Of a DNA stretch of 64,000 bases, positions 1 to 64,000 are shown piece after piece. Origin of the DNA: Streptomyces rubrogriseus (GTDB lineage: Bacteria; Actinomycetota; Actinomycetes; Streptomycetales; Streptomycetaceae). The position numbers and the translations under genes are program-made. Below the pieces are notes generated by a model. The model was given only the letters and a program-made list of their open reading frames with translations. It was not told the DNA's origin and did no database searches. Numbering within the stretch: the first letter of the stretch is position 1; the number at the start of each line of letters is the position of its first letter. The stretch is from NCBI RefSeq assembly GCF_027947575.1, contig NZ_CP116256.1:6758001-6822000 (forward strand). The letters run 5' to 3'.

Positions 1-1459
1 CGACATTGTCGACGGCCAGGACGAGACGCGGCAGGACGTCCCGCTTGCCCGCGGGTATTCCGGCGCGGGCGAGCTGGGTGCGCACCTCCCGCTCCACGCC
101 GTTCCCGCCGCTCCCCACCGCCGTGAAGTCGATGACCACGGGGGCGTACTGGGAGTCCAGACCATAGGCGGTGTGCGTCAGCCACTGGAGCGTGCTCGTC
201 AGCCCGCTGTACTCGTCGCCGACGATGACGAAGTGCCGGTACTCGGACAGGCTGGCCCGCAGGTCGTCGGGGGTGATCCTGCCGTCCTCGAGATCCGTCA
301 GTGCCAGGTACTGGTCGACCGGCAGGTGCAGCAGGACGGGGGGCACCAGCAGGCCGTCCATGTCCAGCTGCCACCGGTCCGGGCCCGCCATGAGCAGGCT
401 GCGTTCGCGCACCGCGTCCAGAAGGAACTCGGCGGCCAGGTCCGCGGCGGTACGGGTGACGGCCACCTCCTCCGACGCCGGGGAGCGGACGGGTCGGCCG
501 CCGGGTGCGTCGAAGTCGATGACCTGCTTGCCCCCGGGCATCATGTCGACGCCCTGGTCGAAGGCGTCCCTGGCGTCGAAGTAGCTCCGCACGTGCACGG
601 TGTAGGCGTGCGGGGCGCGGGGACGGTCGACGTCCACGACGCTGTAGGCGTTGAAGTAGTCACGCGTCTGGTAGAGCGAACCGGCCGCGCTGTGCATGAG
701 CGTGCCGGTCCTGCTCACGAGACCGAGCGGATCGACGACGTGGACATGACCTGTACACAGCATGTCGAACCGGCTCGTCTCCCTGCGTACGTCGTGGCGG
801 TCGAACTCCGCGAGCCAGTCCAGCGGGTGGTGCATCACGCAGATCTTCAGGTCGGCGTCGCCGAGCCGGTCGGCGGCGTGGACCACCTGCCGGTCTCCCA
901 CGATGAGGTGGGCCCGGTCGGCGTCGTCGCCCGCCCCGGTCGCCCGCCAGGCCGACGTCAGGGTGGCCACGGCGACCTCACTGTCGCGCAGCGTGAAGCG
1001 GTGGAGGGTGACCAGCGGGGAGGACAGGTCGACGTCCGTGCCCGCGTAGTAGTCGTTCCTGAACTCCAGCCACGGGGCCATCCGGCCCAGGTAGGCCGTC
1101 AGGTTCGGCGCGTCGAGGAGTCTGTTGACCGCGTCCCGGTTGTTCAGCCCCGACCGGAGGCCGTCTTCCTGGAACTGGTCGATCCTGCTGATGTCGACGT
1201 CGTGGTTCCCCGGCGCGAGGAGCATGCGGCCCCGGTCGAGGCCCAGCATGTCCTGCAGCGGATCGAGCAGCGCCTCACGGGCGAACGCGAACTGGTCCGG
1301 CTGCGCGCTGAAGGCCAGATCGCCGCTGAAGACCACCGCATCGACCGGTGCCTGCTCGTGGAACCCGCGCACGTCCGTCAGGAAGGCCTTGAGCACCTTG
1401 CTCTGATCGGGTTTCCAGTCCGCCCTGGCATGCAAGTCGCTGATGTGAACGATCCGCAC
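1..1459 (-). CDS. Calcineurin-like phosphoesterase fused to a P-loop NTPase-like region (3' end outside window)
   Basis: My translation gives 486 codons with no stop before the window edge, so the protein continues beyond it. Residues 1-290 are a metallophosphoesterase with the full metal set visible: SDLH (D8, H10), SGD (D47), GNHD (N85, H86), MHHP (H210) and GHVH (H238, H240). From about residue 405 a second domain begins: VIVGDEYSGLTS (411-422) sits where a Walker A loop is expected but has Leu in place of Lys, and LVLAVDNV (479-486) looks like a Walker B strand. Such fusions with NACHT/STAND-like NTPases are typical of bacterial conflict proteins; this is family inference. The GTG start at 1459 is preceded by GGGAGG. 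The gene is divergent from the SLATT protein across 200 bp. The phosphoesterase call is sure; the NTPase call is tentative because only its start is visible. Confidence 0.8.
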   Translation of the reverse strand, partial: MRIVHISDLHARADWKPDQSKVLKAFLTDVRGFHEQAPVDAVVFSGDLAFSAQPDQFAFAREALLDPLQDMLGLDRGRMLLAPGNHDVDISRIDQFQEDGLRSGLNNRDAVNRLLDAPNLTAYLGRMAPWLEFRNDYYAGTDVDLSSPLVTLHRFTLRDSEVAVATLTSAWRATGAGDDADRAHLIVGDRQVVHAADRLGDADLKICVMHHPLDWLAEFDRHDVRRETSRFDMLCTGHVHVVDPLGLVSRTGTLMHSAAGSLYQTRDYFNAYSVVDVDRPRAPHAYTVHVRSYFDARDAFDQGVDMMPGGKQVIDFDAPGGRPVRSPASEEVAVTRTAADLAAEFLLDAVRERSLLMAGPDRWQLDMDGLLVPPVLLHLPVDQYLALTDLEDGRITPDDLRASLSEYRHFVIVGDEYSGLTSTLQWLTHTAYGLDSQYAPVVIDFTAVGSGGNGVEREVRTQLARAGIPAGKRDVLPRLVLAVDNV

Positions 1460-1659
1460 GAAACACCCCCGCCTCCCGGACAACGCGTCTGCCAGCTTAC
1501 GCGCGGCCCGCAGGGAAGATCCCCGTCGCGGAACCCATGTCCTGTGTTCCGACGAGGAGTTGACCCCGTGACGACAGGCGGGCGGAGCCCGCATAGCATG
1601 CCCTCCTGCCGCCGTGCGCCGCACGGCCGGCCAGTCACACGGGCACACAGGGGGCGGGC

Positions 1660-2343
1660 ATGATCGGCAAACGCAGGGCTGCGGACATGACAGTCGCAGA
1701 ACTGACCGAACTGGACCGTTCGCGCCCGCGGGCCGATGTGCTGCGGGAGTTGTTCCGGCACGCGGAGGGCGAGGTGGTCACGGCCATCGGCTGGTACCTG
1801 GCGCGGCGTCGCGGTCCCTCCCGGTGGTCCCGCTCGCTGCGCGCCCTCGCCGCGCTGCTGGGCATCGTCGGTACGATCACCCCGCTGGTGCACGCGGCCG
1901 ACCCGACGGCCGTCCCGGCCGAATGGGGCTTCGTCTTCCTGGCCGGGGCCGCGGGCTGCGTGCTCTTCGACCGGATCTTCGGCTTCTCCGCGTCCTGGAC
2001 CCGCTACATACGCACCGAACTGGCCCTGCAGCAAGTCCTGAAGCGGGCGCAGGCCGAGTGGACCCAGCACTTCCTCAAGAGCACGGACTCGCCCAGTGAC
2101 AAGGAGACGGCCGCTCTCCTCGGGGTGATCGAGCGGCTGCGCGCGGACGCCCAGCGCCTCCTGGAGGAGGAGAGCGCGGCCTGGATCGGCTATCTGGCGG
2201 ACGGGATGGAGGAGCTCACCCGCTCCACCGCGCACGCCGCCGGGCAGCGGCCGGGCCCCACCGGCGTGTTCCGGCTGGACCGGCTGCCCGGGCGCGAGCG
2301 GACGGTCGACCCGGCGCAGCGCACCCGCGACCCGGCCCTGTGA
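1660..2343 (+). CDS. SLATT-type two-transmembrane protein
   Basis: The protein has 227 aa. An amphipathic N-terminal helix ending in GWYLARRR (about 44-51) is followed by two hydrophobic helices at about 58-78 and 88-106, then a long charged helical region and a disordered Pro/Arg-rich tail. This order (helix with a WY motif, two membrane spans, cytosolic helices) is that of SLATT domains, which comparative genomics predicts to be pore-forming effectors partnered with nucleotide-sensing proteins. No enzyme motif is seen. It is divergent from the phosphoesterase-NTPase gene, which fits an effector/sensor pair, but the pairing is inference. A second ATG lies nine codons downstream (1687). Family assignment is by pattern only. 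Confidence 0.7.
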   Translation: MIGKRRAADMTVAELTELDRSRPRADVLRELFRHAEGEVVTAIGWYLARRRGPSRWSRSLRALAALLGIVGTITPLVHAADPTAVPAEWGFVFLAGAAGCVLFDRIFGFSASWTRYIRTELALQQVLKRAQAEWTQHFLKSTDSPSDKETAALLGVIERLRADAQRLLEEESAAWIGYLADGMEELTRSTAHAAGQRPGPTGVFRLDRLPGRERTVDPAQRTRDPAL

Positions 2344-2393
2344 CGCTTGCCGCGCACCAGCTGGTCGCCTCGCCGGGTCGGCGGGCGTCCGCT

Positions 2394-3998
2394 CTACTTC
2401 GCGGGCGCGACCCCGGCCCGCAGCAGCCCGTACGTGTACGCGTCCTCCAGCGCCTGCCAGGAGGCGGCGATGACGTTCTCCGCGACACCCACCGTGGCCC
2501 ACTCCCCCGTGCCGTCGGACGTGGAGATGAGCACCCTGGTGGTGGACTGGGTGCCGTGCACGCCCTCCAGGATGCGGACCTTGTAGTCGACCAGGTCGAG
2601 CTTGGCCAGCTCCGGGTAGATCTTCTCCAGGGCGACGCGCAGCGACCGGTCCAGGGCGTTGACCGGGCCGTTGCCCTCGGCGGTGGCGACGATGCGCTCG
2701 CCCTTGGCCCAGAGCTTGACCGTGGCCTCGTTGGCGTGGCTGCCGTCGGGGCGGTCCTCGGTGATCGCACGCCAGGACTCGACCTCGAAGTACTTCAGCG
2801 GCCTGCCCTCGGCCTCGGCGCGCAGCAGCAGCTCGAAGCTGGCGTCGGCGGCCTCGTAGGTGTAGCCCGCCAGCTCGCGCTCCTTGACCCGCTCCACGAC
2901 CCGGCCGACCAGCTCGCGGTCGCCGCCGAGGTCGATGCCGAGCTCCTTGCCCTTCAGCTCGATGGAGGCCCGTCCCGCCATGTCGGAGACCAGCATCCGC
3001 ATGGTGTTGCCGACCAGCTCGGGGTCGATGTGCTGGTAGAGGTCCGGGTCGACCTTGATCGCGGAGGCGTGCAGGCCGGCCTTGTGCGCGAAGGCGGAGA
3101 CGCCCACGTAGGGCTGGTGGGTGGAGGGGGTGAGGTTGACGACCTCGGCGATGGCGTGCGAGATGCGGGTCATCTCGCGCAGCCGGCCCTCGGGCAGCAC
3201 CCGCTTGCCGTACTTCAGCTCCAGGGCGGCCACGACCGGGAACAGGTTGGCGTTGCCGACCCGCTCGCCGTAGCCGTTGGCCGTGCACTGGACGTGGGTC
3301 GCGCCCGCGTCGACGGCGGCGAGCGTGTTGGCGACGGCGCAGCCGGTGTCGTCCTGGGCGTGGATGCCGAGCCGGGCGCCGGTGTCGGCCAGCACCGTGG
3401 CGACCACCGCCTGGATCTGCGCCGGGAGCATGCCGCCGTTGGTGTCGCACAGGACGACGACGTCGGCACCGGCCTCGGAGGCGGTGCGCACGACGGACTT
3501 CGCGTACTCGGGGTTGGCGCGGTAGCCGTCGAAGAAGTGCTCGCAGTCGACGAAGACCCGGCGGCCCTGTGCCTTCAGGTGGGAGACCGTGTCGGCCACC
3601 ATCGCCAGGTTCTCGTCCAGCGTGGTGCGCAGGGCCAGTTCGACGTGCCGGTCGTGCGACTTGGCGACCAGGGTGATCACCTGGGCGCCGGACTCGAGCA
3701 GCGCCTTGACCTGGTGGTCCTCGGCGGCGTTCGCGCCCGCGCGGCGGGTGGAGCCGAAGGCGACCAGCTGGGCGTGCCGGAAGTCGATCTCCTGCTGGGC
3801 GCGGGCGAAGAACTCGGTGTCGCGCGGGTTGGCGCCGGGCCAGCCGCCCTCGATGAAGCCCACCCCGAAGTCGTCCAGGTGCCGTGCGATGGCCAGCTTG
3901 TCCGCGACCGTGAGGTTGATGCCCTCGCGCTGCGCGCCGTCCCGCAGGGTGGTGTCGAAGACGTGGAACGAATCGTCGAGTTCGCTGGTTGCGGTCAT
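2394..3998 (-). CDS. cimA: Citramalate synthase
   Basis: The protein has 534 aa. It condenses pyruvate and acetyl-CoA to citramalate, the entry to 2-oxobutyrate and hence isoleucine without threonine. The HMGL-type TIM barrel starts with FDTTLRDGAQREG, giving the catalytic Arg-Asp and metal Asp. The DTNGG strand and GIHAQDDTGCAVAN supply the metal-binding His pair. GLHASAIKVDP and a LeuA-type C-terminal regulatory domain follow. Length and the EGINLTVADKL/IEGGWPG context fit CimA rather than LeuA; homocitrate synthase is less likely. The gene is preceded by a short Ile-containing ORF and an intrinsic terminator (4106-4222), pointing to attenuation. The ATG has an upstream AGGAGCC stretch. Confidence 0.88.
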   Translation of the reverse strand: MTATSELDDSFHVFDTTLRDGAQREGINLTVADKLAIARHLDDFGVGFIEGGWPGANPRDTEFFARAQQEIDFRHAQLVAFGSTRRAGANAAEDHQVKALLESGAQVITLVAKSHDRHVELALRTTLDENLAMVADTVSHLKAQGRRVFVDCEHFFDGYRANPEYAKSVVRTASEAGADVVVLCDTNGGMLPAQIQAVVATVLADTGARLGIHAQDDTGCAVANTLAAVDAGATHVQCTANGYGERVGNANLFPVVAALELKYGKRVLPEGRLREMTRISHAIAEVVNLTPSTHQPYVGVSAFAHKAGLHASAIKVDPDLYQHIDPELVGNTMRMLVSDMAGRASIELKGKELGIDLGGDRELVGRVVERVKERELAGYTYEAADASFELLLRAEAEGRPLKYFEVESWRAITEDRPDGSHANEATVKLWAKGERIVATAEGNGPVNALDRSLRVALEKIYPELAKLDLVDYKVRILEGVHGTQSTTRVLISTSDGTGEWATVGVAENVIAASWQALEDAYTYGLLRAGVAPAK

Positions 3999-4105
3999 GA
4001 TCTGAAGGCTCCTGTTGGGGATCTCGGTCTACCGGAATGACCGGTTCCACCGTCCGTCTATGATCCCTCGCGCTCTCTTCCCGGCTCGGGTGGGGCCAGG
4101 AAAGC

Positions 4106-4132
4106 GAAAAACCCCTCGCGGGTGCGAGAGGT
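4106..4132 (-). terminator. Intrinsic terminator in the cimA leader (attenuator)
   Basis: On the minus strand CCTCTCGC pairs with GCGAGGGG across a 4-nt loop (8 bp, one G-U) and is followed directly by five T. It lies between the Met-Ile-Ile leader ORF (4187-4222) and the cimA start at 3998, so readthrough would be needed for cimA expression. The stem resembles the one before ilvB (24706-24739). Confidence 0.8.
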
Positions 4133-4186
4133 CTGCGCGCGGGTCGAGGACGACGGTGTCCACCCGTACCTGGTCGTACGTGGTGG

Positions 4187-4222
4187 TCACTGCGGACCGG
4201 CGCGCCTGCTGCCAATAATCAT
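4187..4222 (-). CDS. Putative cimA leader peptide (MIIGSRRAGPQ)
   Basis: An 11-codon ORF lies about 55 bp upstream of the intrinsic terminator that precedes cimA. Codons 2 and 3 are both ATT, a rare Ile codon in Streptomyces, so ribosome stalling would respond to charged Ile-tRNA. That matches the role of citramalate synthase in isoleucine synthesis. No convincing Shine-Dalgarno precedes the ATG, so translation could be leaderless. The reading is an inference from position and codon content; the terminator is the firmer part. Confidence 0.5.
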   Translation of the reverse strand: MIIGSRRAGPQ

Positions 4223-4316
4223 GGCGAACGAGAGCACGGTGGCAGTCTGGCACACTCCGTCCGCCTGTCCATCGCCCGTCTCAGGATGCGAACGGCGGCC
4301 GTCCGCGGGCGCGGAC

Positions 4317-4919
4317 TCAGTCCCGCCCGTAGAGGCCCTCGGCCAGGAAGTCCCGTACGTGACCGAGCACCTGCGCCCGGTCCGTCCCGCGCAGGCCGAT
4401 CGCCACGTGGATGGCGAAGCCGTCGAGGAGGGCCCGCAGCCGGGACGCGAAGCGGTCCGGGTCCACGGCGCGGAACTCGCCGCGCGAGATGCCCTCGGCG
4501 AGCAGGGCGGCCAGGTCGCGGTGCCAGGCGCCCTCGATGGCGGCCTGCCGGTCGCGGGCCTCGTCGGGGGCGTTCTGCGAGCGGTTCCACACCTCCAGCC
4601 ACAGCGTCCAGTGCGGGTCGCGGTGGCCGTCGGGGACGTACAGGTCGACGTAGGCGCCGAGGCGTTCCCGGGCGGTGCCGGGCCGGGTGAGCAGGCGGCC
4701 GCGCTCGGCGCCGAGGCGGCCCTCGCTCCACTCCAGGGTGCGCAGCAGCAGCTCGTCCTTGGAGCCGAAGTAGTACAGGAGGTGGCCGCTGCTCATGCCG
4801 ACCTCGCGGCCGAGCGCCGCCATGGTGAGCTTCTCCAGCCCGCGCTCGGCGATCATCTCCATGGCGGCGGCGAGCACGTCCTCGCGCGGCGGGGCCTGCC
4901 TGCGCCCACCACCGGCCAT
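4317..4919 (-). CDS. TetR-family regulator
   Basis: The protein has 200 aa. The N-terminal HTH reads EDVLAAAMEMIAERGLEKLTMAALGREVGMSSGHLLYYFGSK in overview, with the typical GMSSGHLLYYF recognition helix at about 35-45. The remainder is a helical ligand-binding domain rich in Arg and Trp (WTLWLEVWNRS). The end VRDFLAEGLYGRD is typical of the group. It begins 17 nt downstream of the agmatine deiminase stop, so the two are probably cotranscribed and the regulator likely controls the agmatine deiminase/urease/permease set. Twin sites at 8428-8515 are candidate operators. The ligand is unknown. Confidence 0.85.
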   Translation of the reverse strand: MAGGGRRQAPPREDVLAAAMEMIAERGLEKLTMAALGREVGMSSGHLLYYFGSKDELLLRTLEWSEGRLGAERGRLLTRPGTARERLGAYVDLYVPDGHRDPHWTLWLEVWNRSQNAPDEARDRQAAIEGAWHRDLAALLAEGISRGEFRAVDPDRFASRLRALLDGFAIHVAIGLRGTDRAQVLGHVRDFLAEGLYGRD

Positions 4920-4936
4920 GTCCACTCCCGGGTCTT

Positions 4937-5965
4937 CTAGGTCCTGCAGGTCCTCGGCTGCTGCTGGGTGATGCAGTGGATGCCCCCGCCACCCGCGAAG
5001 ATCGTACGCGCGTCCACCAGGGACACCGTCCGCTCCGGGAACAGGCGGCGGAAGATGCCCGCGGCGAGTTCGTCGTTCGGGTCGCCGAAGGCGCACAGGA
5101 CGACGCCGCCGTTGCACACGTAGTGGTTGATGTACGAGTAGTCGACCCACTCGCCCTCCTCGTCCTTCAGGACGGTCGGGGCGGGAACCTCGACGACCTC
5201 CAGGCGGCGGCCCCTGGCGTCGGTTCGGCCGCGCAGGATCTCCAGGTACAGCCGTGAGCGCTCGTGGTCGGGGTGCCGGGGGTCGCGCTGGCTGTGCACG
5301 ACGACGGTGCCCGGCCGCGCGAAGGCCGCGACGATGTCGACGTGGCCCTGGGTGCCGTACCTGCCGTAGTCGCCGGCCAGGCCGTGCGGGAGCCAGATCG
5401 CCGTGGTGGTGCCGAGCTTGGCGTGGATCTCCGCCTCGACCTCCTCGCGGCTCCAGCCGGGGTTGCGGCCGGAGCCGAGCTGGACGGTGTCGGTCAGCAG
5501 GACCGTGCCCTCGCCGTCGACGTGGATCGCGCCGCCCTCGTTGACGAGCGGGCTGCTCAGCACGGGGGCGGCGGCGAGGTCCGCGACGTGCCGGGCGATC
5601 TCGGCGTCGTGCTCCCAGCGGGCCCAGTCCTGGGCGCCCCAGCCGTTGAACACCCAGTCCACGGCGGCGAGCCCGCCCTGCCCGTCCGTCACGAAGGTCG
5701 GGCCGATGTCCCGCATCCAGGCGTCGTCCAGCTCGCGCTCCACCAGGTCGACGTCCGGTCCGAGCAGCTCGCGCGCGGTGGCGGCCTGACCCGGCCCGTG
5801 CACCATCGTCACCGGCTCGAAACGGCGCACCGCGCGGGCGACGGAGGCCCAGGCAGCACGAGCCCCGGCCAGCTCCTCGTGGTCGGTGAACGTCGCGTTG
5901 GGGCCCGGCCAGGCCATCCAGGTGCGTTCGTGCGGGGCCCACTCGGGCGGCATGCGGAAGGTCAT
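4937..5965 (-). CDS. aguA: Agmatine deiminase (peptidyl-arginine deiminase family)
   Basis: The protein has 342 aa. It hydrolyses agmatine to N-carbamoylputrescine and ammonia. The N-terminus MPPEWAPHERTWMAWP is the family signature; DAWMRDIGP, VNEGGAIHVDGEG and GHVDIVAAF carry the guanidine-binding Asp/Glu/His residues. GGGGIHCITQQQP near the C-terminus supplies the nucleophilic Cys (about C331). The size is normal. The gene lies 77 bp downstream of ureC and 17 bp upstream of the TetR gene on the same strand, suggesting one nitrogen-release operon. The start at ATG 5965 is chosen because a tandem 9-bp repeat and no coding signal lie upstream. Confidence 0.88.
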   Translation of the reverse strand: MTFRMPPEWAPHERTWMAWPGPNATFTDHEELAGARAAWASVARAVRRFEPVTMVHGPGQAATARELLGPDVDLVERELDDAWMRDIGPTFVTDGQGGLAAVDWVFNGWGAQDWARWEHDAEIARHVADLAAAPVLSSPLVNEGGAIHVDGEGTVLLTDTVQLGSGRNPGWSREEVEAEIHAKLGTTTAIWLPHGLAGDYGRYGTQGHVDIVAAFARPGTVVVHSQRDPRHPDHERSRLYLEILRGRTDARGRRLEVVEVPAPTVLKDEEGEWVDYSYINHYVCNGGVVLCAFGDPNDELAAGIFRRLFPERTVSLVDARTIFAGGGGIHCITQQQPRTCRT

Positions 5966-5990
5966 GGAGGTGTCCAGGGGGTCGGGAGAG

Positions 5991-6026
5991 AGGTCGGAGA
6001 GGTCGGAGAGGTCAGAGACGTCGAAG
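5991..6026. repeat. Short 9-bp tandem repeat (aggtcggag)
   Basis: Three near-identical 9-bp units at 5991-6017 and a fourth degenerate unit to 6026 lie in the 77-bp gap between ureC and the agmatine deiminase gene. The repeat is noncoding in the operon reading and has no obvious hairpin. Its function is unknown. Confidence 0.6.
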
Positions 6027-6042
6027 AAGGGCCGAAGAGGGG

Positions 6043-7719
6043 TCAGAGGAAGTAGAGGCGGTTGAGGGAGACCGACTCGGCGGGCTCGGAGCGCAGCGGG
6101 TCGCCGTCGAGGGTGACCAGGCCGGTGCGCTGGTCGACGTCGACCGCGCCGGTGCGGGAGTTCAGCCGCAGGTCGGCCGGCCCGATGCCGCGGGTGCCGC
6201 GCACCGCGACCCGGCGGCGGCGGGTCGGCATGGTGTCGCCGCCCTGGTCGAGGGCGGCCTGTGCGACGAAGGCCACCGATATCTCGGCGGGCGTGGCGCC
6301 GTGCGCGCCGAACTGGGGCCCGAGGACCAGGGGTTCGCAGGTGTCGGTGGCCGCGTTGGGGTCGCCGACCACGCCGTACGCCGGGAAGCCCGACTTGAGG
6401 ACCAGCTGCGGCTTGGCGCCGAAGTGGTCCGGGCGCCACAGCACGATGTCGGCGAGCTTGCCGACCTCGATGGAGCCGACCTCGTGCGCGAGGCCGTGGG
6501 CGATGGCGGGGTTGATGGTCAGCTTGGCGATGTAGCGCAGGACGCGTGCGTTGTCGTCGTCGCCCTCGGCGCCGAACTGTGCCTTCATCTTCCCGGCCAT
6601 GGCGAAGGTACGGCGGACGGTCTCGCCGGCCCGGCCCATGCCCTGCGCGTCGGAGGAGGTGATGCCGATGGCGCCCAGGTCGTGCAGCACGTCCTCGGCG
6701 CCCATGGTCCCGGCGCGGATGCGGTCGCGGGCCATCGCGGCGTCGCCCGGCAGGTCGGTCTTGAGGTCGTGGACGGAGACGATCATGCCGTAGTGCTCGG
6801 CGACCGCGTCCCGGCCGAAGGGCAGGGTGGGGTTGGTGGAGGACCCGATGACGTTGGGGACACCGGCCATCTTCAGCACGTTGGGGACGTGCCCCCCGCC
6901 GCAGCCCTCGATGTGGAAGGCGTGGATGGTGCGGCCCTCCAGCACCCGCAGGGTGTCCTCCACGGAGAGGCATTCGTTGAGGCCGTCGCTGTGCAGGGCG
7001 ACCTGGACGTCGTACTCCTCGGCGACGCGCAGCGCGGTGTCGAGGGCGCGGGTGTGGGCGCCCATGTCCTCGTGCACCTTGAAGCCGGACGCCCCGCCCT
7101 CGGCCAGCGCCTCGACCAGCGGGGCGTCGTGGGAGGAGGAACCCCGGCCCAGGAAACCGATGTTGACCGGCCAGGCGTCGAAGGCGCCGAACGCGTGCTT
7201 CAGCGCCCAGGGCGAGTTGACGCCGACGCCCCAGACCGGGCCGAACTCCTGCCCGATGACCGTCGTCACGCCGGACGCGAGCGAGGCCTCCATGATGCGC
7301 GGGGAGAGCAGGTGGACGTGGGTGTCCACGGCCCCGGCGGTGGCGATGAGGCCCTCGCCGGACACGATGGAGGTGCCGGTGCCGACCACGACGTCGACGC
7401 CGTCGAGGGTGTCCGGGTTCCCGGCCCGGCCGATGGCGTGGACGCGCCCCTCGCGGATGCCGATCGACACCTTCCGGATGCCCTGCACGGCGTCGATCAC
7501 GACCACGTTGCTGATCACGACGTCGCAGGTGTCGCGGACGGCGGCGGCCTTGAGGTGCAGTCCGTCGCGGGCGGTCTTGCCGAAGCCGGCGAGGAACTCG
7601 TCGCCGTAGCGCTGCGCGTCGGACTCGACGCGGATCACCAGCCCCGAGTCCCCGAGGCGGAGCCGGTCGCCGGCGCGCGGTCCGTGGGTGGCGGCGTAGG
7701 CGTACGGGTCGATGCTCAT
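6043..7719 (-). CDS. ureC: Urease alpha subunit, divergent
   Basis: The protein has 558 aa. Nickel-site residues are conserved: H134 and H136 (THVHLLSP), carbamylated K214 (GFKVHED), H243 (ALHSDG), H269 (HIEGCGGGH) and D357 (ITSSDAQG). The mobile-flap segment reads IVSVHDLK, whereas classical ureases have MVCHHL; the flap Cys is Val316, His317 is kept and the next His is Asp. ureC overlaps ureAB by 4 nt (ATGA). No ureE, ureF, ureG or ureD lies in the window, so nickel loading must use genes elsewhere, or the enzyme may not be a standard urease. The overall family call is firm; substrate identity is less so. Confidence 0.88.
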   Translation of the reverse strand: MSIDPYAYAATHGPRAGDRLRLGDSGLVIRVESDAQRYGDEFLAGFGKTARDGLHLKAAAVRDTCDVVISNVVVIDAVQGIRKVSIGIREGRVHAIGRAGNPDTLDGVDVVVGTGTSIVSGEGLIATAGAVDTHVHLLSPRIMEASLASGVTTVIGQEFGPVWGVGVNSPWALKHAFGAFDAWPVNIGFLGRGSSSHDAPLVEALAEGGASGFKVHEDMGAHTRALDTALRVAEEYDVQVALHSDGLNECLSVEDTLRVLEGRTIHAFHIEGCGGGHVPNVLKMAGVPNVIGSSTNPTLPFGRDAVAEHYGMIVSVHDLKTDLPGDAAMARDRIRAGTMGAEDVLHDLGAIGITSSDAQGMGRAGETVRRTFAMAGKMKAQFGAEGDDDNARVLRYIAKLTINPAIAHGLAHEVGSIEVGKLADIVLWRPDHFGAKPQLVLKSGFPAYGVVGDPNAATDTCEPLVLGPQFGAHGATPAEISVAFVAQAALDQGGDTMPTRRRRVAVRGTRGIGPADLRLNSRTGAVDVDQRTGLVTLDGDPLRSEPAESVSLNRLYFL

Positions 7720-8399
7720 CGGTCTGCTCCCAGATATCCGCAGGCGGCGGCCCGGCGCAGGGCCTCATCCCTGGCTCCCGGCGCGTCCAGCGGGCCGTCG
7801 ACGAGCCCGGCGAACCCGATGGCGACGCGCGCCCCGCCGATCGGCACGAGCCCCACCTCGACGCGCTCGCCGGGGCCGAAACGGACCGAGGACCCGGCCG
7901 GGACGGCCAGGCGCATGCCGTAGGCCCGCTCACGGTCGAAGTCCAGGCGCGGATTGGCCTCGAAGAAGTGGAAGTGGGAGGTGACGGAGACCGGCACGGT
8001 CGCGGTGTTGGTGACCGGGAGCCGCAGCGCCGCCTCGGGCTCGGGACGGTCGCGTCCCGGCAACAGTGCCCCGGGGGCGTCGTCGCCGAGCCCGCCGCCT
8101 CCGACGGGGTCGGCGACGACCGCGAGGCGGGAGCCGTCGTCGAAGACGGCCTCCACGTGCACCTCGGTGACCACGTCCGCGACGCCGGGCAGGACGTCGT
8201 CCGGGCCGAGCACGGACCGGGCGCGCTCGACGGCCTCCGCGAGGCGCGCTCCGTCGCGGGCGGCCTCGCACACGGTGTCCGCGATCAGCGCGGTCGCCTC
8301 CGGCACGTTCAGCCTGAGCCCGCGGGCCCGGCGGGCACGGGCCAGCTCGGCCGCCCCGAACAGCAGCAGCCGGTCACGTTCCGTGGGGGTCAGTCTCAC
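7716..8399 (-). CDS. ureAB: Fused urease gamma-beta subunit
   Basis: The protein has 227 aa. Residues 1-100 match UreA (RLTPTERDRLLLFGAAELARARRARG in part, then NVPEATALIAD). After a Gly-rich linker, residues about 125-220 match UreB (SHFHFFEANPRLDFDRE, YGMRLAVPAG, VELVPIGG-like). A single gamma-beta polypeptide is known from some actinobacteria. I choose the GTG at 8399 because AAGGAGGT lies 8 nt upstream; the upstream ATG at 8420 would lie before that site. It is translationally coupled to ureC. The promoter region holds twin palindromic sites (8428-8515). Confidence 0.88.
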   Translation of the reverse strand: MRLTPTERDRLLLFGAAELARARRARGLRLNVPEATALIADTVCEAARDGARLAEAVERARSVLGPDDVLPGVADVVTEVHVEAVFDDGSRLAVVADPVGGGGLGDDAPGALLPGRDRPEPEAALRLPVTNTATVPVSVTSHFHFFEANPRLDFDRERAYGMRLAVPAGSSVRFGPGERVEVGLVPIGGARVAIGFAGLVDGPLDAPGARDEALRRAAACGYLGADR

Positions 8400-8427
8400 G
8401 TCGCGGCACCTCCTTGCCATACCGAGA

Positions 8428-8515
8428 TTAGAACATCACTCTAAACACCGATTCCATGCCACGGAACCGTTGACGAGTACGCAGGGCAGACGTCACATTG
8501 AACGTCGCTCTAAAC
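8428..8515. promoter_or_regulatory. Twin operator-like sites between ureAB and the NCS1 permease
   Basis: A 16-bp direct repeat (gaacatcactctaaac at 8431-8446 and gaacgtcgctctaaac at 8500-8515, two mismatches) lies between divergent genes. The first copy forms an imperfect palindrome ttaga-N7-tctaa (8428-8444); the second is similar. One copy faces each gene, as expected if one repressor controls both. The TetR protein at 4317-4919 is the natural candidate. Confidence 0.6.
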
Positions 8516-8543
8516 CTCGGGCGGCCGTCGAAGGAGACCAGCC

Positions 8544-9989
8544 ATGCCGATAGAACAGCGCGGAGTCGACACCATCCCGGAGGCGGAACGCACCAGCGGG
8601 CCCCGGGACCTGGTCTCGATCCTGCTGGGGTCCAACCTCTGCCTGGGCGTGATCGTCTTCGGCTGGCTGCCGCCGTCCTTCGGCCTCGGCTGGTGGGCGT
8701 CGGTGAGCTCGGTGGTGGCGGGGACGGTCGTCGGCACGGTGTTCACGGCCCCGCTGGCCCTGATCTCCCTGCGTACCGGCACCAACCTGTCCACGTCCTC
8801 CGGCGCCCAGTTCGGGGTGCGCGGGCGGCTGGTCGGCTCGGTGGTCGGCCTGCTCCTCGCGCTCGGCTACACCGCGCTGACCGTGTGGATCGGCGGGGAC
8901 GTGATGGCGGGCGTGCTCGGGCGGCTGTTCGGCCTGCCGCAGGGCGGTGCGACGTACGCCGTCGTCTACGGTCTGCTCGCCGCCGCGACCGTCGCGGGCG
9001 CGGTGTACGGGTACCGGGTGCTGCTCGCCATGTCGCGGGTGCTGGCCTACGGCATGACCGCCCTGCTGGTCCTCGGCGTGATCGCCTACGCCCCCGACTT
9101 CACCACCGCCGCGCTGCCGGAGGCGGGCGGGTACCTGCTGGGCGGGTTCTGGCCGACGTGGCTGCTGGCCGCCGTGGCCGCGGGCCTTTCCGGGCCGATC
9201 GCCTTCATCACGCTGCTCGGCGACTACACCCGCTACATCTCGCCGGCCCGCCACTCCTCCCGCCGGGTGCTGCGCGCGACCTGGCTGGGGCTGACGCTGG
9301 GCCTGCTGGTCCCGCAGCTCTTCGGCACCTTCACGGCGTACGCCGCCGGCGCCGCCGTGGACTACGCGGGGCCGCTGGTCGACGCCTCCCCCACCTGGTA
9401 CCTGGTCCCGCTGCTGCTCGCCGCCTCGGCCGGCTCGGTCGGCAACGCGGGGCTGATGCTGTACTCGATGGGCCTGGACCTGGACGCCATCCTGCCGCGC
9501 GCCTCCCGCGCCCGTGCCACCTGCGCGGTCGCCGTCGTCGCCACGGCCTGCGTCTTCGCCGGGCACTACGCCTGGCAGGCGCAGTCGGCGATGACGTCCT
9601 TCGTGCTGCTGCTGACCGCGATCGGCACCCCGTGGGCGGTCATCACGATGATCGGCTCGGTGCGCTGCGGCGGGGTGTACGACGCCGACGCCCTCCAGGT
9701 CTTCAACCGCCGGGCACGGGGCGGGATCTACTGGTACCGCTCCGGCTGGAACGTCCCCGCGACGGCCGCCTGGGCGGTGGGCGCGCTGGTCGGCGTGCTG
9801 GCGGTGTCCCTGCCGTCGTACGAGGGTCCGCTGCTGTCCGTCACCGGCGGGGTGGACTGCAGCTTCCTGCTGTCGGGGCTGGTGGGCGGGGTGGTGTACG
9901 TGCTGTTGCCGCAGCCCCGGGCTGCCTCGCCGAAGGAGCCCGGGGTCGGGAATCTCAGCCCGTCTGGGGGTACCTCCCACACCCTCTAG
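8544..9989 (+). CDS. NCS1-family cytosine/purine permease
   Basis: The protein has 481 aa with about 12 hydrophobic segments. The N-terminus GVDTIPEAERTSGPRDLVSI and the first span LGSNLCLGVIVFGWLPPSFG are typical of NCS1 permeases. FGDYTRY-like LGDYTRYISPARHSS supports the call. The ATG has GGAGACC about 8 nt upstream. It diverges from the urease genes with shared operator-like sites, so it may import a ureido, cytosine or purine substrate for that pathway; the substrate cannot be read from sequence. The last 12 residues (LSPSGGTSHTL end) are encoded by a dispersed repeat also found at the end of the MFS gene at 19231. Confidence 0.85.
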   Translation: MPIEQRGVDTIPEAERTSGPRDLVSILLGSNLCLGVIVFGWLPPSFGLGWWASVSSVVAGTVVGTVFTAPLALISLRTGTNLSTSSGAQFGVRGRLVGSVVGLLLALGYTALTVWIGGDVMAGVLGRLFGLPQGGATYAVVYGLLAAATVAGAVYGYRVLLAMSRVLAYGMTALLVLGVIAYAPDFTTAALPEAGGYLLGGFWPTWLLAAVAAGLSGPIAFITLLGDYTRYISPARHSSRRVLRATWLGLTLGLLVPQLFGTFTAYAAGAAVDYAGPLVDASPTWYLVPLLLAASAGSVGNAGLMLYSMGLDLDAILPRASRARATCAVAVVATACVFAGHYAWQAQSAMTSFVLLLTAIGTPWAVITMIGSVRCGGVYDADALQVFNRRARGGIYWYRSGWNVPATAAWAVGALVGVLAVSLPSYEGPLLSVTGGVDCSFLLSGLVGGVVYVLLPQPRAASPKEPGVGNLSPSGGTSHTL

Positions 9990-10056
9990 GCAGTGGGGGA
10001 GTTTGAGGACGAGGCCGTTCAGGCCGAAGCGGGGGTCTGGGGGCGGCAGCCCCCAG
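9954..10056. repeat. Dispersed intergenic repeat, copy 1, with terminator hairpins
   Basis: The first 57 bp (9954-10010) match 19196-19252 with few differences. The element spans the permease stop codon (a TAG inside the repeat). It contains ctcccac/gtgggggag followed by TTT, and further on a perfect 8-bp hairpin (10037-10044/10049-10056). It sits between convergent genes (permease and ilvE), so it probably acts as a bidirectional terminator. Confidence 0.75.
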
Positions 10057-10082
10057 CGGCCCGCACCCACGCCGGGATCGCG

Positions 10083-11171
10083 TCAGGCCAGCGTGTGCAT
10101 CCACCCATGCGTGTCCTCGGCCGTCCCCCGCTGGATGTCCAGCAGCGCGTCCCGCAGCCGCTGCGTCACCTCACCCGTCTCGCCCCCGCTCTGCTGCCAC
10201 TCGGCGCCGCTCCGCTTGACCGTGCCGACGGGCGTGATCACGGCCGCGGTGCCGCAGGCGAAGACCTCGGTGAGGGTGCCGTTCTCCGAGTCGCGCTGCC
10301 ACTGGTCGACCGAGACGCGACCCTCCTGAGCCTCGTAGCCGAGGTCGCGGGCGACGGTGAGGAGGGAGTCACGGGTGACGCCCTCCAGGATGGAGCCGGT
10401 GAGCGACGGCGTGACGATCTTGTTGCCGTACACGAAGTACAGGTTCATGCCGCCCAGTTCCTCGACCCACTTGCGCTCGATGGCGTCGAGGTAGCAGACC
10501 TGGTCGCAGCCCTTGGTGGCGGCCTCGGCCTGGGCGAGCAGGGAGGCCGCGTAGTTGCCGCCGGTCTTGGCGTCGCCCATGCCGCCGGGGACGGCGCGGA
10601 CGCGGTCCTCGGAGACCCAGATGGAGACCGGCTTGACCCCGCCCGGGAAGTAGGCGCCGGCCGGGGAGGCGATGACGATGAAGAGGTACTCGTTGGCCGG
10701 CCTGACGCCCAGGCCGACCTCGGTCGCGATCATGAAGGGGCGCAGGTACAGGGATTCCTCGCCGCCGTGCGCCGGGACCCACTTCTCGTCCTGCCCGACC
10801 AGCGCGTCGCAGGCCTCGATGAAGGTGTCCACGGGAAGCTCGGGCATGCCCAGGCGGCGCGAGGACGCCTGGAAGCGGGCGCCGTTCTTCTCCGGGCGGA
10901 AGGTGGCGACGGAGCCGTCGGGCCGCCGGTAGGCCTTCAGTCCCTCGAAGATCTCCTGCGCGTAGTGCAGGACCATGGTGGCCGGGTCGAGGGAGAGCGG
11001 GGCGTACGGCACCAGCTGGCCGTCGTGCCAGCCGCGGCCCTCGGTCCACTTGATCGTCACCATGTGGTCGGTGAAGTGGCGGCCGAACCCGGGGTTGGCC
11101 AGAATCGCCGCGCGCTCGGAGTCCGAGAGCGGGTTGGCAGAGGGCTTGAGCTCGATCGTGGGCGTCGTCAT
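10083..11171 (-). CDS. ilvE: Branched-chain amino acid aminotransferase
   Basis: The protein has 362 aa and is PLP-dependent, performing the last transamination to Ile, Leu and Val. KTGGNYAASLLAQ holds the PLP lysine; VCYLDAIERKWVEELGGMNL and FACGTAAVITPVG are class IV aminotransferase (eukaryotic-type BCAT) signatures. Full length. The ATG at 11171 is preceded by a GAAGGACAGCC stretch that fits a ribosome site. It follows leuB on the same strand, separated by 264 bp with a hairpin terminator, so it probably has its own promoter. Confidence 0.93.
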   Translation of the reverse strand: MTTPTIELKPSANPLSDSERAAILANPGFGRHFTDHMVTIKWTEGRGWHDGQLVPYAPLSLDPATMVLHYAQEIFEGLKAYRRPDGSVATFRPEKNGARFQASSRRLGMPELPVDTFIEACDALVGQDEKWVPAHGGEESLYLRPFMIATEVGLGVRPANEYLFIVIASPAGAYFPGGVKPVSIWVSEDRVRAVPGGMGDAKTGGNYAASLLAQAEAATKGCDQVCYLDAIERKWVEELGGMNLYFVYGNKIVTPSLTGSILEGVTRDSLLTVARDLGYEAQEGRVSVDQWQRDSENGTLTEVFACGTAAVITPVGTVKRSGAEWQQSGGETGEVTQRLRDALLDIQRGTAEDTHGWMHTLA

Positions 11172-11367
11172 GGATGGCTGTCCTTCACCGGTATGAGTTG
11201 TGACGGACCGCGGTCACGCCCGTACGGCCGGTGGCCGGTGCTAGGACGTCCGAGCATTCCCTGGGGTCGCCGCTTCGCGTTCGATTATCGCGCGCGGCCG
11301 ACGACGGATGAAACGGGGTGAATGCGGCCCAGGATTCGATGGTCGCACCTGGCGGACGCAGGAGAAA

Positions 11368-11400
11368 GCCGCCGGGTGCCTTGTTTTGCGACCCGGCGGC
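11368..11400 (-). terminator. Hairpin downstream of leuB
   Basis: Perfect 10-bp arms (gccgccgggt/acccggcggc) flank a 13-nt loop, followed on the minus strand by TTTCT. It lies 36 bp after the leuB stop and before the ilvE promoter region. Confidence 0.65.
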
Positions 11401-11435
11401 TTCGAAAGGGTTTCGATCGAGTGGCGCGGCGGGCG

Positions 11436-12479
11436 TCAGCCGGCTACTCGTGCGGCGAGAGTGTCGCCGATCTCGGAGGTGCTGCGGGCGGGCAGGTCGC
11501 CGCGCTCGCCGAGGTCGGCGGAGACGGCTTCCTCGATCCGGGCGGCCTCGTCCTCGTACCCGAGGTGGCGCAGCAGCAGGGCGACGGACAGGACCGTGGC
11601 GGTGGGGTCGGCCTTGCCCTGGCCGGCGATGTCCGGCGCGGAGCCGTGCACCGGCTCGAACATCGAGGGGAAGTCGCCGGACGGGTTGATGTTCCCGCTG
11701 GCGGCGACGCCGATGCCGCCGGAGACGGCCGCGGCGAGGTCGGTGATGATGTCGCCGAAGAGGTTGTCGGTGACGATCACGTCGAACCGGGCCGGGTCGG
11801 TGACCAGGAAGATGGTCGCGGCGTCGACGTGGATGTAGTCGGTGGTGACCTCGGGGTACTCCGCCGCGACCTTGTTGAAGATGTTGGTCCACAGGTGGCC
11901 CGCGAAGGTCAGCACGTTGTTCTTGTGGACCAGCGTGAGCTTCTTGCGGGGGCGGGCCTGGGCGCGGGCGAAGGCGTCGCGGACGACGCGCTCGACGCCG
12001 TAGGCCGTGTTGACGGAGACCTCGGTGGCGACCTCGTGCTCGGTGCCCTTGCGGATGGTGCCGCCGTTGCCCGTGTACGGACCCTCGGTGCCCTCGCGGA
12101 CGACGACGAAGTCGATCTCGGGCTGGCCGGCGAGCGGGGTGGCGACGCCGGGCAGGAGCTTGCTCGGCCGCAGGTTGACGTGGTGGTCGAAGGCGAAGCG
12201 GAGCTTGAGCAGGAAGCCGCGCTCCAGCACGCCGGACGGCACCGAGGGGTCGCCGATGGCGCCGAGCAGGACGGCGTCGTGCGTCTTGAGGGCGTCGAGG
12301 TCGGCGTCGGTGAGGGTCTCACCGGTGGCGTGGTAGCGCCGGGCGCCGAAGTCGAATTCCTTGGTCTCCAGCTTCACATCCTGCGGAAGGACGGCGGAGA
12401 GGACCTTGAGACCCTCGGCCACGACCTCCTGGCCGATGCCGTCACCGGGAATCACTGCGAGATTGAGGCTGCGAGACAT
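11436..12479 (-). CDS. leuB: 3-isopropylmalate dehydrogenase
   Basis: The protein has 347 aa. It oxidatively decarboxylates 3-isopropylmalate to 2-oxoisocaproate in leucine synthesis. [13 protein letters not shown] at the N-terminus, [16 protein letters not shown] (substrate Arg residues), VHKNNVL (catalytic Lys) and [12 protein letters not shown] (metal Asp residues) are seen. The NAD-binding loop [17 protein letters not shown] is also present. Length is normal. It can also act on 2-methylmalate intermediates when CimA is used, linking it to the cimA gene nearby. It is transcribed ahead of ilvE. Confidence 0.93.
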
Positions 12480-12514
12480 GACGGCACCCTATCGCTCGTC
12501 CCACGGGATGACAT

Positions 12515-12539
12515 GAGGCGTCCGCCATGCGGACGCCTC
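12515..12539. terminator. Perfect 11-bp hairpin after the 43-aa ORF
   Basis: gaggcgtccgc and gcggacgcctc pair perfectly around cat. It stands between the 43-aa ORF and the leuB start on the minus strand. No T-run follows on either strand, so it is a factor-assisted terminator or RNA-stability element. Confidence 0.6.
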
Positions 12540-12554
12540 TGCCGTCCGCGCGAC

Positions 12555-12686
12555 TCAGTGGCCGGTGGCGCCGCCGTTGTCCCGGCGGTCGAGGGAGCGC
12601 TGGAGGGCGGCCGCGGCGTTCTTGCGGTCGGAGTCGCTCGTACGGGAGAGGTGGCGGACTCGGCGGCGGACGGTCGTCTCGGCCAT
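12555..12686 (-). CDS. Small conserved basic protein (43 aa)
   Basis: The ATG at 12686 is preceded by AAGGAGT at suitable distance. The product MAETTVRRRVRHLSRTSDSD and onward is 43 aa, strongly basic and soluble, with an Arg-rich N-terminal half and a Gly/His end. I recognise it only as a type of small ORF found next to leuB in Streptomyces. The longer frame extending to 12791 has no ribosome site and Pro-rich low-complexity translation. The function is unknown. Confidence 0.6.
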   Translation of the reverse strand: MAETTVRRRVRHLSRTSDSDRKNAAAALQRSLDRRDNGGATGH

Positions 12687-12932
12687 GGGAATCGACTCCT
12701 TCGGCACAAAGGGAGCGCGGAAAGCGAGGGTGGTGTCAGACGCCGGAAGGGGCGGGGAGCGCGGTGCCGCAGGGGTTGCCTGCACGGGCACGGGCTCACG
12801 ACCGCCATTCGCTCGATCGAGCGGGACGTTCGGCTCCTACAAAGCTAAGGGAGCGCGGAGCGTCTGTCTCCACAATTACTCGGACTTCCTACTATCTGAG
12901 ACGGTGCCTTGGCTCCCACCGCTCCGACCTGC
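12687..12932. promoter_or_regulatory. Intergenic region upstream of the 43-aa ORF
   Basis: About 300 bp between the 43-aa ORF and pruA hold no convincing gene. Positions 12862-12905 are unusually AT-rich for this genome and flanked by gtctc/gagac arms. Minus-strand elements TTAGCTT and ATAGTAGG resemble -10 sequences, so this is probably the promoter of the 43-aa ORF. The exact start site cannot be told. Confidence 0.4.
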
Positions 12933-12978
12933 GGAAAAGCCCGGCGGGGCCAGGTCGGTCGACCTGGCCCCGCCGGGC
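12933..12978 (-). terminator. Strong terminator of the proline catabolic operon
   Basis: Arms of 18 bp at 12939-12956 and 12961-12978 pair perfectly around a 4-nt loop. On the minus strand the stem is followed by TTTT. It lies just after the pruA stop. Confidence 0.85.
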
Positions 12979-12994
12979 GATTCGCGCGCGGGCG

Positions 12995-14635
<1,641 letters not shown>

Positions 14636-14681
14636 GGGTTCCGTAACTCCTTTAACTGAGCGGTCTTGCGAGCGGGTGGGC

Positions 14682-15608
14682 TCAGCCCTTGCTGACCATC
14701 GAGCGGGCGAAGAACCGGAGGTTGGCCGGCTTCTCCGCCAGACGGCGCATGAAGTAGCCGTACCAGTCGGTGCCGTACGCGGTGTAGACCCGCATGCGGT
14801 GACCCTCGGCGGCCAGCCGCAGGTGCTCGTCGCCGCGGATGCCGTACAGCATCTGGAACTCGTACTCGTCGAGCTTGCGTCCGGCCGTGCGGGCCAGCTC
14901 CTGTCCGATGGAGATCAGGCGCGGGTCGTGCGACCCGATCATCGGGTAGCCCTCGCCCTCCATCAGCGTGCGCAGGATGCGGACGTACGCCTTGTCGATC
15001 TCGTGGCGCTGCTGGTACGCGACCTCTGCGGGCTCCTTGTAGGCGCCCTTCACCAACCGTACGCGAGAGCCGCTGTCGGCGAGGCGGCGCGCGTCGGCCT
15101 CGGTGCGGAAGAGGTAGGCCTGGATGACGCAGCCGGTCTGCGGGAAGTCCTCCCGCAGTTCCTCGTGGATGGCGAACATCGAGTCGAGGGTGGTGTGGTC
15201 CTCGGCGTCGAGGGTGACGGTGGTGCCGATCTCGGCGGCGGCCTCGACGACCGGGCGGACGTTCGCGAGGGCCAGCTCGTGGCCGCCCTCCAGCGCCTGG
15301 CCGAACATCGAGAGCTTCACCGACATCTCGGCGCGGGTGCCGAGGTCGAGCGGCTTGAGCCGGTCGATCAGCTCCAGGTAGGCGTCGCGGGCGGCCTCGG
15401 CCTGCGCGGGGGTGGTGATGTCCTCGCCGACGACGTCCATCGTCAGCTCCAGGCCCTGATCGGTGAGGTCCCGGACGATCGGCACGATCTGGTCGACCGT
15501 CTCGCCGGGGATGAACCGGTCGACGACCGGCTTGGTCACGGGCGCGGCCGAGACGAGACGACGCATCCGGTCGCTGCGCGACGCGGCGAGAATCACGGGA
15601 CCCAGCAC
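14682..15608 (-). CDS. Proline dehydrogenase
   Basis: The protein has 308 aa and is FAD-dependent, oxidising proline to pyrroline-5-carboxylate. The barrel motifs VKLSMFG, DAEDHTT, GSRVRLVKGAYKEP and SHD are seen, and the C-terminal YGTDWYGYFMRRLAEKP contains the substrate-binding Arg pair. I chose the GTG at 15608 because GGAGG lies 6 nt upstream; upstream starts lack this and give Arg/Pro-rich sequence. It is a monofunctional short PRODH, as usual in Gram-positives, and leads the operon with pruA. The divergent regulator gene (from 15774) probably controls it. Confidence 0.92.
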   Translation of the reverse strand: MLGPVILAASRSDRMRRLVSAAPVTKPVVDRFIPGETVDQIVPIVRDLTDQGLELTMDVVGEDITTPAQAEAARDAYLELIDRLKPLDLGTRAEMSVKLSMFGQALEGGHELALANVRPVVEAAAEIGTTVTLDAEDHTTLDSMFAIHEELREDFPQTGCVIQAYLFRTEADARRLADSGSRVRLVKGAYKEPAEVAYQQRHEIDKAYVRILRTLMEGEGYPMIGSHDPRLISIGQELARTAGRKLDEYEFQMLYGIRGDEHLRLAAEGHRMRVYTAYGTDWYGYFMRRLAEKPANLRFFARSMVSKG

Positions 15609-15773
15609 GGGGCACCTCCACTTACCAACCAACACAGGGGCCGCTGCCCGACGAAGGGGGAACGGCACGGAGAACCACCGTGAAATCTAAGGATCCACCC
15701 GATCGTCGGCCATCGACAGCTGTCACGCATCCGTGCCGCGGATCTCAGACAGATGTATGAAGGGCGCTCGCAT

Positions 15774-17014
15774 ATGCGGCAGAATGCCCGGGTGACGTCC
15801 GATTCCAGAGGTTCCGCAGGCACCGGTGGTACGCGTGGTGACTACCAGGAGCTGGTCGACGAGCTGTCCGAGCTGCTGGGCGCCCCCGCCACCCTGGAGA
15901 ACCGCGACTTCGAGCTGATCGCCTTCGGCGCCTACGACAGCGAGGGCGACCTCGACCCGTCCGCCCTGGACCCGGTGCGCACCCGCTCGATCCTCACCCG
16001 GCGCTCCACCGCCGCGGTCCGGGCGTGGTTCGAGAGTTTCGGCATCACCCGCGCGACCGGACCGGTCCGCATCCCGCCGACCCCCGAGGCGGGGGTGTAC
16101 CGGGGACGCACGTGTCTTCCGGTACGCCATCGGGGTGTGGTCCTCGGCTACGTCTGGCTCCTGGACACCGACCCGGGCCCGACCGAGCGGCAGCTGGCGG
16201 CGGCCATGGAGGTCACGGCGCGGATCGGCGCACTGCTCGCCGACGAGGCGCAGCACGGCGCGGACCTGAGCCGGGAGCTGCGGGCGGTGCTGACGGCGGA
16301 GCGGGACTGGCAGCGGGACATGGCGGTGGCGGAACTGCGCAGCGCGCTGGGCGCCCGGGCCGAGACCCCGCACGCGGTGGTGTGCGTGGCGCCCTGGCCC
16401 TCGGCCGATCCCGACGACGCGCCCTCGGTCCGTACGGTGCCGGGGGCGACGGCACTGTGCACGGTGCCGTGGGGGGTCTCGGCCGTGTCGCTGGCGCTGC
16501 TGGTCCGGCTGCGCTCGGCGGAGGTGCAGACCCCGGCGACGTCGGCGGCGGGCCGGCTGCTGGAGCGGGCGGGGACGGCCACGGGCCGGGGCGGCCCGGC
16601 GGGGGCGCCGCGGCCGGTGTCTCGGCGCCGCGCACGGGTCTCGCCGACCTGGGGGCGGCCTGGTCGGAGGCGTCGGCGGCGGCCCGGGCGGCGCGGGCGG
16701 AGGAGCGGTTCGGGCCGGTCGCGCAGTGGACGTCGATCGGTGCGTTCCGCCTGCTGACCTCGCTGCCCCCGCGCTCCGCCGACGATCCCGCCGTACGCGC
16801 CCTGCTCTCCCCCGCCCATCGCGAACTCGCCCGCACGGCGGAGGTGTACCTGGACTGCGCGGGCCAGGCCGGCCGCACCGCCGCCGAGCTGGGCGTGCAC
16901 CGCCAGACGCTGTACTACCGGCTGTCCCGCGTCGAACAGCTCACGGGCCTGGACCTGGACGACGGCGAGGACCGGCTGCTGCTGCACATGGCGCTCAAGG
17001 CGCGTCGCCTGTAG
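15774..17014 (+). pseudogene. PucR-family regulator of proline catabolism, frameshifted
   Basis: The reading frame from 15774 (other possible starts 15753 and GTG 15792) codes through [20 protein letters not shown] and a ligand-sensing domain until about 16600. The continuation [19 protein letters not shown], ending in the PucR C-terminal HTH ([20 protein letters not shown]), is one frame over and stops at 17014. Adding one G to the five-G run at 16601-16605 restores a single protein of about 414 aa. Left as read, translation runs into Arg-rich sequence ending at 16757. It is divergent from proline dehydrogenase, which suggests it is its activator. The shift may be a true mutation or a homopolymer read error. 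Confidence 0.75.
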
Positions 17015-17585
17015 CGGCCCCGATCACCCGGCGCAGGCCCTCGGTCAGCGCGTCGGCGTCGGGTGCGCTCTTCGGGTCGAAGTTCCACTGGGCGATGAGG
17101 CCGGTCATCAGGGTGACGTAGAAGGCGCCCAGGGTGTCCGTCGTCTCGTCCGTGACGTCCTCCTCCCTGCCGCCCATGAGCAGGGGGATGATGCCGCGTC
17201 CCGCCTCGCGCTGGGCGCGGCCGAGGTGGTCGCGCAGCTCGGGCATCCGGTCGCCCATGACCAGCACTTCCATGCTGAGGCGCCAGACGGAGCCGGGCTC
17301 CCGCATGGTGCCGATGATGTTGGACCACACCTGCTGGAACCGCTCGACCGAGCCCGGTTCGGTGCCGTCCAGAGCGGGGCCCTCCCCCTCGAAGGCGCCC
17401 CCCATCCCCTCGATCAGCTCGATGTACGCCTGGGCGAGCAGGACGTCCTTCGACCCGTAGTGGTAGCCGATGGACGCCAGGTTGGTCCCCGACTCCTTGA
17501 CGATGTCCCGCGCGGTCGTGCGCGTGAACCCCTTCTCCAGCAGGCAGCGCTTGGCGCCCTCGAGCAGATCCTCACGGTGTCCCAT
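16995..17585 (-). CDS. TetR-family regulator of the adjacent MFS pump
   Basis: The protein has 196 aa. The HTH is at about 5-50: [23 protein letters not shown] in overview, then [20 protein letters not shown], typical of the group. The helical C-terminal domain has [19 protein letters not shown]. It is divergent from the MFS gene with a 13-bp-arm palindrome between the starts, so it probably represses both. Its 3' end overlaps the end of the convergent PucR-type gene by 20 bp. The inducer is unknown. Confidence 0.88.
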
Positions 17586-17609
17586 GCGCCCACCCTACCC
17601 GCACCTTCA

Positions 17610-17657
17610 TACGCACGTCTTAAACAATGTTCTAGACAGGCGTATAAGACGTGCGTA
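17610..17657. promoter_or_regulatory. Large palindromic operator between tetR and MFS genes
   Basis: tacgcacgtctta (17610-17622) and taagacgtgcgta (17645-17657) are perfect 13-bp inverted arms around 22 bp that include the near-palindrome aacaatgtt. The right arm ends 11 bp before the MFS start codon. This is the expected layout for a TetR operator covering both promoters. Confidence 0.75.
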
Positions 17658-17668
17658 CAGTCGCCGTC

Positions 17669-19231
17669 ATGACAACGAACCCGCCCCGCGCAGGGCGCCG
17701 CGAGTGGATCGCGCTCACCGTGCTGATGCTCCCGCTGCTGCTGGTCTCGATGGACGTCTCCGTCCTGTTCTTCGCGATCCCGGAGATCAGCGCCGATCTG
17801 GAACCGAGCGGCACCCAGCAGCTGTGGATCTTCGACATCTACGGCTTCGTACTGGCCGGCCTCCTGATGACGATGGGGTCCCTGGGCGACCGCATCGGCC
17901 GTCGCAGGCTGCTCCTCGTCGGCGCGGCGGCCTTCGGCGCGGCCTCCCTGCTCGCGGCCTACGCGCACACCGCCGAGACCCTGATCGCGGCCCGCGCGGT
18001 CCTCGGCATCGGCGGCGCCACCCTGATGCCGTCCACGATGGCGCTGGTCCGCACGATGTTCACCGACCCCGCCCAGCGGGCGAAGGCGATCGGGCTGTGG
18101 TCCGGGGTGATGACGGCCGGGATCGCGCTCGGCTCGGTGATGAGCGGCGTCCTCGTGGAGCACTTCTGGTGGGGCTCGGTCTTCCTGGTGAACCTGCCCG
18201 CGATGGCGCTGCTGCTGATCCTCGGCCCGGTGCTGCTCCCGGAGTCCAAGAACCCCTCACCCGGCCGCTTCGACCTGCTGAGCGTCCCGCTGTCGATGGC
18301 GGCGGTCCTGCCCGTGGTCTACGGCCTCAAGGAGCTGCCCTCCGAGGGCTGGAACGTCCGCTACGTCGTCTCGATCACCGTCGGTCTGCTCTTCGCGGCG
18401 CTGTTCGTGCACCGCCAGCGCACGGCGGCCTCGCCGATGATCTCGCCCGCCCTCTTCCGCGGGCACGGCTTCACCCCGGCCGTCGTCCTCAACCTGGTGT
18501 CGGCCTTCGGGATGATGGGGTCCTCCTACTTCACCACCCAGTACCTCCAGTCCGTGCTGGACAAGAGCGCGCTGGAGGCCGCGCTGTGGGCCCTGCTGCC
18601 GTCGGTCTTCATCGGCTTCGCCGCGCCGCTCGCCATGCGGCTGGTCCAGCTGGGTGTGGAGCGGGCGCACGTGGTGGCGGGCGGGTTCGTGGTCGCGGCG
18701 TGCGGTTACGCGCTCCTGGCCTGCGCCGGCACCGACTCCCTGTGGCTGGTGCTGGCGGCCTGCGGCGTCATGGCGGGCGGCATTGTCGCGGTGATGTCCC
18801 AGCTCACCGACCTGGCGCTCAGCTCCGCCCCGGTGGAGAAGGCGGGCGCGGCGTCCTCCCTGATGGAGACCGGCACCGAGTTCGGCGGCGCGTTGAGCAT
18901 GGCGGTCCTGGGCTCCGTCGGTACGGCCGTCTACCACCACGAGATGCCGGCCTCGGCACCGGACGCGGCGCAGGAAACCCTGGGCGGCGCGCTGTCGGTC
19001 GCCGCACGGCTGCCGGGGTCCGCGGGAGAGGCCCTGGCGACGGCGGCGCGGGAGGCCTTCACCGACGGCATGCGGGGCGCCGCGATCGCGGGCGCGGTGC
19101 TGCTGTTGGCGGCGGCGCTCCCGGCGGCGCGCGCACTGCGCGGCATCCGGGTGCGCGAGAACGCGGCCACGGAAAACGCCGGACAGGCTGACTCACTCAG
19201 CCCGTCCGGGGGTACCTCCCACGCCCTTTAG
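17669..19231 (+). CDS. MFS drug-efflux transporter, 14-TM (DHA2) type
   Basis: The protein has 520 aa and about 14 hydrophobic segments. Family motifs seen are LLVSMDVSVLFFAIPEI (first span), LMTMGSLGDRIGRRRLLLVG (motif A) and ARAVLGIGGATLMPSTMALV (motif C region). It resembles the multidrug and dye-resistance pumps of actinobacteria. ATG 17669 is chosen as it follows the operator; no clear ribosome site is seen, so the mRNA may be leaderless. The C-terminal LSPSGGTSHAL is encoded by the dispersed repeat at 19196. Substrate unknown. Confidence 0.87.
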   Translation: MTTNPPRAGRREWIALTVLMLPLLLVSMDVSVLFFAIPEISADLEPSGTQQLWIFDIYGFVLAGLLMTMGSLGDRIGRRRLLLVGAAAFGAASLLAAYAHTAETLIAARAVLGIGGATLMPSTMALVRTMFTDPAQRAKAIGLWSGVMTAGIALGSVMSGVLVEHFWWGSVFLVNLPAMALLLILGPVLLPESKNPSPGRFDLLSVPLSMAAVLPVVYGLKELPSEGWNVRYVVSITVGLLFAALFVHRQRTAASPMISPALFRGHGFTPAVVLNLVSAFGMMGSSYFTTQYLQSVLDKSALEAALWALLPSVFIGFAAPLAMRLVQLGVERAHVVAGGFVVAACGYALLACAGTDSLWLVLAACGVMAGGIVAVMSQLTDLALSSAPVEKAGAASSLMETGTEFGGALSMAVLGSVGTAVYHHEMPASAPDAAQETLGGALSVAARLPGSAGEALATAAREAFTDGMRGAAIAGAVLLLAAALPAARALRGIRVRENAATENAGQADSLSPSGGTSHAL

Positions 19232-19303
19232 GCAGTGGGGGAGTTTGAGGACGAGGCCCGCTCAGGGCCGTGAGCGGGGGTCCCGGGGGCGGCGGCCCCC
19301 GGG
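19196..19303. repeat. Dispersed intergenic repeat, copy 2, with terminator hairpins
   Basis: It shares about 57 bp with 9954-10010, again including the stop codon (TAG) of the upstream gene. A distal perfect 9-bp hairpin (19282-19290/19295-19303) follows. It lies between convergent genes (MFS and serA). Confidence 0.75.
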
Positions 19304-19313
19304 TACGGCCGCC

Positions 19314-20903
19314 TCAGACGAGGTTGACAGACCGGGCGGACGTGGCGCCGATCTCCGCCGCGACCTCCGCCAGAACCCCGGAGGGCACCGTGTCGTCGAC
19401 GGTGAGGACGGCCAGCGCCTCGCCGCCGACCGTCGCGCGGGCGACCTGCATGCCGGCGATGTTGAGACCCGCCTCGCCGATGATCCGGCCTACGGTGCCG
19501 ACGACGCCGGGACGGTCCTCGTAGCGCAGGACGACCATGTGGTCGGCGAGGGCGAGATCCACGTCGTACTCGCCGATGGCGACGATCTTCTGCAGGTGCT
19601 TCGGGCCGGCCAGCGTGCCGGAGACCGACACCTCCTCGCCGTCCGAGAGGGTGCCGCGCACGATGACGACGTTGCGGTGCTCCGGGGACTCCGAGCTGGT
19701 GGTCAGCCGGACCTCGACGCCGCGCTCCTGGGCGAACAGCGGGGCGTTGACGTACGACACCGTCTCGTCGACGACGTCCTCGAAGACGCCCTTGAGGGCG
19801 GACAGCTCCAGCACCTTCACGTCGTGCTGGGTGATCTCGCCGTAGACCTCGACGTCGAGGCGGACGGCGACCTCACCGGCGAGCGCGGTGAAGATGCGGC
19901 CGAGGCGCTCGGCGAGCGGCAGACCCGGCTTGACGTCCTCGGCGATGACGCCGCCCTGGACGTTGACCGCGTCGGGGACCAGCTCACCGGCGAGGGCGAG
20001 GCGGACCGACTTGGCGACGGCGATGCCGGCCTTCTCCTGGGCCTCGTCGGTGGAGGCGCCGAGGTGCGGGGTGGCGACGACCTGGTCGAACTCGAACAGC
20101 GGCGAGTCGGTGCAGGGCTCCTTGGCGTACACGTCGAGGCCCGCGCCGGCGACGCGGCCCTCCTTGAGCGCCGAGTACAGCGCCTCCTCGTCGACGATGC
20201 CGCCGCGCGCGGCGTTGACGATGCGGACGCTCGGCTTGACCTTGCGCAGCGCCTCGTCGCCGATCAGGCCGAGGGTCTCGGGGGTCTTGGGCAGGTGGAC
20301 GGTGATGAAGTCGGAGACCTCCAGCAGCTCGTCCAGCGACAGCACCTTGACGCCCATCTGCGCGGCCCGCGCGGGCTGCACGTAGGGGTCGTAGGCGACG
20401 ACCTTCATGCCGAAGGCCGACATGCGCTGCGCGACGAGCGCGCCGATGCGGCCGAGGCCGACGACGCCGAGGGTCTTCTCGGCCAGCTCCACGCCGGTGT
20501 ACTTGCTGCGCTTCCACTCGCCGTTCTTGAGCGCGGCGTTGGCCTGCGGGATGTTGCGGGCGGTGGCGACGATCAGGCCGCAGGCCAGCTCGGCGGCGGT
20601 GACGATGTTGGAGGTCGGGGCGTTGACCACCATCACGCCGGCCTTGGTGGCGGCGGAGACGTCGACGTTGTCCAGGCCGACCCCGGCGCGGGCGACGACC
20701 TTGAGCTTCTTGGCGGCGGCCACGGCCTCGGCGTCGACCTTGGTGGCGGAGCGGACCAGGATCGCGTCCACGTCGGCGATGGCGGGGAGCAGTTCGGCCC
20801 GGTCCGCGCCGTTGCACTGGCGGATCTCGAAGTCGGGGCCGAGCGCGTCCACGGTCGCGGGCGACAGCTCTTCAGCGATGAGTACGACGGGTTTCGAGCT
20901 CAC
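19314..20903 (-). CDS. serA: D-3-phosphoglycerate dehydrogenase
   Basis: The protein has 529 aa. It catalyses the first committed step of serine synthesis. The substrate/NAD core has GVGLDNVDV, LGVVGLGRIGALVAQR (dinucleotide fold), NAARGGIVDE (Arg), and HLGASTDEAQ (His). The long form also carries an intervening ASB-type domain and a C-terminal ACT domain (VLRYEDRPGVVGTVGRIIGE, serine feedback). I chose GTG 20903 because GAGGA lies just upstream. It sits directly downstream of ilvC on the same strand, with a palindromic terminator between. Confidence 0.93.
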   Translation of the reverse strand: MSSKPVVLIAEELSPATVDALGPDFEIRQCNGADRAELLPAIADVDAILVRSATKVDAEAVAAAKKLKVVARAGVGLDNVDVSAATKAGVMVVNAPTSNIVTAAELACGLIVATARNIPQANAALKNGEWKRSKYTGVELAEKTLGVVGLGRIGALVAQRMSAFGMKVVAYDPYVQPARAAQMGVKVLSLDELLEVSDFITVHLPKTPETLGLIGDEALRKVKPSVRIVNAARGGIVDEEALYSALKEGRVAGAGLDVYAKEPCTDSPLFEFDQVVATPHLGASTDEAQEKAGIAVAKSVRLALAGELVPDAVNVQGGVIAEDVKPGLPLAERLGRIFTALAGEVAVRLDVEVYGEITQHDVKVLELSALKGVFEDVVDETVSYVNAPLFAQERGVEVRLTTSSESPEHRNVVIVRGTLSDGEEVSVSGTLAGPKHLQKIVAIGEYDVDLALADHMVVLRYEDRPGVVGTVGRIIGEAGLNIAGMQVARATVGGEALAVLTVDDTVPSGVLAEVAAEIGATSARSVNLV

Positions 20904-21075
20904 GTGAGTCCTCACAAGTCCAATGCGGACGGCCGTCCCGACGGCCGCATGCGGAGGGTTGCTAGCCGCGTGGAAGACGCACGACGCTGTGGGCCTGACG
21001 CGTATGTGTTCAGCAGTCTAGTGGCGTGGCGGGCAGTGTCCTGCGCCGCTGCGGAAGCATCACCCGGAAGTGGAT

Positions 21076-21113
21076 CCCGCGGGGCTGCCCGGCGCGCCGG
21101 GCAGCCCCGCGGG
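21076..21113. terminator. 38-bp perfect palindrome after ilvC
   Basis: A perfect inverted repeat of 19 bp per arm without spacer lies 8 bp past the ilvC stop. It can act as a terminator for the ilv transcript; there is no T-run. The next gene downstream is serA. Confidence 0.7.
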
Positions 21114-21121
21114 GCAAAGAC

Positions 21122-22763
<1,642 letters not shown>

Positions 22764-22784
22764 GGTCTCTTCGGTCTCTCTCGC

Positions 22785-24626
22785 TCAGTCGTCTTCGTTG
22801 TCGCCGAAGTCGGGGCGGACGTCCCGGGCGGCCATGATCTCGTCGTTGGAGGTGCCGGCGGCGACCATCGGCCAGACCATGGCGTCCTCGTGGACGATGA
22901 AGTCGACGACGACGGGGCGGTCGTTGATGGAGTTGGCCTCCTCGATCACCTTGTCGAGGTCGGCGGGGTCCTCGCAGCGGATGGCGTAACAGCCCATGGC
23001 CTCCGACAGCTTCACGAAGTCCGGGACGCGGGTGCCGCGGGCCTGAGGGTTGACGTCGTCCGGGCCGGAGTGCAGCACCGTGTTGGAGTACCGCTGGTTG
23101 TAGAACAGGGTCTGCCACTGGCGGACCATCCCGAGGGCGCCGTTGTTGATGACGGCGACCTTGATCGGGATGTTGTTCAGGGCGCAGGTGGTCAGTTCCT
23201 GGTTGGTCATCTGGAAGCAGCCGTCGCCGTCGATCGCCCAGACGGTGCGGTCGGGCATGCCGGCCTGGGCGCCCATGGCGGCCGGGACGGCGTAGCCCAT
23301 CGTGCCGGCGCCGCCGGAGTTCAGCCAGGTGGCGGGCTTGTCGTACTGCACGAAGTGCGCGGCCCACATCTGGTGCTGGCCGACGCCGGCCGCGAAGATG
23401 GTGCCCTCGGGCGCCAGCTGCCCGACTCGCTCGATGACCTGCTGCGGGGAGAGCGAACCGTCCTCTGGCTGGTCGTAGCCGAGGGGGTAGGTGTCGCGCC
23501 AGCGGCTCAGGTCCTTCCACCAGGCGCTGTAGTCGCCCTTGTTGCCCTCGTCGTGCTCCTTCTGGACGGCCTGCACGAGGTCGGCGATGACCTCGCGGGC
23601 GTCGCCGACGATCGGCACGTCGGCGGCGCGGTTCTTGCCGATCTCGGCCGGGTCGATGTCGGCGTGGACGATCTTGGCGTACGGGGCGAAGCTGTCCAGC
23701 TTGCCGGTGACGCGGTCGTCGAAGCGGGCTCCGAGGGCGACGATCAGGTCGGCCTTCTGCAGCGCGGTGACGGCGGTGACCGCACCGTGCATGCCCGGCA
23801 TTCCCACGTGCAGCGGGTGGCTGTCGGGGAACGCGCCGAGCGCCATCAGGGTGGTGGTGACGGGCGCTCCGGTGAGTTCGGCGAGGACCTTCAGCTCGGC
23901 GGTGGCCTTCGCCTTGAGGACGCCGCCGCCGACGTAGAGCACGGGCCGCTTCGCCGCGGAGATCAGCTTGGCCGCCTCGCGGATCTGCTTGGCGTGCGGC
24001 TTGGTGACCGGGCGGTAGCCGGGCAGGTCCATGACCGGCGGCCAGGAGAAGGTGGTCTTCTTCTGGAGGATGTCCTTGGGGATGTCGACCAGCACGGGGC
24101 CGGGGCGGCCGGTGGAGGCGATGTGGAACGCCTGCGCGATCACCCGGGGGATGTCCTCGGCCTTGGTGACCAGGAAGCTGTGCTTGGTGATCGGCATGGT
24201 GATGCCGACGATGTCCGCCTCCTGGAAGGCGTCCGTGCCGATCGCGGAGGAGACCACCTGCCCGGTGATCGCGACCAGCGGCACGGAGTCCAGGTTGGCG
24301 TCGGCGATCGGGGTGACCAGGTTGGTGGCACCGGGGCCCGAGGTCGCCATGCAGACGCCGACCTTGCCGGTGGCCTGCGCGTAGCCGGTGGCCGCGTGGC
24401 CGGCGCCCTGCTCGTGGCGGACCAGGACGTGGCGCACCCTGGTGGAATCCATCAGCGGGTCGTAGGCCGGAAGGATCGTGCCACCCGGGATGCCGAATAC
24501 GGTGTCGGCGCCGACCTCCTCGAGAGAGCGAATGAGGGACTGCGCACCCGTGACGTGCTCGGGGGCGGACTGTCCTCCGGATCGGGGCCGGGGCTGCGGG
24601 TGAGCCCCGGTGGCCTGCTCGGTCAT
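22785..24626 (-). CDS. ilvB: Acetolactate synthase large subunit
   Basis: The protein has 613 aa and is ThDP-dependent. [16 protein letters not shown] and [18 protein letters not shown] contain the catalytic Glu. [16 protein letters not shown] follows, and [24 protein letters not shown] holds the ThDP/Mg motif [16 protein letters not shown] is the FAD segment. It makes acetolactate or acetohydroxybutyrate. The first 23 residues are Pro/Gly-rich. The gene is preceded by a leader peptide and an intrinsic terminator, so it is attenuated by branched-chain amino acid supply. ilvN follows after 21 nt. Confidence 0.95.
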
Positions 24627-24705
24627 CGGCGTTCTCTTCTCGATGCTGAGGGTTTTTGCGAGATTCGGGCGATCTGAGCTGCTGCTCGGCAGGTGCCTGT
24701 GCAAC

Positions 24706-24739
24706 AAAAAACCCCTCGTGCCGTAAGGCAAGCGAGGGG
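24706..24739 (-). terminator. ilvB attenuator terminator
   Basis: On the minus strand CCCCTCG pairs with CGAGGGG, with TGCC/GGCA pairing in the loop, followed by six T. It lies between the leader peptide and ilvB. Confidence 0.88.
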
Positions 24740-24792
24740 AGCGCGTCGGTGTGGGTCGCGGGGAGTCCGGGTCGGTACGGACGTCACCAGCT

Positions 24793-24834
24793 TCAGCCGA
24801 CGCGCTTTCCAAGTACGAGAATTCGGGTGCGCAT
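24793..24834 (-). CDS. ilvB leader peptide ([13 protein letters not shown])
   Basis: A 13-codon ORF with GGAGGGAAGG upstream. Residues 5-8 are Ile-Leu-Val-Leu, encoded by ATT CTC GTA CTT, three of which are rare in Streptomyces. It ends about 54 bp before the intrinsic terminator. This is the classic arrangement for attenuation by uncharged Ile/Leu/Val tRNA and matches leaders described before actinobacterial ilvB operons. Confidence 0.88.
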
Positions 24835-24867
24835 GGCACTGACCTTCCCTCCGGCGCGCACTCACTG

Positions 24868-27800
24868 TCAAGTGGGTGGGACGGGAGTCTCATTATGTGA
24901 GCGAAGGGCCGTGCCACCACTCAGAACGGCCGGCAGCCCGGAGGGGACACCGCCCGTCACCTGACCCGGGCCCGGGCCGCCGACGCCCTTGGCGTAGACC
25001 CCGGCACCGCCGCCCGCGAAGGCCGGTTCGGCCGGCCCGTGGGGCACCGGGTAGCGACCGGCCGCGAGCGCTCTGCGCAGCCGGTACTCGTCCAGGGCCC
25101 CGGAGAACGCCATGCCCTGTCCGTGCGTACAGCCCATCGCGCGCAGGGCGACGATCTGCTCCGGCAGGTCGACACCGTCGGCCACCGACTTCAGCCCGAG
25201 GTCGGTGGCGATGCGCAGCAGACCACTGGTGATCTTGTGCAGCCGTGCGGACTCCACGACGCCCTCGACCAGGCCCCGGTCGAGCTTGAGGACGTCCACG
25301 GGCAGGCGCCGCAGCGCCGTGATCGCCGCGTAGCCGCTGCCGAAGCCGTCCAGGGCGATCCGGACACCGACCCTGCGCAGGGCGTTCAGCCGGCGGTCCA
25401 GCTCGTCGAGGCCGACCCGTGGGTCGATGTCCGACAGCTCGATCACAAGGGAGCCCGGGGGCAGTCCATGGCGGGTCAGCAGGGCCTCCACGGAGCCCAG
25501 CGGCATGGAACGGTCCAGCAGGCGGCGGGCGCCGATGCGTATGGCCACGGTCACGGACAGCCCTGCCGCCGCGCGCTCGGCGGCCTGCTCTACGGCCTCG
25601 CGCAGCACCCAGCGGTCGAGTTCGGCGGTTCTGTCGCCCTCCTCGGTCACCCGCAGGAACTCGGCGGGGGTGAACAGCACGCCCTGCGAGGAGCGCCAGC
25701 GCGCCTGGGCGCACACCGACGTGATCCGGCCGTCCGTCAGCGAGACCACGGGCTGGTGCAGCAGGGCGAACTCCCCGTCGTGCAACGCGGCCCGCAGCCG
25801 GGTGGCCAGCTCGGCCTTGCGTACGACGTCCTGCTGCATCTGCGGTCGGTACAGCTCGACGCGCCCCTTGCCGCCCGCCTTGGCCCGGTACATGGCGAGG
25901 TCGGCGTTGCGCAGCAACTCACCGGCTCCCAGACCCGGTTCGGCGAAGGCGACGCCGATGGAGGCGTTGACCCTGACTTCGTTGCCGTCGATGAGGTAGG
26001 GCTGGGAGAGCGTCAGTCTGAGCCGGTCGGCCAGCTCGCGGATGTGGCCCTCGCGGGCGGCCCGGTCCCGGGCCCCGTCCCCGACGATGAGGGCCGCGAA
26101 CTCGTCACCGCCCAGCCGGGAGGCGGTGTCGCCCTTGCGGACGGCCTCGTGGAGTCTGCGGGCGGCCTGGACGAGCAGCTCGTCCCCGGCCTGGTGTCCG
26201 ATGGTGTCGTTGACGCCCTTGAAGCCGTCGAGGTCGATGAAGAGCACCGCCGTCCCGCGCAGGGCGGCACCCCGGTCCGAGGCGCGGCGGCCGGAGAGGG
26301 CCTGCTGGACGCGCCGGGTGAACAGGGCGCGGTTGGGCAGGTCGGTGAGCGGGTCGTGTTCGGCGTTGTGCTGGAGCTGCGCCTGGAGGCGCACTCTCTC
26401 GGTCACGTCCCGGCTGTTGAAGATGAGGCCGCCGTGGTGCCGGTTGACGGTGGACTCGACGTTGAGCCACCCTCCCCCGCCCCCGGAACGGAAGCGGCAC
26501 TCGATGCGTGTGGTGGGTTCCTCGGCCGGGTTGGCGGCCAGGAACCGGCGCACCTCGTGCACCACGCAGCCGAGGTCCTCGGGGTGGATGAGCCCGGCCA
26601 GTTCGGTGCCCACCAGCTCCTCCGCGGGTCGTCCGTAGACCCCGGCGGCGGCCGGGGAGACGTAGCGGAGGATGCCGTTGGGCGCGGCGATCATGATGAC
26701 GTCGCTGGAGCCCTGGACCAGGGAGCGGAAGTGGTTCTCCTTCTGGGCCAGTTCCTGGGTGAGGACGATGTTGTCGAGCAGCATGATGCCCTGCCGGACG
26801 ACGAGCGCGAGCACGACGGTGCCGCCGGTCAGCAGGACCACGCGGTCGACGCTGCGGCCGTTGAGCACGTTGTAGAGGATGCCCAGGGTGCAGACGGCGG
26901 CCGCGAGGTACGGCGTGAGCGCGGCCAGGGACCCGGCGATGGGGCGGGCGGCCGGATAGCGGCCCCGTTCGCCGCCCTGCCCGGGTCCCGGCAGGGCGGG
27001 TGGCGTGGCGGGCGGTACCGACGGGGGCGTGGCGGGCGGTACCGAGGGGGGCGTGGGCTGGTGACCGCTGCCGCGCTGGCCGGGCACGTGCTCGCGCACC
27101 ACGCGGGTGTGGCCGCCGGTGCCCGTCCCGTCCGGCGTCGCCCGGCCGCGCCGGGACGCGGCCCAGGGGGCGTACGCGAGCAGCAGGGAGCCGGCGAACC
27201 AGCCCGCGTCGAGCAACTGTCCGGAGCGGTAGCTGTTGTGCAGCAGCGGCGAGGTGAACAGGGCGTCGCACACCACGGTCAGGGCGAGCGCGCCGATGGC
27301 GGTGTTGACGGCGGATCTGCAGACGGGCGACCGGCGGAAGTGCAACGCCAGCACCATGCTGACGAGGGCGATGTCGAGCAGCGGGTAGGCCACCGAGAGC
27401 GCGGCGTGCGCGACGCTCGACCCACCCTCGGCCTTGGCCGCCTGGGCGAGCGCCAGGCTCCAGGCCAGGGTCAGCAGCGAACCGCCGATCAGCCAGGCGT
27501 CCAGGCCCAGGCAGATCCAGCCGGCCTTGGTCACCGGCCGCTTGGCCAGCACGAGGAGCCCCACGATGGCGGGCGGGGCGAAGCACAGGAAGAACAGATC
27601 CGCGTAACTGGGGCTGGGCACCGGCACCCGCAGCACGACCTCGTACCACCCCCAGACCAGGTTGCCCAGGGACGCCATCGCCGAGGAGAGGGCGAAGAGC
27701 AGCCAGGCCGGTCGAAAGCGGACCCGGCGTCCGCGGGCGTAGAGGAAGCAGGAGACGGCGGCGGCGGCCGCGGCGGCGCTCAGCCCGAAGTCGCCCATGA

Positions 27801-27975
27801 TCTTGGCGACGTACTGCGAACCCCAGCCGAGCGCGGCACCGACGGCGTAGGCCGCGCAGACCAGGGCGAGCACGAGCTGGCGGACGAGGGGTGGCCCGCC
27901 GGCGGCGGCCGACGGCCGGGGCAGCAGCGGTCCGGGCGCGGCCTGTCCGCGCAGCGCTCCGTCCAGCGTGGGCAC
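24868..27975 (-). CDS. Membrane GGDEF protein with degenerate EAL domain (c-di-GMP)
   Basis: About 1035 aa. The N-terminal half has about ten membrane spans split by a low-complexity Pro-rich loop ([16 protein letters not shown]). Then come a PAS domain ([20 protein letters not shown]), a GGDEF domain with intact RLGGDEF at about 621 and an RKGD inhibitory site five residues before it, and an EAL-like domain. In the latter the EAL signature is CAQARW, the usual DDFGTGY is DGFGSGY, and the Asn of the catalytic NLS motif is absent. So it should make c-di-GMP but not cleave it. It resembles the protein called CdgC in Streptomyces (from memory). The start is uncertain: GTG 27975 has GGTGAG upstream, but the frame is open to 28311. 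Confidence 0.82.
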
Positions 27976-28403
27976 GGGGGCGGACTCACCGGAGCCTCCG
28001 GGTCCGCACCGCTCCCGCGTCCCGCGCGCACCGGTGGGCCGACCGGACCTGCCTTCTGCGGTCGCCCGGTCGGTGCGGGTGGGGGCAGCGTGGAGCGGGC
28101 CTGCCGCCGTGCCGGCCGTGCCGGCCGCGTCGGTGCGCGGTCGTGGTCGTGGCCGTGCGCCAGGGTCGCCGGCGGCGGCTCCGCCGCGTCGGATCGTCGG
28201 TCCATAGGCCGTGCATCGCCCGTCGCCCCCCTCCACAGTCTGAGATGTCCATCCCCGGCGCCGTACGGTGCGCGGCGCGTCCCCTGTCGGACGATACACC
28301 AGTCTCGTCACTCAGGGACATAGGTTCTCTACGCTCCGTGACGACCAGCGGATATGCGGGCACCCACTGCATCCGGGGAGTCGCGGAGGGTGCCCGAAAC
28401 GGA
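27976..28403. other. Region upstream of the GGDEF/EAL gene, possible N-terminal extension or promoter
   Basis: About 430 bp between the chosen start of the GGDEF/EAL gene and the 2-hydroxyacid dehydrogenase stop. The minus-strand frame stays open to 28311 but translates to Arg/Gly/Pro-rich low complexity with no ribosome site at its first codon. I see no other gene here; it may hold the promoter and 5' leader. Confidence 0.4.
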
Positions 28404-29345
28404 TTACGACCCCGTCGTCAGGATCACGTTGCGCAGCGGCTCCCGGTTCACGAACCGGGTCAACTGGTCCACCAGCAGCCGCTCGGCGCGCGGCAGGAAG
28501 GCGGAGGTCGGACCGCCCGCGTGCGGGCTGACGACTATGCCGGGAGCATGCCACAGGGGGTGGCCCGGCGGCAGCGGTTCGGGGTCGGTCACGTCGAGGG
28601 CCGCGGTGAGGCGTCCGCTCTCCAGTTCGGCGAGCAACGCCTTCGTGTCCACGACCGGTCCGCGCGCCACGTTGACGAGCAGGGCGCCGTCCTTCATCCG
28701 GGCCAGGAACTCGGCGTCGGCCAGTCCGCGGGTGGCCTCGGTGAGCGGTGTGGACAGGATGACGACGTCGGCCTGCGGGAGCAGACGGGGAAGCTCGGTG
28801 AGCGGGTGCACGGGGCCGCGCTCCGTGGCGCGGGCGGAGCGCGCGACGCGCACGACCGGCGCGACCTCGAACGGCACGAGCCGGTCCTCGATCGCGGCGC
28901 CGATCGACCCGTACCCGACGATGAGGACCGTCCGGTCCGCGAGCGCGGGCCGGAACCCGCCGAGCCACTCGCCGCGGTCCTGCGCCCGCACGAAGTCCGG
29001 GATGCCGCGCAGCGAGGCCAGGATCAGGGCCAGGGTCAGCTCCGCGGTACTGGCCTCGTGCACGCCGCGCGCGTTGCACAGCCGTACGCCGGCGGGCAGG
29101 TGCCCGAGGCCGGGTTCGACGTGGTCGATGCCCGCGGAGAGGGTCTGGACGACCTGGACGGAGCGCATCTCGGGCAGCGGGCGTACCCCCACCGTGCTGG
29201 GCTTCATGTAGGGCACGACGTAGAAGGCGCAGTCGGCCGGGTCGGCGGGGAAGGTCTCCTCGCCGTCCCAGTGGCGGTAGGCGGGACCTTCGGGAAGGCC
29301 CTCGATCTCGTCCGGCGGGATGGGCAGCCACACGTCAGCAGTCAT
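28404..29345 (-). CDS. D-isomer-specific 2-hydroxyacid dehydrogenase
   Basis: The protein has 313 aa. The NAD fold is at about 140-165 (ADRTVLIVGYGSIGAAIEDRL). Catalytic residues are Arg in NVARGPVVD, Glu in TDPEPLPPGHPLW and His in SPHAGGPTS. The N-terminal part, with ADCAFYVVPYM, is typical of Streptomyces homologues. It probably reduces or oxidises a 2-keto/2-hydroxy acid such as glyoxylate or hydroxypyruvate; the substrate is not defined by sequence. It stands alone, divergent from the aldo/keto reductase with 74 bp between starts. Confidence 0.85.
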   Translation of the reverse strand: MTADVWLPIPPDEIEGLPEGPAYRHWDGEETFPADPADCAFYVVPYMKPSTVGVRPLPEMRSVQVVQTLSAGIDHVEPGLGHLPAGVRLCNARGVHEASTAELTLALILASLRGIPDFVRAQDRGEWLGGFRPALADRTVLIVGYGSIGAAIEDRLVPFEVAPVVRVARSARATERGPVHPLTELPRLLPQADVVILSTPLTEATRGLADAEFLARMKDGALLVNVARGPVVDTKALLAELESGRLTAALDVTDPEPLPPGHPLWHAPGIVVSPHAGGPTSAFLPRAERLLVDQLTRFVNREPLRNVILTTGS

Positions 29346-29419
29346 GGTCAGGAGGCTATGTCAGGGGGCGGAGAGGCAAAGGTTAGGTTGGGTGGTCCGA
29401 CAAGGGAGGGTCACGACCG

Positions 29420-30418
29420 GTGGAGCGCAGGACGATCGGCGCGACGGCACTCGCGGTGGGGGCCGTCGGACTGGGGTGCATGCCGATGAACTGGGCGTAC
29501 AGCGCCTCGCGGCAGCGGGGCGACGAGTCGCTCAGGGCCGTGCACCGGGCCCTCGACCTCGGTGTCTCCCTGCTGGACACGGCGGACATGTACGGCCCGT
29601 TCACCAACGAGCTGCTGCTGGGGCGGGTGTTGAGGGAGCGGCGGTCCGAGGCCTTGGTGTCGACCAAGGTCGGTCTGCTGGTGGGTGAGCAGCACATCGT
29701 GGCCAACGGCCGTCCCGGCTATGTGCGGCGTGCCTGCGACGCGTCCCTGCGCCGGCTCCAGACGGACGTCATCGACCTGTACCAACTGCACCGCGCCGAC
29801 CCGGAGATACCCGTCGAGGAGACCTGGGGCGCGATGGCGGAGCTGGTGCGGGCCGGGAAGGTGCGGGCGCTCGGCCTCTGCGCGGTCGGGGCGCGCTCGG
29901 CCCGGCGACCGGGGGCACGGCTGCACGACGCGACGATCCGCCAACTGGAGCGGGTGCAGCAGGTCTTCCCGGTGAGCGCGGTGGAGGCCGAGCTGTCGGT
30001 GTGGTCCCCGGAGGCGTTGCGGACCCTGCTGCCGTGGTGCGTCTCGCGCGGCGTCGGTTTCCTGGCCGCGATGCCGCTGGGCAACGGCTACCTGACCGGC
30101 ACGCTGACGCCCGGCCAGGGCTTCGAACCGGAGGACCTGCGGGCCCGGCACCCCCGCTTCACCGCCGAGATGATGGCCGCCAACCAGCCGATCGTGGCCG
30201 CGCTGCGCCGGATCGCGGCCCGGCACGGCGACGGGGTCACCGCCGCGCAGGTGGCGCTGGCCTGGGTGCTGGCGCAGGGGCGGCACGTGATACCGGTGCC
30301 GGGCACCAAGCAGGAGCGCTGGGTGACGCAGAACGCGGGAGCGTCCCGGGTGCGGCTGACCGAGCGGGACCTGGCGGAGGTGCGGGCGCTGCCGCCGGCG
30401 CAGGGTTCCTGGGACTGA
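29420..30418 (+). CDS. Aldo/keto reductase
   Basis: The protein has 332 aa. AKR tetrad residues are visible: Asp and Tyr in LLDTADMYGPFTNE, Lys in LVSTKVG, His in YQLHRADP. The C-terminal NADPH-binding segment is VIPVPGTKQERWVTQNAGA. An unusual Arg-rich insert (GARSARRPGARLHDAT) follows ALGLCAV. GTG 29420 has GGGAGGG 9 nt upstream. Substrate unknown; the divergent 2-hydroxyacid dehydrogenase is another NAD(P) enzyme but no pathway is evident. Confidence 0.88.
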   Translation: MERRTIGATALAVGAVGLGCMPMNWAYSASRQRGDESLRAVHRALDLGVSLLDTADMYGPFTNELLLGRVLRERRSEALVSTKVGLLVGEQHIVANGRPGYVRRACDASLRRLQTDVIDLYQLHRADPEIPVEETWGAMAELVRAGKVRALGLCAVGARSARRPGARLHDATIRQLERVQQVFPVSAVEAELSVWSPEALRTLLPWCVSRGVGFLAAMPLGNGYLTGTLTPGQGFEPEDLRARHPRFTAEMMAANQPIVAALRRIAARHGDGVTAAQVALAWVLAQGRHVIPVPGTKQERWVTQNAGASRVRLTERDLAEVRALPPAQGSWD

Positions 30419-30447
30419 GGCCCACCGCAGCCGGCCGGCCGCCGCCG

Positions 30448-30531
30448 GATTCGGGGGTCGGGATTCGCGGTTCGGGGGTCGAGGGTCGGCGTTCGCGGTT
30501 CGGCGGTCGAGGTTCGGGATTCGGCGATCGG
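30448..30531. repeat. Array of twelve degenerate heptamers (gattcgg type)
   Basis: Twelve consecutive 7-bp units follow consensus nnttcgg/nggtcga without interruption. A 28-bp higher-order period is visible (30462-30489 and 30490-30517 are the best pair). It lies between the aldo/keto reductase and the lipoprotein gene and is noncoding on the gene strand. Confidence 0.75.
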
Positions 30532-30594
30532 GAACTTGGGGAGCCCCTGCGGTGTATGACAGGGAAAACCCGCCGCGTCGAAGGGACCAAGATC

Positions 30595-31764
30595 GTGCAA
30601 CGTCGAGCCGTGCCGGCCGTGCTGACCGCCGCTCTCCTGCTGACGGCCGGCTGCTCCGCCGACTCCTCCGACGGCGCGGACCCGTCCGGAACGGACCGCG
30701 GCGCCTCCCCCGCCAGTACGGCGACGCAGTCCTCGCCCGCCGGATCGCCCACCGAGCAGGCACCGCCCGCGAAGGGCTCGGTCAAGGTGCTCCGCACGGT
30801 CGCCACGGGGCTGAACAGCCCCTGGGGCCTGGCCCCGCTGCCGGGCGGCGACCTGCTGGTGTCCTCGCGCGACGAGGCCACGATCACCCGCGTCGACGCG
30901 AAGACGGGCAAGAAGACCGAGCTGGGCGAGGTGCCCGGGGTGTCCCCGTCCGGCGAGGGCGGCCTGCTCGGCATCGCGCTCTCCCCCGACTACGCCTCGG
31001 ACCACATGGTCTACGCGTACTTCACCTCCGCCTCGGACAACCGCGTCGTGCGCATGCTGTACGACGAGAAGAAGCCGTCGGGCGAGCAGCTGGGCGCGCC
31101 GGACACGGTCTTCCGGGGCATCCCCAAGGGTGTGATCCACAACGGCGGGCGGATCGCCTTCGGCCCGGACAAGATGCTCTACGCGGGCACGGGCGAGAGC
31201 GGTGACACCGGTCTGTCGCAGGACAAGAAGTCCCTCGGCGGCAAGATCCTGCGGATGACCCCGGACGGCGAACCGGCGCCCGGCAACCCCTTCCCCGACT
31301 CCCCCGTGTACTCGTTGGGCCACCGGAACGTGCAGGGGCTGGCCTGGGACGGCAAGCAACGGCTGTTCGCCTCGGAGTTCGGTCAGGACACCTGGGACGA
31401 GCTGAACGCGATCGAGCCGGGTGGCAACTACGGCTGGCCCGAGGCGGAGGGCAAGGGCGGCGGCTCCGGATTCCGCGACCCCCTCGCGCAGTGGAGCACC
31501 GACGAGGCATCCCCCAGCGGCATCGCGTATGCCGAGGGCTCCGTGTGGATGGCGGGGCTGCGCGGTGAGCGGCTGTGGCGGATCCCACTGAAGGGGACAC
31601 GGGCCGCGGCCGACCCGCAGGCGTTCCTGGAGGGCGAGTACGGCCGGCTGCGTACGGTGGCCCCGGCGGGCGGCGACAAGCTGTGGCTGGTGACCAGCAA
31701 CACGGACGGCCGCGGCGACGCGAAGGGCGACGACGACCGGATCCTGGAGCTGGAGGTGGAGTAG
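30595..31764 (+). CDS. Glucose/sorbosone dehydrogenase-like lipoprotein
   Basis: The protein has 389 aa. The N-terminal signal RRAVPAVLTAALLLTAGCS ends in the lipobox LTAGC, so it is anchored outside the membrane. A Ser/Thr/Pro linker (about 30-60) leads to a beta-propeller of the GSDH family: LNSPWGLAPLPGGDLLV, GGLLGIALSPDYASD, YSLGHRNVQGLAW and GGNYGWP are its signatures. Such proteins are predicted PQQ-dependent aldose dehydrogenases. GTG 30595 has AAGGGA upstream; ATG 30556 is an in-frame alternative. It is followed convergently by a small gene. Confidence 0.87.
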   Translation: MQRRAVPAVLTAALLLTAGCSADSSDGADPSGTDRGASPASTATQSSPAGSPTEQAPPAKGSVKVLRTVATGLNSPWGLAPLPGGDLLVSSRDEATITRVDAKTGKKTELGEVPGVSPSGEGGLLGIALSPDYASDHMVYAYFTSASDNRVVRMLYDEKKPSGEQLGAPDTVFRGIPKGVIHNGGRIAFGPDKMLYAGTGESGDTGLSQDKKSLGGKILRMTPDGEPAPGNPFPDSPVYSLGHRNVQGLAWDGKQRLFASEFGQDTWDELNAIEPGGNYGWPEAEGKGGGSGFRDPLAQWSTDEASPSGIAYAEGSVWMAGLRGERLWRIPLKGTRAAADPQAFLEGEYGRLRTVAPAGGDKLWLVTSNTDGRGDAKGDDDRILELEVE

Positions 31765-31772
31765 GCGGCCGG

Positions 31773-31982
31773 CTACTCGTCTTCCGGGGACGGGGTCCCG
31801 GCGTCCTCCGCCTCCTCGTCGGCGCGCGGCCGGTGGACGACGACCTTGCCCGACGTGAGGTCTATGGGGCCGCGGGCGGGGTCGCCGTCGCCCACGTCCT
31901 CGCGGGTCAGTTCGAGGCGGTTCTGCTCGTCGTTGGTGTGTTTGCGGCCGGGCGAGAACAGTTCCTCGAATGCGTTGAACAT
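31773..31982 (-). CDS. Small conserved acidic protein (DUF6191-like)
   Basis: The protein has 69 aa: MFNAFEELFSPGRKHTNDEQ, then LELTREDVGDGDPARGPIDL and an acidic tail. It is soluble, rich in Asp/Glu. I recall it as a DUF6191-type protein of Streptomyces; function unknown. The ATG has GGAGGCCC just upstream. It ends 9 bp from the convergent lipoprotein gene. Confidence 0.6.
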   Translation of the reverse strand: MFNAFEELFSPGRKHTNDEQNRLELTREDVGDGDPARGPIDLTSGKVVVHRPRADEEAEDAGTPSPEDE

Positions 31983-32020
31983 CGGGCCTCCGTCGGTCGG
32001 CGTCCCCTACAGCGTATGCC

Positions 32021-35000
32021 TCACTCCGACGAACGGGACGTGAGCCGTTCGGCGGGGAACAGCGCCAGCCGGTGGGCCACCGCCGCCGCCTCGCCGCGAC
32101 CGGAGACGCCGAGCTTGGCCAGGATGTTGGAGACGTGGACGCTGGCCGTCTTGGGGGAGATGAAGAGCTCCTCGGCTATCTGCCGGTTGGTGCGGCCGTC
32201 GGAGACCAGCCGCAGGACGTCCCGCTCCCGGCCGGTGAGCCCGAGGGCGTCGGCCGGGTCGGCGGGCCCGGCCGCGGGTGCCCGGTCGGCGGCGCGGCCG
32301 AGGGTGAGACGGGCACGCCGGCCGAGCACGGCGACCGCGTCGGACAGCGGGCGCGCGCCGAGGTGCTCGGCGACGGTGCGGGCCAGGCGCAGCAGCTCCG
32401 TGGCACGGGCGCGCTCGTCGTCGCCGCCGGTGGCCAGGAGGACATCGGCCAGCCGGTACCGGACGCGGGCGAGGTCGTAGGGACGCTCCAGGCATTCGAA
32501 GGCGGTGACCGCCTCCGACCAGAGCCGTGGGGTGTCGCGGCCCCGGGCGCGGTGGAGTTCGGCGCGGACCCAGCGCTCGTGGGCGACCCAGACCGGGGCG
32601 CCCGTCGTCAGGTGCTTCGCGGCCTCGGCGAGGCGGTCGAGGAGGTCGTCGCGGCCCTCCTCGGCGGCCGGCAGGGCGCGCGCGTCGGCCTCCGCCGCGG
32701 CGGCGGACAGCAGCAGGGGCCAGCCGAAGCGCTGGGTGCCGGGCGGGAAGCCCGCGTCCAGGACGCGGACCAGTTCGGCGCGGGCGTCCGGGAGGCGTCC
32801 CTCGGCCGCGGCGACGCCGATGGTGAGGGCCGCCAGCGGCAGGCGGTGCTGCGGCATCGGGTCGTGGGTGCCGTAGGCGGCGCGGGCCTCGGCGAGCAGT
32901 CCGGCGGCCTCGGCCCGCTCGCCGCGGGCGAGGGCGACGACGGCGCGTTTGAGTGCGGCGCCGCCGCGTGGCGCGGGACTGCGGCCCGGTGCTCCGGCCC
33001 GGTCCGCCGCTTCGAGGGCCTCGTCCCAGCGGCCCAGGGAGATGAGCGACTCGGCGAGGTTGCCCCAGACCCAGGCCTCGGACTCCAGCAGCCCCCTGCG
33101 CCGGGTGAGGTCGATGCCCTCGCGCAGGATGCCGAGGGCGTCCCGCGAGCGGCCGACGCCTTCCAGGGACGAGGGCAGGTTGACGTGGCTGCGGGCCACC
33201 ACGGCGGACCGGTCCTGGGCCACCACCAGGTCCCTGACCTGGAACATCTCGGCGAGTCCGGCGTCGATCTGCCCGGCGTCCACCATCAGGCCGCCGAGGG
33301 TGAGCCGGGCGTTCAGCTCGATCTCCTCGGCGCCCACCATGCGCGCGTACTCGACGGCCCGTTCGGCCGCCGTCATCGCGTCGGGGCCGGGGCTGTGGAG
33401 CATCGACCAGTTGGCGGACATGGCCAGCACCTCGGCGTGCACCTGGGACGGCGGCAGGCCGCGGACCAGTTCCTGGGCGATGCCCAGCTCGCGCCAGCCG
33501 TCGCCCCGGCCCTGGGCCTGGACCAGCAGCGAGCGCTGGGTCCAGAACCAGGCCGCGCGCTGCGGGTCGCGGCCGCTCGCCCCCGCCCCGGTGCCCGTGT
33601 CCCGTTCGTCCTCCAGGAGGCGCAGCGCCCGCTTGGTGATCTTCATGGCGCGTTCGCGCTCACCGCACAGCCGCCCGGCGACCGCGGCCTCGGCCATCAG
33701 GTCCAGGTAGCGCAGGGGCGTGGCGGCGGGGTCGCGGCCGCAGGGAGGGTAGACCTCGGCGCAGTCGACGGGGCGCAGGCTGGCGCGTACGTCGTCGGGG
33801 GCGGAGTCCCACAGTTCCATCGCGCGCTCCAGCAGCCGCAGCTGTTCGGAGTAGGCATGCCGGCGGCGGGCCTCGACCGAGGCGTCCAGGACGGCCGGCA
33901 GGGCCTTGGCGGGAACGTGGGCGTGGTACCAGTAGCTGGCCAGGCGCATCACGCGCTCGGCGGCGGGCACCAGCGTGGGATCGGCGTCCAGGGCTTCGGC
34001 GTAGCGCCGGTTGAGGCGGGAGCGTTCGCCGGGGAGCAGGTCGTCGCCGACGGCCTCGCGGACCAGGGAGTGCCGGAAGCGGTAGCCGTCGCCGTCGGGC
34101 GCGGGGAGCAGGATGTTGGCGTTCACCGCGGAGCGCAGCGCCTCGATGAGGTCGTCCTCGGCGAGCCGGGCGACGGCGGCGAGCAGCCGGTACTCGACGG
34201 TGGAGCCGCCCTCGGCGACGATCCGGGCGACCCGCTGGGCGCTCTCGGGCAGGGCTTCGACGCGGACCAGGAGCAGGTCGCGCAGGGAGTCGGTGAGGCC
34301 GGTGCAGCTGCCCTCGTGGGCGGCGACGGCGAGTTCCTCGACGAAGAAGGCGTTGCCGTCGGAACGTTCGAAGATCTCGTCGACCTGGAGCTGGTCGGGC
34401 TCGTGGGCGAGGATCCCGGCGATCTGGCGGCCCACCTCGTCGCGGGTGAAGCGGCCGAGTTCGAGGCGGCGGACGGTGCGCAGCCGGTCGAGTTCGGCGA
34501 GCAGGGGGCGCAGCGGGTGGCGGCGGTGGATGTCGTCGGAGCGGTAGGTGGCGAGGACGACGAGGCGGCCGGTGCGCAGGGTGCGGAAGAGGTAGGCGAT
34601 CAGGTGGCGGGTGGAGGCGTCGGCCCAGTGCAGGTCCTCCAGGACGAGGACTACGGTGTGCCTGGCGGCGACGCGCTCCAGCAGACGGGCGGTGAGTTCG
34701 AAGAGCCGGGCCATGCTCTCCTCGTCGTGCCGGCCGCCGCCGGTGACCGGGGTGCCCTCGCCCAGTTCGGGCAGCAGCCGGGCCAGTTCCTCCTCCTGGC
34801 CGGCGGCCGCGGCGGCCAGCTCCTCGGGCAGGTGGCGGCGCAGGGCGCGCAGCGCGGTGGAGAAGGGTGCGAAGGGCAGCCCGTCGGCGCCGATCTCCAC
34901 GCAGCCGCCCAGCGCGACGACGGCGCCGCGCCGGGCCGCCGCGGCGGCGAACTCCTCGACGAGGCGGGTCTTGCCGACGCCGGCCTCGCCGCCGAGCAGC

Positions 35001-35191
35001 AGTGCCTGCGGCTCTCCGCCGGTGGCTGACGCCCTGGTGGCTGACGCCCCGGTGGCGGTCGCCCCGGCGGCGGTCGCCCCGGCGGCGTCGCTGCCCGTGG
35101 CGCGGGCGAGCGCGTCGTTCAACGCGTCCAGTTCGCCGGTGCGGCCGACGAACACGGGACTGACGGACCTGGTCTCCACGGAAGCGAGCAT
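32021..35191 (-). CDS. Large LuxR-family ATP-binding regulator (LAL type)
   Basis: The protein has 1056 aa. An N-terminal AAA domain has Walker A GGEAGVGKT (about 65) and Walker B VVLVLEDLHWAD (about 180). A long helical TPR-like region (about 400-950) is followed by a C-terminal LuxR HTH, LTGRERDVLRLVSDGRTNRQIA and onward (last 75 residues). The Ala-Thr-Gly run near residue 30-50 is low complexity. LAL proteins activate promoters in response to a ligand bound by the helical region; the target is unknown. ATG 35191 is the first start after which coding is convincing. Confidence 0.9.
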   Translation of the reverse strand: MLASVETRSVSPVFVGRTGELDALNDALARATGSDAAGATAAGATATGASATRASATGGEPQALLLGGEAGVGKTRLVEEFAAAAARRGAVVALGGCVEIGADGLPFAPFSTALRALRRHLPEELAAAAAGQEEELARLLPELGEGTPVTGGGRHDEESMARLFELTARLLERVAARHTVVLVLEDLHWADASTRHLIAYLFRTLRTGRLVVLATYRSDDIHRRHPLRPLLAELDRLRTVRRLELGRFTRDEVGRQIAGILAHEPDQLQVDEIFERSDGNAFFVEELAVAAHEGSCTGLTDSLRDLLLVRVEALPESAQRVARIVAEGGSTVEYRLLAAVARLAEDDLIEALRSAVNANILLPAPDGDGYRFRHSLVREAVGDDLLPGERSRLNRRYAEALDADPTLVPAAERVMRLASYWYHAHVPAKALPAVLDASVEARRRHAYSEQLRLLERAMELWDSAPDDVRASLRPVDCAEVYPPCGRDPAATPLRYLDLMAEAAVAGRLCGERERAMKITKRALRLLEDERDTGTGAGASGRDPQRAAWFWTQRSLLVQAQGRGDGWRELGIAQELVRGLPPSQVHAEVLAMSANWSMLHSPGPDAMTAAERAVEYARMVGAEEIELNARLTLGGLMVDAGQIDAGLAEMFQVRDLVVAQDRSAVVARSHVNLPSSLEGVGRSRDALGILREGIDLTRRRGLLESEAWVWGNLAESLISLGRWDEALEAADRAGAPGRSPAPRGGAALKRAVVALARGERAEAAGLLAEARAAYGTHDPMPQHRLPLAALTIGVAAAEGRLPDARAELVRVLDAGFPPGTQRFGWPLLLSAAAAEADARALPAAEEGRDDLLDRLAEAAKHLTTGAPVWVAHERWVRAELHRARGRDTPRLWSEAVTAFECLERPYDLARVRYRLADVLLATGGDDERARATELLRLARTVAEHLGARPLSDAVAVLGRRARLTLGRAADRAPAAGPADPADALGLTGRERDVLRLVSDGRTNRQIAEELFISPKTASVHVSNILAKLGVSGRGEAAAVAHRLALFPAERLTSRSSE

Positions 35192-35331
35192 CGCACGCGG
35201 GTACGACAGCGGGTCACCGGTTTTCGGCAGGTGGACAACCCCCGGAACGGCGCCCGGATCGACGCCCGGAACGGTGCCGGGAACGACGGCGGGGAGGGAG
35301 GCCGTGCGGCCCCCCTCCCCGACTCCCCCGT

Positions 35332-35517
35332 TCACGCGGTCCGGGCGAACCGGTGCCCGCGTCGGCGCGGTGTATGGCTCTCGGCTACGGCACCGCCGTG
35401 CCGGGCCCGGCGGCGGGCGGCGCGGCGGGCCCGGATCACCTCGCGGGCCAGCCGGGCCTCGTCGGCGCGGCGGATCAGTTCGGCGGAGCGGTACTGCTGG
35501 AACTCGTACTCGTACAT
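35332..35517 (-). CDS. Small basic protein (61 aa), unknown function
   Basis: MYEYEFQQYRSAELIRRADE then an Arg-rich helix (AREVIRARRAARRRARHGG) and a basic end. The ATG has GAGGGG 8 nt upstream. It lies 140 bp upstream of the LAL gene on the same strand. Similar short Arg-rich ORFs are common in Streptomyces; I do not recognise a family. A strongly basic helix suggests nucleic acid or membrane surface binding (inference). Confidence 0.5.
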   Translation of the reverse strand: MYEYEFQQYRSAELIRRADEARLAREVIRARRAARRRARHGGAVAESHTPRRRGHRFARTA

Positions 35518-35712
35518 GGTGTGCCCCTCGGCTTCGCTTCGGTTTCGGCTTCGCTCGCTTGCGATGCCTCAACCTTCGTCTCCCAGGGGGGTGGGCCACA
35601 TCGGGTAAGTTCCGCATCTTCGGCGCCGCGCGGGGCCTTAGACGCGGGTGACGGGTCTTAGGGCGCGCGCCACAGGCGGGCAACCGTCCTAAGACCCCTC
35701 GGAAATGCCTGG

Positions 35713-36342
35713 TCAGCCGGTGGCGGGCAGCCCCAGCAGGACGTCCGTGTACTTCAGGACGGCCAGCAGCAGGCCGATGACGCCGAGGGCGACGCCCGCC
35801 CAGGCGACCGACTTGATCCACGGGGCCTGCGGGCGGCCGGGCGCACCGAACGCGGGACGGGCCAGCACGACGACGCCGACGATCAGCGCGACCAGGGCGA
35901 AGATGCCGCCCCACATCGCGGTGGCCTGCCAGGCGTTGCCGTAGCCCTTCTCGATCAGCGTGCCGACGTCCGACGACGAGGACGTCTGCAGCTGGCCCAT
36001 CAGCGACTCGCGCGCGGAGGCCACGGTGCCGACCCAGCTGCCGGTCAGGGAGACGATGCCGAGACCGGCGGAGACCACGGCGCCCGCGCCCTGGCCGACG
36101 CCGGTGGGGGCTCCCTCGGTCACTTCGGTGCCGTCCGGGTCGTCGTCCGTGTCCTCGTCCGTCGCCGCGTCGGCGTCCTCGGGGGTGTCGGTCCCGGTCG
36201 CCCCAGGGGCCTCGGCCGCCTTGGTGACGTCAATGGACTCGGCGGCCTCGGTCGCCTCGGTCGCCTCGGCCGCGTCGGCCGTCTCGTCCGTCTTGTGCTC
36301 GTCGGTCTTCACGCCGGTCTCGTCCACTGTCTTCGTTCCCAT
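35713..36342 (-). CDS. Membrane protein with acidic Ala/Glu/Thr-rich N-terminus
   Basis: The protein has 209 aa. Residues 1-90 are low complexity, rich in Asp, Glu, Ala, Thr. Three hydrophobic segments follow: VGQGAGAVVSAGLGIVSLTG region, WGGIFALVALIVGVVVL, and SVAWAGVALGVIGLLLAVLKY. No enzyme motif. The ATG at 36342 avoids the Arg-rich extension. Function unknown; conserved in Streptomyces as far as I recall. Confidence 0.65.
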   Translation of the reverse strand: MGTKTVDETGVKTDEHKTDETADAAEATEATEAAESIDVTKAAEAPGATGTDTPEDADAATDEDTDDDPDGTEVTEGAPTGVGQGAGAVVSAGLGIVSLTGSWVGTVASARESLMGQLQTSSSSDVGTLIEKGYGNAWQATAMWGGIFALVALIVGVVVLARPAFGAPGRPQAPWIKSVAWAGVALGVIGLLLAVLKYTDVLLGLPATG

Positions 36343-36377
36343 GCCTCGCACCGTACGGACGCTGTCTGAGAGGTCCC

Positions 36378-36962
36378 TTAATGATCCCTTTGAGCGGCAC
36401 GCGCGCGTGCTTCCCGTGCGGCCCGCCACTCGGGTGCGAGCACCGCCCACACCTCCATGTCCTGGCGCGTGCCCCGGTGGGGAAAGCTTTCGCGCAGCAC
36501 GCCCTCACGCATCATGCCGAGTCGGCGCGCGGCGTCGACACTCGGGGTGTTCGCCGTCGAGGCGTACCACTCCACGCGGTGCATGCCGCGCTCGTCGACG
36601 GCCCAGTCGATCAGTACGCGGGCACCGCGGGTGACCAGGCCGCGGCCGGTTCCGGCGGGCTCCAGCCAGCAGCCGATCTCGCAGACGCCGGTGGCGGCGT
36701 CGAAGACGCGGTAGAGCAGACCGCCGACCAGCGTGCCGTCCAGCCACAGCCCGTGCAGGAAGCCGCTGTCGGCGGCGTGCCGGTCGGCGTAGGCCTGGAG
36801 CACCTCGCGCGCGGAGTCGACGTCGGTCGCCTTCGCCCCGAAGGGTATGTGCTCGGTGATGAAGTCCCGGCCGCGGTCCAGGTGGGCCAGGAACTCCTCG
36901 GCGTGCCAGGTCTCCAAGGGGCGCAGTTCGGCTCCGTCGTCACCCAGTGGTATCGCGTACAT
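36378..36962 (-). CDS. GNAT-family N-acetyltransferase (RimJ/RimL type)
   Basis: The protein has 194 aa. GCWLEPAGTGRGLVTRGARVLIDWA is the acetyl-CoA loop region in part (GTGRGLVTRG), and HRVEWYASTANTPSVDAARRLGM is the hallmark NxxS(V)xxxxRLGF segment. It probably acetylates a protein N-terminus or small amine. GGAGGAA precedes ATG 36962. It overlaps the end of the MMPL gene by 23 nt, so the two are cotranscribed. Confidence 0.87.
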   Translation of the reverse strand: MYAIPLGDDGAELRPLETWHAEEFLAHLDRGRDFITEHIPFGAKATDVDSAREVLQAYADRHAADSGFLHGLWLDGTLVGGLLYRVFDAATGVCEIGCWLEPAGTGRGLVTRGARVLIDWAVDERGMHRVEWYASTANTPSVDAARRLGMMREGVLRESFPHRGTRQDMEVWAVLAPEWRAAREARARAAQRDH

Positions 36963-39186
36963 CCCGTTGCCGTTCCTCCTCCGCGAGGACGTCCGCCACC
37001 TCGGCGTCCGTCGCCGCGGCCAGCCTCTCATGGGCGGCCCGGCACTCGGGCGGCTCGATGCTGATGCGCGGCAGGAGGGCGTCCAGGCGGCGCGGCAGCC
37101 ACCAGTTGGCGCGGCCGAGCAGGTGCATCAGGGCGGGCACCAGGAGGGTGCGCAGCACGAAGGCGTCCAGGGCGACGGCGGCGGCCAGCGCGATGCCGAA
37201 CATGGCGATCACCCGGTCGCCGCTGAGGACGAAGGCGAGGAAGACCGAGATCATGATGACGGCGGCGGAGTTGATCACGCGGCCGGTCTCGGCGAGCCCG
37301 ACCCGGACGGCCCGGCGGTTGTCGCCGGTCTCCAGCCACTCCTCGTACATCCGGCTGACCAGGAAGACCTGGTAGTCCATGGAGAGCCCGAAGAGCACCG
37401 AGACCATGATCACGGGAAGGAAGGGTTCGATCGGCCCCGCGCTGCCGAGGCCGAGCAGCTCGCTTCCCCAGCCCCACTGGAAGATCGCCACGACCACGCC
37501 GAAGGCGGCGGCCACGGCGGCGACGTTCATGGCAGCGGCCTTGAGGGGGATGCCGACGGACCGGAAGGCCAGCAGGAGCAGCAGGCAGCCGAGGCCGATG
37601 ACGACGCCGACGAAGAGGGGCAGCTTGCCGACGATGACGTCGGCGAAGTCGTCGTAGCCCGCCGTCACGCCGCCGACGTGCACGTCGAGCGCGGTACCGG
37701 CCTCGGCGCGCGGCAGCACCTCGGAGCGCAGCCGCTCGACCAGGTCGCTGGTGTCCTCGGACTGCGGCGCCGACTCGGGTACGACGGTGAGGTACGCGGC
37801 GTCGCCACCGGAGTTGTACATCACCGGTGTCACCGAGGAGACGCCCTCGGTGGTGCGCAGGGTGGCGTCCAGGTTGTCCAGGGCGAGGCGGTCCTCGGCG
37901 CCGCGGACCTCGGTGACCAGGGTCAGCGGGCCGTTGACGCCGGGGCCGAAGCCGTCGGCGAGGAGGTCGTAGGCCTGGCGGGTGGTGGTGCCCTTGGGGT
38001 CGTTGCCCTGGTCGGAGGTGCCGAGGCGCAGCCCGAGGGTGGGCAGGGCGATGACGGTGATGACGACGAGGGCGAGCGCGCCGAGCAGTTTCGGATGGCG
38101 CTCGACGAAGGCCGACCAGCGGGCGGCGAACCCGGTCGGCACCTCGGGCTCGGGGCCGTGCTCGGCGAGCCGGCGCCGCTCGCGCCGGCTCAGGGCGCGC
38201 GGGCCGATGTACGACAGCAGGGCGGGCAGCAGCGTCACGGAGGCGGCGACGGTCAGGAGCACGGTCAGCGAGGCGGCGACGGCGACGCCGTTGAGGAAGC
38301 TCAGCCGGAGGATCAGCATGCCCAGCAGGGCGATGCAGACGGTGGCACCCGCGAACACCACGGCTCGTCCGGTGGTCGCCACGGCGTCGGCGGCGGCGTC
38401 CGCCACGGACAGGCCCCGCTTCAGCCCGCGCCGGTGTCTGGTGACGATGAACAGGGCGTAGTCGATGCCGACGCCGAGTCCGACGAGGGTGCCCAGCATG
38501 GGCGCGAAGTCGGCGGCGGTCATGGCGTGGCCGAGGAGCGTGATGGCGGCGTAGGCGGTGCCGACGGAGACCAGTGCGGTGGCGATGGGCAGCAGCGCCG
38601 CGGCGACGGACCCGAAGGCCACGAAGAGGACGACCGCGGCCACGGCCACGCCGACGGCCTCGGCGAGGTGGCTGCCGCCGGACTCGGTGAGCGCTATGGC
38701 GCCGCCGCCCAGTTCGATCCGGAGCCCGTCGGTCTCGGCGGCCTCGGCGGTGTCGACGACGGCCCGTGCCTGGCCCGGGTCGAGGTGCTGGGAGGCGTCC
38801 ACGAAGGTGACGGTGGCGTACGCGGTGTCGGCGTTCTCGCTGATCAGGGGCGAGTCGGCGTCGTGGTACGGGTTGCTGACCGCGGCCACCCCGGGCAGGT
38901 CCGCGATGCGGTCCAGGGTGCGGGTCATGGCCTGTTCGACGTCGGCCGCGCGGACGGTGCCGGACGTGGTGTGCCAGACGATCGTGTCGCTGTCGCCGCC
39001 GAGGTCGGGGAAGCGGGATTCGAGCAGCCGGGAGGCGCGGTCGGAGCCGGTGCCGGGGATGCCGTAGTCGTTGGAGTACGCGGAGCCGGCGACCGTGGCT
39101 GCCGTGGCGACGCCGCCGAGGGCGAGCAGCCAGAGCAGGACGGTGACGAGACGACGTTGAACACACCAGCGTGCGAGGGCTGCCAC
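36940..39186 (-). CDS. MMPL-family transporter
   Basis: The protein has 748 aa with about 12 membrane spans in the RND-like order: span 1 (LVTVLLWLLALGGVATAAT), large extracellular loop with NDYGIPGTGSDRASRLLESRFP, five spans, second loop, five spans. GLGVGIDYALFIVTRHR and VLFGLSMDYQVFLVSRMYE carry the two conserved Asp-Tyr pairs needed for proton transport. It exports lipids or hydrophobic compounds. GTG 39186 has GGGAG 7 nt upstream. The GNAT gene overlaps its 3' end. Confidence 0.9.
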   Translation of the reverse strand: MAALARWCVQRRLVTVLLWLLALGGVATAATVAGSAYSNDYGIPGTGSDRASRLLESRFPDLGGDSDTIVWHTTSGTVRAADVEQAMTRTLDRIADLPGVAAVSNPYHDADSPLISENADTAYATVTFVDASQHLDPGQARAVVDTAEAAETDGLRIELGGGAIALTESGGSHLAEAVGVAVAAVVLFVAFGSVAAALLPIATALVSVGTAYAAITLLGHAMTAADFAPMLGTLVGLGVGIDYALFIVTRHRRGLKRGLSVADAAADAVATTGRAVVFAGATVCIALLGMLILRLSFLNGVAVAASLTVLLTVAASVTLLPALLSYIGPRALSRRERRRLAEHGPEPEVPTGFAARWSAFVERHPKLLGALALVVITVIALPTLGLRLGTSDQGNDPKGTTTRQAYDLLADGFGPGVNGPLTLVTEVRGAEDRLALDNLDATLRTTEGVSSVTPVMYNSGGDAAYLTVVPESAPQSEDTSDLVERLRSEVLPRAEAGTALDVHVGGVTAGYDDFADVIVGKLPLFVGVVIGLGCLLLLLAFRSVGIPLKAAAMNVAAVAAAFGVVVAIFQWGWGSELLGLGSAGPIEPFLPVIMVSVLFGLSMDYQVFLVSRMYEEWLETGDNRRAVRVGLAETGRVINSAAVIMISVFLAFVLSGDRVIAMFGIALAAAVALDAFVLRTLLVPALMHLLGRANWWLPRRLDALLPRISIEPPECRAAHERLAAATDAEVADVLAEEERQRDVRDTTG

Positions 39187-39366
39187 GAACGTGCTCCCAG
39201 GGTGTCTGATTGTGGATCTTTGACCGGGAACACCCGTGAAGCGGGGAAGACCGGGAATGGCCGTCCATGGTGTGAACAGACCGCAAAGAACGCATGAGCA
39301 ATGCGGAATCACTCTTGCAGGCAGAAATGATCCTTTGCGGACTTAGTGTCCTTATTCACAACAACG

Positions 39367-39408
39367 GCCCTGGGGGAACCCGCCGTGTTCGGCGCGTCCC
39401 CCCAGGGC
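39367..39408 (-). terminator. Terminator after gatB
   Basis: gccctggggg/cccccagggc (10 bp) enclose a second stem cgccg/cggcg. It follows the gatB stop by 19 bp on the minus strand. Confidence 0.7.
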
Positions 39409-39426
39409 TCGTTGGGTGTACGGGTG

Positions 39427-40941
39427 TCAGCCTTCGGCCACGCCCAGCTTCTCCAGGATCAGCTCCTTGACGCGGGCCGCGTCCGCCTGGCCCCGGGTCG
39501 CCTTCATGACCGCGCCGACCAGGGCGCCGGCCGCGGCCACCTTGCCGCCGCGGATCTTGTCCGCGACGCCCGGGTTGCCGGCGATGGCCTCGTCGACGGC
39601 GGCGGTCAGCGCACCCTCGTCGGAGACGACCTTCAGGCCGCGCTTGTCGACGACCTCGTCCGGCGTGCCCTCACCTTCGAGGACGCCCAGGATGACCTGG
39701 CGGGCCAGCTTGTCGTTCAGCTCGCCCTTGGTCACCAGCTCGGCGACGCGGGCGACCTGGACCGGCGTGATCGCCAGCTCGTCGAGCGCCTTGCCCGACT
39801 CGTTGGCGCTGCGGGCCAGCTCGCCCATCCACCACTTGCGGGCGGAGGCCGCGTCGGCACCGGCGTCGATGGTGGCGACGATCGGGTCCAGGGCTCCGGC
39901 GTTGAGGATGGACTGCATGTCGTTGCCGGAGATGCCCCACTCCTCGCGGAGCCGGTTGCGGCGCACCAGCGGCAGCTCGGGCAGCCCGGAGCGGATCTCC
40001 TCGACCCACTCGCGGGAGGGAGCGACGGGCACCAGGTCGGGCTCCGGGAAGTACCGGTAGTCCTCGGCCTCCTCCTTCACGCGGCCCGAGGTGGTGGACC
40101 CCGTGTCCTCGTGGAAGTGGCGGGTCTCCTGGATGATCGTGCCGCCGTCGTTCAGCACGGCGGCGTGCCGCTGGATCTCGAAGCGGGCGGCGCGCTCGAC
40201 GGAGCGCAGCGAGTTGACGTTCTTGGTCTCGCTGCGGGTGCCGAACTTCTCCCGGCCGTGCGGGCGCAGCGACAGGTTGACGTCGCAGCGCATCTGGCCC
40301 ATCTCCATGCGGGCCTCGGACACGCCGAGGGCACGGATGAGTTCGCGCAGCTCACGGACGTACGCCCGGGCGACCTCGGGGGCGCGCTCGCCCGCTCCCT
40401 CGATCGGCTTGGTGACGATCTCGATGAGCGGGATGCCGGCCCGGTTGTAGTCGAGCAGGGAGTGCGAGGCGCCGTGGATGCGGCCCGTCGCGCCGCCGAC
40501 GTGCAGCGACTTGCCGGTGTCCTCCTCCATGTGGGCGCGCTCGATCTGGACGCGGAAGGTCTCCCCGTCCTCCAGCTGCACGTCGAGGTAGCCGTCGAAG
40601 GCGATGGGCTCGTCGTACTGGGAGGTCTGGAAGTTCTTCGGCATGTCCGGATAGAAGTAGTTCTTCCGGGCGAAGCGGCACCATTCGGCGATCTCGCAGT
40701 TCAGCGCGAGGCCGATCCTGATCGCCGACTCGACGCCGGTCGCGTTGACGGCCGGGAGCGCGCCGGGCATGCCGAGGCAGACGGGGCAGGTCTGGGTGTT
40801 GGGGTCGGCACCGAGCGCGGTCGAACAGCCGCAGAACATCTTGGTCTTGGTGCCGAGTTCGACATGGACCTCGAGGCCCATGACGGGGTCGTACGACGCG
40901 AGTGCGTCCTCGTACGACACCAGGTCGGTCGTGGTGGTCAC
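39427..40941 (-). CDS. gatB: Aspartyl/glutamyl-tRNA amidotransferase subunit B
   Basis: The protein has 504 aa. It is the tRNA-binding/kinase subunit of GatCAB, which amidates mischarged Glu-tRNA(Gln) and Asp-tRNA(Asn). [20 protein letters not shown] holds the zinc/start signature; [34 protein letters not shown] and HMEEDTGKS are family blocks. The C-terminal YqeY-like tail is intact. It is last in the gatC-gatA-79 aa-gatB unit. Confidence 0.95.
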
Positions 40942-40956
40942 GGTGAAACTTCCCTC

Positions 40957-41196
40957 TCAGCCCAGCAGGACGTCGTCGTCGCCGAGGCGCTTCAGCTCGC
41001 GGTAGAGGATGGCGAGGTTGGTGACGACCGCGGCGCCGGTCACGACGGCGTCGAGCAGCCGCAGCGTGTCACTCTCGCCACGCGCCTTCTTGATCTGCTT
41101 GTAGACCCCCACGGCGCCGAACGCCGAGGTGGCCATCGAGACGTACAGACCGGACTTGGACTTCTTGAAGCCCTTGGCCTTGGACAGTGCGCTCAC
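40957..41196 (-). CDS. Small membrane-associated protein inserted in the gat operon (79 aa)
   Basis: GTG 41196 overlaps the gatA stop by 4 nt (GTGA) and has GAGGCACC upstream. The protein begins basic ([15 protein letters not shown]), has one or two hydrophobic stretches ([35 protein letters not shown]) and ends acidic. It lies between gatA and gatB and its coupling is conserved-looking. No known role in amidotransfer; function unknown. Confidence 0.75.
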
Positions 41197-42686
41197 AGCG
41201 ACGGTGCCTCCTCGATCAGCGGGTGGCCCCACTTTTCCACGAAGGCGGCCTCGACGGCGGCGCCGACCTTGTAGAGCCGGTCGTCCTTCATGGCGGGGGC
41301 GATGATCTGCAGACCCACCGGCAGGTTGTCCTCGGGCGCGAGGCCGCAGGGCAGCGACATGGCCGCGTTGCCCGCCAGGTTGGTGGGGATGGTGCACAGG
41401 TCGGCCAGGTACATCGCCATCGGGTCGTCGGCGCGCTCGCCGATCGCGAAGGCGGTGGTCGGGGTCGTCGGGGAGACGATCACGTCGACCTGCTCGAAGG
41501 CCCGCTCGAACTCCTGCTTGATGAGGGTGCGGACCTTCTGGGCGCTGCCGTAGTACGCGTCGTAGTACCCGCTCGACAGGGCGTACGTGCCGAGCATGAT
41601 GCGGCGCTTGACCTCGGGGCCGAAGCCGGCCTCGCGGGTCAGGGAGGTGACCTCCTCGGCGGAGTGCGTGCCGTCGTCGCCGACGCGCGCGCCGTAGCGC
41701 AGGCCGTCGAAGCGGGCGAGGTTGGAGGAGCACTCGGACGGGGCGATCAGGTAGTACGCGGAGAGCGCGAGGTCGAAGGACGGGCAGTCCAGCTCGACGA
41801 TCTCGGCGCCCAGCGACTTCAGCAGCTCGACGGACTCGTCGAAGCGCTGGACGACACCGGCCTGGTAGCCCTCGCCGCGGAACTGCTTGACGACGCCGAC
41901 GCGCATGCCGTCGACGCTGCCGTTACGGGCGGCCTCGACGACCGCGGGGACGGGGGCGTCGATGGAGGTGGAGTCCATCGGGTCGTGCCCGGCGATCACC
42001 TCGTGCAGCAGGGCCGCGTCCAGGACCGTGCGGGCGCAGGGGCCGCCCTGGTCGAGGGAGGAGGAGAAGGCCACCATGCCGTAGCGGGAGACGCCGCCGT
42101 ACGTCGGCTTGACGCCGACCGTGCCGGTGACGGACGCCGGCTGGCGGATGGAACCGCCGGTGTCGGTACCGATGGCGAGCGGCGCCTGGAAGGCGGCGAG
42201 GGCCGCGGAGGAACCGCCGCCGGAGCCGCCGGGGATCTTGGTCAGGTCCCAGGGGTTGCCGGTCGGGCCGTAGGCGCTGTTCTCGGTGGAGGACCCCATG
42301 GCGAACTCGTCCATGTTGGTCTTGCCGAGGATGACGACGTCGGCGGCCTTGAGGCGCTTGGTGACGGTCGCGTCGTACGGCGGGATCCAGCCCTCGAGGA
42401 TCTTGGAGCCGACGGTGGTGGGGATGCCCTCGGTGGTGAAGATGTCCTTGAGCGCGAGGGGGACGCCGGCCAGCGGGCCGAGCTTCTCCCCGCGCTCGCG
42501 CTTCTCGTCGACGGCGCGGGCCTGGGCCAGCGCGCCCTCGCGGTCCACGTGCAGGAAGGCGTGCACCTTCTCGTCGACGGCCTCGATGCGGGCCAGGTGG
42601 GCCTCGGTGACCTGGACGGCGGTCAGCTCGCCGGAGGCGATCTTCGCGGCGATCTCGGCCGCGGTGAGCTTGATGATGTCGCTCAT
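41193..42686 (-). CDS. gatA: Aspartyl/glutamyl-tRNA amidotransferase subunit A
   Basis: The protein has 497 aa. It releases ammonia from glutamine for tRNA amidation. The amidase-signature triad is visible: Lys in [18 protein letters not shown], cis-Ser and nucleophile Ser in [14 protein letters not shown] and [10 protein letters not shown]. It starts 3 nt after gatC and overlaps the 79-aa ORF by 4 nt, a tight operon. Confidence 0.95.
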
Positions 42687-42689
42687 GGC

Positions 42690-42986
42690 TTACTCCTCCC
42701 CCAGGATCTGCGGCACCTTGAAACGCTGCTGCTCCTGGGCCGGGGCGCCGGAGAGCGCCTGCTCGGGCGTGAGCGACGGACGGACCTCGTCCGGCCGCAT
42801 GACGTTCGTCAGCGGGAGCGGGTGCGAGGTCGGCGGTACGTCTTGGTCGGCGACCTCGCTGACGCGGGCGACCGCGCCGATGATGTCGTCCAGCTGTCCC
42901 GCGAAGTGCTCGAGCTCTTCGGGCTTCAGCTCCAGACGCGCCAGCCGGGCGAGGTGGGCGACCTCCTCGCGCGTGATGCCAGGCAT
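42690..42986 (-). CDS. gatC: Aspartyl/glutamyl-tRNA amidotransferase subunit C
   Basis: The protein has 98 aa: [21 protein letters not shown], then a helical stretch and a long partly extended C-terminal arm ([20 protein letters not shown]) that wraps GatA. The length is normal. It is the first gene of the gat operon. Confidence 0.93.
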
Positions 42987-43029
42987 GCAGCGTTCCTCTG
43001 GGTGAGTGTGTGGTCGGGGCACTTCGGCC

Positions 43030-43048
43030 GGGACAAGTCGCTTGTCCC
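43030..43048. promoter_or_regulatory. Hairpin in the gatC upstream region
   Basis: gggacaag (43030-43037) and cttgtccc (43041-43048) pair perfectly around a 3-nt loop, 44 bp upstream of the gatC start. A short direct repeat (ggcccaatc) follows at about 43059-43080. On the minus strand TAGGAT near 43079-43084 fits a -10 box, so the hairpin would be in the 5' leader of the gat mRNA. Confidence 0.5.
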
Positions 43049-43128
43049 CGTCGATTCGGCCCAATCGGTTTGGCCCAATCCTATGGGGCCGGGCCCCGTG
43101 GCCGTTAAACGGTTTCCCCCGGGGCGCC

Positions 43129-43623
43129 TCACCCGCGCCGCGCGTCCCAGGCCGCACTGCTCAGGAAGTGATTGTCGTACAGCTCCTGGACCTCCAGCAG
43201 GCTCTCCCGGGTGGCCTCGCCGAGGGCGATGCGCTGGAGGTGGCGGAAGTACTCGAAGCGTTCGACGCCCGGGGTGAGGACGATGAGCAGGTCGGCGTCG
43301 GCGCCCGGCACGGCGGCGAAGGCGTGCGGCTTGCCGGGCGGGACGACGATCAGGTCGCCGGGCCCCGCGGTGACGACCTCGTCGCCGGAGAGGACGTCGG
43401 CGGCGCCGTCGATCAGGAAGAACATCTCGGCGGAGTTGTCGTGCCAGTGCGGCTTGGCGCCGTCCGCGCCCGCGGTGAGGGTGACGCGCTGGGTGGACAG
43501 GGCGCCGCCGGTGGAGCTGCTGTCGGCCAGCAGGCGCACGGTGGTGGGCGCGCGGCCGACGACCTCGGCCTCGGCCTCGCGGACGACCACGGACTCGTCG
43601 AACTTCGGAACGAACAGCGACAT
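43129..43623 (-). CDS. Cupin-domain protein
   Basis: The protein has 164 aa, a single cupin barrel. [16 protein letters not shown] contains the HxH..E metal residues, and [13 protein letters not shown] the second-motif His. An N-terminal strand and a C-terminal helical tail ([21 protein letters not shown]) frame it. It could be a dioxygenase, isomerase or ligand-binding protein; sequence does not tell. It is 31 bp downstream of the DUF4267 gene on the same strand and probably shares its promoter. Confidence 0.8.
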
Positions 43624-43654
43624 TCTCGAACCCCCTGAAGACGATTGGGCGCGC

Positions 43655-44026
43655 TCAGAGCGCGAAGAGCAGTCCGGCACTGATCAGGACAACGATCGCG
43701 GTGGCGAAGTGGATCCCGAAGGCCACCGCCTTCGTACCCCCGTGGCGCAGCACTATGAGCGTGTCGGCGAGCGGGACGAGGGCGACGCAGAGCATGAACC
43801 ACGCCTCGGGGCGGGCACCGGCGAAGGCCAGCAGCGCCAGCCCCACCACACCGAGCGTGCCGTCCCTGACGCCCTTGATCGTCAGGTAGGCGGCGGCGTC
43901 ACCGCCGGCGTCGGCCGCCACGCCGTAGCCGGTGGCGGCGGAGGCGGGCTGGAACAGGAAGCGGTACCCCAGGAACAGGCAGAACAGGTTGAGCACGACG
44001 GCCAGGGTGTATGCGGTGACGGTCAC
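43655..44026 (-). CDS. DUF4267 small membrane protein
   Basis: The protein has 123 aa with four hydrophobic segments (LAVVLNLFCLFLGYRFLF; LGVVGLALLAFAGA; FMLCVALVPLADTLIVL; AFGIHFATAIVVLISAGLLFAL). RDGTLGVV and GGTKAVAFGIH are family features. Function unknown. AAGGAGAA precedes the ATG, and a palindrome CTAGC-N3-GCTAG lies 13 bp upstream, with a second 50 bp farther. The gene is probably repressed by a TetR-type protein. Confidence 0.8.
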   Translation of the reverse strand: MTVTAYTLAVVLNLFCLFLGYRFLFQPASAATGYGVAADAGGDAAAYLTIKGVRDGTLGVVGLALLAFAGARPEAWFMLCVALVPLADTLIVLRHGGTKAVAFGIHFATAIVVLISAGLLFAL

Positions 44027-44038
44027 GGCTTCTCCTTG

Positions 44039-44101
44039 CTAGCAGCGCTAGGGACAAGAGTGACGCTAACAGAACGACGACAGGATGGCTAGCGTTGCTA
44101 G
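44039..44101. promoter_or_regulatory. Two CTAGC-N3-GCTAG operator-like palindromes
   Basis: 44039-44051 and 44089-44101 are the same palindrome (different 3-nt centre) spaced 50 bp centre to centre. They flank the expected promoter of the DUF4267/cupin unit. No regulator gene is adjacent; 44102-44295 is noncoding. Confidence 0.65.
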
Positions 44102-44295
44102 AATCGGGTTGCGACGGTCCACCCGCGCCGGGAGCGCGGTCGGGGTACGGGCTGGTACGGGCTGCGAGGAGCTGCCGGTCGGCCCTGCGGGCGGCTGGGG
44201 GCGCGCACGGGATACCGCCGGCGCCCGGCTCACGCGCGCCCGCACGCCGCGGCGGCGTGCGGGGCGGGTCGGGTGGCGCGGTCGTTGCGGTCAGG

Positions 44296-46536
44296 TCACT
44301 CGTCGCTCGCCGCCGCGGGCAGGGCGGCGGCGGCCCGGACCCAGCCGCGGGAGCCTCTGGCGAGCAGCCAGGCGGTGGTCTCCTCCGGCGGCATCGCGGC
44401 CGCGACCAGCCAGCCCTGTACGGCGTCGCAGCCGAGGTCCCGCAGGCGCTCCCAGGTCTCGTCGTCCTCCACGCCCTCGGCGACGACCAGCAGGCCGAGC
44501 GAGTGGGCGAGGTCGACGGTGCAGCGCACGATCTCGGCGTCCTCGTTGTCGATGGCCAGCCGGGCCACGAAGGAGCGGTCGATCTTCAGCTCGCTGACGG
44601 GCAGCCTGCGCAGGTGGACGAGGGAGGAGTAACCGGTGCCGAAGTCGTCCAGGGACATCTTGACGCCGTGTCCGGTCAGCGCGTTGAGGGTGTCGGCCGC
44701 GCGCTGCGGGTCCTCCAGGAGGACGTGCTCCGTGATCTCGAGTTGGAGCGCTCCCGCGGGCACTCCGTGCCGGGCGAGCCGGGCGGCCACCGAGCCCGCG
44801 AAGCCGGGGGTGTGGACGTCGCGCGGGGAGACGTTGACCGCGACCGGCACGAACAGCCCCTGGGCGCGCCACCGGGCGACCTGGCCGAGCGCCGTCTCCA
44901 GTACGTACTCGGTGAGGTGGGGCATCAGCCCGGAGGACTCGGCGATCGCTATGAACTCGTCCGGCGGCACCTTGCCCCGCTCGGGGTGCACCCAGCGCAC
45001 CAGGGCCTCCAGGCCCGCGACCTGGCCGTCGAAGCGGACCTTGGGCTGGTAGTGCAGCTGGACCTCGTGGGCGTCCAGGGCCCGGCGCAGGTCGCCGAGG
45101 AGGCCGAGCCGGTCCGGGGTGTTGGAGTCCCGCTTGGACTCGTAGACCTCCACGCCGGTGCGGTCCCGCTTCGCCTGGTACATCGCCACGTCGGCGCGGC
45201 GCAGCAGTCCCTCGGCGTCCAGCGCGTGGTCGGGGAAGACGGCGACGCCCGCGCTGGCCTCCAGGACCAGGGTGAGCCCGTCCAGGTCCATGGGGGAACT
45301 GAGGGCGCCCACCAGGCTCCGGGCGATCCGGGTCGCCGACGTGGTGGAGTCGGCGACGGGCAGTAAGACGGCGAACTCGTCACCGCCGAGCCGCGCGGCC
45401 TCCGCCCCGCGCGGCAGGGCCTGCCGCAGCCGGTCGGCGGTCTGCAGCAGCAGCCGGTCGCCGGCGAGGTGCCCGAGTGTGTCGTTGACCGACCGGAAAC
45501 GGTCGAGGTCGATCAGCATCAGGGCGGCGCGGGCGCCGATGCGCTCGGCGTCGTCCAGCGCGGTCCAGGTGCGCTCCAGGAGCCACTGCCGGTTGGGCAG
45601 GCCGGTGAGCGGGTCGCGCAACTGCTCCTCGGCGCGGGCGCGGGCGATCCACAGCGTGGAGTCGAGGGCGATGAGCGGGATGGCGAACAGCGGCAGAAGC
45701 AGCGGCTTGGCGACGGCGACGACGCAGACCAGCGGGGCGATGCCGAGCAGCGCGACCGCGACCAGTCCCTGTCTGACCAGGGCGGTGCGGGCGACGGTGG
45801 GCAGACCGGGGCGCGGGGTCTGGAGGTACCACAGCAGGGCCCGGGTGACGGCGAGGTAGGCGACGGCGACGAGCGCCACCTTGGGGGCCGCGTACACCCC
45901 CCAGGTGGCCGGGTCCCAGGGGTGCTCCACGGACGGTACGGAGCCGCAGACGCCGAGGACCAGGGCACCCGCGGCGATGCCGAGGATGTCCACCGCGCCG
46001 TGCAGGACACCCTGCCGCCAGCGGCCCCGCCGGGCTATCCCGACCAGGACGACGACGGTGAGGCTGACCATGCCGGCCGGGACCCAGCCGTACAGCAGCA
46101 GGACGGCGAGGGTGAGGGCGGCGCCCGAGCCGGTGCCGCCCCACCAGCGGGAGCGGCCGAGCATGACCAGGTGGCCGACGACGATGCCGGCCAGCACGGC
46201 CAGGGACCAGCCGACGGTGCCGGACGGGAAGAGGGCGTGTCCGTCGCTGAACGCCCGGTAGAAACCGGCGCCCAGGACGAAGGCGGCGGTCGCGACGACG
46301 GCCGCGGGCAACGCGGGCCAGGACAGGTGCCGTTCGCCGTCCGGATCGGCGAGGCCGTGGGGGTGTCCTTGCGGGTGGCCGTGGGGGTGGCCGACGGCCT
46401 GCGGCACGCGGGTGCCCGTCGCGGAAGGCGGGGCGCCACCATCGCGTTGCCCGAGCCACCGGCTCACGTGCCACGCGCCCGCCATGCGACGCAGGCGCAG
46501 CCGTGAGCCCGCGGCGGCGCTCTCGGTCGGTTCCAT
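44296..46536 (-). CDS. rmdB: Membrane GGDEF-EAL c-di-GMP phosphodiesterase
   Basis: The protein has 746 aa. A His/Gly/Pro-rich cytosolic start (GHPHGHPQGHPHG) precedes about eight membrane spans (60-300). A GGDEF domain follows ([12 protein letters not shown] at about 383, without an RxxD inhibitory site), then an EAL domain at about 505. The EAL domain is complete: EALVRW, VAVNVSPRD (Asn), LEITEH (Glu), SLDDFGTGYSSL (two Asp), LKIDRSFV (Lys), AEGVED (Glu), QGW. So hydrolysis of c-di-GMP is expected. This is the architecture and genome position I recall for RmdB of S. coelicolor. ATG 46536 has AGAGGG upstream. Confidence 0.85.
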   Translation of the reverse strand: MEPTESAAAGSRLRLRRMAGAWHVSRWLGQRDGGAPPSATGTRVPQAVGHPHGHPQGHPHGLADPDGERHLSWPALPAAVVATAAFVLGAGFYRAFSDGHALFPSGTVGWSLAVLAGIVVGHLVMLGRSRWWGGTGSGAALTLAVLLLYGWVPAGMVSLTVVVLVGIARRGRWRQGVLHGAVDILGIAAGALVLGVCGSVPSVEHPWDPATWGVYAAPKVALVAVAYLAVTRALLWYLQTPRPGLPTVARTALVRQGLVAVALLGIAPLVCVVAVAKPLLLPLFAIPLIALDSTLWIARARAEEQLRDPLTGLPNRQWLLERTWTALDDAERIGARAALMLIDLDRFRSVNDTLGHLAGDRLLLQTADRLRQALPRGAEAARLGGDEFAVLLPVADSTTSATRIARSLVGALSSPMDLDGLTLVLEASAGVAVFPDHALDAEGLLRRADVAMYQAKRDRTGVEVYESKRDSNTPDRLGLLGDLRRALDAHEVQLHYQPKVRFDGQVAGLEALVRWVHPERGKVPPDEFIAIAESSGLMPHLTEYVLETALGQVARWRAQGLFVPVAVNVSPRDVHTPGFAGSVAARLARHGVPAGALQLEITEHVLLEDPQRAADTLNALTGHGVKMSLDDFGTGYSSLVHLRRLPVSELKIDRSFVARLAIDNEDAEIVRCTVDLAHSLGLLVVAEGVEDDETWERLRDLGCDAVQGWLVAAAMPPEETTAWLLARGSRGWVRAAAALPAAASDE

Positions 46537-46793
46537 TCCCGTCCCTCTCACAGCCGGCGGTGCCCACGCCACGCGGCCCCCGCCTCGACCACCTTCAACG
46601 GCTCCGCGTCGGAGACCCCTCCCCCTGTCACTCGGGGCAGGGGGGTGCCCCGACCGCAGCTGGGCACGGCGGGCGCACACCTCAACAGTAGGCCGCGGAA
46701 GGCTTCCAGGGGCACTGGTCGTCGACGGTTGCCCGAATGCCACCCGGCCACCCGTATGCATCTGATATGCGCCGATCGGGTGGCCTTCAACCG

Positions 46794-50011
<3,218 letters not shown>

Positions 50012-50075
50012 GGGGCAAGCGTACGCAGGGGCTCGGGGCTTGATTCCGCCCCCGCCGCCCCCGCCGGCAGGGCGC

Positions 50076-50765
50076 TCACCTTCCGGGGCGCACCGTCAGG
50101 TCGTTGACCTCCGCGTCCCTCGGGAGGTCCAGGGCCATCAGGATCGTGGTGGCGACGGACTCGGGGTCGATCCACTTCGCGGGGTCGTACTCCTTGCCCT
50201 CCTGCTGGTGGACCTTGGCCTGCATGGGGCTGGCGGTGCGGCCGGGGTAGACCGAGGTGACGCGGACGCCGTTGGCGTGCTCCTCCTGGCGCAGGGCGTC
50301 GGCGAGCGCCTTCAGGCCGTGCTTGGAGGCGCCGTACGCGGCCCAGCCGGCGTGGGCGTTGAGCCCGGAGCCGGAGTTGACGAAGATCACCTGGCCCTGC
50401 GCGACGCGGAGCTGTGGCAGCAGGAGGCGGGTCAGCTCGGCGGGGGCGACCAGGTTGACGTTGAGCTGGTTGGTCCAGGTCTTCGGGGTGAGGTCGCCGA
50501 CCGGGCCGAGGTCGACGACCCCGGCGATGTGCAGCAGCGAGTCCACCCGGTCGGGCAGGCTCTGGTGGGAGAGGGCCCAGGACAGCTTGCCGGGGTCGGA
50601 CAGATCGCCGACCAGGGTCTTCGCACCGGGGAGCGCGGCGGCCAGTTCCTTGGCGCGGCCCGCGTCGCGCGCGTGCAGCACGACCTCGTCACCGCGTTCG
50701 TGCAGGCGGCGGGCGACGGCCGCGCCGATGCCGGAGCCCGCTCCGGTGATCACATGTGTAGCCAT
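50076..50765 (-). CDS. Short-chain dehydrogenase/reductase
   Basis: The protein has 229 aa. THVITGAGSGIGAAVARRL is the NAD(P) site, HIAGVV the NNAG-like turn, NSGSG the catalytic Ser strand and YGASKHGLKALADAL the YxxxK. Substrate unknown. ATG 50765 is chosen as giving the classic N-terminus; ATG 50774 adds three residues. Confidence 0.88.
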   Translation of the reverse strand: MATHVITGAGSGIGAAVARRLHERGDEVVLHARDAGRAKELAAALPGAKTLVGDLSDPGKLSWALSHQSLPDRVDSLLHIAGVVDLGPVGDLTPKTWTNQLNVNLVAPAELTRLLLPQLRVAQGQVIFVNSGSGLNAHAGWAAYGASKHGLKALADALRQEEHANGVRVTSVYPGRTASPMQAKVHQQEGKEYDPAKWIDPESVATTILMALDLPRDAEVNDLTVRPGR

Positions 50766-50792
50766 GCCCGCCATGCTCGCACCACCGGCGTC

Positions 50793-51332
50793 CTACTCGA
50801 TGCCCTGGCTCTCCTCCAGATAGGCGAGCGCGCCCACCGGCTCCTCGGCGAAGAAGACCAGCTCGGTGAGGGGTCGGGGCAGGAAGCCCTCGTCCTCCAT
50901 GCGGCGGAACTGCTCCTTGAGGCCGTCGTAGAAGCCCGCGGTGTTGAGCAGGACGACCGGCATGTCGGTGTGCCCGTGCTTCTTCAGCTCCAGGATCTCG
51001 GTGGCCTCGTCGAGCGTGCCGGTGCCGCCCACCATGATGACCACGGCGTCGGCCTTCTCCAGCAGCAGCCGCTTGCGCTCGGCCAGGTCCTTCGCGATCA
51101 CCATCTCGTCGGCGCCCTCGCGGGCCTTGGCCGCCAGGAAGTCCACCGAGACCCCGAGCAGCCGTCCGCCGGACTCCTGCACGCCGTCGGCGACCACCTT
51201 CATCAGACCGACGTCGGAGCCGCCCCAGACGAGGGTGTGCCCGCCCTTGCCGAGCAGCTCGGCGAACTCCTTCGCGGGGCGCGTGTAGCGCTCGTCGAGG
51301 TCGGCGGCGGAGAGGAAGACGCAGATGTTCAT
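50793..51332 (-). CDS. LOG-family nucleotide-binding protein
   Basis: The protein has 179 aa, a Rossmann-like fold of the LOG/lysine-decarboxylase-like family. LVWGGSDVGLMKVVADG, ERKRLLLEKADAVVIM and VGGTGTLDEATEIL are its motifs. The usual PGGxGTxxE reads VGGTGTLDE; the Arg and Glu are kept. LOG enzymes release cytokinin-type bases or purines from nucleoside monophosphates. The start could be GTG 51341; ATG 51332 has GGAGG very close. Confidence 0.85.
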   Translation of the reverse strand: MNICVFLSAADLDERYTRPAKEFAELLGKGGHTLVWGGSDVGLMKVVADGVQESGGRLLGVSVDFLAAKAREGADEMVIAKDLAERKRLLLEKADAVVIMVGGTGTLDEATEILELKKHGHTDMPVVLLNTAGFYDGLKEQFRRMEDEGFLPRPLTELVFFAEEPVGALAYLEESQGIE

Positions 51333-51427
51333 GGCCTCCACCGTACGGCCCGGTCCGGAGGGGAAGAACCCGGCCTGCGGAGACGCTGTAGTACGTGACG
51401 CAGACCACTGCCACCAGGAGGACGACC

Positions 51428-51760
51428 GTGACCAAGGGACTCAAGGGACACGTCATCACCGTCGAGCCGAGCGACCGGCACGTGCGCGTGGTGCACGACG
51501 GGCAGGTACTGGCGGAGAGCGACGGGGCGTTGGTGCTGCACGAGACGGGCTGTCCCGACCGGTACTACATCCCGCCCCGGGACGTACGCCTGGATCTGCT
51601 GTCCCCGTCCGACACGCACACGCACTGCCCCTTCAAGGGCGACGCGTCCTACTGGTCGCTGCCCGGCGCGGCGGACCTGGTGTGGGCGTACCCGGATCCG
51701 AAGCCGGAGGTCGCGGAGATCAGGGACCACCTCTGTTTCTACGAAGTCGAGGTGTCCTGA
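51428..51760 (+). CDS. DUF427 protein
   Basis: The protein has 110 aa. VRVVHDGQVLAESDGALVLHE, YYIPPRDVRLDLLSPSD and CPFKGDASYWSL are hallmarks of DUF427, a small beta-barrel of unknown role. I use GTG 51428 because AGGAGG lies 7 nt upstream; the ORF can be read from 51395. It is followed 37 bp later by a hydrolase. Confidence 0.85.
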   Translation: MTKGLKGHVITVEPSDRHVRVVHDGQVLAESDGALVLHETGCPDRYYIPPRDVRLDLLSPSDTHTHCPFKGDASYWSLPGAADLVWAYPDPKPEVAEIRDHLCFYEVEVS

Positions 51761-51797
51761 GCGATGAAACACCTGCCGTAGGGCAGTCTGCACAGGC

Positions 51798-52577
51798 ATG
51801 GAGATGACGACTGTTTCGCGTGACGGCACCCGCATCGCCTACGAACGCTCCGGGCGCGGACCGGCGGTCGTGCTCGTCAGCGGCGCCATGTCGACCGGCG
51901 CCACGATGGCGCCGCTGGCCGCCGAGCTGTCGGGCCGCTTCGACGTCACCGTGTACGACCGCCGGGGGCGCGGCGAGAGCGGCGACACCGCGCCCTACGC
52001 GGTGGAACGCGAGATCGAGGACCTGGCGGCGCTGATCGAGGTTCTGGGCGGCGAGGCGTCGTTGTACGGGATGTCGTCGGGCGGCGCGCTGGTGCTCCGG
52101 GCGGCGGCGAGCGGTCTGCCGGTGCGCCGGGTCGCCGTGTACGAGGTGCCGTACGCCATGGACGACGCCGCCGCGCGGGCCGCGGCCCAGTACACCGGGC
52201 GGCTGACCGAGGCCCTGGGGCAGGGGCGGCGCGGGGACGCGGTGGAGCTGTTCCTCCGCCACACGGGGCTGGGCGAGGAGATGATCCGGGGTGCCCGGCA
52301 GTCCCCCATGTGGGCCGGGATGGAGTCGGTGGCGCCGAGCCTCGCGTACGACGACGCCGTGCTGGGCGACAGCCGGGTGCCCCGCTCCGAGATCGCCGCG
52401 ATCACCGTGCCGCTGCTGGTCCTCGCGGGCGGCGCGAGCGACGCGTGGTGGCACGAGGCGGCCCGGACGATCGCGGAGGCGGCTCCCGAGGGCAGCTACG
52501 GCACCGTGGAGCGGCAGACCCACATGGTGGAGCCGGGCGTACTGGCGCCGGTGCTGACGGAGTTCCTCGCGGGCTGA
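51798..52577 (+). CDS. Alpha/beta hydrolase
   Basis: The protein has 259 aa. VVLVSGAMSTGATMAPL is the oxyanion strand, YDRRGRGESGD the conserved turn, YGMSSGGALVL the nucleophile elbow (Ser), and ERQTHMVEPGVLAPVL contains the catalytic His. Substrate unknown. The ATG is 37 bp after the DUF427 stop. Confidence 0.87.
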   Translation: MEMTTVSRDGTRIAYERSGRGPAVVLVSGAMSTGATMAPLAAELSGRFDVTVYDRRGRGESGDTAPYAVEREIEDLAALIEVLGGEASLYGMSSGGALVLRAAASGLPVRRVAVYEVPYAMDDAAARAAAQYTGRLTEALGQGRRGDAVELFLRHTGLGEEMIRGARQSPMWAGMESVAPSLAYDDAVLGDSRVPRSEIAAITVPLLVLAGGASDAWWHEAARTIAEAAPEGSYGTVERQTHMVEPGVLAPVLTEFLAG

Positions 52578-52620
52578 ACCGGCGCCGTCGAGGTCGCCCT
52601 CGTGGGTCCGGGCGGACGGC

Positions 52621-53751
52621 TCAGGCGGCTCCGGCCGTCGCGCGCGTGGTGGACGCGATGGTCGCCGAGCCCACCACGCGGGTGCCGTCGTACAGCACGA
52701 TCGCCTGGCCGGGGGCGACGCCGCGGACCGGCTCGGTGAAGGTGACCTCCAGGGTGCCGTCGACGAGTTCGGCGCGGACCTCGGTCTCGCCGCCGTGGGC
52801 GCGGAGCTGGGCGGTGTAGGTGCCGGGGCCGGTGGGGGCGGCGCCGCACCAGCGGGGCTTGATCGCGCGGAGGGCGTCGACGTCGAGGGCCTCGGCCGGG
52901 CCGACCGTGACGGTGTTGTTCACCGGGGAGATGTCCAGGACGTAGCGCGGCTTGCCGTCGGGCGCCGGGGTGCCGATCCGGAGGCCCTTGCGCTGGCCGA
53001 TGGTGTAGCCGTAGGCGCCCTCGTGGGTGCCGAGCCGGTTGCCCGCCTCGTCGACGATGTCACCCTCCGCCCTGCCCAGGCGGTTGGCGAGGAAGCCCTG
53101 GGTGTCGCCGTCGGCGATGAAGCAGATGTCGTGCGAGTCGGGCTTCTTGGCCACCGCGAGGCCCCGGCGCTCGGCCTCCGCGCGGATCTCGTCCTTGGTG
53201 GTGACCGTGTCGCCGAGCGGGAACATGGCGTGGGCGAGCTGCCGGTCGTCGAGCACCCCGAGGACGTAGCTCTGGTCCTTGGCCATGTCGGAGGCGCGGT
53301 GCAGCTCGCGGACGCCGTCCTCGCGCAGGATCACCTGGGCGTAGTGGCCGGTGCAGACGGCGTCGAAGCCGAGCGCGAGGGCCTTGTCCAGGAGGGCCGC
53401 GAACTTGATCTTCTCGTTGCAGCGCAGGCACGGGTTGGGGGTGCGCCCCGCCTCGTACTCGGCGACGAAGTCCTCGACCACGTCCTCCCGGAAGCGGTCG
53501 GCGAGGTCCCACACGTAGAACGGGATGCCGATGACGTCGGCGGCGCGGCGGGCGTCCCGTGAGTCCTCGATGGTGCAACAGCCGCGGGCGCCCGTGCGGA
53601 AGGACTGCGGGTTGGCGGAGAGCGCCAGGTGGACGCCGGTCACGTCGTGCCCCGCCTCGGCCGCGCGGGCGGCGGCGACGGCGGAGTCGACTCCGCCCGA
53701 CATGGCGGCGAGGACGCGGAGGGGACGGGTGCGCTGCGGGGTCTCAGTCAT
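52621..53751 (-). CDS. mnmA: tRNA 2-thiouridylase
   Basis: The protein has 376 aa. It adds sulfur to U34 of Lys/Glu/Gln tRNAs. [14 protein letters not shown] is the PP-loop, [12 protein letters not shown] has the nucleophile Cys, and [10 protein letters not shown] the second-site Cys. [12 protein letters not shown] and the C-terminal beta domain are intact. GGTGGAG precedes ATG 53751. The cysteine desulfurase at 54581 is the likely sulfur source. Confidence 0.93.
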
Positions 53752-53812
53752 AACTCCACCAGAGTACGGGGGAAGCGGGAACCGGAGCGCGCGAGTATGC
53801 GTTGAAGATCGC

Positions 53813-54541
53813 ATGGGGGCGAAGCAGGGATCCACGAGCGGGTCCACACCGGGCGGGCCGGCCGGCGGCGGGTCCGCGGACGGCGACCGCCGCATCGGCC
53901 GCCGGGCGCTGATCGTCGGCGGGGCGGCGGCGGCCGTGGGGACCGGTGTGCTGGCCCGCGACGAGCTGTCCCGGCTGTGGTGGCGGATACCGGGCGTCGA
54001 GCGGCCCCGCGAGGACGGCGTGGTCGACTACGCGGGCGCGCGCTGGGTGGCGGCGTCGGACGCGAACTGGCGGCGGGCGGACCGGCCGGACGACTTCGGC
54101 ATCGACATGGTGATCGTCCATGTCACCCAGGGCAGCTTCGACAGCGCGGTGCGGGCCTTCCAGGACCCGGGGCACAAGGCGGCCGCGCACTACATCGTCG
54201 GGCAGGACGGGCGGGTCACCCAGATGATCCGCGAGCTGGACGTGGCCTACCACGCGGGCAACCGCGACTACAACGAACGCAGTGTCGGCATCGAGCACGA
54301 GGGCTTCGTGGACCGCCCGCAGGACTTCACCGACGCGATGTACGCCGCCTCCGCGCGGCTGACGGCGGGGATCTGCGCGCGGTACGACATACCCGTGGAC
54401 CGCAAGCACATCCTGGGCCACGTGGAGGTGCCGGGCACCGACCACACCGACCCGGGGCCGCACTGGGACTGGGACCGGTATCTGAAGCTCGTGCGGCGCG
54501 CGGCCACGAGCACGCCGTCGAAGCCGCCGACCAAGGCCTGA
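53813..54541 (+). CDS. Tat-exported N-acetylmuramoyl-L-alanine amidase
   Basis: The protein has 242 aa. [18 protein letters not shown] is a twin-arginine signal, so it is folded before export. The amidase_2/PGRP domain follows: [11 protein letters not shown] (first zinc His), [41 protein letters not shown] (second zinc His, and the substrate pocket). It cleaves the muramyl-peptide bond in peptidoglycan. ATG 53813 is the first in-frame ATG after the weak upstream frame. It is divergent from mnmA. Confidence 0.87.
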
Positions 54542-54580
54542 GCCCCCGGCAGGCCCGGCCCTCGGCAGGGCGGCCCGGTC

Positions 54581-55750
54581 TTACGACAGCCCCGCCGCCC
54601 GGGCGCGTTCCACCGCCGGACCGATCGCCTTGGCGACCGCCTCCACGTCGGCCTCGGTCGAGGTGTGCCCCAGGGAGAAGCGCAGGGTGCCGCGGGCCAG
54701 GTCGGGGTCGGTTCCGGCGGCCAGCAGGACGTGGCTGGGCTGGGCGACGCCCGCGGTGCAGGCGGAGCCGGTGGAGCACTCGATGCCCTGGGCGTCGAGC
54801 AGCAGGAGGAGGGAGTCGCCCTCGCAGCCCGGGAAGGTGAAGTGGGCGTTGGCCGGCAGGCGTCCCCCGGGTGACGGGTCGCCGCCGAGGATCGCGTCCG
54901 GGACGGCCGCACGGACGGCGTCGACCAGGTGGTCGCGCAGGGCGCCGATCTCGCGGGCGAACCACTCGCGCCGCTCGGCGGCGAGGCGCCCGGCGACCGC
55001 GAAGGAGGCGACGGCGGGGACGTCGAGGGTGCCGGAGCGCACGTGGCGTTCCTGGCCGCCGCCGTGCAGGACGGGGACCGGGGTGTACTCCCGGCCGAGC
55101 AGCAGCGCGCCGATGCCGTAGGGGCCGCCGATCTTGTGGCCGGAAACGGTCATGGCGGCGAGCCCTGAGTCGGCGAAGCCGATCGGGAGCTGACCGAAGG
55201 CCTGGACCGCGTCGGCGTGCAGCGGCACGTCGAACTCGGTGGCCACGTCGGCGAGTTCCCGGACCGGCATGACGGTGCCGATCTCGTTGTTGGCCCACAT
55301 GACGGTGGCGAGGGCGACGTCCCCGGGGTCGCGGGCGATGGCCTCGCGGAGCGCCTCGGGGTGGACCCGGCCCTGGGCGTCGACCGGCAGGTACTCGACG
55401 GTGGCGCCCTCGTGCTCGCCGAGCCAGTGGACGGCGTCGAGGACCGCGTGGTGCTCGACGGGGCTGGCCAGGACCCGGGTGCGGGCCGGGTCGGCGTCGC
55501 GTCGGGCCCAGTACAGGCCCTTGACGGCGAGGTTGTCGGCCTCGGTGCCGCCGGAGGTGAGGACCACCTCGCTGGGGCGGGCGCCGAGCGCCTCGGCGAG
55601 GGTCTCGCGGGCCTCCTCGACGGTGCGCCGCGCCCGGCGGCCGGACGCGTGCAGGGAGGAGGCGTTGCCGGTGGCGCTCAGGTGCGCGGTGAGCGCCTCG
55701 ACCGCCTCGGGAAGCATCGGGGTGGTCGCGGCGTGGTCGAGGTAAGCCAT
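54581..55750 (-). CDS. Cysteine desulfurase (NifS/IscS type)
   Basis: The protein has 389 aa. [18 protein letters not shown] starts the fold, [15 protein letters not shown] carries the PLP Lys, and [13 protein letters not shown] has the catalytic Cys. The N-terminal linker and [16 protein letters not shown] are normal. It mobilises sulfur from cysteine, probably for MnmA next door (tRNA thiolation) and Fe-S assembly. 39 bp separate it from the convergent amidase. Confidence 0.92.
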
Positions 55751-55840
55751 GGTGCGGCCGATTCTACGGGGCGGTTCCGCCCGGTCTCAGACCAAGGTTG
55801 GCCTCGTCGGGCAGCGGCCGGGACGAGACGGTGAGGTGGT

Positions 55841-56134
55841 TCACAGGCTCCAGGACATGGTGCTGTCGGCGGCCATGAAGGCGACCAGGACCAGCAGGTC
55901 GGCGACGCCCAGGGCGAGACCGAGGAGGGCCCGGCCGCGGCGGGCGGTGCCGCGCCACAGGGCGATGCCGGCCAGGGCGATGGCGACCGGGCCGAGGAAG
56001 ACGTTGAGGACCAGCAGTCCGAGGAGTCCGAGGACGAAGGAGGCGACGGCCATGCCGTCGGTGTCGTGGATGCCGGTACGACGGGTGGTGCGGGGGCTCT
56101 CGGTGGTGCGGTCGGCCGGTGCGGTGAGCTGCAT
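55841..56134 (-). CDS. DUF4190-type small membrane protein
   Basis: The protein has 97 aa with two hydrophobic helices (MAVASFVLGLLGLLVLNVFLG and LLGLALGVADLLVLVAFM). The dry DGMAVASFVLG start is typical of DUF4190. Function unknown. It is downstream of the 55-aa ORF, probably in one transcript. Confidence 0.75.
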   Translation of the reverse strand: MQLTAPADRTTESPRTTRRTGIHDTDGMAVASFVLGLLGLLVLNVFLGPVAIALAGIALWRGTARRGRALLGLALGVADLLVLVAFMAADSTMSWSL

Positions 56135-56168
56135 GGTGTTCTCCCTGCCGTGCGTCGGTGGAGGTGGG

Positions 56169-56336
56169 TCAGTGGGCGGAGGTGCTCCGCCGGCGGCCGT
56201 GCCGCTCACGGACCGCGAAGATGCCGAGCCAGAGGGCGATGACCAGGCCGGCCGCGACGGAGACGGTCAGCGGTGCGTGGGCGACGGCGCCCAGGACCAC
56301 TCCGAGGAGCAGAAGTGCGACGACGAGAAACAGCAT
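56169..56336 (-). CDS. Small membrane protein (55 aa)
   Basis: MLFLVVALLLLGVVLGAVAH and LTVSVAAGLVIALWLGIFAV form two spans, ending in an Arg-rich tail (RERHGRRRSTSAH). It is short enough that automatic calling may miss it. It is divergent from the TetR gene at 56464 and 34 bp upstream of the DUF4190 gene. No ribosome site is clear. Confidence 0.65.
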   Translation of the reverse strand: MLFLVVALLLLGVVLGAVAHAPLTVSVAAGLVIALWLGIFAVRERHGRRRSTSAH

Positions 56337-56387
56337 GGAACGGGTCCCCCAACCTTGTGCGGACGCTTCGGTGAACGGTTGTGGTTA

Positions 56388-56457
56388 CAGTTGTTCACTG
56401 ACTTCCCAGTCTAGCGCGCCGTACTGCTTTTCAATTCCGGAGAACAGTTGTTAACTG
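56388..56457. promoter_or_regulatory. Two CAGTT-GTT-AACTG-type operator sites
   Basis: cagttgttaactg (56445-56457) is a palindrome with 3-nt centre; cagttgttcactg (56388-56400) is the same with one changed base in an arm. Spaced 57 bp, they lie between the 55-aa ORF and the TetR gene and overlap the TetR start region. They fit an autorepressed divergent promoter. Confidence 0.6.
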
Positions 56458-56463
56458 CATGGC

Positions 56464-57090
56464 ATGAGTCACACGCCCGGCGTTCGGCAGGCGCAGAAGC
56501 AGAAGACCCGGCAGGCGCTCCTGGACGCGGCGCTCGGCCTGCTGGAGGAGCAGAGCCTGAGCAGCCTGGGGCTGCGCGAGGTCACCCGTGCCGTGGGGGT
56601 CGCTCCGACCGCCTTCTACCGGCACTTCCAGTCCACGGCGGATCTCGGCGTGGCGCTGGTCGAGGAGGCGCTGGGCAGCCTGCACCCGATGATCCGGACC
56701 ACCATGTCACCGGCCGAGGACGACGACGAACGCATCGCCCGCGCGGTCGAGTTGATCGCCGGTCATGTGGCCGCACACCCGGCCCACGTCCGTTTCGTCG
56801 CGCGGGAGCGGCACGGCGGCGTGCAGCCGGTGCGCCGGGCGATACGCGAGCAGTTGGCGCGGTTCGCCGAGGAGGTGCGGGCCGAGCTGGCCACGGACGC
56901 GTCGGCGGCGGGCTGGAGCGAGACCGACCTGCGCATGCTGGCGGGCCTCTACGTCGACCAGATGCTGATCACGGCCTCCCTCTTCCTGGAGACTCTGGAC
57001 GCCCCGGAAGAGGAGCGCCGCCGGGCCGTCGAGACGGCACGGCGGCAACTGCGGCTGATCAGCGTCGGCCGCAGGCACTGGCTGGACTGA
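56464..57090 (+). CDS. TetR-family regulator (FabR-like)
   Basis: The protein has 208 aa. The HTH is at about 14-60: KTRQALLDAALGLLEEQSLS and LREVTRAVGVAPTAFYRHF, with the FYRHF turn typical of FabR/TetR regulators. The C-terminal domain ends in LRLISVGRRHWLD. It faces two small membrane-protein genes and probably controls them via the sites at 56388-56457. Its last codons overlap a tandem repeat. Confidence 0.88.
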   Translation: MSHTPGVRQAQKQKTRQALLDAALGLLEEQSLSSLGLREVTRAVGVAPTAFYRHFQSTADLGVALVEEALGSLHPMIRTTMSPAEDDDERIARAVELIAGHVAAHPAHVRFVARERHGGVQPVRRAIREQLARFAEEVRAELATDASAAGWSETDLRMLAGLYVDQMLITASLFLETLDAPEEERRRAVETARRQLRLISVGRRHWLD

Positions 57091-57157
57091 GTACTGGCTG
57101 GACCGAGTACTGGCTGGACTGAGTGCTGGCTGGACTGCCGAGTACTGGCCGGCCCGA
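57075..57157. repeat. Tandem repeat of a 16-bp unit at the TetR 3' end
   Basis: Five copies of gtactggctggactga-like units: 57075-57090 (the last codons and TGA of the TetR gene), 57091-57106, 57107-57122, 57123-57141 (19 bp) and 57142-57157. Only the first is coding. The array ends just before the convergent thioesterase stop. Confidence 0.8.
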
Positions 57158-57169
57158 GGAGCCGCCGGG

Positions 57170-58030
57170 TCAGCCGAGCCGGACCCGGGCCAGCTGGCGG
57201 GACTGGGCGACCAGGCGGTCGGCGCTGTCCCAGACCTCGGCGTCCTCCTCCAGGAAGCCGCCGGCGAGGTTGCGGGTGGTGATGGAGACCCGCAGCGGGC
57301 CCGGCGCGGGGCGGCACCGCACGTGCGCGGTCAGCTCGACCGTCGGCACCCAGCCCTTGAGACCCAGCTCGAAGGCGGTCGGCGGCAGCGCGTCCACCGC
57401 GAGGAGCAGCGACAGCGGGTCGGCGTCGCGGCCGTCGGCGAGGCCGAACCAGGCCCGCATCTCCCCGCGGCCCGAGGGCTGCCCCAGCGCCCAGCCCAGG
57501 GTGGCGGGGTCCAGTTTGAGCATCAGCCGGTCGGCGATGGCCGAGCTGCCCTCGACCGGGGCGGGGCCGTCCTCCGGGCCGAAGCACTGGTCCATCGACG
57601 GCATCGCGGGCGGCTTCGCCGAGGTGCGGACGTCGTCCGGCAGTGCGTCGAGGTCGCCGTAGGTGGCGAGGACGCGGATGCGCTCGACCTCGTTGCCCTC
57701 GTCGTCGTACTGGAGGAGGGAGGCCTGGCCGGTGGAGAGGGAGCGCCCCGTGCGGACGGTCTCGGTGCGCACGACCGCCGGGCCCGGCTGGGAGGCGGTG
57801 AGGTAGTGCGCCGAGATGGTGAAGGGGTCGGGGTGCGGGAGCGCGTCGCCGAGGGCCCGGCCCAGGACGGCCAGCAGATAGCCGCCGTTGACGGCGTTGA
57901 TGATCGTCCAGCCGGCCGACAGGTCGATGTCGTAGACGCCGGGGGCGCGTCGGGTGACGGCGGTGTCCCGGTCGAACTCGCTGTCGCCGATGGTGGCCCG
58001 TACGGCCGCTGCGGAGGCTGCTTCTGGCAT
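57170..58030 (-). CDS. Acyl-CoA thioesterase-like protein (double hotdog)
   Basis: The protein has 286 aa. DLSAGWTIINAVNGGYLLAVLGRAL is the first-hotdog helix; FTISAHYLTASQPGPAVVRTE and LLQYDDEGNEVERIRVLATYG resemble TesB/4HBT_3. The second hotdog has WFGLADGRDADPLSLLLAVDALPPTAF. It hydrolyses acyl-CoA thioesters; the chain length is unknown. It is convergent with the TetR gene across the 16-bp repeats. Confidence 0.82.
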   Translation of the reverse strand: MPEAASAAAVRATIGDSEFDRDTAVTRRAPGVYDIDLSAGWTIINAVNGGYLLAVLGRALGDALPHPDPFTISAHYLTASQPGPAVVRTETVRTGRSLSTGQASLLQYDDEGNEVERIRVLATYGDLDALPDDVRTSAKPPAMPSMDQCFGPEDGPAPVEGSSAIADRLMLKLDPATLGWALGQPSGRGEMRAWFGLADGRDADPLSLLLAVDALPPTAFELGLKGWVPTVELTAHVRCRPAPGPLRVSITTRNLAGGFLEEDAEVWDSADRLVAQSRQLARVRLG

Positions 58031-58055
58031 GACTGCACGGTACAACAGGGCGCTA

Positions 58056-58802
58056 CTAAGCGGTAGCTTTCTCTTCGTCGCGCTCCCGCGCCCGCAGATA
58101 CGTCTCCAGCTCCGCCGCCCCGGCCACCATCGCCCGGCCACGGGCCGACACCCGGTCGTGCCACTCGCGCAGGGCGGCCTCCAACGGCTCCACTCCCCCG
58201 GCCGAACGCACCTGGGCGATCACGGACGCGATCCGCTCCAGCGGGTAGCCGCCGCGCCTGAGCTGGTGGGCGAGGCGGGCGTCCCGGACGTCGGCCTCGT
58301 CGTAGCGGCGGTACCCGGTCACCGGGTCGCGCCGTGGGCGCACCAGGCCGGCCCGCTCCCACTTGCGCAGGGTCGCGGGCCGGATCCCCAGTTCCGCCGC
58401 GAGCGCCCCGACGAACCCACCCGTCGGTCCCGGCGGACCCTCGGGGGGCTCGGGCACCAGGTCCCGCAGCGCACCCGTCACGGCCTCCAGCGTCCGCCGG
58501 TCGTCGAGCAACTGGGCGTGGCTCTCGTCGATCAGCCGGAACGCCTCGTCGAGCGCACCCTCGTCCACTCTTCGCATCACCGCGGCCGCCGTCCCGTGGC
58601 CGTGGCCCGCCACCAGGGCGAGGAACGCGGCCAGGGCCCGCGCGTGCAGCGGGGTGTAGACGCGGTAGCCACTGGCCGTCCGGGCGGCGGGCGGGAGGAT
58701 GCCGGCCGCCTCGTAGTTCCTGACCGCCTGCGCCGACAGGCCGTGCGCACGTGCCAGGTCGACGGGCCTGAGCCCGCCCCTGCTTTGAGGGTTTACGGCC
58801 AT
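58056..58802 (-). CDS. MerR-family regulator with two HTH domains
   Basis: The protein has 248 aa. Two MerR-like DNA-binding units are visible: residues about 8-60 (LARAHGLSAQAVRNYEAAGI...GYRVYT) and about 130-190 (LAAELGIRPATLRKWERAGL...GYRRYDEADV). Most MerR proteins have one HTH and a coiled coil. ATG 58802 has GGGAG upstream; 58811 is an alternative. It diverges from the erythromycin-esterase family gene across a TTCAACG/CGTTGAA palindrome, so it probably controls that gene. Confidence 0.85.
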   Translation of the reverse strand: MAVNPQSRGGLRPVDLARAHGLSAQAVRNYEAAGILPPAARTASGYRVYTPLHARALAAFLALVAGHGHGTAAAVMRRVDEGALDEAFRLIDESHAQLLDDRRTLEAVTGALRDLVPEPPEGPPGPTGGFVGALAAELGIRPATLRKWERAGLVRPRRDPVTGYRRYDEADVRDARLAHQLRRGGYPLERIASVIAQVRSAGGVEPLEAALREWHDRVSARGRAMVAGAAELETYLRARERDEEKATA

Positions 58803-58839
58803 CTCTCCCATGCTCCCGCAGCAAATTTTCAACCGAAAG

Positions 58840-58857
58840 TTCAACGATACCGTTGAA
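58840..58857. promoter_or_regulatory. TTCAACG-N4-CGTTGAA palindrome, likely MerR operator
   Basis: Perfect 7-bp arms end 3 bp before the ATG of the esterase-family gene and 38 bp from the MerR start. MerR proteins bind such dyads within promoters. Confidence 0.65.
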
Positions 58858-58860
58858 GCC

Positions 58861-60063
58861 ATGGCTGAACGCATCCAGGACATCGCCCTGCCCCTCGACG
58901 CCGCCGCAGTCATGCGGCTGTTCCCCGCCCCGCCCCGGCTGCTCGCCCTGGGCGAGCCCACCCACGGCGAGGACCTCTTGCTCGACGTGCGCAACGACGT
59001 CTTCCGCCAACTCGTCGAGCGGCACGGCTACCGGACGATCACGATCGAGAGCGACTGCCTGAAAGGGCTGGCCGTGGACGACTACGTCACCTGGGGCACC
59101 GGCACCCTCGACGAGGTGATGGCGCACGGGTTCAGCCACGGTTTCGGCGCCAGTGCGGCCAACCGGGAGCTGGTGCGCTGGATGCGCGCGTACAACGAGG
59201 ACCGGCCCGCGCACGAGCGGATCCGCTTCGCCGGTTTCGACGGCCCGCTGGAGATCACCGGTGCCGCGAGCCCCCGGCAGGCCCTCACCGCCCTGTACGG
59301 GTACCTCTCGTCCGCGGTGGACCCGGCCCTGCTCCCCTGCACCACCGAGACACTCGACCGTCTGCTCGGCGCCGACGACCGGTGGACCGAGCCCGCGGCG
59401 ATGACGGACGCCGCGCGGTCCGTGGGGCGGTCGGCCGAGGCCGGGGAGCTGCGGACGCTCGCCGCCGACCTGGTGTCGCTGCTGGACGAGCAGACGCCCC
59501 ACCTGCTCGCCTCCTCCGCACGGGAAGACTGGGAGCGGGCGCGACTGTACGGACGTACCGCCACCGGACTGCTGACCTACCACTACTGGATGGCCGAGGC
59601 CTCCCCGGCCCGCATGACCCGGATGCTGGGCGTGCGGGACCGGATGATGGCCGCCAATCTCCTCGCACTCGCCGAGCGGGGGCCGGCCTTCGTGCACGCC
59701 CACAACTCCCACCTCCAGCGCGAGAAGAGCTCGATGCGGATGTGGCAGGGCCGGCTGGAGTGGTGGAGCGCGGGTGCCCTGGTCGGCGCCCGGCTCGGCG
59801 AGGAGTACGCCTTCGTGGCCACGGCGCTCGGCACCATCCGGCACGAGGGGGTGGACACCCCGCCGCCGGACACCGTCGAGGGGCTGCTGTACGACCTCCC
59901 GGACGACCCCTGCGTCCTCGACCCCGCGCTGCTGGCCGGCGCCCTCGGCGACCCGCGGCCCGCGCCCCGGGTGTCGCCCTGGTTCGGCTACGCCCCGCTC
60001 GACCCCGGCCACCTGGACTCGGTCGACGGCCTCGTCTTCGTCAGGGACATGCCGCACCCGTGA
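58861..60063 (+). CDS. Erythromycin-esterase family protein
   Basis: The protein has 400 aa. ALGEPTHGEDLLLDVRNDVF contains the family Glu and His, and FVHAHNSHLQREKSSM has the second His region. Ere-type esterases open macrolide rings, but most Streptomyces members are of unknown substrate. ATG 58861 lies right after the operator; the longer frame from 58810 crosses the palindrome and lacks a ribosome site, so the mRNA may be leaderless. It is controlled, by context, by the tandem-HTH MerR gene. Confidence 0.82.
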   Translation: MAERIQDIALPLDAAAVMRLFPAPPRLLALGEPTHGEDLLLDVRNDVFRQLVERHGYRTITIESDCLKGLAVDDYVTWGTGTLDEVMAHGFSHGFGASAANRELVRWMRAYNEDRPAHERIRFAGFDGPLEITGAASPRQALTALYGYLSSAVDPALLPCTTETLDRLLGADDRWTEPAAMTDAARSVGRSAEAGELRTLAADLVSLLDEQTPHLLASSAREDWERARLYGRTATGLLTYHYWMAEASPARMTRMLGVRDRMMAANLLALAERGPAFVHAHNSHLQREKSSMRMWQGRLEWWSAGALVGARLGEEYAFVATALGTIRHEGVDTPPPDTVEGLLYDLPDDPCVLDPALLAGALGDPRPAPRVSPWFGYAPLDPGHLDSVDGLVFVRDMPHP

Positions 60064-60076
60064 GCGGAGCCGGCGG

Positions 60077-60736
60077 TCAGTCCCCCTCCACCACCGTCGA
60101 CCGGCGGTTCCAGGCGCGCGGCGCCCGCCAGTGGAAGCGCAGGGCGAGCAGCCGCAGGACGAAGGCCGTGACGACCGCGAGCCCGCTGGTGAACGGGGTG
60201 AGCGCCTCGTAGCGGATGCACAGGGCGACCATCGCGGAGCCGACGATCGCCGGGACGGCGTACAGGTCGCGGTCCCAGCGCAGCAGTGAGGGCACCTCGT
60301 TGGCGAGCACGTCGCGCAGGACGCCGCCGCCCACCGCGGTGGTCAGGCCCAGACAGGCGGAGGCGGTCAGACCGAGGCCGTAGTCGTACGCCTTGGTGGT
60401 GCCGGCGACGCAGAACAGGCCGAGCCCGGCCGCGTCGAAGATGTTCACGCCGGTCTGGAGGCGCTCCACGTGGGGGTGGAGGAAGAAGACCAGCAGCGTC
60501 GCCAGCAGCGGCGTGAGGAAGTACCCGAGGTCGGTGAAGGCGGCGGGCGGCACCGCGCCGATCACCAGGTCCCGGAACAGCCCGCCGCCCAGCGCGGTGA
60601 CCTCGGCGAGGACGGCGATGCCGAAGACGTCGAAGTTCTTGCGTACGGCCAGCAGCGCGCCGGAGATGGCGAAGACGAAGATGCCGACCAGGTCGAGGGT
60701 GTGCTGGACGGTGGGGCTGAAGAGTTGCTCGTACAC
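60077..60736 (-). CDS. TRIC-type (UPF0126) cation channel family protein
   Basis: The protein has 219 aa with about seven spans. ALGGGLFRDLVIG and TAVGGGVLRDVLANEVP are the two repeated GGG-RD motifs of the trimeric intracellular cation channel family. The exact ion is unproven in bacteria. GTG 60736 is used. It ends 13 bp from the convergent erythromycin-esterase family gene. Confidence 0.85.
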   Translation of the reverse strand: MYEQLFSPTVQHTLDLVGIFVFAISGALLAVRKNFDVFGIAVLAEVTALGGGLFRDLVIGAVPPAAFTDLGYFLTPLLATLLVFFLHPHVERLQTGVNIFDAAGLGLFCVAGTTKAYDYGLGLTASACLGLTTAVGGGVLRDVLANEVPSLLRWDRDLYAVPAIVGSAMVALCIRYEALTPFTSGLAVVTAFVLRLLALRFHWRAPRAWNRRSTVVEGD

Positions 60737-60757
60737 CCTTCCATTCTTACCTGCCGA

Positions 60758-60792
60758 AGAGCCCCCGCCTTACAAACAAAGGCGGGGGCTCT
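60758..60792 (-). terminator. Terminator of the oligopeptide ABC operon
   Basis: Perfect 14-bp arms (60758-60771/60779-60792) flank a 7-nt loop, just after the ATPase gene stop. Confidence 0.8.
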
Positions 60793-60814
60793 GGGCAGGG
60801 CACAGTGAACGAGG

Positions 60815-62290
60815 TCACTTCTCCTTGGCGGGAGGCTCCTCGTCGGTGCTCCCGGCGCTCTCGGCGGCGGGCTCGTCGCCGTCCGACGCGGCATCGTCCG
60901 AGGCGGCATCGCTCGACGCGGCATCGTCCGAGGCGGCATCGTCCGAGGCGGCATCGTCCGAGGCGGCATCGTCCGAGGCGGCATCGTCCGAAGCCACTTC
61001 CTTCGACGCGGCACCGTCCGACGCGGCGTCCTCCGACGCGGTCTCCTCCGAAGCGGTCTCCCCCGAAGCGGTCTCCCCCGCGGCCTCGACCTCCGCGGCC
61101 ACCGCCGCCGAGGTCGCCGCCGACTCGGCCAGCGCGTCCTCCGACACCAGCTCCGCCGCCTCCTTGGCGGCGGTGAGCAGGACGACGTCCTGCGGGGCCT
61201 GGTCCTCGAAGTTCTCCGGGTGGTGGCAGGCCACCCGCTGGCCCGGCCGCAGCTCCTTGAGCGGGGGCTCGGTGGTCGTGCAGATCTGCGTCGCCTTCCA
61301 GCACCGGGTGTGGAAGCGGCAGCCGCTCGGCGGGGCGATCGGCGAGGGCACGTCGCCCTTGAGCAGGATGCGCTCGCTCTTCGCGCCGCGCCGCGCCGGG
61401 TCCGGGATCGGGACGGCCGACATCAGCGCCTTGGTGTACGGGTGCATCGGCGACTTGTAGAGCAGGTCGCGGTCGGCCAGCTCCATGATCTTGCCGAGGT
61501 ACATCACCGCGATGCGGTCCGAGACGTGCCGGACCACCGAGAGGTCGTGCGCGATGATCACGTACGTCAGGCCCAGCTCCTGCTGGAGGTCGTCGAGCAG
61601 GTTGACGACCTGGGCCTGGATCGACACGTCGAGCGCGGAGACCGGCTCGTCGGCCACGACCAGCCTCGGGTTGAGCGCGAGCGCGCGGGCGATGCCGATG
61701 CGCTGGCGCTGTCCGCCGGAGAACTCGTGCGGGTAGCGGTTGTAGTGCTCGGGGTTGAGTCCGACCACCGACAGCAGCCGCTGGACCTCCTTCTTGACCC
61801 CGCCCTCGGGCTGGACGCCCTGGAGCTTGAAGGGGGCGCTGACGATCGTGCCGATGGTGTGGCGCGGGTTCAGCGAGGAGTACGGGTCCTGGAAGATCAT
61901 CTGCACGTCGCGGCGCAGCGGACGCATGCCGCCGACCCCGAGGTGGGTGATGTCCTTGCCCTGGAACTCGACCTTGCCGGCGGTCGGTTCGAGGAGTCGG
62001 GTGATCAGCCGGCCCATGGTCGACTTGCCGCAGCCGGACTCGCCCACGACGCCGAGGGTTTCCCCCGAGCGGACCTCGAAGTCGATGCCGTCGACGGCGC
62101 GGACGGCGCCGACCTGGCGCTGCAGCAGGCCCTTCTTGATGGGGAAGTGCTTCTGCAGCCCGGTCACCTTGAGCAGGGTTTCGCCGGGGGCCGCACCCTT
62201 GGTGAGGGTGGCGGTCCCGACGGACTTGCCCTCGGTGCCGTCGCTCTGCGCGGGGATGGCCACCGCTTCGTCCTTGGCTTCGTCGCTCAC
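60815..62290 (-). CDS. Oligopeptide/dipeptide ABC transporter ATPase, second subunit, with repeat tail
   Basis: The protein has 491 aa. Walker [10 protein letters not shown] (about 95), Q-loop, signature [15 protein letters not shown], Walker [13 protein letters not shown] and the switch His in IIAHDLSVV are intact. The C-terminal oligopeptide-binding extension with CRFHTRC and its Cys-rich loop is present. After residue about 390 it carries an acidic low-complexity tail of Ser-Asp-Asp-Ala-Ala units. GTG 62290 overlaps the first ATPase stop by 4 nt. It pairs with that ATPase to drive uptake of peptides. Confidence 0.9.
60881..61075. repeat. In-frame 15-bp tandem repeat in the ATPase tail
   Basis: Thirteen 15-bp units (consensus on + strand gtccgaggcggcatc) run without break. 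In frame they give Ser-Asp-Asp-Ala-Ala and Glu-variants, forming the protein tail. The central copies are identical, showing recent expansion. Confidence 0.85.
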
Positions 62291-63384
62291 AGCTTCGGCG
62301 CAATCTCTTCGGTCCAGATACGCTCCCGCTGCTCCTGCGACATGTGGCAGGCGGCCCAGTGCTTGCTGCCGACCTCGGTCAGCTCGGGGCGGACCGTGCG
62401 GGTGACGTCGTCCTTGGGCACGTCGGCGTACGGGCAGCGCGGGTTGAAGGCGCAGCCGGACGGGAGGTTGATGAGGGAGGGCGGCGAGCCCTTGACCGGG
62501 ATGAGGCGTTCCTGCTGGTCGCGGTCGAGCCGCGGCATCGAGCCGAGCAGGCCCCAGGTGTAGGGGTGCCGGGGCTCGTAGAACACCTTCTCGGCCGGAC
62601 CGCGCTCCACGCACCGGCCGCCGTACATCACCAGGAGGTCGTCGGCCAGCTCGGCGACGACGCCCAGGTCGTGGGTGATGACGATGACCGCGGAGCCGAA
62701 CTCCTTCTGCAGGTCCCGGATCAGGTCCAGGATCTGTGCCTGGACGGTGACGTCCAGGGCGGTGGTCGGCTCGTCCGCGATGAGCAGCTCGGGGTTGTTC
62801 ACCAGCGACATCGCGATCATCGCGCGCTGGCGCATACCGCCGGAGAACTCGTGCGGGTAGCTGTCCACCCGCTTGTCCGGCTGCGGGATGCCGACCCGGT
62901 CGAGCATCTCGACCGCGCGCCGCTTGGCGGTCTTCTTGTCCACCTTGTGGTGGATGCGGTAGGCCTCCACGATCTGCTGGCCGATCGTGTAGTACGGGTG
63001 CAGCGCGGACAGCGGATCCTGGAAGATCATCGCCATCTCGCGGCCGCGCAGCTTGCGCACGTGGTCGGGGTCGGCGGACAGCAGCTCGGTGCCGTCCAGC
63101 CAGATCTCGCCCGAGATCCGCGCCTTGCGCTTGCCGTACTGGCCGGCGGTGTGCAGGCCCATGATGCCGAGCGAGGTCACCGACTTGCCGGAGCCGGACT
63201 CGCCCACGATGCCGAGGGTCTTGCCCTTCTCCAGCTGGAAGGAGAGCCCGTCCACGGACTTGACCAGGCCGTCGTCGGTCGGGAAGTGGACCTTCAGGTC
63301 GCGTACTTCCAGGAAGGCGGTCGGCGCGGGCGAGCTGCCGGTGGGCTCGCCCACCGCTGCCCCGCTCTTGCTCAGTTCGGTCAT
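62287..63384 (-). CDS. Oligopeptide/dipeptide ABC transporter ATPase, first subunit
   Basis: The protein has 365 aa. Walker [10 protein letters not shown], signature [15 protein letters not shown], Walker [13 protein letters not shown], switch VITHDLGVV and the C-terminal [10 protein letters not shown] iron-sulfur-like Cys cluster of OppD/DppD are present. It overlaps the permease gene by 4 nt and the second ATPase by 4 nt. Confidence 0.92.
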
Positions 63385-64000
63385 GCGAGCCTCACTCGGG
63401 GGTCGATCACGGCGTACAGGATGTCCACCACGAGGTTGGCGATCAGCACCGCGAGAGAAGTGATCAGGACGACGCCCAGGATGAAGGGCAGGTCGTGGTT
63501 CTTGATCGCGTCCAGCACCTTCTGGCCGAGGCCGGGGAGGCTGAACGTGGTCTCGGTCAGGATGGCGCCGCCCATCAGGGCGCCGAGGTCCATGCCGAGC
63601 ATGGTGAGCAGGGGGGTCAGGGTAGACCGCATCGCGTGCTTGCTGATGACGACCTGTTCCTTGAGTCCCTTGGCCCGCGCGGTGCGGATGTAGTCCTCGC
63701 CGAGGATCTCCAGCATGGTGGCGCGGGTGATCCGGGCGTACATCGCGGCGTACAGGAAGGCCAGGGTGATCCAGGGCAGGATCATGCCGCCGAGCCATCC
63801 GGTGAGGCTGTCCTCGAGCGGTACGAACTCGCCGTCGATCCAGCCGAGGCCGTAGGAGAAGATCGCCAGGCTCAGCAGACCGGTGAAGTAGATGGGGAGG
63901 GAGACACCCGCCAGGGCGACGACCATGGCGCCGCGGTCCCACAGCGTGCCGCGCTTGAGGGCGGAGAGCACACCGGCGGCCACGCCGAAGATCAGCCACA
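63381..64000 (-). CDS. Oligopeptide/dipeptide ABC transporter permease (5' part outside window)
   Basis: The visible C-terminal part has several membrane spans ([64 protein letters not shown]) and the inner-membrane EAA loop [17 protein letters not shown] that contacts the ATPases. It ends RVRLA and overlaps the first ATPase gene by 4 nt (ATGA). The start lies beyond the right edge. Confidence 0.88.

Follow-up and report, generated by a model that had tools for sequence, protein, structure and literature searches.

The nearest experimentally tested relative of the locus described here is DS-8, which, according to the accessible portion of its report, is a single-protein defense system of the metallophosphatase-NACHT type, validated in E. 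coli and dependent for defense on both the metallophosphatase site and a NACHT residue (PMC13092281). In the available sections of another report, calcineurin-type phosphoesterases are described as effectors of the GAP1-N1 systems, several times together with a SLATT gene; SLATT is predicted to be a nucleotide-responsive pore; and the MoxR-vWA systems are described as including iSTAND, a catalytically inactive STAND protein with N-terminal effector domains (PMC7159879, eLife 2020). Calcineurin heads on STAND proteins are noted in the accessible text of a further paper (PMC8195603, eLife 2021). SLATT proteins are found in several predicted defense loci, and, in the accessible parts of these sources, both their role as pores and the nucleotide trigger are predictions only (PMC7159879, PMC9503650, PMC12483538). 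Each half of the gene pair that is the subject of this analysis, as well as the general idea of how such a pair might work, is already known; a dedicated pair with a conserved STAND module devoid of the Walker lysine was not found in the literature searched. Searches for SLATT with metallophosphoesterase yielded nothing relevant by title and abstract, those for metallophosphoesterase with NACHT and phage defense yielded none, and no description of the pair was found in a collection that covers few of the subscription journals.

The window, that is, the whole stretch of 64,000 nucleotides that was analyzed (G000:C1:6758001-6822000), belongs to the 8.41 Mb, single-contig genome of Streptomyces rubrogriseus (G000). 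An ORF on the minus strand starts with GTG at position 1459 (complement of 1457-1459) and crosses the left window edge; its 5' part (1..1459, minus strand) encodes residues 1-486 of a 1083-aa product (P0001), and a further 1793 bp lie outside the window, past the left edge, with the gene ending at G000:C1:6756208 (L005:10208). The start position is kept in the aligned relatives. The product, hereafter MPE-STAND (or MPE), consists of a calcineurin-type phosphoesterase, followed by a STAND module and then by a helical part. The phosphoesterase head (residues ~2-325; 485..1456, minus strand), which was delineated from Pfam, alignment and structural matches, is recognized by the Metallophos profile (PF00149; residues 2-241, 7e-10, above the Pfam cut-off), and its structural matches include Rv0805, GpdQ and SMPDL3A. 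None of the eight residues that we take to be the metal ligands (D8, H10, D47, N85, H86, H211, H238 and H240) is missing in the alignment, in agreement with the claim of the earlier note that a phosphoesterase with a complete metal site lies at the left edge. When the gene is read past this edge, the product turns out not to be a plain phosphoesterase. The Pfam profile nSTAND_NTPase4 matches residues 646-696, a part encoded outside the window, with 36 bits against a cut-off of 27, and a fold search with the model of the protein matched NLRC4, NOD2, NLRP3 and Avs4 chains, with low TM-scores across the whole length.

The second domain of P0001 starts FVIVGDEYSGLTS, with Leu in place of the P-loop Lys. 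A functional Walker A motif has the form GxxxxGK[ST], and the loop GDEYSGLTS (residues 414-422; 194..220, minus strand) departs from it. In the Walker B strand LVLAVDNV (residues 479-486; 2..25, minus strand), which is cut by the window edge, D484 is invariant. The loss of the lysine, already pointed out in the earlier note, extends beyond this protein: the Walker lysine is missing in 24 of the 25 aligned MPE sequences, own included (alignment A1, which consists of P0001 and 24 proteins from a set of 29, excluding P0009 (own), P0033, P0035, P0036 and P0037). Among the proteins excluded from this alignment, P0033 and P0036 also lack the lysine, and P0037 has it. Judged by sequence, the STAND module of P0001 is classed as a pseudo-NTPase, and the loss of the lysine is a family trait. 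P0033 carries a SIR2 head and the same Lys-less loop, and both this protein and a SIR2 protein from a Rhodococcus plasmid have the STAND part in common with the MPE family; in other words, the heads swap.

MPE-STAND resembles DS-8 in that, in both, a STAND/NACHT module comes after an N-terminal metallophosphoesterase whose ligands are intact; all 28 members of alignment A3 match the DS-8 model (NCBIfam NF053861) at E <= 0.001. However, P0001 scores only 102 bits with this model, against a cut-off of 790, and its best match covers residues 5-451 only, whereas P0036 (1063 bits) and P0037 (848 bits) pass. The P-loop lysine, absent in P0001, is present as GK in P0037 and absent in P0036, which passes the DS-8 cut-off nonetheless, so this lysine may vary inside DS-8 too. 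Furthermore, DS-8 is a single-gene system whereas, in all four close loci with readable context, MPE-STAND adjoins a SLATT gene. Given the low score and the SLATT co-gene, membership of MPE-STAND in DS-8 was rejected; by its sequence, the protein is a distant relative. P0001 is also matched by the PADLOC candidate model PDC-S60 (164 bits, residues 1-642), as are P0031, P0033, P0034, P0036 and P0037; this is a candidate model with no description in the PADLOC library, and a literature search for the name 'PDC-S60' found no paper.

The remaining comparisons depend in part on the neighborhood. The seven flanking genes scanned with Pfam, six on the left and one on the right, encode an EamA transporter, a TetR protein, a YceI protein, a polysaccharide lyase 8, a carboxyltransferase, an HMGL/LeuA-like protein (cimA) and a Gly-rich protein, the last with no Pfam match. 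As far as the accessible text on them goes, the GTPase-centric GAP1-N1 systems use the same two effector domains; here, by contrast, phosphoesterase and STAND module are parts of one protein, and membership in GAP1-N1 was rejected because the seven genes include no GAP1, GASH or DO-GTPase genes. Membership in the MoxR-vWA systems was likewise rejected, given that no MoxR or vWA gene was recognized among the same seven; the likeness of P0001 to iSTAND is by description, as given in the available part of the source, rather than by profile comparison of the STAND modules. To Avs-type STAND proteins and NLRs, there is likeness of fold only: P0001 has no intact P-loop and carries a different effector head.

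The adjacent gene (1660..2343, plus strand) encodes a 227-aa protein of the SLATT_2 family, with scores far above the cut-offs for both the Pfam model (PF18183; 1.5e-23, 84 bits against 25) and the NCBIfam model (NF033633; 176 bits against 40). The two membrane helices and the helical soluble part that characterize SLATT_2 are both present in the predicted structure and hydropathy profile. The membrane helices are predicted at approximately residues 59-80 and 88-107 (within AlphaFold2 helices 51-80 and 88-107), and the top hydropathy windows start at residues 62 and 91; the AlphaFold2 model (pLDDT 77.5) contains further long helices, with low confidence for the final 33 residues. A PDB sequence search with the SLATT profile gave no match up to E 1, a fold search with the model gave nothing at E <= 0.001, the top rows being helical bundles such as BAR domains, and no PADLOC model matched. 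The codon-position GC is 0.72/0.43/0.93 for the MPE gene and 0.72/0.54/0.92 for the SLATT gene, the pattern expected for a high-GC genome, and both products have full-length relatives; therefore, neither is a chance ORF.

As described in the earlier note, which had recognized the second protein as a two-span SLATT type, the genes are divergent across 200 bp; by the ORF limits, the shared intergenic region spans 1460..1659. It is ~71% identical to its counterparts in the two nearest named loci, those of S. viridochromogenes and S. sp. cf386 (the 241-bp query includes gene ends). Within 1400-2420, a promoter scan found no sigma-70-like site, and a repeat scan found three short inverted repeats only. 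SLATT is the divergent neighbor of MPE in all four close loci with readable context, with gaps of 200 bp in G000, 195 bp in S. sp. cf386, 191 bp in S. viridochromogenes NRRL 3413 and ~300 bp in genome G107. The first three of these pairs occupy the same position, the cimA locus, and therefore count as one independent context.

Contig sizes extend the linkage to additional strains. Among the 17 other MPE clusters closest to P0001, 10 have a longest contig of exactly the same size as the longest contig of a SLATT cluster (216419, 220613, 14951, 73266, 346411, 215579, 95770, 1619278, 45063 and 25600 bases). The G107 pair (P0022/P0061) brings the linked total to 11 of the 17 nearest clusters and 11 of 28 overall; the other 6 of the 17 (P0014, P0015, P0017, P0018, P0019 and P0026) and all 11 distant clusters are not tied to SLATT. 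This matching took the longest contig per 90% cluster and SLATT matches at E <= 1e-30, so that pairs can be missed. Contigs of the same size are not proof of adjacency; those of 14,951 and 25,600 bases leave small space between the genes. Counted from the SLATT side, 12 of the 36 clusters, own included, are tied to MPE by locus or by a same-size contig. For 12 pairs, which were chosen for being linked and in which strain relatedness and shared ancestry add to the correlation, the MPE and SLATT protein distances correlate with r = 0.93, a value reached in 0 of 10000 permutations; within two clades, the correlation is 0.78 and 0.90 (for the G107 MPE, this test used the matching 1043 of the 1058 aa). 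In a control, no MPE match was found in the 1.5-kb flanks of 22 other SLATT loci, namely, the top-scoring loci outside the clade and the core paralogue of G000 itself; flanks of this length would miss a phosphoesterase gene placed tail-on.

Such a tail-on arrangement exists in S. cadmiisoli (G300), where SLATT lies 15 bp downstream of a distant MPE-NACHT gene, on the same strand. This MPE-NACHT has an intact P-loop, GEPGSGKS, and the SLATT scores 264 bits with the clade profile, compared to at most 122 bits for the other fetched Streptomyces SLATTs outside the clade. A third setting is found in G107, where the pair is located at the edge of an integrative element that encodes a pSAM2-type RepSA (5e-137), a serine integrase, a NUDIX protein and an FtsK-like protein (the last match being below the Pfam cut-off). 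The G107 proteins are 46% (MPE) and 40% (SLATT) identical to those of G000; the XPB helicase is 96% identical between the two genomes. The GC content of the two G107 genes is 0.53 and 0.48, compared to 0.675 on the element side and 0.74-0.77 in the chromosome beyond, and the two genes that border the element are ~19 kb apart in G107 and ~0.65 kb apart in G000. About 6.7 kb into the locus L049, a stretch resembles the sequence surrounding the start of the XPB gene (71% over 84 bp) and is a possible attachment repeat. Because the association of MPE and SLATT is seen repeatedly, in three distinct genomic contexts, one of them a mobile element, the pair is probably a little-studied phage-defense module.

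We put the probability that these genes form a two-gene conflict module, most likely anti-phage, in which the phosphodiesterase controls SLATT, at roughly 60%. Under this scheme, MPE-STAND would be a sensor-enzyme that combines a dinuclear-metal phosphodiesterase head as the effector, a STAND module with a P-loop framework but no catalytic lysine, and a helical C-terminal part as the candidate sensor, and SLATT would be the candidate executor in the membrane. The C-terminal part may recognize an invader cue, upon which the STAND module, as the conserved loss of the lysine suggests, would switch state or cluster the heads without ordinary ATP hydrolysis. The phosphodiesterase, to judge from its fold and ligands, would cleave a nucleotide or a cyclic nucleotide, and the resulting nucleotide change, in line with the published predictions on SLATT, would open SLATT in the membrane and stop growth. 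A more specific version, which we offer tentatively and regard as rather doubtful, is that the pseudo-P-loop STAND controls a phosphodiesterase of the cyclic-nucleotide type, with either the product or the removal of the substrate gating a dedicated SLATT channel; the same version would accommodate the pseudo-STAND body re-headed with SIR2 in another lineage and the intact-P-loop cousin accompanied by SLATT and a radical-SAM gene. If true, this would amount to an immune sensor that dispenses with ATP hydrolysis and to a signaling axis from phosphodiesterase to SLATT. The pair is a small natural set, one enzyme and one membrane protein, for testing what triggers SLATT, in particular, whether the opener is the product of the phosphodiesterase or the loss of its substrate. 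It also links the newly validated DS-8 type of defense enzyme with a membrane partner, and its STAND module, in which the absence of the Walker lysine is conserved, provides a test of whether such sensors always require ATP hydrolysis.

SLATT_2 proteins as such are widespread: 278 of 295 genomes of the genus contain a SLATT match at E <= 1e-10, reflecting a near-universal paralogue. In G000, this core paralogue adjoins genes that, from our reading of the neighborhood, we take to be recR/ybaB-like. SLATT proteins therefore need not be conflict genes, and this paralogue is what speaks for a housekeeping enzyme-membrane pair involved in nucleotide or phosphate metabolism or in stress, with no role in conflict. 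We consider such a role highly improbable given that MPE is patchy (of the 392 genomes in a genus sample that overlaps the sample of 295, two carry a close copy), evolves fairly fast (dN/dS 0.27-0.35, three genomes), resides on an integrative element in G107 and is akin to the validated defense protein DS-8. In a class sample searched with the MPE profile at E <= 1e-25, the same two genomes, G000 and G107, were the only ones found (2 of 394). The two weaker matches in the genus sample come from G300 and from G219, in which the phosphoesterase is joined to a different body and no SLATT was detected within 17.8 kb. A search of 150 relatives of G107 added one weak match, G766, with no SLATT in its ~1.5-kb flanks; among plasmid records, 10 contained a match, and four regions were read; the phage genome records searched gave no match.

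This distribution bears on the possibility that MPE-STAND is a stand-alone, DS-8-like defense protein and SLATT an independent neighbor with a role of its own that shares the spot. Only 1 of the 13 distant MPE loci (3 from plasmids, 7 from IMG/VR contigs, G300, G219 and G766, the last read with short flanks) contains SLATT, namely, that of G300, and DS-8 itself is a single-gene system, as the available text of its report has it (PMC13092281). Conversely, eight genomes (7 of the 295 and G717, from another sample) have a SLATT orthologue but no MPE at the cimA locus. These orthologues are 74-79% identical, no MPE remnant was recognized at the cimA locus, and the next gene is, as in G000, that for the Gly-rich protein in six of the seven loci and in G717; in the seventh (L048), two other genes intervene. 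In the dN/dS test, which included 3 paired and 7 SLATT-only genomes and left out G717, the pairwise SLATT values for the seven were 0.09-0.31, that is, SLATT is under purifying selection without MPE and is therefore useful without a linked MPE; thus, in these genomes, SLATT works either alone or with a second partner located elsewhere. Nevertheless, we regard independence of the two genes as somewhat unlikely because members of a single SLATT clade are found next to MPE in three unrelated settings and in two orientations, the pair occurs as a unit on the integrative element, and further strains show linkage by same-size contigs.

The earlier note had proposed that the two genes form one system, a candidate conflict system. 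Neither of the two outcomes that it named as refuting this, a plain phosphoesterase on extension or a near-absence of co-occurrence, was observed. The co-occurrence in all four close loci, the G300 operon and the same-size contigs of 10 of the 17 nearest clusters lend support to this proposal, but the system is not obligate, as the eight SLATT-only genomes and the 12 of 13 distant loci with MPE alone demonstrate. The conflict part has gained from the comparison with DS-8, the nearest tested relative and a validated defense protein according to the accessible portion of its report (PMC13092281).

Control of SLATT by the phosphodiesterase could also run in the opposite direction, with the enzyme destroying a SLATT-opening signal and the sensing of an invader turning the enzyme off, in the manner of a guard or antidote. 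Rv0805-type relatives degrade cyclic nucleotides, and divergent gene pairs are common among regulator-toxin sets; the match of the MPE head to the Rv0805 fold and the divergent layout are compatible with such an off-switch. We find it improbable, however: SLATT is intact without a linked MPE in the eight genomes, so that a nearby MPE is not required for keeping it silent, and, by the available account of DS-8, the catalytic residues are required for defense (PMC13092281). The same eight genomes led us to reject both the idea that SLATT needs a linked MPE as its antidote to stay silent and that of an obligate two-gene unit.

The SLATT of G668, from another family, scores 130-132 bits, and the 19.9 kb read at this locus contain no MPE match. 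The relationship between paired and unpaired loci can be viewed on the SLATT tree. In this tree, which has long outgroup branches and an unsure placement of G300, paired rows are found in both deep clades and unpaired rows lie within one clade, a distribution that fits ancestral pairing followed by loss of MPE, with gain of MPE as the alternative.

In the genome of Streptomyces cadmiisoli, a cytidylate-kinase-like protein, a radical SAM protein, a fusion of a calcineurin-type phosphoesterase (MPE) with NACHT, and SLATT, a two-span membrane protein, are encoded in one cluster (positions 6683-13144 of the stretch L068). The four genes apparently form a single operon; the radical SAM gene overlaps the next gene by 4 bp, and the P-loop of the MPE-NACHT protein is intact. 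In P0109, radical SAM, a P-loop domain (PF24883), and MPE are naturally fused into one protein.

The phosphoesterase head is also found in a 1269-aa fusion protein of the genome G219 (L069:6917-10726), another effector-head swap; by our reading, the body joined to the head resembles an HSP90-type ATPase. The STAND module of P0001, the MPE-STAND protein of S. rubrogriseus, has a relative in the later part of a SIR2 family protein encoded on the Rhodococcus sp. PD04 plasmid NZ_CP142144.1 (L052:6912-10118). Several transposases flank the SIR2 family gene.

An integrative element of the pSAM2 type (~18 kb; L049 and L066), located between a helicase gene and XPB in the genome G107, carries an IS30-like transposase and, at the left end, an MPE-SLATT pair of low GC content; the gene labels of this element, except for RepSA, integrase, and NUDIX, are our own reading. 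In the genome G121, two genes that we read as glycosidase-like (L048:10365-15502) lie between SLATT and the gene for a Gly-rich protein, where MPE sits in S. rubrogriseus; thus, this spot beside SLATT accepts other genes.

S. rubrogriseus encodes a second SLATT_2 protein (C1:260896-261462; L040, within L078; 338 bits with the Pfam model). Because a SLATT match at E <= 1e-10 is present in 278 of the 295 genomes of the genus sample, this gene is apparently core to the genus, and it is adjoined by ORFs that we read as recR/ybaB-like. Therefore, SLATT genes are not restricted to conflict loci.
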